In this document: positions 1 to 32,033 of the stretch, piece by piece | Layout: every line of letters starts with the position of its first letter | Numbering within the stretch: position 1 is the first letter of the stretch | Source of the DNA: an archaeon | GTDB lineage: Archaea > Hydrothermarchaeota > Hydrothermarchaeia > JALTZZ01 | Direction of reading: 5' to 3' | Length of the DNA stretch: 32,033 bases | Assembly: GCA_027051165.1 (NCBI GenBank) | Contig: JALTZZ010000156.1 | Span: forward strand, 1 to 32,033 | Translations under genes and position numbers: made by a program | The notes under the pieces: model-generated | Database searches by the model: none | The model's input: only the letters and a program-made list of their open reading frames with translations | Told to the model about the DNA's origin: nothing

Positions 1-583
1 CAACCTCTCTGAAGCCGCCCATAGCACTTACCCTTATCCAATACGTTCCTCTTGCTATTCTCATTCTGTGTATTCTTTTTCCTATTTTTCTGAGAATTTC
101 CTTTCTTTCATCGCTTTTCTTGAGCATCAAAGTTCTTATGCTTTTGACTATCTGTGAAGGTATTGGTGGTGCTCTCAGAACTTTTGGTATCCATCCTATT
201 GTTTTCTTTATTTCAGACAGCGTTGCTCCACCCTTTCCTATAACCAAGCCCGGCTTTAAGGCTTCTATTATTACTTCGCTGAAATGAGGATCGAATACTA
301 TACTTTTAATACCAGCCTCCTCTGGAACTATTTCGAGTATTTTCTTTCTCGCCTCTTCTTCTGGCATTAGAACACTTGAATCTGGTCTAACTATTATCCT
401 CTTTCTTATCACTTTTGCAAGCTCCGTTATCGTTCCGTTGCTCAGAGCCTTTGGGTTCTTTGTATATATCACTACCTCTGGACCTTCAAAGTCTATTTTT
501 GTGATCATTGCAACACTTGGTAAAGCTTCCTTAATTGCCTGCTTTATTTCACTTAACACATCAACGACCTTTATTTTTTCCAT
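1..583 (-). CDS. fttA: Transcription termination/mRNA 3'-end nuclease aCPSF1 (FttA), N-terminal part
   Basis: This minus-strand frame starts at ATG 583 and runs off the left edge, so only about 194 N-terminal residues are present. Upstream of the ATG is GGTGGT, a good ribosome binding site. The visible part is the double-KH N-terminal region of archaeal CPSF1: an opening helix, the segment FEGPEVVIYTKNP, the segment RPDSSVLMPEEEA, and a KH loop reading KPGLVIGKGG, ending in the GGFREV that leads into the metallo-beta-lactamase domain. aCPSF1/FttA is a beta-CASP ribonuclease that binds U-rich RNA through the KH part and terminates archaeal transcription. The catalytic domain lies outside the window. 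It follows psmB by 43 bp on the same strand; I recall the same pair being adjacent in methanogens. Identification is from motif recognition and is strong. Confidence 0.93.
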   Translation of the reverse strand, partial: MEKIKVVDVLSEIKQAIKEALPSVAMITKIDFEGPEVVIYTKNPKALSNGTITELAKVIRKRIIVRPDSSVLMPEEEARKKILEIVPEEAGIKSIVFDPHFSEVIIEALKPGLVIGKGGATLSEIKKTIGWIPKVLRAPPIPSQIVKSIRTLMLKKSDERKEILRKIGKRIHRMRIARGTYWIRVSAMGGFREV

Positions 584-626
584 AAATACCACCAAAAAAC
601 AAATTCAACTAAAAATCAAAAATAAA

Positions 627-1256
627 TTAAATTTTCTTTAAAATTTTTTCTATCTCAGCCTTTTCAAGCATCCTAAATCCATCTTTATCTATAACAGCTA
701 CATCTATTCCATCCCCACTCATCGCATCTCTCTGCAATGCTACTTTAACAGCCTTAATACCAAGCTCTATAGCACTTTTCATGCTCATATTTTCCTTATA
801 CTCAGCTTCTAAGATTCCGTAGCTGTAAACGGAGCCAGAACCTGTGGCTACATACTTATCCTCAATAGCTGAACCTAAGGGATCGAGGGAAAATACTCTT
901 GGCTCTGCATCGTAGCCACCTATCACAAGCTGAACGATCATTGGGAAGTATCTGCTCGAAAACAGTATGTTTGAGACAAGGCTTGCAAGTGCGTTTGCAC
1001 TCATTTCTTTTCCCCGCTTGAACTTGTATAACCTTGCTTCTGCCTGCATCCACTTTATAAGCATCTGTGCATCTCCTACAACACCAGCCACGGTTGCACC
1101 AAGATGCTCATCTATTTTAAACGTCTTCTTTACAAACTTATGTGCAATAAGGGTTCCAAGAGTGGCTCGCTTATCGCTTGCAAGCACTACTCCCTCTTTG
1201 CATGTTATACCTACCGTAGTTGTTCCTTTCAATTGTTGTATTTGCATGTTATCCAT
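627..1256 (-). CDS. psmB: Proteasome beta subunit
   Basis: This is the catalytic beta subunit of the archaeal 20S proteasome, an N-terminal-threonine protease. A short propeptide of 11 residues ends in Gly11, and self-cleavage would expose Thr12 (run TTTVGIT), the nucleophile. The other expected active-site residues are in place: Asp28, Lys44 (mature Lys33) and the RDAMSGDGIDV block near the C-terminus. The length of 209 residues is normal. The start ATG has a strong GGAGGTT site 8 bases upstream. A short upstream frame ends in TAATG overlapping this start, so translation may be coupled to it. The likely TATA box is the T/A-rich stretch near 1345-1360 on the minus strand, leaving a leader of roughly 70 bases. 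fttA follows by 43 bp and is probably co-transcribed. Confidence 0.97.
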   Translation of the reverse strand: MDNMQIQQLKGTTTVGITCKEGVVLASDKRATLGTLIAHKFVKKTFKIDEHLGATVAGVVGDAQMLIKWMQAEARLYKFKRGKEMSANALASLVSNILFSSRYFPMIVQLVIGGYDAEPRVFSLDPLGSAIEDKYVATGSGSVYSYGILEAEYKENMSMKSAIELGIKAVKVALQRDAMSGDGIDVAVIDKDGFRMLEKAEIEKILKKI

Positions 1257-1382
1257 TAAACAACCTCCAGAAAAAGGAGTTTACTCCTCATCATTTTTTC
1301 CAATCTTAACATCTTAAAACTGATGTTATTGCTCTTGGTGACATTTATTTTAAAAAAGTATCCGTGAGCAAAATTTTTGAAA
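1257..1382 (-). promoter_or_regulatory. psmB leader with a short upstream frame and an AGGAGT/ACTCCT hairpin
   Basis: Reading the minus strand, a frame MMRSKLLFLEVV (possibly starting six codons earlier at MLRLEK) ends in TAA that shares its last A with the psmB ATG (TAATG). Within it lies AGGAGT-TT-ACTCCT (1275-1288 on the plus strand), whose right arm in RNA could instead pair with the psmB GGAGG site just downstream. Both features are directly visible. A regulatory role is inference, and the frame could be a chance tail with no protein product. Confidence 0.35.
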
Positions 1383-2846
1383 TTATAGCAGATCTCGAAT
1401 GTCTCCAAATCCACCAACTTTTGCTTCACCTCCAACAACTTTCATCTCCTTCTCTATTTCAAGCAGAAGCTTATCTCCATATTGATAATATCTCTGAATC
1501 CAAGAGACAACATCAGTAAGCCTTCTTATATTCCTTTTAACAAGAAACTCAAGTATAAGCTTCCTTTTTTCAAGCTCTATGTTGAGCTCCTTTAAATCCC
1601 TTCCAGTAGCTTTTGCCAATATCTGAAACAGCCTACTCGGCGTTCCTGTGGACGTTATTTTATCCCTCTTTATGTCGTATTGATAGAGCTTGTTGAGAAG
1701 CAAGTTGTTTCCCTCTATTCCAGCCACTTCACTTACTTCCTCTATCCTTCTAACAATTTTTCCATTTAGCATTATTTTGTTCTGAATTATTATCAAATCA
1801 AGAACCCTTAGCATCGTTATGGGAACGTTCATTGGAGAATTTGTTAATCTGCTTATTGTCTCCCTTGAGTTGTTTGCATGCAAGGTTCCCATGCAGCCCT
1901 CATGTCCAGTATTCATAGCGGTAAAGAGGGTTAATGCCTCTTCACCTCTTATCTCACCGACGATTATTCTGTCTGGTCTCATTCTTAAGCTGTTTATAAG
2001 CAACCTGTTAAAGTCAAGAGGTTTCCCTTCCTCGCTTATGGCTTCGAATCTAACAACGTGCTCAAGGGGCAGTTGAAGCTCTGCAGTATCTTCTATTGTT
2101 ATAACTCTCTCATTTTGAGGAATAAAGATAGCTAAACAGTTCAGCGTAGTTGTCTTACCACTGCCAGTTCCACCTGCTATTATTATATTAGCCGGTTTTA
2201 TTCGAAATCCTTCAACAGCAAGCCAAAGAAATGCAGCCAGATCGCTTGTTAATGTTCCGAATTTTATTAGATCTACTATACTAAAAGCTTCTCTCCTAAA
2301 TTTTCTTATCGTTATTGTTGGACCTTCTAAGGCTGGCGGTGATAGGGTTGCATTTACTCTATCCCCATTCGGCAATCTTGCATCTAGCAGGGGATTTTCC
2401 TTATTTATAACTCTACCAGCAAAAGCTGCTATTTTATTTATTATATTCAAGATATCATTTCTTTGTAATATTAAATTTGTTTTCATCATGCCATACGTTC
2501 TGTGGACAACATACACAGGTTTGTTATCTCCATTAACCATAATCTCCTCAAGATTATCATCCTCAAGTAAATATTCAAGCTTTCCCAAGCCAAATATCTC
2601 ATTTTTTATAAATTTTGCCACTCTCTCGTTGTAAGGCTCCCCTATAGAATTAAAACATTCCTTTAAGATTAGATCAAAAGCTTCTTTCATTTCTGGTATT
2701 ATCTTCTGTTTTCCAAGACATCTTCTTAATTTTCTAAATAATTCTTTTTCTTTTGGAGACAATTCTATATCTACTATATATTTTGTTTCAAATTCCTCTT
2801 TTACAATTTTGTAGTAATCCCCCTCTTCGAGCACGTTCATTTTCAT
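1383..2846 (-). CDS. Type II/IV secretion system ATPase (archaeal PilB/TadA/ArlI-like)
   Basis: A hexameric secretion or pilus-assembly ATPase of the GspE/VirB11 superfamily, acting at the cytoplasmic membrane. At 487 residues it is normal for archaeal members. The N-terminal domain covers roughly 1-200. It is followed by Walker A GGTGSGKT (225-232), the Asp box ITIEDTAELQL (249-259), Walker B IIVGEIRGEE (about 294-303) and the His box GHEGCMGTLHANN (about 314-326). The start at 2846 lies about 5 bases downstream of the expected transcript start for the TATA box at 2869-2881; Met3 at 2840 is an alternative. No TadC/FlaJ-like membrane partner or pilin gene is next to it, which is unusual because these ATPases normally sit beside their membrane platform gene. 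The machine it powers (pilus, archaellum-like, or adhesion) cannot be decided here. Confidence 0.92.
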   Translation of the reverse strand: MKMNVLEEGDYYKIVKEEFETKYIVDIELSPKEKELFRKLRRCLGKQKIIPEMKEAFDLILKECFNSIGEPYNERVAKFIKNEIFGLGKLEYLLEDDNLEEIMVNGDNKPVYVVHRTYGMMKTNLILQRNDILNIINKIAAFAGRVINKENPLLDARLPNGDRVNATLSPPALEGPTITIRKFRREAFSIVDLIKFGTLTSDLAAFLWLAVEGFRIKPANIIIAGGTGSGKTTTLNCLAIFIPQNERVITIEDTAELQLPLEHVVRFEAISEEGKPLDFNRLLINSLRMRPDRIIVGEIRGEEALTLFTAMNTGHEGCMGTLHANNSRETISRLTNSPMNVPITMLRVLDLIIIQNKIMLNGKIVRRIEEVSEVAGIEGNNLLLNKLYQYDIKRDKITSTGTPSRLFQILAKATGRDLKELNIELEKRKLILEFLVKRNIRRLTDVVSWIQRYYQYGDKLLLEIEKEMKVVGGEAKVGGFGDIRDLL

Positions 2847-2868
2847 TCCAACCTTAATTTATTGTTAT

Positions 2869-2882
2869 ATTTATATATATAG
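2869..2882 (-). promoter_or_regulatory. TATA box for the secretion ATPase gene
   Basis: On the minus strand the sequence reads CTATATATATAAA, preceded by GAAA, which resembles an archaeal BRE-TATA pair. The expected transcript start about 25 bases downstream falls near 2851, giving an almost leaderless mRNA for the ATG at 2846. Confidence 0.5.
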
Positions 2883-2926
2883 TTTCAGTTATCGAAACCC
2901 GAGGAGCTGTATAATTGCTTTAATTC

Positions 2927-3964
2927 TTAAAACATTTCAGCTATAATGTTTGATGCTATTAAAACATCATTTATATCTATATGCTCTTTAGCAGTGTGCG
3001 AGAGCTCAAGCTTTCCGGGTCCAAAAATTAAAACTTCACATCCGTGCTCATAGAGATGCGAAGCGTCGGTCCAACTCTTAAACCCAGATATTTTTGGCTC
3101 AATCCCAACTTTTTTCATTGAATTCTTTAAATTTTCAACTACAATGCTATTTTCTGGGATTTCAAAAGGTTTTGAGACATCTATTAAATTATACTCAACG
3201 TTTTTCTCTCTAAAGTAGTTTTTTAGTATATTTTCTACATATTCTATATTCTGGTTTGGTAGAACCCTAAAGTCTATTAGAGCTTCGCAGTAGGCGGGGA
3301 TGAGAAGAACCTTGCTACCGCCCTTTATATACTCAACGTTGTATTTGCTGAACCCTATCAGATCGTGCTTCTCTTTTAAGAACTCAAGCTCTTCAAACCC
3401 TTTTATAACATCTATTATTTTTTCTATAGCGTTCTCACCATATTCTATACAGCTTCCGTGAGCTTCTTTACCGTTTATTTTTATTTCGAATTCCAAGCTT
3501 CCAGCTTGAGCTATGCAGATGTTTAAATTAGTAGGCTCCATAACGATTCCACTCTTAAATCTATACTCTTCTGCAAGAACCTTTGAACCTAAACCAAGCT
3601 CTTCTTCGTCAACTGTAAATGCAATAGCTTTTTTTGTGTCCCTATTTTCTAATGCGATAAGCAAACTTGCTATACTTGCTTTTGCATCCGCAGACCCGGT
3701 TCCATAGACAACGTTGCCCTTGCTGTATGCTCTCGAGACAACTGGAACTGTATCAACATGCGTGCAGAACACAAAGCTTGAGCTTGGATTTACAACAATG
3801 TTGTATCTGTTCTCACTTACGTGCTGTCTTTCATAGTCCATCCCTATTTCCTTTAACCTTTTTTCAATGTATTTTAATATTTCTTTCTCTTTTCCACTTG
3901 GACTTTCTATTTTTACAAGATTTATTAGTTCTTCTCTTGCTTTTTTGAACATTCTTTTTTCCAT
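2927..3964 (-). CDS. M20-family amidohydrolase (ArgE/DapE/LysK type)
   Basis: A zinc-dependent deacylase that removes an acyl group or carrier from an amino-acid amine. Candidates are [LysW]-lysine/ornithine hydrolase, N-acetylornithine deacetylase and succinyl-DAP desuccinylase. With the first ATG at 3964 the protein is about 345 residues, matching archaeal LysK-type enzymes. Metal-site motifs are present: CTHVDTV (His69, Asp71), GSADAK (Asp93), the acidic FTVDEEE run (119-122), MEP (Glu143) and a C-terminal SHTAKEHI. An upstream TTG at 3988 is possible in frame, but ATG 3964 is preferred; Met5 is another option. No other arg or lys gene is adjacent here (argC is 17 kb away), so the substrate is undecided. 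Family assignment is firm, exact activity is not. Confidence 0.85.
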   Translation of the reverse strand: MEKRMFKKAREELINLVKIESPSGKEKEILKYIEKRLKEIGMDYERQHVSENRYNIVVNPSSSFVFCTHVDTVPVVSRAYSKGNVVYGTGSADAKASIASLLIALENRDTKKAIAFTVDEEELGLGSKVLAEEYRFKSGIVMEPTNLNICIAQAGSLEFEIKINGKEAHGSCIEYGENAIEKIIDVIKGFEELEFLKEKHDLIGFSKYNVEYIKGGSKVLLIPAYCEALIDFRVLPNQNIEYVENILKNYFREKNVEYNLIDVSKPFEIPENSIVVENLKNSMKKVGIEPKISGFKSWTDASHLYEHGCEVLIFGPGKLELSHTAKEHIDINDVLIASNIIAEMF

Positions 3965-4000
3965 AGATAATATAAACCTTATTAACAAAGATAAAATGTT
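3965..4000. promoter_or_regulatory. Compact divergent promoter between M20 deacylase and trm14
   Basis: Only 36 bases separate the two start codons. The segment GATAATATAAACC (about 3966-3978) can act as a TATA box for trm14, with a start expected near 3997 and the trm14 ATG at 4001. On the other strand the same bases read GGTTTATATTATC. The two transcripts would have to overlap or start inside the genes, so the elements are shared. No transcript evidence is available. Confidence 0.35.
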
Positions 4001-5095
4001 ATGCTGAAGGAAATGCTTGTAACATGTGTCAGAGGGCTTGAGGATATCTCGTGCAAGGAAATATACAAGATAACTGGCAGAAGATGTAGAAAAGCATGGA
4101 GCGGAGCTTTAAAATTAAGAGCAAGCTATAAGGACATTTTTCTTTTAAATTACACTTCGAAAACAATATCAAGGGTTATAGTTCTTTTAGCTGAAGAAGA
4201 GTTTAAAAGTTTAGACGATATATATAAAATTGTTAAAAATATAGATTTTACGGAATTCATAGAAAAAGATCAGAGTTTTGCTGTAAGAAGCAAGAGGGAA
4301 GGGAAGCATGATTTTACAAGTATAGATGTGGCAAGAGTAGTTGGGCAAGGTGTTATAGACAGCTACAGAGATTCTGCGAGAGTGAGGCTTAGGGTTAACC
4401 TTGATGAGCCAGACGTTATAGTAAGATGCTACGTTAGGCAAAATTTCTTCATGATTGGGATCGATACAACTGGGGATAGAGCCCTTTATAAGAGGGGTTA
4501 TAGAAAATATCACCATCCTGCAAGCCTTAATCCAGCAATAGCGAATGCAATGGTTAGAATAAGCGAATTTAAGGAAGAAGAAAGCTTTATAGATCCTTTC
4601 TGCGGTGGCGGAACTATATGCATAGAAGCTGTGCATTATGTATGCAATGTTCCGAACTTCTTTAGAAACGATTACGCATTCTGGAAGCTGAGGTTTCTCG
4701 ATATTGAGGAGTTCAAGAATGTTAAGAGAAAGATTGATGAAAAGGTTTTTATAAAGAAGCTGAACGTTAGCGGCTGCGATCTTTTTGAAAAACACGTGAA
4801 AGGAGCCAAGCTGAACGCTGAGAGTGCAAAAGTTAGCATTAACTTCTTTAAATGCGACGCAACAAAAATAATGCTTAACTATGATAAAATAGTTAGTAAC
4901 TTGCCTTTTGGATTGAGAATAGGAAGAAAAAAAGTTGTTTATGAACTATACAAGCACTTTCAAGAAAATCTAAAAAATGGTGAATTTAAGAGATGTATTC
5001 TTTTGGTTGCAGATTATAAAAGATTTGAGTTTGATGAAAAAATTGATATCGTCTATGGAAACCTTCCAGCGCATATACTAATTATCAAAGGATAG
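4001..5095 (+). CDS. THUMP-domain tRNA (guanine-N2)-methyltransferase Trm14-like
   Basis: A SAM-dependent methyltransferase of the THUMP/COG0116 family that modifies tRNA, most likely N2-methylguanosine at position 6 (Trm14). The N-terminal NFLD/THUMP part spans roughly residues 1-165. The Rossmann domain begins after YHHPASLNPAIANAM, with SAM motif I as DPFCGGGT (198-205) and the catalytic N-x-P-F/Y motif as NLPFG (300-304). These are the features that separate Trm14-type enzymes from rRNA relatives of RlmL type, though some uncertainty on the target base remains. The length of 364 is typical. The start is nearly leaderless. The 3' end overlaps the convergent RimI-like gene by 18 bases. Confidence 0.85.
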   Translation: MLKEMLVTCVRGLEDISCKEIYKITGRRCRKAWSGALKLRASYKDIFLLNYTSKTISRVIVLLAEEEFKSLDDIYKIVKNIDFTEFIEKDQSFAVRSKREGKHDFTSIDVARVVGQGVIDSYRDSARVRLRVNLDEPDVIVRCYVRQNFFMIGIDTTGDRALYKRGYRKYHHPASLNPAIANAMVRISEFKEEESFIDPFCGGGTICIEAVHYVCNVPNFFRNDYAFWKLRFLDIEEFKNVKRKIDEKVFIKKLNVSGCDLFEKHVKGAKLNAESAKVSINFFKCDATKIMLNYDKIVSNLPFGLRIGRKKVVYELYKHFQENLKNGEFKRCILLVADYKRFEFDEKIDIVYGNLPAHILIIKG

Positions 5096-5524
5096 AAGCT
5101 TCTCCAAAACAAGGGCATCTTCTCCATCTCTATAGTAGTGCTTTATAATTTTTGTTTCATGAAAACCGAGTTTTTTGTAAAACTTTATAGCCCCTAAGTT
5201 CGATACTCTAACCTCAAGCCAGACTTTCTTTATTCCATATTCCTTAAAGATATCAAAAATTTTTTTCATTAATATTGTGCCAATACCGCATCTTCTATAC
5301 TTTGGATGAACTGCTATAGCGATAATGTGTCCTTTATCGCACACCACCCTTGCTATTATATATCCTACAATTCTACCGTTCTTCTCAGCAACCAAGAACG
5401 TTCTCTTGTGCAGATAGTATAGATCTAAAAGAAGTAAAGGACTGTAGGGATCTTTAAACGAAACCCTCTCTATTTCAAAAACCTGAAGTAAGTCTTTTGG
5501 TTTAAATTCTCTTATAATTATCAT
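5078..5524 (-). CDS. RimI-like GNAT N-acetyltransferase
   Basis: A single-domain GNAT acetyltransferase of 148 residues that would transfer acetyl from acetyl-CoA to protein N-termini. In archaea one such enzyme generally combines RimI/NatA-type N-terminal acetylation activities. The acetyl-CoA pyrophosphate loop is RRCGIG (77-82) after AVHPKY. The later VRVSNLGAIKFYKKLGF motif is typical of RimI (usual form N..A..lYeklGF). Its 3' end overlaps trm14 tail to tail by 18 bases. It lies 24 bases downstream of the KH-protein gene and may be co-transcribed with it. Substrate specificity is inferred from family only. Confidence 0.85.
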   Translation of the reverse strand: MIIIREFKPKDLLQVFEIERVSFKDPYSPLLLLDLYYLHKRTFLVAEKNGRIVGYIIARVVCDKGHIIAIAVHPKYRRCGIGTILMKKIFDIFKEYGIKKVWLEVRVSNLGAIKFYKKLGFHETKIIKHYYRDGEDALVLEKLLSFDN

Positions 5525-5548
5525 CTAATAGATTTTCATAAGCTAACA

Positions 5549-6115
5549 TCAGAAATATCTGGGCTTCCAGAGTGAGAGTCTCTTTTCTTTAAGCTCTCTA
5601 ACTTTTCTTTGAAGCATTCTGTAAACAGCTCCATGAGGCTTTCCGTTTGCAAGCATTAAAACAGCTTCCCTTGCCACTTGCACCTCATCGAATGTCCCTA
5701 TAATAGAAACGGTTTTTCCATATATGGATAAATCTGCTCCAGTCATTTCCTCTATGAATCTTCTCGTTCTTCCACCCTCGCCAATTATTCTTCCCTTCTG
5801 CCTGATTAGAGCTTTTCTTGAGTCACCTACAATTTCTGTAAGGTCAATAATATTGAGAATATAATCATCGCTAACAAGCTTCAATGCTTTTTCTGGAGAA
5901 AATCCCCTACCTATGGCTCTTACAATATCCCTCGCCTTCCATACGGCAAGGACATCGTCGCTCAAATTTTTAATCCTAATTATACCTTCCTTTGAATCTA
6001 TATAAAGCTTTACACTTAAAAGCTCCTCTATTTTCTTTTTTACAGACCCCTTCCTTCCTATAAGTATTCCCAAGCGTTCCTTTGGTATTTTAATGTATTC
6101 TATATTTGTTTCCAT
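5549..6115 (-). CDS. KH-domain ribosome assembly protein, Dim2/Pno1-like
   Basis: An RNA-binding protein of 188 residues with two KH domains, matching archaeal Dim2 (Pno1/Krr1 relative), which binds the 3' end of pre-16S rRNA during small-subunit maturation. The first KH has the GxxG loop IGRKGS near residue 20. The second has IGEGGRTRRFIEEMTG near 112-126. The C-terminal tail LQRKVRELKEKR is also characteristic. In many archaea this gene sits with eIF1A and the Rio1 kinase; neither is adjacent here. The ATG at 6115 has only AT-rich sequence upstream, so translation may be nearly leaderless. The dsr operon terminator-like T-tract lies just upstream. Confidence 0.9.
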   Translation of the reverse strand: METNIEYIKIPKERLGILIGRKGSVKKKIEELLSVKLYIDSKEGIIRIKNLSDDVLAVWKARDIVRAIGRGFSPEKALKLVSDDYILNIIDLTEIVGDSRKALIRQKGRIIGEGGRTRRFIEEMTGADLSIYGKTVSIIGTFDEVQVAREAVLMLANGKPHGAVYRMLQRKVRELKEKRLSLWKPRYF

Positions 6116-6163
6116 ATAGTTTAAATTACTTAATTAACGTAAAAATAAAAATTAAATTTTGAA

Positions 6164-6180
6164 TAAAAAAACAAAAAATT
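6164..6180 (-). terminator. T-rich terminator after the dsrMK-lipoprotein operon
   Basis: Immediately after the lipoprotein stop codon, the minus strand reads TTTTTTG followed by TTTTTTTATTC (A-runs at 6165-6171 and 6173-6178 on the plus strand). Archaeal RNA polymerase terminates at such U-tracts without needing a hairpin. Confidence 0.5.
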
Positions 6181-6483
6181 TTAGAACTCAACCTTTACAC
6201 CAAGCGTTTTGTGGCAAGCACCGTTTGTGCATGACTGTGGCTTTGGTGGGTATAGATTGTTCTCTGCATGGCACGTCATGCACTCTTTTTCTGGATCAAT
6301 ACCCTCTTCCTTTATCCACTTGTTGTGATAAGCCCTAAGCTCCTTAAGCGTTACTTCTTTTCCAGCTACCTTTGTTGGATGTTTCATGTCAGCATTTTTG
6401 ACATCAAGGAATTCCATTGGCTCTTTTACGCATGCTGAAAGCATCATTAGAAGAAATATCCCTAATATTATTAGCTTCTTCAT
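6181..6483 (-). CDS. Dihaem c-type cytochrome lipoprotein (DsrJ-like position)
   Basis: A small exported electron carrier of 100 residues. The ATG at 6483 is preferred over an in-frame GTG at 6492, because GAGGTGA lies just upstream of the ATG and overlaps that GTG. A basic start and hydrophobic stretch lead into lipobox LSAC (Cys18), so the mature protein should be lipid-anchored on the outer face of the membrane. Two haem attachment sites are visible: CMTCH (68-72, standard CX2CH) and CTNGACH (85-91, CX4CH, a spacing known from tetrahaem cytochrome c3). His35 and His53 may serve as axial ligands. It follows dsrK by 10 bases. DsrJ of sulfur oxidisers and Gram-negative sulfate reducers is trihaem, so this is not a standard DsrJ; its role as electron donor or acceptor for DsrMK is inferred from position. 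Confidence 0.8.
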   Translation of the reverse strand: MKKLIILGIFLLMMLSACVKEPMEFLDVKNADMKHPTKVAGKEVTLKELRAYHNKWIKEEGIDPEKECMTCHAENNLYPPKPQSCTNGACHKTLGVKVEF

Positions 6484-6493
6484 TTTTCTCACC

Positions 6494-7927
6494 TCATTCC
6501 CACTTGAGAGCTTTTGCTACTAAATCGTGGACACCACCCACTTGCACTGGAACGTTCCAGTGCTTCATTACAAGCGGTAGCTGAGCCTTGTCTATGGCAC
6601 ATGGTGCGGCTAAGTAGTTGACACCGTGTTTCTCAACGACCTCTTTAACAGCCATAGCTTTTGGCTTTCCGCCGAGCATTCTGAGCTCCATTATTTCATC
6701 CGTGAGCAATCCACCGCCGCCACCGCAGCAGAACGTTTTTACCTTTATTGCATCCTCCCTCATGTCTATGAAGTTGCCCTCTGGGAGCACGTGCTTCAGT
6801 ATGAATCTGTATTCATCAACGAGATTTCCAGCTCTCGCATAGTTGCACGGGTCGTGTAGCGTTGCTTTTACATCAGCGTTCTTGCTCGGATCAAATTTAA
6901 GCCTGCCCTTTCTTATCATGCTTGCCGTAAACTCGCCCACGTTCATAAACTTAAATGGTAGCGGACCGTTTAGCTGCTCCCAGAACTGCCTCGCGGCACG
7001 CCAAGCGTGTCCGCACTCACCAGCTATGACCCATTTTGCACCTATCTGTCTTGCAACTCTAATTATTCTTGCTGCAATTGCTTCCATTTCTCTGTAGCTG
7101 AAGAACAAGCCAAAGTTTGCAATTTCGCTTGCGTAGCTGCTGAAAGTCCAGTCTAAGCCGAGCTTGTTTAGCACGAGTATATAGCCGATAAGCGTATCAA
7201 CGTTCGTGAAGAAGTCTGCAGACGGTGCAACAAAGAGGATATCTGCTTTCTCTTTGTCAAGCGGTATTTCTACATCAACGCCATACATGTCCTTTATATC
7301 GTCCTTTACGAATTCCAACGTATTTTCAAGAGCGGGCTTCGGAATACCAAGGTTGTTTCCTATTGTATGGACTTTTGCGATGACCTCCGTTATATACTTT
7401 GTCGCTAATCCAGCTTCCTCTAAAGCCTCTCTTGCAGCCATTGTTATTTCAGCCGTATCTATACCGTATGGGCAGAAAACGCTACACCTTCTACACTCCG
7501 TGCACTGATAGAAGTATGTATAAAGCTCCTTTTCTAAGTATTCCGGGGTTAAATCCTCTGCACCAGCAAGCTTTCCAAAGAGCTTACCGCCTATTGTAAA
7601 GTATCTTCTATATATCTTCCTCAAAATCTCTGCTCTACCAACAGGGGCATTTTTTGGATCCTCTGTTCCTAAATAATAGTGACACTGCTTAACGCATGCT
7701 CCGCATCTGACGCAGATATCAAGGAAGAGCTGAACGGATCTCCTTGATCTTCTAAGCTCGTTAAGTTTTCTTAGGAAAAGTCCGACCTTTTCTTCGTCGC
7801 TTGGCTCTGGAAACGGAACTTTTGTTTTTAAAACATCTATATCCTTTTGTAAAGCTTTATGACAGACATATTTAGCAGCATTACCGGGTTTTGGAGAAGT
7901 TTTAAACATTTCATCAAATTCGCTCAT
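6494..7927 (-). CDS. dsrK: DsrK/HdrD-like iron-sulfur subunit of menaquinol-linked reductase
   Basis: The cytoplasmic-side catalytic subunit of the DsrMK (Hme) complex, which moves electrons between the quinone pool and a disulfide such as the DsrC trisulfide. At 477 residues it carries two 4Fe-4S motifs, CVRCGACVKQC (72-82) and CTECRRCSVFCP (142-153). A C-terminal CCG domain follows, with DPCNYARAG (Cys361), CCGGGGG (400-406) and APCAID (Cys443). The second Cys of the usual CXXC in that last motif is Asp446, as visible here. An earlier Cys305 sits in GECGHAW. A strong GAGGGGTGG site precedes ATG 7927. It is 21 bases downstream of dsrM and 10 upstream of the haem lipoprotein. DsrO and DsrP are absent, so this is the short DsrMK form. 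Confidence 0.92.
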   Translation of the reverse strand: MSEFDEMFKTSPKPGNAAKYVCHKALQKDIDVLKTKVPFPEPSDEEKVGLFLRKLNELRRSRRSVQLFLDICVRCGACVKQCHYYLGTEDPKNAPVGRAEILRKIYRRYFTIGGKLFGKLAGAEDLTPEYLEKELYTYFYQCTECRRCSVFCPYGIDTAEITMAAREALEEAGLATKYITEVIAKVHTIGNNLGIPKPALENTLEFVKDDIKDMYGVDVEIPLDKEKADILFVAPSADFFTNVDTLIGYILVLNKLGLDWTFSSYASEIANFGLFFSYREMEAIAARIIRVARQIGAKWVIAGECGHAWRAARQFWEQLNGPLPFKFMNVGEFTASMIRKGRLKFDPSKNADVKATLHDPCNYARAGNLVDEYRFILKHVLPEGNFIDMREDAIKVKTFCCGGGGGLLTDEIMELRMLGGKPKAMAVKEVVEKHGVNYLAAPCAIDKAQLPLVMKHWNVPVQVGGVHDLVAKALKWE

Positions 7928-7948
7928 TTTATACCACCCCTCAAGGGT

Positions 7949-8677
7949 TTATTCAAACTCTTTTCTGTGTGCACCCTCTGGGAAGTAGTGCCATCTCGTT
8001 GGGCTCATGAATATTCCGCCAGCGTGCATTAGCTTGCTGAATGGGAAATACATTGCAAGCAGCTGAACAAGGAAGAAGTGTGTCAAGAACGCAGCATTGT
8101 CAGGTGGTGGAACTGGGCTGAACGACATTAAGCTCTGAATGTAATACTTTACATACGCAACGTCAACCCTTGAAACTTCCGTCATCCATATGCCGGAAAT
8201 GACGATTCCAAGTATGAGGAGCAGAACTATGTAGTCTGGAACAATAGATATCATTCTTATCTCTGGATTTACAATCCTTCTGAGAAGGAGATACAAGCCC
8301 GTTATCGTTATCACTATTCCCACGAGTATTATTGCATCACCTATTGCAGCCCTGACACTTGCGTAAAATCCCGGTGGCATTGGAACAAAGAACTTGAATA
8401 TATGTCCAGATATTGTTAAGAAGAGCCCTACATGGAAAAGCCAGCCACCAAGCCATAGTGTATAGTTACCCTTGAAGTTCAGCAGGCTTCTGAAGAATAT
8501 AACCTCGGATAGAACCCTTATTAAACCTTGAGCTAAGCTCGTCTGCCCGGGAAACACTGCTATATTGTAGCTCGGTGTGTTCCACCATTTTACTATTCTC
8601 CATATAAAGCCAACCACAAGCACTAAAACCGCTATATACGGCAAATATACCCCTATAAACGTTGTTATTGCCCCCAT
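7949..8677 (-). CDS. dsrM: DsrM/NarI-like membrane cytochrome b subunit
   Basis: A dihaem b-type membrane subunit that exchanges electrons with menaquinone and passes them to DsrK. Five hydrophobic segments lie at about 13-30, 75-97, 113-132, 148-166 and 198-217. Four histidines (82, 92, 200, 218) sit in the paired arrangement HVGLFLTISGH and HFF...LMH expected for two NarI-type haems. The start chosen is ATG 8677, with GGGTGA six bases upstream; GTG 8683 directly abuts that site and is less likely. The length of 242 residues is usual. It is the first gene of dsrM-dsrK-lipoprotein and is divergent from lon. Confidence 0.9.
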   Translation of the reverse strand: MGAITTFIGVYLPYIAVLVLVVGFIWRIVKWWNTPSYNIAVFPGQTSLAQGLIRVLSEVIFFRSLLNFKGNYTLWLGGWLFHVGLFLTISGHIFKFFVPMPPGFYASVRAAIGDAIILVGIVITITGLYLLLRRIVNPEIRMISIVPDYIVLLLILGIVISGIWMTEVSRVDVAYVKYYIQSLMSFSPVPPPDNAAFLTHFFLVQLLAMYFPFSKLMHAGGIFMSPTRWHYFPEGAHRKEFE

Positions 8678-9097
8678 ACTCACTCACCCAAAGTCAATAT
8701 TTCAGATGATAAATTATGATATACCAATATAAATATTTTTCTATAATTTCAACTTAATATTGTAAATTATTCCACAGGAACAACTTTTAGAAAATATTCA
8801 CCTTACCTTTAGGATTTTTACGATATAGAAAATATTATTATATTTCATTTGTAAGTAATTATGATCAGTTATTATTTATTATATTCAACAGCTTTCGAAT
8901 ATCCATAGCGGTGTCTATACAGATTCTCAGCTTATACATGCACAGAGACAAAAAATAGATTTAATTTTGGGCAAGATAATGTTTCTATTTTGATATAAGG
9001 TTTTCAGCTCAGCCTTAAAAGATAGCCGATTTGCACCTCTTAAAAAATTTTGAGAGATACTATTTATATATCTCGTTATCATTTATTAGATAAATTA
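8678..9097. other. Divergent intergenic region, dsrM and lon promoters
   Basis: About 420 AT-rich bases without a credible gene. For dsrM (minus) a TATA candidate GAAAAATATTTATATT lies at 8726-8741, predicting a start near 8707 and a leader of about 30 bases. For lon (plus) TATTTATATAT lies at 9061-9071, predicting a start near 9091, 7 bases before the ATG. The middle holds two copies of TAGAAAATATT (near 8789 and 8826) and a distant inverted pair AAAATAGA (8952-8959) / TCTATTTT (8984-8991). None of these is strong enough to call an operator or RNA gene. Confidence 0.45.
9059..9071 (+). promoter_or_regulatory. TATA box of lonB
   Basis: TATTTATATAT centred about 32 bases before the ATG at 9098, typical of archaeal promoters with very short leaders. 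Confidence 0.5.
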
Positions 9098-10984
9098 ATG
9101 AGCGATGGTGAGGATATAGAACTAATGGATTTTAAGACAACGGAAGAAATAAAAGTCCCGGAAAAGCTTATAGATCAGGTTATAGGACAAGATCATGCTG
9201 TAGAAATTATAAAAAAAGCTGCGAAGCAGAGAAGGAATGTTCTCTTGATAGGAGAGCCGGGAACAGGTAAAAGCATGCTCGGACAAGCGATGGCAGAGCT
9301 CCTTCCTACAGAGGAGCTTGAGGATATTCTTGTTTATCCAAACAAGGAGGATAGGAACAACCCGATTATAGAAACCGTAAAAGCTGGTGAAGGAGAAAAA
9401 ATTGTAAAAATGTATAGAGAAAGAAAGAAGAGTGTTGAAGCTCCAATAAATTTGATGTTTAAGCTTTTATTTTTAGCCATAGTCTTCCTCGTTCTCTATT
9501 ACGGATTGCTCGTGTCACCCCCTCAGCCCTATGTTCTCTTCGCTGGAATAATAGCAAGTGTGTTTCTTCTAATGGGTAGGCAGTATATCAGGGTTAAAGA
9601 CGATGTGCTCGTTCCAAAGCTTCTTGTAAACAACGCTGGAAAAACAAAGGCTCCGTTTGTAGATGCCACAGGAGCACATGCTGGTGCACTGTTTGGAGAC
9701 GTTAGGCATGACCCGTTTCAGAGCGGCGGCTTAGAAACGCCACCTCATGAGCTTGTTGAGCCTGGTGCAATTCACAAGGCTCACAAGGGGGTGCTATTCA
9801 TAGACGAAATTGCAACGCTTAGCATAGACAGCCAGATAAAGCTTCTAACAGCTATGCAGGAGAAGAAGTTTCCGATAACCGGGCAGAGCGAACGTTCAAG
9901 CGGTGCAATGATAAGAACAACTCCAGCACCATGCGATTTCATACTCGTGGCTGCAGGGAATATAGAGACCGTTGAGAAGATGCACCCTGCTCTACGCTCA
10001 AGGATAAGAGGCTATGGCTACGAGGTATACATGAACGACGTTATGGACGATACCCTCGAAAACAGAAACAAGCTTGTTCAGTTTGTTGCTCAGGAGGTTA
10101 AAAAGGACGGAAAAATACCACACTTCACAAGGGAGGCTGTTATAGAAATAATAAAGGAAGCAAGAAGGAGATCTGGAAGAAGGGGCAAGCTTACGCTGAA
10201 GCTGAGAGAGCTCGGAGGCTTGGTTAGGGTGGCTGGAGATATAGCGAGAAGCGAGGGTGCAAAATACGTCGAGGCGAGGCACGTTATAAAGGCTAAGGAA
10301 TTTGCAAGAACGCTGGAACAGCAGATAGCAGATAGATACGTCAAGCTTAAGAAGGAGTATGAGGTCTACAAGACGAGCGGTGTTGAGATAGGCAGGGTAA
10401 ACGGTTTGGCGGTTATAGGCGATGATAGCGGAATAGTTCTTCCCATAGTTGCCGAGGTAGTTCCTTCGCTGAGCAAAGAAGAGGGGAGAATAATTGCCAC
10501 AGGGAAGCTCGGCGAAATAGCAAAAGAAGCCATAGAAAATGTGAGTGCTCTCATTAAAAAATATACTGGCAAGGATATAAGCAACTACGATATACACGTC
10601 CAATTTCTGCAGACGTATGAGGGCATAGAAGGGGATAGTGCAAGCATAAGTGTTGCAACCGCAGTAATAAGTGCCTTGGAGAACATCCCGGTTAAGCAGG
10701 AAGTTGCGATGACGGGTTCGCTGAGTATTAGAGGAGACGTCCTTCCAGTAGGAGGGATAAATCCAAAGATAGAAGCTGCAATAAAGGCTGGAATAAAAAA
10801 GGTTATAATACCAAAGGCTAATCTTAAGGATGTCATGGTTGATAGAAGTAAGATAGAAATTGTTGCTGTAGAATCTTTAAGCGAGGTTCTTGAGCACGCA
10901 TTAGCAGTAGATAAGATAAAGCCAAAGAGAAGCATTGCATTTCTTCCAAGCAAGAGCAAAGAGAAGAGCATTGCCGACCTATAA
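9098..10984 (+). CDS. lonB: Archaeal membrane-anchored Lon protease (LonB)
   Basis: An ATP-dependent protease anchored to the membrane, degrading unfolded or regulatory membrane-near proteins. ATG 9098 is chosen because it follows the TATA box by about 32 bases; an upstream in-frame TTG at 9050 would precede the expected transcript start. The protein has 628 residues. Walker A is GEPGTGKS (52-59), two transmembrane segments lie near 120-137 and 143-161 inserted in the AAA domain (the LonB signature), Walker B is GVLFIDE (231-237), and the C-terminal protease domain has EGDSASIS with catalytic Ser514 and NPKIEA with Lys557. The 43-residue Ser-Lys spacing is the same as in the characterised Archaeoglobus Lon. 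It is monocistronic, convergent with the next gene with only 2 bases between stops. Confidence 0.96.
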   Translation: MSDGEDIELMDFKTTEEIKVPEKLIDQVIGQDHAVEIIKKAAKQRRNVLLIGEPGTGKSMLGQAMAELLPTEELEDILVYPNKEDRNNPIIETVKAGEGEKIVKMYRERKKSVEAPINLMFKLLFLAIVFLVLYYGLLVSPPQPYVLFAGIIASVFLLMGRQYIRVKDDVLVPKLLVNNAGKTKAPFVDATGAHAGALFGDVRHDPFQSGGLETPPHELVEPGAIHKAHKGVLFIDEIATLSIDSQIKLLTAMQEKKFPITGQSERSSGAMIRTTPAPCDFILVAAGNIETVEKMHPALRSRIRGYGYEVYMNDVMDDTLENRNKLVQFVAQEVKKDGKIPHFTREAVIEIIKEARRRSGRRGKLTLKLRELGGLVRVAGDIARSEGAKYVEARHVIKAKEFARTLEQQIADRYVKLKKEYEVYKTSGVEIGRVNGLAVIGDDSGIVLPIVAEVVPSLSKEEGRIIATGKLGEIAKEAIENVSALIKKYTGKDISNYDIHVQFLQTYEGIEGDSASISVATAVISALENIPVKQEVAMTGSLSIRGDVLPVGGINPKIEAAIKAGIKKVIIPKANLKDVMVDRSKIEIVAVESLSEVLEHALAVDKIKPKRSIAFLPSKSKEKSIADL

Positions 10985-10986
10985 CT

Positions 10987-11904
10987 TTATTTTTCTACAG
11001 TTTTCTCTTTAAGTTCTTTTAACACCTTCTCTGCACGTTTTTTATATTTTTTATCAAAATCCTTCTTTAAAAAATCTTCAAGAGTCGAGATCCAGTCTTT
11101 TATCAGTTCTTTTTCCTTATCAGGAATTTTTTCTGCAATAAGCTTTGGCTTTCCCTCAGCACCACCTTCTGGCACGTAAAAATCTTTTATACTGTAGAAC
11201 CCAGCCTTAAACAGAACGTATCCGAGCCTTGTTATGATTTCCGGAACTCCAATAGCGAGGCTCATTGCAGTTTCGCGATCGTCTAAATAGCCCACCATCA
11301 ATCTCTCAACATTCAACGCTTTGGAAAGCTTCTTAAAGAATAAAATTTCAGCTTTAAATCCAAACTTTCTCTTTCTATCTCTTATTTTAAAAAATTTTTT
11401 ATAATCTACCTCAGCCCAGGGCTTTATGTATTTCGTTCCGCTAAAGTATATCACTTTAGCAATAGGTTTTTCTGATATTTTTCTTCCTTTTTTAACATAA
11501 AGCTCGAAATATACTCCAAATTTTGTTTTTTTGGAATTTTTTGAGAAAACTTCATACTTATCTATTCTAAAAAATATGTCGATAATCTCACTTTTTCTAT
11601 TCTTATAAAACCTTTTTTCAAATAAAAATGGCATTCTATATACATTTCCGCACTCAAGACATGTAACAACAATTCTTGAATTATGAATTCTGAACCTTGC
11701 ATTAAATCCCGGTTTTAGGAGCGTTTTACATTCTTTACATATAAAAAATCTGTATTCTTTCGGTATTCTTACATTGTGCCTCATGGATATCTTTCTCGCA
11801 AGCTCAATGTATCTCTTAGCCCTCTCTCTATTTTCCTTGAAAATTTTATCTGCAAGCTCAAGAAGTTTTTTTATTCTCTCCCTTGCTATCTTCTTGGCAT
11901 TCAT
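10987..11904 (-). CDS. RNase P Rpp21/Rnp4 domain fused to a DUF1122-like domain
   Basis: The first 90 residues match archaeal RNase P protein component 4 (Rpp21): a long basic helical start, the ARKISMRHNVRIPKEY motif, and a zinc ribbon with Cys56/Cys59 (CKEC) and Cys82/Cys85 (CLEC). Rpp21 partners with Rpp29 to help the RNase P RNA cleave tRNA 5' leaders. Free-standing archaeal versions are usually only about 100-150 residues. Here the frame continues without interruption to 305 residues. The remainder (about 110-280) resembles the archaeal DUF1122 family, including the GVPEIITRLGYVLFKAGFY and FYVPEGGAEGKPKL stretches, followed by a lysine/glutamate-rich tail. The DUF1122 call is from memory and moderate. 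The ATG at 11904 is almost leaderless from the shared TATA region at 11923-11940. Confidence 0.75.
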   Translation of the reverse strand: MNAKKIARERIKKLLELADKIFKENRERAKRYIELARKISMRHNVRIPKEYRFFICKECKTLLKPGFNARFRIHNSRIVVTCLECGNVYRMPFLFEKRFYKNRKSEIIDIFFRIDKYEVFSKNSKKTKFGVYFELYVKKGRKISEKPIAKVIYFSGTKYIKPWAEVDYKKFFKIRDRKRKFGFKAEILFFKKLSKALNVERLMVGYLDDRETAMSLAIGVPEIITRLGYVLFKAGFYSIKDFYVPEGGAEGKPKLIAEKIPDKEKELIKDWISTLEDFLKKDFDKKYKKRAEKVLKELKEKTVEK

Positions 11905-11920
11905 CTCAGCATGATATTTC

Positions 11921-11940
11921 CATTTTTAAAATATAATAAG
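11921..11940. promoter_or_regulatory. Shared AT-rich TATA region for divergent rnp4-fusion and 55-aa gene
   Basis: TTTTTAAAATATAATAAG reads as a TATA element on both strands. It would place transcript starts near 11906 (minus; ATG at 11904) and 11956 (plus; ATG at 11980). Confidence 0.4.
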
Positions 11941-11979
11941 TTTTCGACCCACGAGCTATGTGATAAAAAGGTGATAACA

Positions 11980-12147
11980 ATGCCGAAAAAGAAAAAAAGA
12001 AGAAAGAACCCTTATTGGGTTGAAGAAGATAATATGATATTTGGAAAGATTAAAAGAAGAAAATTAAGAAAAGATGAATATTATGATCTGTTAACAGGTA
12101 AAATAAAAAGAAAAAAAGGAAAATCCTTACTTGACGAGATATTTTAA
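11980..12147 (+). CDS. Small, strongly basic protein of unknown function (55 aa)
   Basis: ATG 11980 is preceded by GGTGAT at a good distance and by a TATA region. The product is 55 residues and opens with a PKKKKRRK block. It contains two similar segments, MIFGKIKRRKLRK and LLTGKIKRKKGKS, separated by DEYYD, which suggests an internal duplication. The Lys/Arg content suggests nucleic-acid or ribosome binding, but I do not recognise the family. A gene for a two-helix membrane protein follows 15 bases downstream. An upstream extension of the frame exists but overlaps the divergent gene and is disregarded. Confidence 0.6.
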   Translation: MPKKKKRRKNPYWVEEDNMIFGKIKRRKLRKDEYYDLLTGKIKRKKGKSLLDEIF

Positions 12148-12162
12148 ACATGGTGATTCCTC

Positions 12163-12360
12163 GTGTCGGATGGAGTTCCAAAATATATAAGTAATGTAGT
12201 TGTTCTGGTATTTGTTTCTTTCATTTTCTGGCATATTAAGAAGGTGTTGTGTAATATAAGCCCAGATTACTGCTTTTGGATAAATATTAACGCCTATCTG
12301 CTCATTATAATAACTACTTTGTATATTATCGTAGGTGGAATTGTTATTCTGAGGGGATAG
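12163..12360 (+). CDS. Small two-helix membrane protein, unknown function (65 aa)
   Basis: GTG start at 12163 with GGTGAT about 6 bases upstream; no ATG is available in frame. The predicted protein has two hydrophobic segments, about residues 10-30 (NVVVLVFVSFIFWHI) and 44-63 (AYLLIIITTLYIIVGGIVIL), joined by a short loop holding two Cys (LCNISPDYC). It lies 15 bases after the basic 55-residue protein, so the two are likely one transcript. It ends 8 bases before the convergent nep1 stop. I do not recognise the family, and the coding call depends on the ribosome binding site and hydrophobic pattern. Confidence 0.5.
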   Translation: MSDGVPKYISNVVVLVFVSFIFWHIKKVLCNISPDYCFWININAYLLIIITTLYIIVGGIVILRG

Positions 12361-12368
12361 TATGAATT

Positions 12369-13046
12369 TTAAAGAACTTCCCTAACTGCTCTGTATATCG
12401 TGATAACCTCGCAGACAACAGCTAAGGTGTTTAAAGGCTTGTCAAAAATGCTTATTCTCTCGCATTCGTAGCCTTTGAAATCATACTGCTTCCTATAGTC
12501 TCCATGAGGGAAGGCTCCGACGATTACGCATATATTATCCTCTTTCATTAACTCCAAAAATTTTTTGTAGTTATATTCTGCTTTGTCATCCATTATTATT
12601 ATCTTTCTCGGATTTATATCTCTTATAAGGTCTTCTATATCCATATCCCTCATTTCAAGCAAAATCTTTCCCTCAGCCTCTATTACTCTATCTTTAAAAA
12701 GTTTTTCAATAACCCCCTTAAATCTGTTGTAATTTTTTGGCAACCTTGTTTCTGGATTTATATAAATAATCTGGTCGTTTCTTGTGTGAACATAGCACCT
12801 CAAAGCTTTGGATTTGTTTAACGGAGATTCAAGGATGTTAAGCAGGCTTGCATGAACGATATCCGGTCTTCCTCGCCTATTGCCGTCTTTTAGCTCTCTA
12901 AGGGCTGCATGATGCAAACTTGAATCAAGAAGGATGTATTTTGGCTTCTTTTTAACTTTTTTCGCATGCTTAACTATTGCTCTGTGCTTCCATAGCTCCT
13001 TTGGAATTGTTTCAAGCTCCGCCTCTGCAAGAATTATGTGCAGCAC
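12369..13046 (-). CDS. nep1: 16S rRNA pseudouridine N1-methyltransferase Nep1
   Basis: A SPOUT-class methyltransferase (Emg1/Nep1) that methylates N1 of a pseudouridine in small-subunit rRNA helix 35 and aids 40S/30S assembly. Of 225 residues, the signature parts are LLDSSLHHAAL (about 40-50), GRPDIVHASLLN (about 59-70), LPKNYNRFKGVIEKL and the SAM-knot motifs VGAFPHGDY and LNTLAVVCEVITIYR near the C-terminus. The start is GTG 13046 with GAGGTT about 8 bases upstream. It is the last gene of a minus-strand run with dph2 and a membrane sORF, 4 bases after the sORF stop, suggesting translational coupling. It converges with the small membrane protein gene. Confidence 0.93.
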   Translation of the reverse strand: MLHIILAEAELETIPKELWKHRAIVKHAKKVKKKPKYILLDSSLHHAALRELKDGNRRGRPDIVHASLLNILESPLNKSKALRCYVHTRNDQIIYINPETRLPKNYNRFKGVIEKLFKDRVIEAEGKILLEMRDMDIEDLIRDINPRKIIIMDDKAEYNYKKFLELMKEDNICVIVGAFPHGDYRKQYDFKGYECERISIFDKPLNTLAVVCEVITIYRAVREVL

Positions 13047-13050
13047 GGTT

Positions 13051-13200
13051 TTAACCTCTTATTTGCTTTAAAATTATGATAATAAAGACGATTGCTCCTA
13101 TTATCAGCAGTATATTTGCAATCACCATTGCATAGTGCATGTAGTATGCGAGCTTCTCTTTATCCTCAAGAAAGTTTTTCACAACCACCACCAGCCCCAT
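13051..13200 (-). CDS. Small single-helix membrane protein between dph2 and nep1 (49 aa or 43 aa)
   Basis: A short frame filling the gap between dph2 and nep1. ATG 13200 abuts the dph2 TAA directly. A GTG at 13182 (giving 43 residues, KNFLEDKEKLAYYMHYAM...) has GGTGGT just upstream and is perhaps the true start. Residues about 24-44 are strongly hydrophobic (MVIANILLIIGAIVFIIIIL), preceded by a charged, Tyr-rich stretch and ended by KQIRG. The stop lies 4 bases before the nep1 GTG. Tail-anchored topology and tight packing support a real gene. I do not know the family or function. Confidence 0.6.
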   Translation of the reverse strand: MGLVVVVKNFLEDKEKLAYYMHYAMVIANILLIIGAIVFIIIILKQIRG

Positions 13201-14193
13201 TTAAATAAACTCGTCCATCTCATACTTTTCTTTTTCACCGAGCATTATATCAAGTTCATTTGGGGTTAGGATAATTTTTTTAAATTTTGCTGCATCATCT
13301 ATGGCAACCCTTGGGCATGCGGTGTTGACAAATACATCTACATCAAAAGGTATCAAGTTTTCTTCTCTTATTTCATCGAGATAGATATAATATGGTTTTA
13401 TTTTATACTTTTTAAGCTTTTCTCCTATAGCAAATGCCAACTTTAGCCTTTGCTGACCTTTCTTAGCCCCTATTATTATTCCGATCTTTTTTGGATTTTT
13501 TATCTTGGCTTCAAGTATCTTGGAGTATCTTATTTTTAAAATTCTCTCAACCTCTTTGCTTACGTCTTCTATTTTCCTTAGAACCGGATCGTATATAAGA
13601 ACCCTCTTTCCAGTAGCAATAGCTAAGCCAATTGCATGGAACTTTCCAGTTCCTATGTATATGTATTCATCCACATCAACATCTTTTGCTGTTCCAAAGT
13701 AACAGCCAAGTATCTGCCCGTCATACTTTACTCTTCCCTTTTTTCTTCCTATTTTAACTTCATATCCCTTTTTCTCAAGGATTTCTTTTGCATGCTTAAG
13801 GAGGTGGACATACTGAATGCTCGCAGCGAGCCCAATTTTTCTGCCTTTTAAATAATTTTCTATAAATGAAAATCTTGCATCTAATCTTATATTAGCCCTT
13901 GTATCTATGAATACAGCCTTACTTTTTACTATTTTATTATGTGCAAAGTGAAACACTGCATCGACGATGCTTTCAAGCTCATAGTCAACATCACAAGCAC
14001 CATAGCATGGATTCGCATCTATTATAACTTTGCAACTTGTTCTCCCCTCTATATATTCAGCAAGCTTCAGTGCATATATTTTCAGACCTTCTGGGAGCTG
14101 TAAAGCTACTGTTTTGTATCGTTTCTCCTTTATTTCATTTATTATAAAATCTAAGTCAAAATCGTAATCAGTAGGAAGGTCTTCCCCTCGCAA
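13201..14193 (-). CDS. dph2: Diphthamide biosynthesis radical-SAM enzyme Dph2
   Basis: Archaeal Dph2 homodimer subunit, which uses a 4Fe-4S cluster and SAM to transfer the 3-amino-3-carboxypropyl group to the His of elongation factor 2, the first step to diphthamide. The three cluster cysteines, one per domain, are visible: NPCYGAC (Cys63/Cys67), ILGCYFG (Cys164) and NTACPRVAIDD (Cys293). The 330-residue length is normal. No ATG lies near the start; TTG 14193, behind a purine-rich AAGGAAA, is the most likely initiator, and this overlaps the end of the CBS gene by 26 bases. A 49-codon membrane frame follows directly after its stop. Confidence 0.92.
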   Translation of the reverse strand: MRGEDLPTDYDFDLDFIINEIKEKRYKTVALQLPEGLKIYALKLAEYIEGRTSCKVIIDANPCYGACDVDYELESIVDAVFHFAHNKIVKSKAVFIDTRANIRLDARFSFIENYLKGRKIGLAASIQYVHLLKHAKEILEKKGYEVKIGRKKGRVKYDGQILGCYFGTAKDVDVDEYIYIGTGKFHAIGLAIATGKRVLIYDPVLRKIEDVSKEVERILKIRYSKILEAKIKNPKKIGIIIGAKKGQQRLKLAFAIGEKLKKYKIKPYYIYLDEIREENLIPFDVDVFVNTACPRVAIDDAAKFKKIILTPNELDIMLGEKEKYEMDEFI

Positions 14194-14611
14194 TTTCCTT
14201 CTTCCTCGACTTAGCTATTTCATCTAAGACCCAGCAGGATAGATACCTAATATACTGTGCAACATCCGCTATCGAGAGCATGCCAACTACGCTCTTATCC
14301 TCGCTAACTATTGGTAGTCTTCTAATTTTATTTTTTCCCATAAGTTCGCATGCCTCTAATATGTCCATTTTCTCGCTTCCATAAACAACATTTCTCGTCA
14401 TAATGTTTTTTATCGTGGATTTAGGATCAATTCCGTTTGCAACAGCCCTTATAACTATATCTCTATCTGTAACAATTCCAGAGATCTTCCCTTCTTTTGT
14501 TATAACAACTGTTCCTATATTGTATTCTTTCATGAGCTTTGCAACATTTTCTATGCTTTCACTTTCATCAACAGTTATAACTGGTGTTGTCATTACGTCT
14601 CCAACTTTCAT
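14168..14611 (-). CDS. CBS-domain pair protein
   Basis: A stand-alone pair of CBS domains (147 residues), the type that binds adenine nucleotides or SAM and senses energy or ligand state. The first repeat opens with VGDVMTTPVITVDESESI and has GIVTDRDIVIRA. The second has NIMTRNVVYGSE, IRRLPIVSED and GMLSIADVAQYI. A basic tail KSRKKEIARGR follows, and the reading frame overlaps dph2. ATG 14611 has GGTGATT upstream. Its partner is unknown; the neighbours trpD and dph2 do not suggest one. Confidence 0.9.
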   Translation of the reverse strand: MKVGDVMTTPVITVDESESIENVAKLMKEYNIGTVVITKEGKISGIVTDRDIVIRAVANGIDPKSTIKNIMTRNVVYGSEKMDILEACELMGKNKIRRLPIVSEDKSVVGMLSIADVAQYIRYLSCWVLDEIAKSRKKEIARGRPSY

Positions 14612-14641
14612 AGAATCACCATAAAAATTAAGAAAAATAAC

Positions 14642-15697
14642 TTAAACAATCTTTTCTTCAATCTTCCTTAGTCTATCTAAGCTTCCGCCACTTTCTCTTA
14701 TAAGCTCCACAAGTTTTTCATACGCCTTTCCTTCCTCTATAGCATTTTTCGCCATTTCCACGCCATCTTCGATGCTCTTTACAACACCCGCTAAGTATAT
14801 AGCCGCTCCGGAGTTGAGAAGAACGATGTCTCTCATTGCACCTTTTTCTATACCTTTTATAACTTCTAATGCTTTAATCGTGTTGTATTCTAAGTCTTTT
14901 GCGAGTATCTCCTTTATATCTGCTTTTTTAATATTAAAGTCCTCCGGCTCTATGTAGTATGTCTCTATCTTCCCGTTTTTAAGCTCGCTGACCTTTGTTC
15001 TTGTTGTAACCGATATTTCGTCCAAGCCCTCTAATCCGTGAACAACCATAGCCCTTTCTATGCCAAGCTTTAGAAGGACGTTGGCAATTTTTTCCGTTAG
15101 TTCCTTGTCAAACACTCCAAGGAGCTGAGCACTTGCACTCGCTGGATTTGTTAGAGGTCCAAGGATGTTGAATACTGTTCTAATTCCGAGATCCTTTCTA
15201 ACCTTCGCAACATTTTTCATTGCTTTATGGAATATTGGAGAAAATAAAAACCCTATTCCTATTTTTTCTATTAATTTCTCGGTATCCTTAGGACTAATGT
15301 CTATTTTTACTCCAAGTGATTCAAGTATATCTGCACTCCCGCTCTTGCTTGTTACAGCTCTGTTTCCATGCTTTGCAACATATGCTCCAGAAGAAGCTGC
15401 CACTATTGCAGATATTGTGCTCACATTTATTGTTTTCACCTTATCCCCACCGGTTCCGCAGGTATCTATTAAGGTTCCATCAACCTTAGGATTTATTTTC
15501 TCTGCAAACTCTCTCATAACTCTTGCAAATGCTGTTATTTCGTCAATACTCTCTCCTTTAGCTCTCAATGCTGCTAAAAACCCAGCAACTTGAGCTTCGT
15601 TTGCATTCCCACTCATTATTATCTTCATCGCATTTTCCGCCTCTTCCTCACTTAGATCAAGATTTTCAACAACCTTCTCTATATACTGCCTCAGCAT
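14642..15697 (-). CDS. trpD: Anthranilate phosphoribosyltransferase
   Basis: TrpD joins phosphoribosyl-pyrophosphate to anthranilate in tryptophan biosynthesis. The length of 351 residues is normal. Motifs are: DTCGTGGDKVKTINVST (PRPP loop), KHGNRAVTSKSGSADILE, RKDLGIRTVFNILGPLTNPA and VVHGLEGLDEIS. The residue after GTGGD is Lys rather than the usual Gly, a small deviation. No other trp pathway gene is beside it in this window, which is unusual, although trpS lies 12 kb away. It follows wecB by 32 bases and precedes the CBS gene by 30, all minus strand. Confidence 0.93.
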   Translation of the reverse strand: MLRQYIEKVVENLDLSEEEAENAMKIIMSGNANEAQVAGFLAALRAKGESIDEITAFARVMREFAEKINPKVDGTLIDTCGTGGDKVKTINVSTISAIVAASSGAYVAKHGNRAVTSKSGSADILESLGVKIDISPKDTEKLIEKIGIGFLFSPIFHKAMKNVAKVRKDLGIRTVFNILGPLTNPASASAQLLGVFDKELTEKIANVLLKLGIERAMVVHGLEGLDEISVTTRTKVSELKNGKIETYYIEPEDFNIKKADIKEILAKDLEYNTIKALEVIKGIEKGAMRDIVLLNSGAAIYLAGVVKSIEDGVEMAKNAIEEGKAYEKLVELIRESGGSLDRLRKIEEKIV

Positions 15698-15729
15698 ATC
15701 TACTGACCATCAATTATCAAATATAAACA

Positions 15730-17007
15730 TTACTGTGGTAACTTGACCATTTCTAATACATCTCCTTCTTCGAGCTCCAAATCCTTAAAGGGAAACCTTA
15801 CTTTTCCTTTTTTAATTACTCTTAAAACTATCTCTTTATCGGATAAATATTCGGAAATTTTACTTTTTTTATTTACAAAAACGAATTTTCTTTCAATAAA
15901 ACCTTTTGTAAGGTCGAATGATTCTATCTCCGCCTTTTCGCTTAACATTATATCAACAATTCTTTTTCCGCTTCTTCCGTCTCCAAAAGGATTTTTTGCA
16001 GACTTCATTTTTTCATAAAGTTCGCTATCTTTTAAAATATTCTCTACGGTTCTTAAAATGCTGTCCTTCTCAACGCCAGCTATTATATTTCCACCGGCTT
16101 CCACCGTTTCAGGTCTTTCTGTTGATGTTCTTATCGTTATGCATGGGGTTTTTAGGATGATTGCTTCTTCTTGGACACCTCCGCTATCTGTCAGAACAAT
16201 TTTAGCATTTTTAAGCAAATAGAGAAAATCTAAGTAGCCAAGTGGTTCAAGAACTTCAATATTTTTTAAATAATCCTCAAAACCAAACTCTTTAATCCTC
16301 TTTAGTGTTCTTGGATGAATTGGGAATACAACATTATTTCGCTTCGCAATCTCACTAAGGGCTTTTAAAATTCCTTTAAATCTATCTCTATTATCAACGT
16401 TTTCAGCTCTATGAAGTGTAACAAGGATATGATCTTTTTTTCTTATCTTTGCTTTTTTTTCAGCAATTTTTATGTTTTGGAGTGTTGCATCTACTATCGT
16501 GTTGCCGACTATGAAAATTTTATTCGGCATTATACCCTCGTTTATTAAATTTATAGCTGATTTTTCTGTTGGTGCAAAGAGAAGACTTGAAACATGGTCT
16601 GTTAATATTCTGTTTATTTCTTCTGGCATCTTCTTATCAAAGCTCCTCAGTCCAGCTTCAACGTGAGCTACTGGTATGTGGAGCTTAACGCTTGCAAGCG
16701 CTGAGCTTAATGTTGAGTTCGTGTCTCCTTGATTGACCGTTATATCCGGCTTCTCCTTTAACAATATTCTTTCTATCTCAGCGATTGCTCTGCCAGTTTG
16801 ATACCCATGCGTTCCCGAACCTATTTCTATGTTGTAGTCGGGCTCTCTAAGCTCAAGTTCTTCTATAAATTTCCTGAACAGAAGCTCGTCGTAGTGCTGT
16901 CCCGTCGTTAGAAATATATAGTCAACTCTTCTTTTTTCAAGCTCTCTTATAACTGGACTTAGCTTTATAACCTCTGGTCTGGTGCTCGCAACGACAAGTA
17001 TCTTCAT
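15730..17007 (-). CDS. wecB: UDP-N-acetylglucosamine 2-epimerase with a C-terminal TrkA-C-like extension
   Basis: WecB interconverts UDP-GlcNAc and UDP-ManNAc, supplying sugar for surface polysaccharide or N-glycan. The GT-B fold core occupies about 1-358. Motifs include STRPEVIKLSPVI (8-20), NQGDTNST (92-99), HVEAGLRSF (115-123), LHRAENVD (198-205) and TDSGGVQEEA (273-282). WecB proteins are usually 360-385 residues; this one is 425. Residues about 363-425 resemble the TrkA-C/RCK_C ligand-binding fold, with ISEYLSDKEIVLRVIKKGKVRFPFKD and the closing LEEGDVLEMVK. The frame is continuous. The start ATG 17007 lies about 28 bases from the TATA box, nearly leaderless. First gene of the run leading to nep1. 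Confidence 0.9.
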   Translation of the reverse strand: MKILVVASTRPEVIKLSPVIRELEKRRVDYIFLTTGQHYDELLFRKFIEELELREPDYNIEIGSGTHGYQTGRAIAEIERILLKEKPDITVNQGDTNSTLSSALASVKLHIPVAHVEAGLRSFDKKMPEEINRILTDHVSSLLFAPTEKSAINLINEGIMPNKIFIVGNTIVDATLQNIKIAEKKAKIRKKDHILVTLHRAENVDNRDRFKGILKALSEIAKRNNVVFPIHPRTLKRIKEFGFEDYLKNIEVLEPLGYLDFLYLLKNAKIVLTDSGGVQEEAIILKTPCITIRTSTERPETVEAGGNIIAGVEKDSILRTVENILKDSELYEKMKSAKNPFGDGRSGKRIVDIMLSEKAEIESFDLTKGFIERKFVFVNKKSKISEYLSDKEIVLRVIKKGKVRFPFKDLELEEGDVLEMVKLPQ

Positions 17008-17027
17008 AGAATCTTTTAAGCTAATTT

Positions 17028-17040
17028 TATTTTATATAAG
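17028..17040 (-). promoter_or_regulatory. TATA box of wecB
   Basis: The minus strand reads CTTATATAAAAT, centred about 28 bases before the wecB ATG, predicting a transcript start near 17010 and a leaderless mRNA. Confidence 0.5.
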
Positions 17041-17286
17041 GTTTTGTTATGCTGAGAGCTATGCTGAAAAATTATAAAAGATAGATGATATTAAGAATTT
17101 GCTACTGCTTGCATTCGGAAGCTTCTCACTTGGAGATAGAACTAAATAAAAATCGAAATAGGGAAGAATTCTGGAAGTTTCTGGAAAAACATTAAAATTC
17201 TATCCTCAGCGAGCTTGTAGTCTTTAAAAACTATTGTATTCAAACTTTTATAGTTTTAAAATCATTTTTTAAGCATTTTTCAAAAT

Positions 17287-17303
17287 GTTACATATTATGT
17301 AAC
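17287..17303. promoter_or_regulatory. Perfect-arm palindromic operator GTTACAT-ATT-ATGTAAC
   Basis: Two 7-base arms around ATT form a nearly symmetric 17-base site. It ends 6 bases before the TATA box at 17310, so a bound protein would contact or block the BRE/TFB region. The first gene downstream encodes an XRE-type DNA-binding protein, so autoregulation is the simplest inference. A very similar palindrome occurs at 30173-30188. Confidence 0.65.
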
Positions 17304-17307
17304 AAAA

Positions 17308-17318
17308 AATATATAAAG
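17308..17318 (+). promoter_or_regulatory. TATA box of the XRE-ppsA-mfnA-argC operon
   Basis: TATATAAA at 17310-17317, centred about 28 bases from the ATG at 17342, predicting a leaderless transcript. Confidence 0.55.
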
Positions 17319-17341
17319 GATCGTAACATATATGGGCAGTG

Positions 17342-17755
17342 ATGTATATCGTAGAGAATCATTTTAAAGATTATATAAGAGAATTGAGCCTTAAAATATT
17401 TTTAAGCAAAAATATCGGTCTTGAATTAAAAAATATAAGAAGACAACTTGGATTAACGCAAAAAGACGTTGCAGAGTTTATGAATTTGAGAAGGGAGACT
17501 ATTTCAAGAATAGAAAACGGTAGCATAAATCCAACCTTTGACTACATAAAAAGATTCGTTATTTTTATAGCTCTTGTGAAAATATTTAGAGATATATCAG
17601 CTCTCGAAGAAATGGGTGTTTATCTCTCGCCAAATGTTTTGAGGGTATCCTTTAATATTAGCATTGCCGATCTTGAAAAGGCTTCCGAGCTTGGAATGAA
17701 AACTTATCAAAAACATAGAGAAAAAATGATCAAAAAGGTGAGGGTATGGACTTAG
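17342..17755 (+). CDS. XRE-family transcriptional regulator
   Basis: A DNA-binding regulator of about 137 residues. ATG 17342 is preferred to the adjacent GTG 17339. The helix-turn-helix occupies about residues 29-70: IGLELKNIRRQLGLTQKDVAEFMNLRRETISRIENG (the N..R..lgltQ..vA......tisriE pattern). The C-terminal half is helical with no recognisable ligand domain. Its stop overlaps the ppsA start by 10 bases, so it is co-translated with phosphoenolpyruvate synthase and is a candidate operon regulator. The palindrome at its promoter is a plausible autoregulatory site. Binding partner and signal are unknown. Confidence 0.85.
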   Translation: MYIVENHFKDYIRELSLKIFLSKNIGLELKNIRRQLGLTQKDVAEFMNLRRETISRIENGSINPTFDYIKRFVIFIALVKIFRDISALEEMGVYLSPNVLRVSFNISIADLEKASELGMKTYQKHREKMIKKVRVWT

Positions 17756-20013
17756 TTGTATGGCTTAAGGATATAGGTAAGGAGGATTTAAGCTTAGCCG
17801 GTGGCAAAGGAGCGAGCTTAGGAGAGATGCTTAGAGCAAATTTACCCGTGCCAGATGGTTTTGTTGTTACTGCACAGGCGTATATGTTTTTCCTTGAGAA
17901 AAGGGGTATCAAACAAAAAATTCTTGAAATTCTAAAGAAAACAAATGTAGATAATACAGCAGAGCTTAAAAGGGCAAGCGACGAAATAAGAAAAATTATA
18001 ATTAACGAAAAAGTTCCAGAGGAAATTGAGATCTTAATTACAGAGTTCTACAATAAGCTTTCAGAGAAATACAATAAAGATGAGGAATTTGTAGCTGTCA
18101 GGAGTTCGGCAACTGCTGAGGACCTTCCAACTGCAAGCTTTGCTGGGCAGCAAGAAACTTATCTAAACGTTAAAGGTGCTAAAAATGTTGTAGAAAGCGT
18201 TAAGAAGTGCTGGGCAAGTTTATTTACTCCAAGAGCTATATTCTACAGAGAAAAGAAGGGATTTGACCATATGAAGGTGGCTATTGCAGTAATTGTTCAA
18301 AAGATGATAAACGCTGAAAAGGCTGGAGTAATGTTCACTCAGCACCCTACAACTGGAGAGCAGGATAAAATTGTTATAGAAGCAGCTTTTGGTCTCGGAG
18401 AAGGCGTGGTAGCTGGAAAGGTTACGCCAGACATGTATGTTGTTGACAAAAACACCTTTGAAATAGTTGAAAAGAGCATCTCCACGAAGGAGATTATGAT
18501 CGTCAGAGAAAACAGCAGAACCGTTGAGAAGGAGGTGCCGGAAAACCTTAAAAACAAGCAAGTTTTAAGTGAGGAGGAAATAAGAAGACTTGCCAAGTAT
18601 GGCAAGGATATTGAAGATTACTATAAGTTTCCGCAGGATATTGAGTGGGCTATAGAGAACGGCAATATATTCATACTCCAATCAAGACCCATAACCGTTC
18701 GCTATAAAGAAGAGAAAAAAGAAGAAAAAGAGGAAGAAATGGAAATCCTGCTTAAAGGAATTGGTGCAAGCCCGGGGATAGGCTCTGGGAAGGTGAAAAT
18801 AATACTGAGCATAGAGGAGATAGACAAAGTAAAGAAAGGTGACATCTTAGTAACCAAGATGACAAATCCGGACATGGTTCCTGCTATGAAAAAGGCGAGT
18901 GCAATAGTTACCGACGAGGGCGGCGTAACGAGTCATGCAGCCATAGTTTCAAGAGAGCTTGGAATACCATGTGTTGTTGGAACAAAAGAAGCTACAAAGA
19001 AGCTTAAAGACGGCTTAGAAGTTACCGTTGACGGAACGCGTGGAATTGTTTATAAGGGAATAAAAGTTAAAAAGCTTGAGGAGAAGGCTGAAGAAGTAAA
19101 GGTTGCTGTAGCTCCAAAGATCATAACTGCTACGGAAATAAAGGTTAACTTAAGCATACCTGAAGGAGCTGAGAGGGTTGCACACCTTGCAGACGGTGTG
19201 GGCTTGCTGAGAGCGGAGCATTTGATACTCGGTATAGGAAAGCATCCGATAAAGTTCATAAAAGAAGGCAAGGAGAAGGAGCTTATAGACAACATTGCAA
19301 ACGGGGTTAGAAAGGTTGCCCAAGCTTTTTATCCAAAGCCGGTTTGGTATAGAACTCTCGATGCTCCAACAAACGAGTTCAGAACTCTTGAAGGCGGTGA
19401 AGATGAGCCAGAGGAAAGGAATCCTATGCTCGGATGGCGCGGTATAAGAAGGGGCTTGGATCAGGTAGAGCTTTTAAAAGCTGAATTTAAGGCAATAAAG
19501 AAGCTCGTTGACGAGGGATACAAAAACATAGGCATAATGCTACCCCTCGTTCAGCATCCAGAAGAAGTTAGAAGAGCGAAGGAAATTGCAAGAGAAGTAG
19601 GATTGATGCCTCATAAAGACGTTAAGTTCGGTATAATGGTTGAAGTGCCGGCAAGTGCAATAATAATAGAGGATTTCATAAAAGAAGGCATAGATTTCGT
19701 TAGTTTTGGAACAAACGACTTAACACAGTTTACACTGGCTATAGACAGGGACAACGAGATGATAGCTAAGCTATACAACGAGAAGCACAAGGCTGTGCTC
19801 AAGCTTATAGAATACGTAATAAAGAAGTGCAGAGAGGCTGGTGTGGAGACGAGCATCTGCGGCCAAGCGGGAAGTGATCCGGAAATGGCGAGAATTCTCG
19901 TTAGACTTGGTATTACAAGCATTTCAGTAAATCCAGACGCTATAGAATATGTTAGAGAAGTTGTTGCAAGGGAAGAGCGTAGAATAATGCTCGAAAAGGC
20001 TACAAAGGACTAA
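17746..20013 (+). CDS. ppsA: Phosphoenolpyruvate synthase
   Basis: PEP synthase (pyruvate, water dikinase) makes PEP from pyruvate and ATP with release of AMP and phosphate, the entry to gluconeogenesis. The 755-residue protein has the usual order: ATP-grasp domain starting with LAGGKGASLGEM, AVRSSATAEDLPTASFAGQQ, IQSRP-type closing (ILQSRPIT), the swivelling phosphohistidine domain with GGVTSHAAIVSRELG (His397), and the PEP-binding barrel ending in SICGQAGSDPEM (catalytic Cys705). ATG 17746 has GGTGAGG upstream and lies inside the end of the XRE gene. The stop TAA overlaps the mfnA ATG (TAATG). The overlap with a regulator gene suggests control of carbon flux. Confidence 0.96.
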   Translation: MDLVVWLKDIGKEDLSLAGGKGASLGEMLRANLPVPDGFVVTAQAYMFFLEKRGIKQKILEILKKTNVDNTAELKRASDEIRKIIINEKVPEEIEILITEFYNKLSEKYNKDEEFVAVRSSATAEDLPTASFAGQQETYLNVKGAKNVVESVKKCWASLFTPRAIFYREKKGFDHMKVAIAVIVQKMINAEKAGVMFTQHPTTGEQDKIVIEAAFGLGEGVVAGKVTPDMYVVDKNTFEIVEKSISTKEIMIVRENSRTVEKEVPENLKNKQVLSEEEIRRLAKYGKDIEDYYKFPQDIEWAIENGNIFILQSRPITVRYKEEKKEEKEEEMEILLKGIGASPGIGSGKVKIILSIEEIDKVKKGDILVTKMTNPDMVPAMKKASAIVTDEGGVTSHAAIVSRELGIPCVVGTKEATKKLKDGLEVTVDGTRGIVYKGIKVKKLEEKAEEVKVAVAPKIITATEIKVNLSIPEGAERVAHLADGVGLLRAEHLILGIGKHPIKFIKEGKEKELIDNIANGVRKVAQAFYPKPVWYRTLDAPTNEFRTLEGGEDEPEERNPMLGWRGIRRGLDQVELLKAEFKAIKKLVDEGYKNIGIMLPLVQHPEEVRRAKEIAREVGLMPHKDVKFGIMVEVPASAIIIEDFIKEGIDFVSFGTNDLTQFTLAIDRDNEMIAKLYNEKHKAVLKLIEYVIKKCREAGVETSICGQAGSDPEMARILVRLGITSISVNPDAIEYVREVVAREERRIMLEKATKD

Positions 20014-21179
20014 TGTTTCCGGAGAGAGGTTTAAGCAAGGAAGAAGTTCTCAAAATTCTTTTTAATTTTAGAAAGAAGGATTTAAGATACGAAAGAATAT
20101 TAAGTTCGATGTGCACAATACCGCACAGTATAAGCTTTGATGTTTACAAAATTTTTCAGGAAACGAACCTTGGCGATGAGGCTCTTTTTAAAGGAACAAA
20201 AGAAATTGAAAAGGAAGTAATAAAAATTCTTGCCGAAATGCTGAATGCCGATCCAGAAAATATAGAGGGATTTATATTAACTGGAGGAACAGAAGCAAAT
20301 ATTACCGCTCTATGGATAGCAAGAAATATTGCTCTATCAAAGGGAATTAAGGATCCAGAAATTATAACGAGCGAAGCTGCACATTTTTCAATAGATAAGG
20401 CTTGTGATCTTTTAAGAATAAAAATAAAAAAGGTTAAACTCTGCGAAGACTTCAGCATAGATGTAGATGAGGTTGAAAGAGAGGTTAATGATAGAACAGC
20501 AGCTATAGTAGCATTTGCGGGGAATACTGAATATGGAGCGGTAGATAATATAGAAGAGCTCGGAAAGATTGCGGAAGAGCACGATGTATATCTACACGTA
20601 GACGCAGCTTTTGGAGGGTTTGTTATACCTTTTTTAAAAGAGCTTGGGTATAAAGTAAGGAGGTTCGATTTTTCCATAAATGCAGTTCAATCTGTAACGA
20701 TAGATGCTCACAAGATGGGGCTTGCTCCAATTCCAGCTGGAGGACTTCTCCTAAGAAAAGGTCTTCTCGATCATATACGGACTCCAGCACCGTATCTATT
20801 AAAAAAGAGGAGTTGCACTCTCGTAGGAACGAGAAGCGGTGCATCTGCAGCAATGGTTTATGCCATACTCCTCCACTTAGGTAGAGATGGATTTAAGTCT
20901 ATTGTAAGGGAATGCATGAAAGTAACAGAGTTTTTAAGAGAAGAACTTGAGAAAATGGGTTTTGAGGTTAATAAAGGAGTTATGAACATTATAACATTTA
21001 AATGTGATGAAAAAATCTTAAAACTTTTGCAGAAGCGATGGGCTATATCTACAACAAGGAAAAAAGAGGCGAGGATTGTTGTTATGCCCCACGTAACAAT
21101 GGAGGTAGCCGAGAAATTTATAAATGATTTGAGAGAAATTGCTAAGCATGGTGGTAAGGGTAGGAATCATAGGTGGTAG
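20013..21179 (+). CDS. mfnA: L-tyrosine/L-aspartate decarboxylase MfnA
   Basis: A PLP-dependent group II decarboxylase of archaea. In methanogens it makes tyramine for methanofuran, and related enzymes decarboxylate aspartate to beta-alanine for coenzyme A. The 388-residue length agrees. Motifs are FILTGGTEANITALW, HFSIDKAC, HVDAAFGGFVIPF, and IDAHKMGLAPIPAGG with PLP lysine Lys234, then GTRSGASAAMVYA. Tyr versus Asp preference cannot be told from sequence alone. Start and end overlap neighbours: the ATG shares bases with the ppsA stop, and the last 32 bases overlap argC. The operon thus links PEP synthesis, a cofactor decarboxylase and arginine synthesis. Confidence 0.9.
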   Translation: MFPERGLSKEEVLKILFNFRKKDLRYERILSSMCTIPHSISFDVYKIFQETNLGDEALFKGTKEIEKEVIKILAEMLNADPENIEGFILTGGTEANITALWIARNIALSKGIKDPEIITSEAAHFSIDKACDLLRIKIKKVKLCEDFSIDVDEVEREVNDRTAAIVAFAGNTEYGAVDNIEELGKIAEEHDVYLHVDAAFGGFVIPFLKELGYKVRRFDFSINAVQSVTIDAHKMGLAPIPAGGLLLRKGLLDHIRTPAPYLLKKRSCTLVGTRSGASAAMVYAILLHLGRDGFKSIVRECMKVTEFLREELEKMGFEVNKGVMNIITFKCDEKILKLLQKRWAISTTRKKEARIVVMPHVTMEVAEKFINDLREIAKHGGKGRNHRW

Positions 21180-22176
21180 TGGATATACAGGCGGAGAGCT
21201 GTTGAGGATACTTGCAAGGCATGAAAAATGCAGCGTTGAGCTTGTAACCTCGCAGAGATACGTTAACGAGCATGTATGGAAAGTTCATGGAAATCTAAGA
21301 AATATATATGACCTAAGGTTCGAAAATCCGAGCATTGATGAAATCTCCGATAGGTGCGATTTTGTATTTTTTGCAACCCCTACTGGCGTAGCTATGAAAT
21401 ATGCGGGAGAGCTTTTAAATGCTGGAGTTAAAGTTGTCGATCTCTCTGCAGATTTCAGATTAAAGGATATAAATACTTTTGAAAAATACTACAAAATAAA
21501 TCATCTGGCTAAAGATATAAAAGCTCCTTACGGCTTGCCAGAGATATATAGGGAAGAAATTAAAAATGCCAATATAGTAGCAAATCCCGGATGCTATCCT
21601 ACATGCATCATTATCCCTGTTGCACCGCTTTTAAGGGAGGGATTGATAGAAGGTGTTATCGTTGCCGATGCTAAGAGCGGAATCTCTGGTGCTGGTGCAA
21701 AGCCAAGCGATTTTACACATTTTCCAAACGTTCATGAAAACGTCGTTCCATATAAGATTACAACACATAGGCACGTGCCAGAAATGGAGCAGGAGCTTAA
21801 AAAATTTGCAGAGGGCGTAAAAGTATTCTTCACTCCGCATGTGGTTCCCATAACAAGGGGAATGCTCTCAACAATTCACTGCTTCTTAAAAGAAAGTGTG
21901 GATGAGAGCTTTATAAAAGAAACTTTGGAAAAGTTCTATAAAGATGAGCCCTTTGTTAGAATCTTAGAGGTTGGAGAGGTTCCAAAAATAACGTCTGTAA
22001 GGGGGACAAACTATATAGATATAGGAGGTTTTAAGATAGACAGAGAAAGGCTTGTTTTAGTTTCAGCAATAGACAATCTTGTAAAGGGTGCAAGTGGTCA
22101 GGCGGTTCAGAACATGAACATTATGCTAAACTTCGACGAAAAAACAGGACTTACTGATATAGGGCTACATCCTTAG
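21148..22176 (+). CDS. argC: N-acetyl-gamma-glutamyl-phosphate reductase
   Basis: ArgC reduces N-acetyl (or carrier-bound) glutamyl-phosphate to the semialdehyde in arginine synthesis. In archaea it may also act on the LysW-linked lysine pathway. NAD(P) binding loop GIIGGSGYTGGELLR lies at the N-terminus and the catalytic cysteine is Cys149 in NPGCYPT. Other family motifs are KSGISGAGAKPS, HRHVPEMEQEL and FFTPHVVPITRG. From ATG 21148 the length is 342 residues. An upstream TTG and a GTG two residues on are alternatives. It overlaps the end of mfnA by 32 bases, and its stop is 4 bases from the convergent RNase Z stop. Confidence 0.94.
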   Translation: MVVRVGIIGGSGYTGGELLRILARHEKCSVELVTSQRYVNEHVWKVHGNLRNIYDLRFENPSIDEISDRCDFVFFATPTGVAMKYAGELLNAGVKVVDLSADFRLKDINTFEKYYKINHLAKDIKAPYGLPEIYREEIKNANIVANPGCYPTCIIIPVAPLLREGLIEGVIVADAKSGISGAGAKPSDFTHFPNVHENVVPYKITTHRHVPEMEQELKKFAEGVKVFFTPHVVPITRGMLSTIHCFLKESVDESFIKETLEKFYKDEPFVRILEVGEVPKITSVRGTNYIDIGGFKIDRERLVLVSAIDNLVKGASGQAVQNMNIMLNFDEKTGLTDIGLHP

Positions 22177-22180
22177 TTTT

Positions 22181-23107
22181 TTACCTTATTATATATATCC
22201 TACTTGGTTTTCTTAAGCTGAGCTCAACTTGCATGAGATCTTTTGCAACATGAACATTTTCAAAAATCTTTCTTGCCTGCTCTGCAAGTATGCTGTCGTC
22301 CTTATATCTTGGACTTATATGCGTAAGGTAGAGCTCCTTAGCTCCGCCACGTTTGGCTATTTCAGCAGCTTCTACACATGTGGAGTGCTTTTTTTCTTTC
22401 GCATCCTCTTTAAGGGTGTCATCAAACGTTGAGTCGTGTATCAGAACGGCATCCTTACAGTTCTCCTCTATAGCTCTACAAGGTCTCGTATCGCTTGAGT
22501 AGACAACCTTAAATCCCTTCTTCTGTTCTCCAAGGACGTCGTCTGGCTTTATTACCCTACCGTTAACAATCACCTCCTTGCCTTCTTGAAGCTTTTTAAA
22601 GAGTGGTGAAGGTTTTAAGCCGAGTGCTAAGGCTTTTTCGAGCAGAAACTCTCTACCCTTCTTCTCCTCAAAAATAATACCATAAGTTTCTATGTTGTGC
22701 TCTACCTCGACACATTTAATAGTATAGTGTTTTTCCTCAATTTTGAAGTTGTTTTTTATTTCAACCGGTATTATCTCAAAATTTAAGTCATAGGCTCCAA
22801 GACTTTTCACAATCTCAACAAGGTAATCAATACCTTTTGGACCGTATATGTATAGCGGCTCGCTTCTATCGTTAAGGCTCATTGTTTGTATAAGTCCGGG
22901 CAGTCCTAAGAAGTGATCTCCATGAAAGTGTGTTATAAAAATCTTTTTTATTTTCATGAAGCTTACTTTTGCTTTTACCATCTGGTTCTGAGTTCCTTCT
23001 CCACAGTCGAGAAGTATTATTTCGTTCATGTAATGCAGAGCTATTGATGTGTGGTTCCTCTCCCTTGTAGGCACAGCTGCTGTTGTTCCGAGGAATGTTA
23101 TTCTCAT
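22181..23107 (-). CDS. rnz: Ribonuclease Z (tRNA 3' processing endonuclease)
   Basis: RNase Z removes the 3' trailer from tRNA precursors. It has a metallo-beta-lactamase fold of 308 residues, the usual short-form length. The zinc signature is THFHGDH (His60, His62, Asp64, His65), preceded by LLDCGEGTQNQ, and followed by SSDTRPC and LTHISPRY in the C-terminal half. The flexible exosite arm region lies around 155-200 (KPSPLFKKLQEGKEVIVNG). The minus-strand TATA box at 23131-23140 puts the start within a few bases of ATG 23107. Argument for identity is strong. Confidence 0.96.
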   Translation of the reverse strand: MRITFLGTTAAVPTRERNHTSIALHYMNEIILLDCGEGTQNQMVKAKVSFMKIKKIFITHFHGDHFLGLPGLIQTMSLNDRSEPLYIYGPKGIDYLVEIVKSLGAYDLNFEIIPVEIKNNFKIEEKHYTIKCVEVEHNIETYGIIFEEKKGREFLLEKALALGLKPSPLFKKLQEGKEVIVNGRVIKPDDVLGEQKKGFKVVYSSDTRPCRAIEENCKDAVLIHDSTFDDTLKEDAKEKKHSTCVEAAEIAKRGGAKELYLTHISPRYKDDSILAEQARKIFENVHVAKDLMQVELSLRKPSRIYIIR

Positions 23108-23130
23108 GTGGATTATTCTAAAAGGTTCTC

Positions 23131-23140
23131 TTTATAAAAA
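23131..23140 (-). promoter_or_regulatory. TATA box of rnz
   Basis: The minus strand reads TTTTTATAAA centred about 28 bases before ATG 23107, predicting a leaderless transcript. Confidence 0.5.
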
Positions 23141-23173
23141 TTTTAAAATTAAATAAAATAAGAATGAACTTTT

Positions 23174-23211
23174 AACCTCCTTGTAAGATGCGACTTATGA
23201 TTAAGGAGGTT
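23174..23211. repeat. Inverted repeat AACCTCCTT/AAGGAGGTT with nested TAAG/CTTA
   Basis: Perfect 9-base arms at 23174-23182 and 23203-23211 enclose 20 bases; inside them TAAG (23184-23187) and CTTA (23194-23197) add a second helix with a 6-base loop. A T-rich run (TTTGTCTTTTT) follows on the plus strand. It might be a terminator-like hairpin, a decoy for ribosome binding sequence (AAGGAGGT), or the remnant of a transposon end. No gene on the plus strand leads into it. Confidence 0.5.
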
Positions 23212-23440
23212 TGTCTTTTTGTGAGAGAATTATTAAGAAGTTTAATCTGGAAATATAGTTAATATAGAAAAATTGAGAAAATCAAGCTTCTTTTTATAGA
23301 AGTTATTTTTTGTCATCAAAAACAAGGGTAGCAATCATTGTTTTTATAGAAAAAATATCCTCTTACATCACTTATTCTGCAAAGGGGTTAAAATAGAATA
23401 CTGAAATTAAGAAATTAAAAAACATGCCCGCATAGATAAT

Positions 23441-24340
23441 TTAACAAACTTTCAATACGTGCTTAAATGAAAGCTTTTTCTCAGCCATTTTCCTGCATAA
23501 TCTATTAAGTTTAACATTATTATCATTACTTCTGCTTAATTTTTTTAGATTCTTCAAGCCAGAAAATCCAAACTTCCTAACAACATTACATAATTTATTT
23601 TCCTGTCCAACACGGATAGCATCAAAAATAAACAAATATTGATGATAGTCTTTGATACAAACTCTTTTGTTTAGATACATGATGTTATATTCTTTTACTC
23701 CATAATTTCCCATGAGTACATCTCTATAAATCGTCAACATGGCAGAATTTTCGTATGATAAGAGAAAATCAATTTTACCAATGATCTCTTCTTTATGCTC
23801 TGGAACATAGCAGCCAACAAAGAATTTCTCAAAACTCTTCAATGATTTTACTAAAACATGCTCGATTTCTCCACCTCCACCTTCTAAACCAATATTTCCA
23901 ACAGCAAGGAATGATTTAATCTCTAATTTAGAAGAAACATCTGATAATATCGTTAGAGACAAAATATTGTTTTTAAAGCTACCTGCTGGTTCATTAACTA
24001 AGGAATCTCCACCTAAATCTACAGAAAAAATAACGTCAATATTATAATCATCTAAGAAATTCGTTAAACCATTATGCACGTTATCTTCTTTAGTGCAAAC
24101 TATGTAAACATCATAACCCAACATTGCCACATATTTCTCAAAAAACCTACCGCTCTTCTCACTATTTGGATAAATTCTTAGGATACCATCATATAATTTT
24201 TTACCATACTTGATTTTCCTTTCCTTACAGCCAAGAAAAGACAATACTACCGGATCTGTTACCTTTTGCAGTGGAATTAGTAGGGACAATGCACCACCAA
24301 CATCGCCTCCGCCACCTAATCCACCAACGGCAATGGTCAT
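23441..24340 (-). CDS. DUF1152 family protein of unknown function
   Basis: A 299-residue protein starting at ATG 24340, which follows GGTGGA. Family hallmarks are the N-terminal glycine-rich loop GGLGGGGDVGGALSLLIPL (about 6-24) and the block IFSVDLGGDSLVNEPAGSF (about 105-123), seen in archaeal and actinobacterial DUF1152 proteins. The glycine-rich loop suggests nucleotide or cofactor binding, but no reaction is known to me. A second glycine-rich run, NIGLEGGGGEIEH, lies near 149-161. The gene sits between two AT-rich, structured gaps, with a MITE-like element next to its promoter, so it may be a recently acquired or accessory gene. Confidence 0.75.
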   Translation of the reverse strand: MTIAVGGLGGGGDVGGALSLLIPLQKVTDPVVLSFLGCKERKIKYGKKLYDGILRIYPNSEKSGRFFEKYVAMLGYDVYIVCTKEDNVHNGLTNFLDDYNIDVIFSVDLGGDSLVNEPAGSFKNNILSLTILSDVSSKLEIKSFLAVGNIGLEGGGGEIEHVLVKSLKSFEKFFVGCYVPEHKEEIIGKIDFLLSYENSAMLTIYRDVLMGNYGVKEYNIMYLNKRVCIKDYHQYLFIFDAIRVGQENKLCNVVRKFGFSGLKNLKKLSRSNDNNVKLNRLCRKMAEKKLSFKHVLKVC

Positions 24341-24375
24341 ATATTCCACCTATTAACAATAATATTTGGGAATGA

Positions 24376-24385
24376 TGTGATAAAG
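24376..24385. repeat. 10-bp direct repeat TGTGATAAAG, left copy (putative target duplication)
   Basis: TGTGATAAAG occurs here and again at 24541-24550, immediately outside both ends of the inverted-repeat element. The next base on each side differs between copies, so the repeat is exactly 10 bases. Confidence 0.6.
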
Positions 24386-24540
24386 GAGTTTGTTGAAAAT
24401 TACGATTATGGTATGATCATAAACTATTTTTTAAATAACTATAAAACTTTTCATTAATATTGGAAATTAAGGAAAAACAAAAAGAAGGAAAACATTCCCT
24501 TACCATGGTTATGACATAACCACGATTTCTCAACAAACCC
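24386..24540. mobile_element. MITE-like non-autonomous insertion element, 155 bp
   Basis: The ends are inverted repeats: the left starts GAGTTTGTTGA, and the reverse complement of the right end starts GGGTTTGTTGA, with 10 of 11 bases matching and further gapped similarity to about base 25 (both then read through AAAT, CG and TTATG). Each end carries a subterminal palindrome: TATGATCATA at 24412-24421 and TGGTTATG-A-CATAACCA at 24506-24522. It is flanked by the 10-base direct repeats listed separately. There is no reading frame of useful size, so it could only move with a transposase from elsewhere. The IS family is not identified. The left duplication, read on the minus strand as CTTTATCACA, is TATA-like and lies where the DUF1152 promoter would be. 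Confidence 0.6.
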
Positions 24541-24550
24541 TGTGATAAAG
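24541..24550. repeat. 10-bp direct repeat TGTGATAAAG, right copy
   Basis: Second copy of the putative target duplication, directly abutting the right inverted repeat end (TCAACAAACCC). Confidence 0.6.
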
Positions 24551-24681
24551 TGCAGTTTTAATAAATATTTCCGAAAAATATTATAAACATGAAAAGAGAA
24601 TGAAGTATGAGTTTACAATGGATGCTCAAAGAAGGATAAGGTTTGGGCGTGTGTTATATTTTTCTGCAACTTAAGAACAAG
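24551..24681. other. Residual gap between MITE-like element and NSUN methyltransferase gene
   Basis: An AT-rich tract with a TATA-like AATATTATAAAC at about 24578-24589, followed by a 24-codon plus-strand frame MKYEFTMDAQRRIRFGRVLYFSAT (24600-24674) that lacks a ribosome binding site and ends against the convergent gene. It may be chance or the relic of a longer gene. Confidence 0.3.
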
Positions 24682-25791
24682 CTAAACCTTAAACTTTGCT
24701 ATGAAGAATCCTGTTGTATCCTGAATGTGCGGATGAAATCTCAGAGCACCTTCTATAAAAGCTTGGGAAGCTTCTTTAAATTCAAAATCAACAAGCTTTA
24801 AGTTTAATTCCTTTTCCGCATACTCAACAACTTCCTCGTTTTCCTCCAACGTCAATGTGCATGTGGAGTAAACAATATACTTCCTTGCAATCCTCTTAGC
24901 ACTTTTTAAAAACTGCTTCTGATATTCGCTTAACGTTTTTATCTTTTTATACGTTGTTAAATCGTAGAGCTTTGGTCTAACGCCAAGGGAGGAGCATGAA
25001 GGGTCTATAAGAACTTTGTCAGCTTTAATTTTTAAGAACCTCGAATCGGCTCTAACAACCTTTGCTCTACATCCAAGGGTGTTGAGAGTTTCTTTGAGCT
25101 TCCTTACCTTCTTCCTGCTTCTATCTACTGCTATAATATTTGCCCTATTTTTTGTTAGCTGTGCTATATAGCTCGTTTTTCCTCCCGGTGCTGCACACAT
25201 ATCGAGTATTGTCTCGTTGGGTTCTGGCTCAAGTGCGAGAACTGCTACAAGAGCGGGAAGGCTCTGCGGGTATATATAGCCCTTTAAAAAGAGCTCGCTG
25301 TCCCTAAAGCTTGGAAGTTTATAAAGAGACCTCTCAACTTTAACCACCAAACCGCTTTTTCTTCTGAGAGCTTCTTTAAAGTTCTCCACAAGCACTCCTT
25401 CTGCAACAGCAACACCGTTTATGCTTAAAACTGTTGCTTTATTGCCTTTACCTCTTAAAATCTTTAAAACTCCCGGAGCATATACATTTGCACCCATCAT
25501 TGCACTTTCAGCGGTAAACTTGTCAACATATACGAGATTTTCATGTATATCAATTTTTTCATTTCTTTCATACTCAAAAAGTATAAGTTCTTGAATGATT
25601 TTATGTTTCTTAACCCTATAGCCCATCTTTTTGAACTCCTGAAGAACAGAATCAACATCTGCTTTTAGGGTATTTACCCTTACAGTATAAAATTTATTTG
25701 GAACTGCAAGAGCCCTCAGAACGCTATCTAACTCATCTGCATAGACTCTTTTTAAAGCCCTTAAAACGTCTTCGTTGAAGAACGTTTTCAT
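24682..25791 (-). CDS. NOL1/NOP2/Sun-family tRNA/rRNA m5C methyltransferase with PUA domain
   Basis: A SAM-dependent cytosine-5 RNA methyltransferase of 369 residues (ATG 25791; an upstream in-frame TTG is less likely). A PUA domain lies in about 85-155 (VYAPGVLKILRGKGNKATVLSINGVAVAEG), placed as in the archaeal NSUN6-like enzymes that methylate C72 of tRNA. The Rossmann part has DMCAAPGGKT (197-206), motif IV DPSCSSLGVRP (Cys266; usual form DPPCSG) and YSTCTLTLEENE with catalytic Cys311. The target is likely tRNA, but rRNA cannot be excluded. Its stop faces the gap containing the MITE-like element. It follows the activase gene by 25 bases. Confidence 0.88.
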   Translation of the reverse strand: MKTFFNEDVLRALKRVYADELDSVLRALAVPNKFYTVRVNTLKADVDSVLQEFKKMGYRVKKHKIIQELILFEYERNEKIDIHENLVYVDKFTAESAMMGANVYAPGVLKILRGKGNKATVLSINGVAVAEGVLVENFKEALRRKSGLVVKVERSLYKLPSFRDSELFLKGYIYPQSLPALVAVLALEPEPNETILDMCAAPGGKTSYIAQLTKNRANIIAVDRSRKKVRKLKETLNTLGCRAKVVRADSRFLKIKADKVLIDPSCSSLGVRPKLYDLTTYKKIKTLSEYQKQFLKSAKRIARKYIVYSTCTLTLEENEEVVEYAEKELNLKLVDFEFKEASQAFIEGALRFHPHIQDTTGFFIAKFKV

Positions 25792-25816
25792 AAGAAACAA
25801 TCAGTTAAATAACGAC

Positions 25817-26533
25817 TTAAAGTCCTAACTTTTCATAATATGCTATGCATCCGTATGCATTTACTATCTGAGGCTCTTTCGGAACATAAACTTTAAAATA
25901 CCTGCTAAAAGCATCAACTATTCCAGCGTTTTTTGCAACACCACCTATTAATGCGATTTTTTTAGCATCTTTCGGAATCATGGGAATAATTCTATTGATG
26001 AAGGAAAAGTGAAGCCCTCTTATGATATCCTCCTTGGAATATCCTTCGACAAGCTTTGAAACTATCTCGCTCAGTGCAAAAACGGAACAAGTGCTGTTTA
26101 TCTTAGGAACTTTTTTAGAAGCAAAGTGAAGCTTTCCGAGTTCTTTTACATCTATTTTAAAATAGTTTGCAACAAGCTCAAAAAAGGCACCAGTTCCGGC
26201 ACTGCACTTGTCGTTCATTTTAAAGTCGTTTCTCTTTACATCAACAACCTTTGTATCCTGTCCGCCTATATCAACTATGGCATCAATATCTCTTCTTAGA
26301 AGGTCTTTAACTCCATATATGCTTGCCGTTATCTCGGTTATCGTGAAGTCGTGCTCCACTTTCTTTCTAAAATACCCAGTCGAAACTATTTTTACATCAC
26401 CAAGCTCCTTCTTAACCTCTTCTATTAAGCTTCTCCAGTTGTGTGTGCTCACTATTTTAAAAGATATTTTCCCGTTTTTAAGCCAGACAGCCTTTGCTGT
26501 TGTGCTACCAACATCAAGACCAACGATATTCAT
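25817..26533 (-). CDS. BadF/HgdC-type ATPase (CoA-substrate dehydratase activase family)
   Basis: An ASKHA-fold ATPase of 238 residues. In the archetype HgdC, a homodimer holds one 4Fe-4S cluster between two cysteines from each subunit and uses ATP to drive low-potential electron transfer to a partner. Those cysteines are visible here: DKCSAGTGAFFE (Cys110) and NSTCSVFALSE (Cys149). Phosphate-binding motifs are GLDVGSTTAKA (5-15) and VDIGGQDTK, with LIGGVAKNAGIVDA near the C-terminus. No dehydratase or reductase partner is adjacent, so the acceptor is unknown. It lies 5 bases downstream of the aldolase gene. Confidence 0.85.
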   Translation of the reverse strand: MNIVGLDVGSTTAKAVWLKNGKISFKIVSTHNWRSLIEEVKKELGDVKIVSTGYFRKKVEHDFTITEITASIYGVKDLLRRDIDAIVDIGGQDTKVVDVKRNDFKMNDKCSAGTGAFFELVANYFKIDVKELGKLHFASKKVPKINSTCSVFALSEIVSKLVEGYSKEDIIRGLHFSFINRIIPMIPKDAKKIALIGGVAKNAGIVDAFSRYFKVYVPKEPQIVNAYGCIAYYEKLGL

Positions 26534-26538
26534 TTGTT

Positions 26539-27225
26539 TTATACATTTTCATTAACATCTGACTTGTATTTCAAATACATCTCTCTAAGCTTTTTTACAT
26601 TTTTATCATCCAAAACGTAAGGATTACCTATAATTTTGGCTAAAATGTAGATTTCTGCACTTCTCTCTAAAATCCTTAAAATATCGAGAGCTTCTTCCAA
26701 GCTATCACCAACGCACACAACGCCGTGGTTTGCAAGTAGTGTTGCGTTTTTGTTTCGAAGAGCTTCTGCAGCAATTCTTGCAAGCTCCTTGCTTCCCGGT
26801 AGTGCATACTTCGAGACCTCTATGCTCGAACCAACAACCTCTGCAATCTCCTCTAAGAATACTGGTATGCCAACCCTCGAAACTGCGAAAGCCGTCGCAT
26901 ACTTAGGATGTGCATGTATAATAGCTTTTACATCCTCTCTTGCTTTGTAAATCTCTATGTGCATTCTGTATTCGCTTGAAGGTTTTCCTCCATAGCTTTT
27001 TCCTTCTAAATCAATTTCAACAACATCTTTTGCTCGCATCTTTTCATAGCTCATACCGCTTGGGGTTATTAAAATTCTTTTTCCTAATCTGCAGCTTACA
27101 TTTCCAAAAGGATTTATATTTAAATTTTCTTTCAACATTATTCTGCATACCCTGACAATTTTTCTTTTCAGTTTATTTTTCAATTTTTCATCTTCTTCTC
27201 TGCAAGCATTTTCCTTATTTTTCAT
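26539..27225 (-). CDS. Class II aldolase (FucA/AraD family)
   Basis: A zinc-dependent aldolase or epimerase of the fuculose-1-phosphate aldolase type, 228 residues. Metal ligands and acid/base residues are present: PSSEYRMH (Glu85), IIHAHP (His104, His106) and LLANHGVV (His167). The family motif INPFGNVSCRLGKRILITPSGMSYE precedes them. In methanogens a member supplies lactaldehyde for coenzyme F420 synthesis; that role here is only a possibility. An unusual charged N-terminal extension of about 20 residues (KNKENACREEDEKLKNK) precedes the domain. ATG 27225 has GGAGGTT. The activase gene follows 5 bases later. Confidence 0.88.
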   Translation of the reverse strand: MKNKENACREEDEKLKNKLKRKIVRVCRIMLKENLNINPFGNVSCRLGKRILITPSGMSYEKMRAKDVVEIDLEGKSYGGKPSSEYRMHIEIYKAREDVKAIIHAHPKYATAFAVSRVGIPVFLEEIAEVVGSSIEVSKYALPGSKELARIAAEALRNKNATLLANHGVVCVGDSLEEALDILRILERSAEIYILAKIIGNPYVLDDKNVKKLREMYLKYKSDVNENV

Positions 27226-27249
27226 AACAACCTCCGAAAAAATTTATAC

Positions 27250-27267
27250 AAGCCTATAATATAAATG
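27250..27267. promoter_or_regulatory. Shared TATA region for divergent aldolase and HTH-CBS genes
   Basis: CTATAATATAAATG reads as a TATA element on both strands. It predicts starts near 27234 (minus; GGAGG then ATG 27225) and near 27285 (plus; ATG 27299). Confidence 0.4.
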
Positions 27268-27298
27268 TTTTTATTTGTGGCATGCACTATTTATTCTG

Positions 27299-27865
27299 AT
27301 GTATAACATACCATCGCCAGAAGAGCTCAGAAAATATAGGCTTAAGGTCGGACTTACGCAGAGCGAGCTTGCAAAAAAGGCAAAGGTTAGCCAATCCCTT
27401 ATTGCGAGAATTGAATCGGGAGATATTGATCCAAGAGTCTCAACTTTAAAAAGAATTTTAGATGTTTTAAAAAGAGAAGAAAAAAAGGAAAATATCTATG
27501 CAAAAGACATAATGAGTTCTCCGGTTATATCCGTAAAGCCCGATGATACAATACTTGAAGCTTCAAAGATAATGGAGGAGCATAAAATATCGCAGCTTCC
27601 AGTTATAAAGAATGGTGTTCAAATAGGATGCGTAACGGAGGATTTATTAATAAAGATCGTAGCCAATGAGAAGGATTTATCAAAGATTGCAAGCAAAAAG
27701 GTTGAAGAGGTTATGGGAGACGGCTTTCCGATGGTAACAAAGAAGACAGATCTCTCTGTTATATCAAAGCTCTTGGAAACCTCCCAAGCTGTTCTTGTAT
27801 CTGAGAGGGGAAGAATAATTGGCATAATCACGAAAGCTGACATATTAAAGCTTATAAAGAAATAA
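27299..27865 (+). CDS. HTH-XRE regulator with two CBS domains
   Basis: A transcription regulator of 188 residues joining an N-terminal XRE helix-turn-helix (about 5-60: LRKYRLKVGLTQSELAKKAKVSQSLIARIESGDIDPR) to a CBS pair (about 70-188: DIMSSPVISVKPDDTI, KISQLPVIKNG, and a second repeat from EEVMGDGFPMVT to IIGIITKADILKLI). The CBS pair likely senses a nucleotide or SAM. ATG 27299 is chosen; an upstream TTG at 27275 is also in frame. It is 11 bases upstream of trpS, so the two are probably co-transcribed, though a direct role in regulating trpS is only inferred. Confidence 0.9.
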   Translation: MYNIPSPEELRKYRLKVGLTQSELAKKAKVSQSLIARIESGDIDPRVSTLKRILDVLKREEKKENIYAKDIMSSPVISVKPDDTILEASKIMEEHKISQLPVIKNGVQIGCVTEDLLIKIVANEKDLSKIASKKVEEVMGDGFPMVTKKTDLSVISKLLETSQAVLVSERGRIIGIITKADILKLIKK

Positions 27866-27876
27866 GCGGTGGTTTT

Positions 27877-29004
27877 ATGGAGGAGTTCATCGTAACACCT
27901 TACGAGGTAAAGGGAGAGGTGGACTACGAAGCACTTATAGAGAAGTTCGGAACGAGCAGAATAACAGAAGAGCTTATTGGGAGAATAAAAAAACATACAA
28001 AAGATATACATTTCATGCTTAGAAGGAAAATTTTCTATTCCCATAGGGATTTAGATTGGATTCTTGACGAATATGAGAAAGGAAATGCTTTTTATTTATA
28101 CACGGGGAGAGGACCCTCAGGTCCGGTTCACCTTGGGCATCTAATGCCTTGGATATTTACAAAATGGCTTCAAGATAAGTTTAAAGTGAAGCTTATATTT
28201 CAGATGACGGATGATGAGAAGTTCCTTTTTAAGCATGACCTTACCCTCGATCAAACGAACAGATATGCATATGAAAACGCCTTAGACGTCATAGCCCTCG
28301 GATTTGATAAAGATAAGACGGAAATTATAGTAGATACAGAATATATACATAATTTATACAGGATTGCACTCATGGTTGCAAAGAAAATTAACTTTTCTCT
28401 TGTAAAGGCGGTCTTTGGTTTTAATCAATCTACGAATGTCGGCTTACTGTTTTTTACGAGCATGCAGTCAGCTCCAGCGTTTCTTGAGAGCTACAGAAAA
28501 AAGAAGAAAGTTCCATGCTTAATACCATGTGCAATAGATCAGGATCCGCACTTTAGAATAACAAGGGACGTGGCACCGAGCTTAGGATTTCCAAAGCCGG
28601 CACTGATTCATTGCAAGTTCTTCCCAAGCTTAGCCGGGGCTGATAAGATGAGTGCGAGCGTTCCGAGCAGCAGCATATATACAACTGATACCGTAGAGGT
28701 TGCGAGGAAGAAGGTGATGAACGCTTTTACCGGTGGAAAGCCTACCGTTAAGGAGCAGCGTGAGGAAGGTGGAAATCCAAGAATATGTGCGGTTTTCAAC
28801 TATTTAGCCTATTTCTTTGAGGAAGACGATAAAAAGCTTCTTGAAAGGGAGAAGATGTGTTTAGCCGGTGAGCTTCTATGCGGGGAGTGTAAGAATTACT
28901 TAGCAGATAAGATTGCGAGGTTTCTTGAGGATCATCAAAAGAAGAGAGAAAAAGCAAAAAACGTTTTAGAGGAGTTTATTGTGAGAGACTGCGATAGTAA
29001 ATGA
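27877..29004 (+). CDS. trpS: Tryptophanyl-tRNA synthetase (archaeal/eukaryotic type)
   Basis: TrpRS charges tRNA-Trp with tryptophan. This 375-residue class I synthetase carries the N-terminal extension of archaeal/eukaryotic enzymes. The HIGH motif is HLGH (85-88, in PSGPVHLGHLMPW), and KMSKS is KMSAS (257-261, in LAGADKMSASV). Other family marks are MTDDEKFLF, IPCAIDQDPHFRITRD and AFTGGKPTV. ATG 27877 follows GGTGGT. The stop TGA overlaps an ATG that begins a 16-codon frame rich in Cys and Trp (29001-29051). T-rich sequence at 29058-29070 likely ends the transcript. Confidence 0.97.
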   Translation: MEEFIVTPYEVKGEVDYEALIEKFGTSRITEELIGRIKKHTKDIHFMLRRKIFYSHRDLDWILDEYEKGNAFYLYTGRGPSGPVHLGHLMPWIFTKWLQDKFKVKLIFQMTDDEKFLFKHDLTLDQTNRYAYENALDVIALGFDKDKTEIIVDTEYIHNLYRIALMVAKKINFSLVKAVFGFNQSTNVGLLFFTSMQSAPAFLESYRKKKKVPCLIPCAIDQDPHFRITRDVAPSLGFPKPALIHCKFFPSLAGADKMSASVPSSSIYTTDTVEVARKKVMNAFTGGKPTVKEQREEGGNPRICAVFNYLAYFFEEDDKKLLEREKMCLAGELLCGECKNYLADKIARFLEDHQKKREKAKNVLEEFIVRDCDSK

Positions 29005-29055
29005 AGGGTTTTGTTGGTAAAACGTGTTGCATTTGGCAATGCTGGGAGTAAGTTA

Positions 29056-29071
29056 CCTTTTTATTTTTTAT
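29056..29071 (+). terminator. T-rich terminator-like tract after trpS
   Basis: CCTTTTTATTTTTTATTG lies 52 bases after the trpS stop, in line with archaeal U-tract termination. The small membrane frame starting at 29089 lies downstream of it. Confidence 0.4.
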
Positions 29072-29088
29072 TGTAGGGGTATGATATA

Positions 29089-29263
29089 ATGAAAAAAACT
29101 GTTAGCAGTAGCGATAATTTCAGTAATATTGGGGCTTCTCATTTCAGGTTTTCTTAGGTTAATGAAACCATCTCCGGCTATAGCAGGCATTATAATCGGT
29201 ATTTCTTTGGTAATTATATTCCTTTTTCTCTATAAATTCTTTGTGGTGAAAAATTCTCAGTAG
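29089..29263 (+). pseudogene. Small two-helix membrane protein with +1 frameshift at an A7 tract
   Basis: ATG 29089 has AGGGGT about 8 bases upstream. After the ATG comes a run of seven A (29092-29098). In the annotated frame translation leads to a 22-residue product that ends at a TAG. If one A is omitted, the frame reads MKKLLAVAIISVILG... and continues to TAG 29261-29263, giving 57 residues with two strong hydrophobic segments (about 4-22 and 30-50). The downstream frame has no start of its own because TGA precedes it. This could be a sequencing error in a homopolymer, a genuine pseudogene, or expression by transcriptional slippage. No family is recognised. Confidence 0.45.
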
Positions 29264-29311
29264 CTTAGAATATTCATCCATTTTCCCCTTATAATCTGTT
29301 GAAATAAAAAA

Positions 29312-30124
29312 CTACCAATCTACAGGCTTAGATCTTTCCCAGAACCAGTTAAAAATTCTCTCAACCCATCTTACAAATTCTTTGCTTGTTGACTGAAAGG
29401 AAGGTGTTATTGGATCTTCAGCATCTGGAAAGGGTAGAGAAATACCCGCCATCGCATTATCGGTAATCATTATTCTGATAGGAAGGTTTTTATATACTCG
29501 TACTTCTCTGTTTTTCTTTATAACATCGATATCTCTCCTACTCAGCTTAAGCTCCTTGAAAGCCTTATAATAGGATTCTATCTCCTTTTCAACAATTTTT
29601 TCATCGATAATAACCTTTGCATATATTCCTTTCAGCTGATTTACCAAATTCATTTTTAAAAAACTTGGACTTATAGTGCTTCCAGAAGCTAAGAGAAGTC
29701 TATTTTTTACATTTTGAAGTGATACAAGAGTTTCAAAGGCAATAACATAGTGATCTGTAAGAACTCTTGCATGCTTGAGCACATGTATATCTACAAATAT
29801 TTCATCTGGAAGATATCTCAAAGAGTGCACTAAGTAGTTGGAAAATTTTTCCATAATTTTTGTTTTTTTGTCAAGACTTTTTAAGTATATTAGAATTAAC
29901 CTGCCAATAGAAGTTAGATATAATTTCCCATTAATTTCATGAACAAGATTTAAATTTTTTAATTTTTCCACATATCTGCTTATCGTAGTATATGGCTTTG
30001 ATATACCCACTTTCCTAAGTTCTGCTCTGAGCTTTGAAATTGTAAGCGGAGATTTTTCAAGAATTTCGAGAATTTCTATTCTGTTCTCTAAGGACATTTC
30101 TTTTAAAATCTCTTTTAGTTTCAT
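29312..30124 (-). CDS. Winged-helix regulator with FilR1-type middle domain (DUF1724-like)
   Basis: A 270-residue transcriptional regulator. Residues 1-75 form a winged-helix DNA-binding domain (LENRIEILEILEKSPLTISKLRAEL and SKPYTTISRYVEKLKNLNLV). The rest matches the FilR1/DUF1724 domain typical of methanogens and Archaeoglobales, ending in the characteristic FVRWVERIFNWFWERSKPV. It is divergent from the LolA-type lipoprotein gene across a 163-base gap packed with TTACA-type palindromes, so it is the natural candidate to bind them. The TATA candidate lies near 30149-30157 on the minus strand. Signal and exact targets are unknown. Confidence 0.85.
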   Translation of the reverse strand: MKLKEILKEMSLENRIEILEILEKSPLTISKLRAELRKVGISKPYTTISRYVEKLKNLNLVHEINGKLYLTSIGRLILIYLKSLDKKTKIMEKFSNYLVHSLRYLPDEIFVDIHVLKHARVLTDHYVIAFETLVSLQNVKNRLLLASGSTISPSFLKMNLVNQLKGIYAKVIIDEKIVEKEIESYYKAFKELKLSRRDIDVIKKNREVRVYKNLPIRIMITDNAMAGISLPFPDAEDPITPSFQSTSKEFVRWVERIFNWFWERSKPVDW

Positions 30125-30172
30125 GTTTATAGTCTATAAATGTTTGTCTTAAATAATGTTTTGTGAAACACT

Positions 30173-30235
30173 GTTACATAACATGTAAAATTTATACATC
30201 CTGTGTAAAAAATAACGTCCCCTGTAACTTATTAC
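30173..30235. promoter_or_regulatory. Cluster of TTACA-type inverted repeats in the divergent promoter
   Basis: Three elements are visible: TTACAT-AAC-ATGTAA (30174-30188, perfect arms), TTATACA-TCC-TGTGTAA (30192-30208, one mismatch per arm pair), and GTAA-CTTA-TTAC (30224-30235). The first has the same arms as the palindrome at the XRE promoter. They lie between the TATA candidates of the regulator (about 30153) and the lipoprotein (30246-30253), mostly upstream of both, a layout more like activation or cooperative binding than simple occlusion. Confidence 0.55.
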
Positions 30236-30245
30236 CGCGTAAAAT

Positions 30246-30254
30246 TTTTATATC
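30246..30254 (+). promoter_or_regulatory. TATA box of the lipoprotein operon
   Basis: TTTTTATATC centred about 38 bases before ATG 30288, predicting a transcript start near 30275, 13 bases before the ATG. That leader would include the GGGGGTG ribosome binding site. Confidence 0.5.
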
Positions 30255-30287
30255 TATCAGTTTTGGAAAATGTTTGGGGGTGTATTT

Positions 30288-31313
30288 ATGAAGCATGGTT
30301 ACATTGTATTAATTTTAGTATTGATGTTGGCTTCTGCGTGTATGGGAATAAGCGAAGAGAAGATTGCAGAGAAAATGAAAGAAAAATATGAAAGCATAGA
30401 GGACTATACGGGGATAATGATCATGGAAAGCCAGATAGGGGATGAAATACAGCACACAGAAATGGAGGTAAAGTTCAAGAAGCCATACTACTACTGGACA
30501 AAAGATCTGAAAACGGGGATTATAACAGTAAGCAACGAAAAAACAACATGGATATATGATCCGCAGAGGAATACGGCTACAAAAATAGAAATAAGCGAGG
30601 AAATGTATGAATATATAAAGAAAATGAGAGAAGAAATAGACTACGGAAAAATTATAGAGAAGCTTCTGGAAGAGTATGATGTGAAGCTCTTAGGAAGCGA
30701 AAAGGTGGAAGGAAGGGACTGCTACGTTCTCGATTTAAAGGAGAAAAACGATAGTATGCATCAAAAGATGTGGGTTGACAAAGAATACTGGATGCCGATA
30801 AAAATGGAAACAGAAATGAAGATTGGAAACGATGTTGTGAAGGTTACAGTAATTTATAAGAACCTTAAGTTCAACGTGGGACTTAGCGAAAAGGACTTTG
30901 AGTTCACACCTCCAGAGGGGGCAAAGATTATTGAAAGAAAGCTTGAAGAACCTGAGAAGATGAGTCTCGAAGAAGCGGAGCAAAAGGCTGGATTTAAGAT
31001 ACTGACACCGAGCTATATACCGAGTGGCTTTAAGTTTGAAGGTGCAACGGTGCTTGAAACCGTAGCAGGGAAGAGAGTAAGCATGAGATATAGAAGCGGT
31101 GAAAAGTTTCTAACGATCACAGAGCTTCTATCTGAGGAAAAAAGAGAAGAGAAAATCGGTGAAGAGGTTGATATAAACGGAGCTAAGGGAAGGCTTATAA
31201 CTTTCATGAACTTAACAAGCGTAAAATGGATATGCGGAGAGTTGACAATTACTGTAAGCGGAAACATTGATAAAGAGGAAGTGCTGAAGGTTGCACGCTC
31301 CATCGAATGTTGA
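30288..31313 (+). CDS. LolA-like/DUF4367 exported lipoprotein
   Basis: ATG 30288 is preferred to ATG 30270 because GGGGGTG lies just upstream of it. The N-terminus is a lipoprotein signal with lipobox LASAC (Cys18), so the protein is probably lipid-anchored outside the cell membrane. Of 341 residues, about 20-215 resemble the LolA/LppX beta-barrel fold used to bind lipid tails (EKMKEKYESIEDYTG... KTTWIYDPQRNTATK... MWVDKEYWMPIKMET... FEFTPPEGAK). About 225-341 resembles DUF4367 (FKILTPSYIPSGFKFEGATV... EKFLTITE). Archaea lack an outer membrane, so its cargo is unknown. First gene of a run with two membrane proteins, facing a FilR1-type regulator. Confidence 0.8.
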   Translation: MKHGYIVLILVLMLASACMGISEEKIAEKMKEKYESIEDYTGIMIMESQIGDEIQHTEMEVKFKKPYYYWTKDLKTGIITVSNEKTTWIYDPQRNTATKIEISEEMYEYIKKMREEIDYGKIIEKLLEEYDVKLLGSEKVEGRDCYVLDLKEKNDSMHQKMWVDKEYWMPIKMETEMKIGNDVVKVTVIYKNLKFNVGLSEKDFEFTPPEGAKIIERKLEEPEKMSLEEAEQKAGFKILTPSYIPSGFKFEGATVLETVAGKRVSMRYRSGEKFLTITELLSEEKREEKIGEEVDINGAKGRLITFMNLTSVKWICGELTITVSGNIDKEEVLKVARSIEC

Positions 31314-31327
31314 AGAGAGGATAATCC

Positions 31328-31603
31328 ATGAACTCCGATAATATGGCTTAAGTATTGTTTGTCTTTTTATGTTTTTTAATATTTTTTGCTTATCCAGCAT
31401 CTGTTTTTATAGTAGCTCCAGTTCTCATAATCAGCGGTTATATTGTTTACAAGCAGAGCACAGACAATATTACACGTGCAATTGCAATTGGTGCAATAGT
31501 AGGCGGCATTTTTGCTGCGGTAATCTTTATATTCACGATGATATCCTCAATATCTTATGTCGAGACATTTTCTCATGCAGAAATTGTTGCCAACAGCGGT
31601 TGA
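31328..31603 (+). pseudogene. Small membrane protein gene with in-frame stop near its start
   Basis: ATG 31328 follows AGAGGAT at good spacing, 14 bases after the lipoprotein stop. It reads MNSDNMA and then TAA (31349-31351). The same frame continues open from TTG 31355 to TGA 31603, encoding about 82 residues with hydrophobic segments near the start (FVFLCFLIFFAYPASVFIVAPVLIISGYIV) and middle (AIAIGAIVGGIFAAVIFIFTMI). Either initiation occurs at TTG 31355 without a ribosome binding site, or the gene is interrupted. I cannot tell sequencing error from a real lesion. No family is recognised. Confidence 0.5.
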
Positions 31604-31618
31604 AGAGGGTAGAGATAT

Positions 31619-32033
31619 ATGATAAAAAACATCATTAAAAAATTTCTGCCTGAAACACTATTTTCGCTGTATATACTGTTGATGAGCTTATTAGAGAGAA
31701 GTTTAGTTAAGATCATGTGGGCAACGCTTCTTGTTGGGATAATTTTTTACTTATCCCTTGTTTTAAGGAAGCTTTATTCTCCGAGAACAATTTTTCTTCT
31801 TTACATACCTCTTCTACTTTACGGTGCATCTTACTATATTGTGGCAGAGGATTTAGAGATACTAACGCTTCTACCTTTTTTGTTCCTTTTGTTTGTTTAT
31901 AAATATATAACCCCCTTGCAGAGTCAAGACTCAGCAAGGGCTTGGAGTTTCTCCTTGCTGTTAAATCCCAGAGAAATGAGCATGCCCAATAAAAGGACAC
32001 TCAATGCTGCGAACTTTATAACAGAGCGCTTAG
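31619..32033 (+). CDS. Integral membrane protein, C-terminus outside the window
   Basis: ATG 31619 is preceded by AGAGGGT and lies 15 bases after the preceding stop. The frame stays open to the window edge (138 codons), so the product is at least 138 residues. Hydrophobic segments occur at about 11-28 (TLFSLYILLMSLL), 33-52 (IMWATLLVGIIFYLSLVL), 58-76 (TIFLLYIPLLLYGASYYIV) and 82-98 (ILTLLPFLFLLFVYKYI), then a charged, Ser/Asn-rich cytoplasmic-looking stretch. Family unknown. Position suggests a shared operon with the lipoprotein and the interrupted small membrane gene. Confidence 0.6.
   Translation, partial: MIKNIIKKFLPETLFSLYILLMSLLERSLVKIMWATLLVGIIFYLSLVLRKLYSPRTIFLLYIPLLLYGASYYIVAEDLEILTLLPFLFLLFVYKYITPLQSQDSARAWSFSLLLNPREMSMPNKRTLNAANFITERL

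Follow-up and report, generated by a model that had tools for sequence, protein, structure and literature searches.

Does the 155-bp non-coding element (24386-24540) that lies between two genes of this archaeal contig belong to a family of mobile elements, what could have moved it, and does its arrival bear on the promoter of the DUF1152 gene beside it? The window, that is, the whole stretch of 32,033 nucleotides that was analyzed, is contig C156 of a host genome of 2,376,348 bp (2.38 Mb) in 171 contigs. Very probably, the element is a type II non-autonomous MITE, with ends recognized by an IS5-like DDE transposase acting in trans, that inserted between the NOP2-type and DUF1152 genes. The MITE would have entered the 167-bp spacer leading from the NOP2-type methyltransferase gene to the DUF1152 gene, and a staggered cut would have duplicated 9-10 bp of the target.

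The original prediction of inverted ends flanked by identical repeats matched the sequence exactly. The element begins with GAGTTTGTTGA and ends with TCAACAAACCC (= GGGTTTGTTGA), and repeat extraction reported the terminal pair as 12 nt with 92% complementarity. The left terminal inverted repeat reads GAGTTTGTTGAAAATT on the plus strand (24386-24401; family form GRGTTTGTTGAGAAAT), and the right one reads ATTTCTCAACAAACCC on the minus strand (24525-24540). On either side is the 10-bp direct repeat TGTGATAAAG, identical at 24376-24385 and 24541-24550. The window contains 171 exact 10-mer repeat pairs at a spacing of 60-1500 bp, and only the TGTGATAAAG pair has an inverted pair directly inside it. 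At 155 bp the element is well within the length expected of a MITE (under ~500 bp), and no ORF of at least 80 aa overlaps it. Two perfect palindromes had also been described, and both are there, TATGATCATA and TGGTTATG-A-CATAACCA (24506-24522, within a subterminal imperfect repeat), but they are perfect in the window copy only and carry mismatches in the other copies of a four-copy alignment. As they differ between copies, they were ruled out as conserved functional sites.

A search of the host genome revealed further copies, so the element is not without a second copy. Three are near-complete, C81:37449-37628 (180 bp), C31:8885-9065 (181 bp) and C36:54484-54647 (164 bp), and partial or decayed copies, at least four, were detected in C60 (two), C92, C126 and C144. 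The best match among the other copies reached E = 4.8e-33. When the four near-complete copies were aligned, the mean column identity was 83% and the pairwise identities were 73-87%; several short internal stretches of the C81 and C31 copies are missing from the window copy. A model of the MITE searched against the 23 genomes of the class found strong copies in the host genome only, and the matches elsewhere (E 0.03-0.09) were at the level of chance.

Target duplications were also found at other copies. The C81 copy is flanked by TTTGGTGAA (9 bp, exact) and the C36 copy by GCAGCATAG/GTAGCATAG (9 bp, one mismatch), and an apparent diverged 9-bp pair was seen by eye at C126; none was found at the ends of the C31 copy. 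The target duplication of the family is best described as 9-10 bp, and since the other copies point to 9 bp, the boundary of the window element is uncertain by one base. The C81 copy (L088:850-1029) interrupts an upstream reading frame at its stop codon and adds six codons (GFVEKS) and then a stop to this frame. When its flanks are joined, the implied empty site reads ..GGT GAA TAA by eye and the frame is closed, which gives independent support for insertion. We infer from these joined flanks an empty site for the MITE family, as distinct from the window copy. The other 22 genomes of the class lack a DUF1152 homologue and so offer no empty site for the window copy. The phylum comparison set consists of the 23 genomes of this one class, and the host is the only member of its family there. 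The identification as a MITE was thus borne out by more copies in the genome, by target duplications at other copies and by matching ends on ~0.9-kb ISs.

The link to these ISs came from the end motif TCAACAAACYC, which occurs 36 times in the genome versus 2 times for the reversed control. Many of these sites mark where an IS copy, 838-899 bp long, begins or ends. Those in C119 (899 bp), C59 (890 bp), C24 (893 bp) and C157 (838 bp) are complete end to end, those in C75 (732 bp) and C62 (304 bp) are shortened, and many others are cut by contig ends. The terminal 16 bp of the MITE are identical on the C119, C59 and C157 copies and differ by one base on the C24 copy, and the C81 MITE and the C24 IS have 28 of their first 29 bp in common. 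The four complete copies (L021, L022, L023 and L025) are near-identical, and many contigs of the assembly end inside such an IS. The interior of the MITE was without counterpart in the assembled ISs, which have the ends alone in common with it; deleting the middle of an assembled IS would therefore not yield the MITE.

The transposase frames are broken in every assembled IS copy, by a frameshift, an internal deletion or a contig end. The C119, C59 and C24 copies carry the same two frame changes, and the C157 and C75 copies have a further deletion in common; these common defects suggest that already damaged ISs went on to multiply, through recombination or with a helper acting in trans. In a protein search of the host genome, all longer transposase matches contained stops and the stop-free matches were partial, and no intact transposase of the MITE-related IS group was detected in the assembly. 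The IS ORF2 matched the NCBIfam IS5 model NF033579 at 4.7e-6, which is weak and far below the cut-off, and a 255-aa composite transposase had no Pfam match. In another genome of the class, a distant relative (L183) has an open frame of ~300 aa with 37% identity and matches NCBIfam IS5 at 4.4e-14. Judging from the sequences, the ~0.84-0.90-kb IS group is the likely parent of the MITE, because the ends of the MITE are common to it, although an element with an interior like that of the MITE was not found. Transposition would have been by cut-and-paste in trans with this group as the helper, and the MITE family may now be stranded, with the intact transposase gone. The proposed dependence on a transposase elsewhere is thus upheld in kind, but the assembly contains no intact transposase gene of the group.

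The element could instead have been moved by a different, unassembled transposase with nearly the same ends, with the damaged ~0.9-kb ISs as other passengers. We regard this as unlikely, though it is the strongest of the alternatives. It would account for ISs that lack the MITE interior, and for target duplications at the MITEs but not at the young full-length ISs: no convincing duplication was found at the full-length or shortened ISs in C119, C59, C24, C157 and C75, where assembly joins at repeats are perhaps unreliable, and the 9-10-bp signature is therefore not tied to the IS itself. The missing duplications may reflect a real property of the IS copies, recombination or an assembly artifact. 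Moreover, with many contigs ending inside ISs, intact elements could be absent from the assembly. However, the terminal identity of 16-29 bp with the ISs argues for the ~0.9-kb group, and no other matching transposon was found in the searches. When viral contigs were searched for the 17-bp ends, 3 and 11 matches came up, not one of which was accompanied by a convincing partner end or a transposase; these were judged to be chance matches.

A role of the family as a functional intergenic module (a promoter, a terminator or a processed RNA hairpin), kept as such and no longer primarily a mobile parasite, appears improbable. Consistent with such a role, the majority of copies are intergenic, often between co-directional genes, an internal AT-rich block is largely invariant across the four copies, and the minus-strand RNA of the element folds at -40.5 kcal/mol (z -4.69), better than 200 of 200 shuffles. 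Good folding is nevertheless expected of any such element, because inverted repeats fold by construction. Across the four copies, two-sided changes occurred at only 4 of the 36 predicted pairs, and in one sequence each time, so that there is little sign of selection for the RNA. Relative to the genes downstream, the copies also face either way, and an Rfam scan of the window returned no match. The idea that short repeats in AT-rich intergenic DNA fell into this pattern by chance has nothing but the low G+C of the spacer in its favor and is virtually excluded, having already been refuted by the three additional near-complete copies with their very low E values and by the target duplications at other copies. 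What the genome itself shows is the MITE family, with its shared ends, its target duplications and the damaged IS copies.

The genes on either side of the MITE are both on the minus strand. The DUF1152 assignment was confirmed by Pfam (23441-24349; PF06626, 37 bits vs a cut-off of 27). Its ORF opens at a GTG at 24349, and the likelier start is the ATG at 24340, which GGTGG precedes. With homologues missing from the other class genomes, the gene was probably gained by, or is restricted to, the host lineage. Upstream of it on the same strand is the gene of an RsmB/F (NOP2-type) RNA methyltransferase (24682-25800; PF01189, 1.5e-45). The best relatives of this methyltransferase are archaeal, and LonB is of the archaeal type, both of which point to an archaeal origin.

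The claim that the element supplied the DUF1152 promoter through a TATA-like box in the left duplication was not supported. This CTTTATCACA box lies at -45 to -36 of the ATG on the minus strand and is a weak match (6/8) to the TATA consensus; in 55 upstream regions of the host genome, with starts assigned by a crude rule, TATA matches of at least 7/8 peaked at -35 to -26. The element did not supply the box, because the box is duplicated target DNA, which the implied empty site already contains in the same form. That the insertion altered the promoter is possible: the CTTTATCACA box itself is unchanged, but its upstream context is not. A better TATA-like candidate, TTTATTAA (24558-24565, minus strand; a consensus match only), which would be at -60 from the ATG in the implied empty site, is now at -225, and the element brings AT-rich candidates of its own. 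These TATA-like matches, GTTTTATA, TATTTAAA and TTTAAAAA, face the DUF1152 gene from 24428-24447 (minus strand), at -107 to -88 from the ATG with 7/8 to the consensus, and may form an internal promoter. Consensus matches in AT-rich DNA are weak evidence of promoters. Any effect on the DUF1152 gene would be limited to a changed promoter context. We consider it doubtful that the 24428-24447 block is an archaeal promoter that replaced the displaced native TATA and drives DUF1152, with the other copies acting likewise for the genes that they precede.

Target duplications in the IS5 family are 9 bp in the IS903 subgroup and 8 bp in the ISH1 subgroup, and ISC1058 is also an IS5-family element. The ISs here resemble this family in their ~0.9-kb size and in a DDE transposase (a weak profile match), and the 9-10-bp duplications of the MITEs are near those of IS903 and ISH1, whereas the ISs here are broken and fall far below the NCBIfam cut-offs. 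Archaeal MITEs are documented but less studied than bacterial ones (PMC10969869). The closest precedent found, likened here by description, is SM3A of Sulfolobus islandicus, a MITE of 164 bp whose transposition was attributed to ISC1058; none of the three strains analyzed encodes a functional ISC1058 transposase, and SM3A was described as unable to transpose there (PMC3718332). Both are archaeal MITEs of similar length with a helper transposase that is apparently non-functional, but the lineages differ, and the copy number of the window family is low (four near-complete copies). The Correia element is a promoter-carrying bacterial MITE (reviewed in PMC10969869) that, like the window MITE, is small, intergenic, just upstream of a gene and equipped with promoter-like sequence, whereas the signals in the window are archaeal TATA-like ones predicted from the sequence. 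The window MITE group is a new and otherwise ordinary family of an already known kind of mobile element. It puts on record, for an uncultured lineage, a MITE family together with the decaying ISs linked to it. Like Sulfolobus SM3A before it, it appears to be an archaeal case in which the MITEs have outlived the transposase that moved them.

Other repeats in the genome touch on the MITE copies. In C92, an 859-bp element with MITE-like ends encloses a coiled-coil ORF of 177 aa. It was considered as a gene-carrying MITE and disfavored; one repeat nested in another is more likely, because the ORF is part of another repeat, itself multicopy and with direct repeats of its own. This coiled-coil gene, which may be a mobile cassette in its own right, occurs in many copies, in C29, C92 and other contigs (L221:1437-2245, L218:1718-2251); the C29 copy lies between direct repeats of ~90 bp that end in GCGAGAAATARAAGAGTTATAAGAG. 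Another coiled-coil family with multiple copies (MEIIEALERD...) is found at L087:139-666 and L219:2356-2796 and, in decayed form, in L218; it stops just short of the C36 MITE, on its upstream side, and likewise of the MITE-like end in C92.
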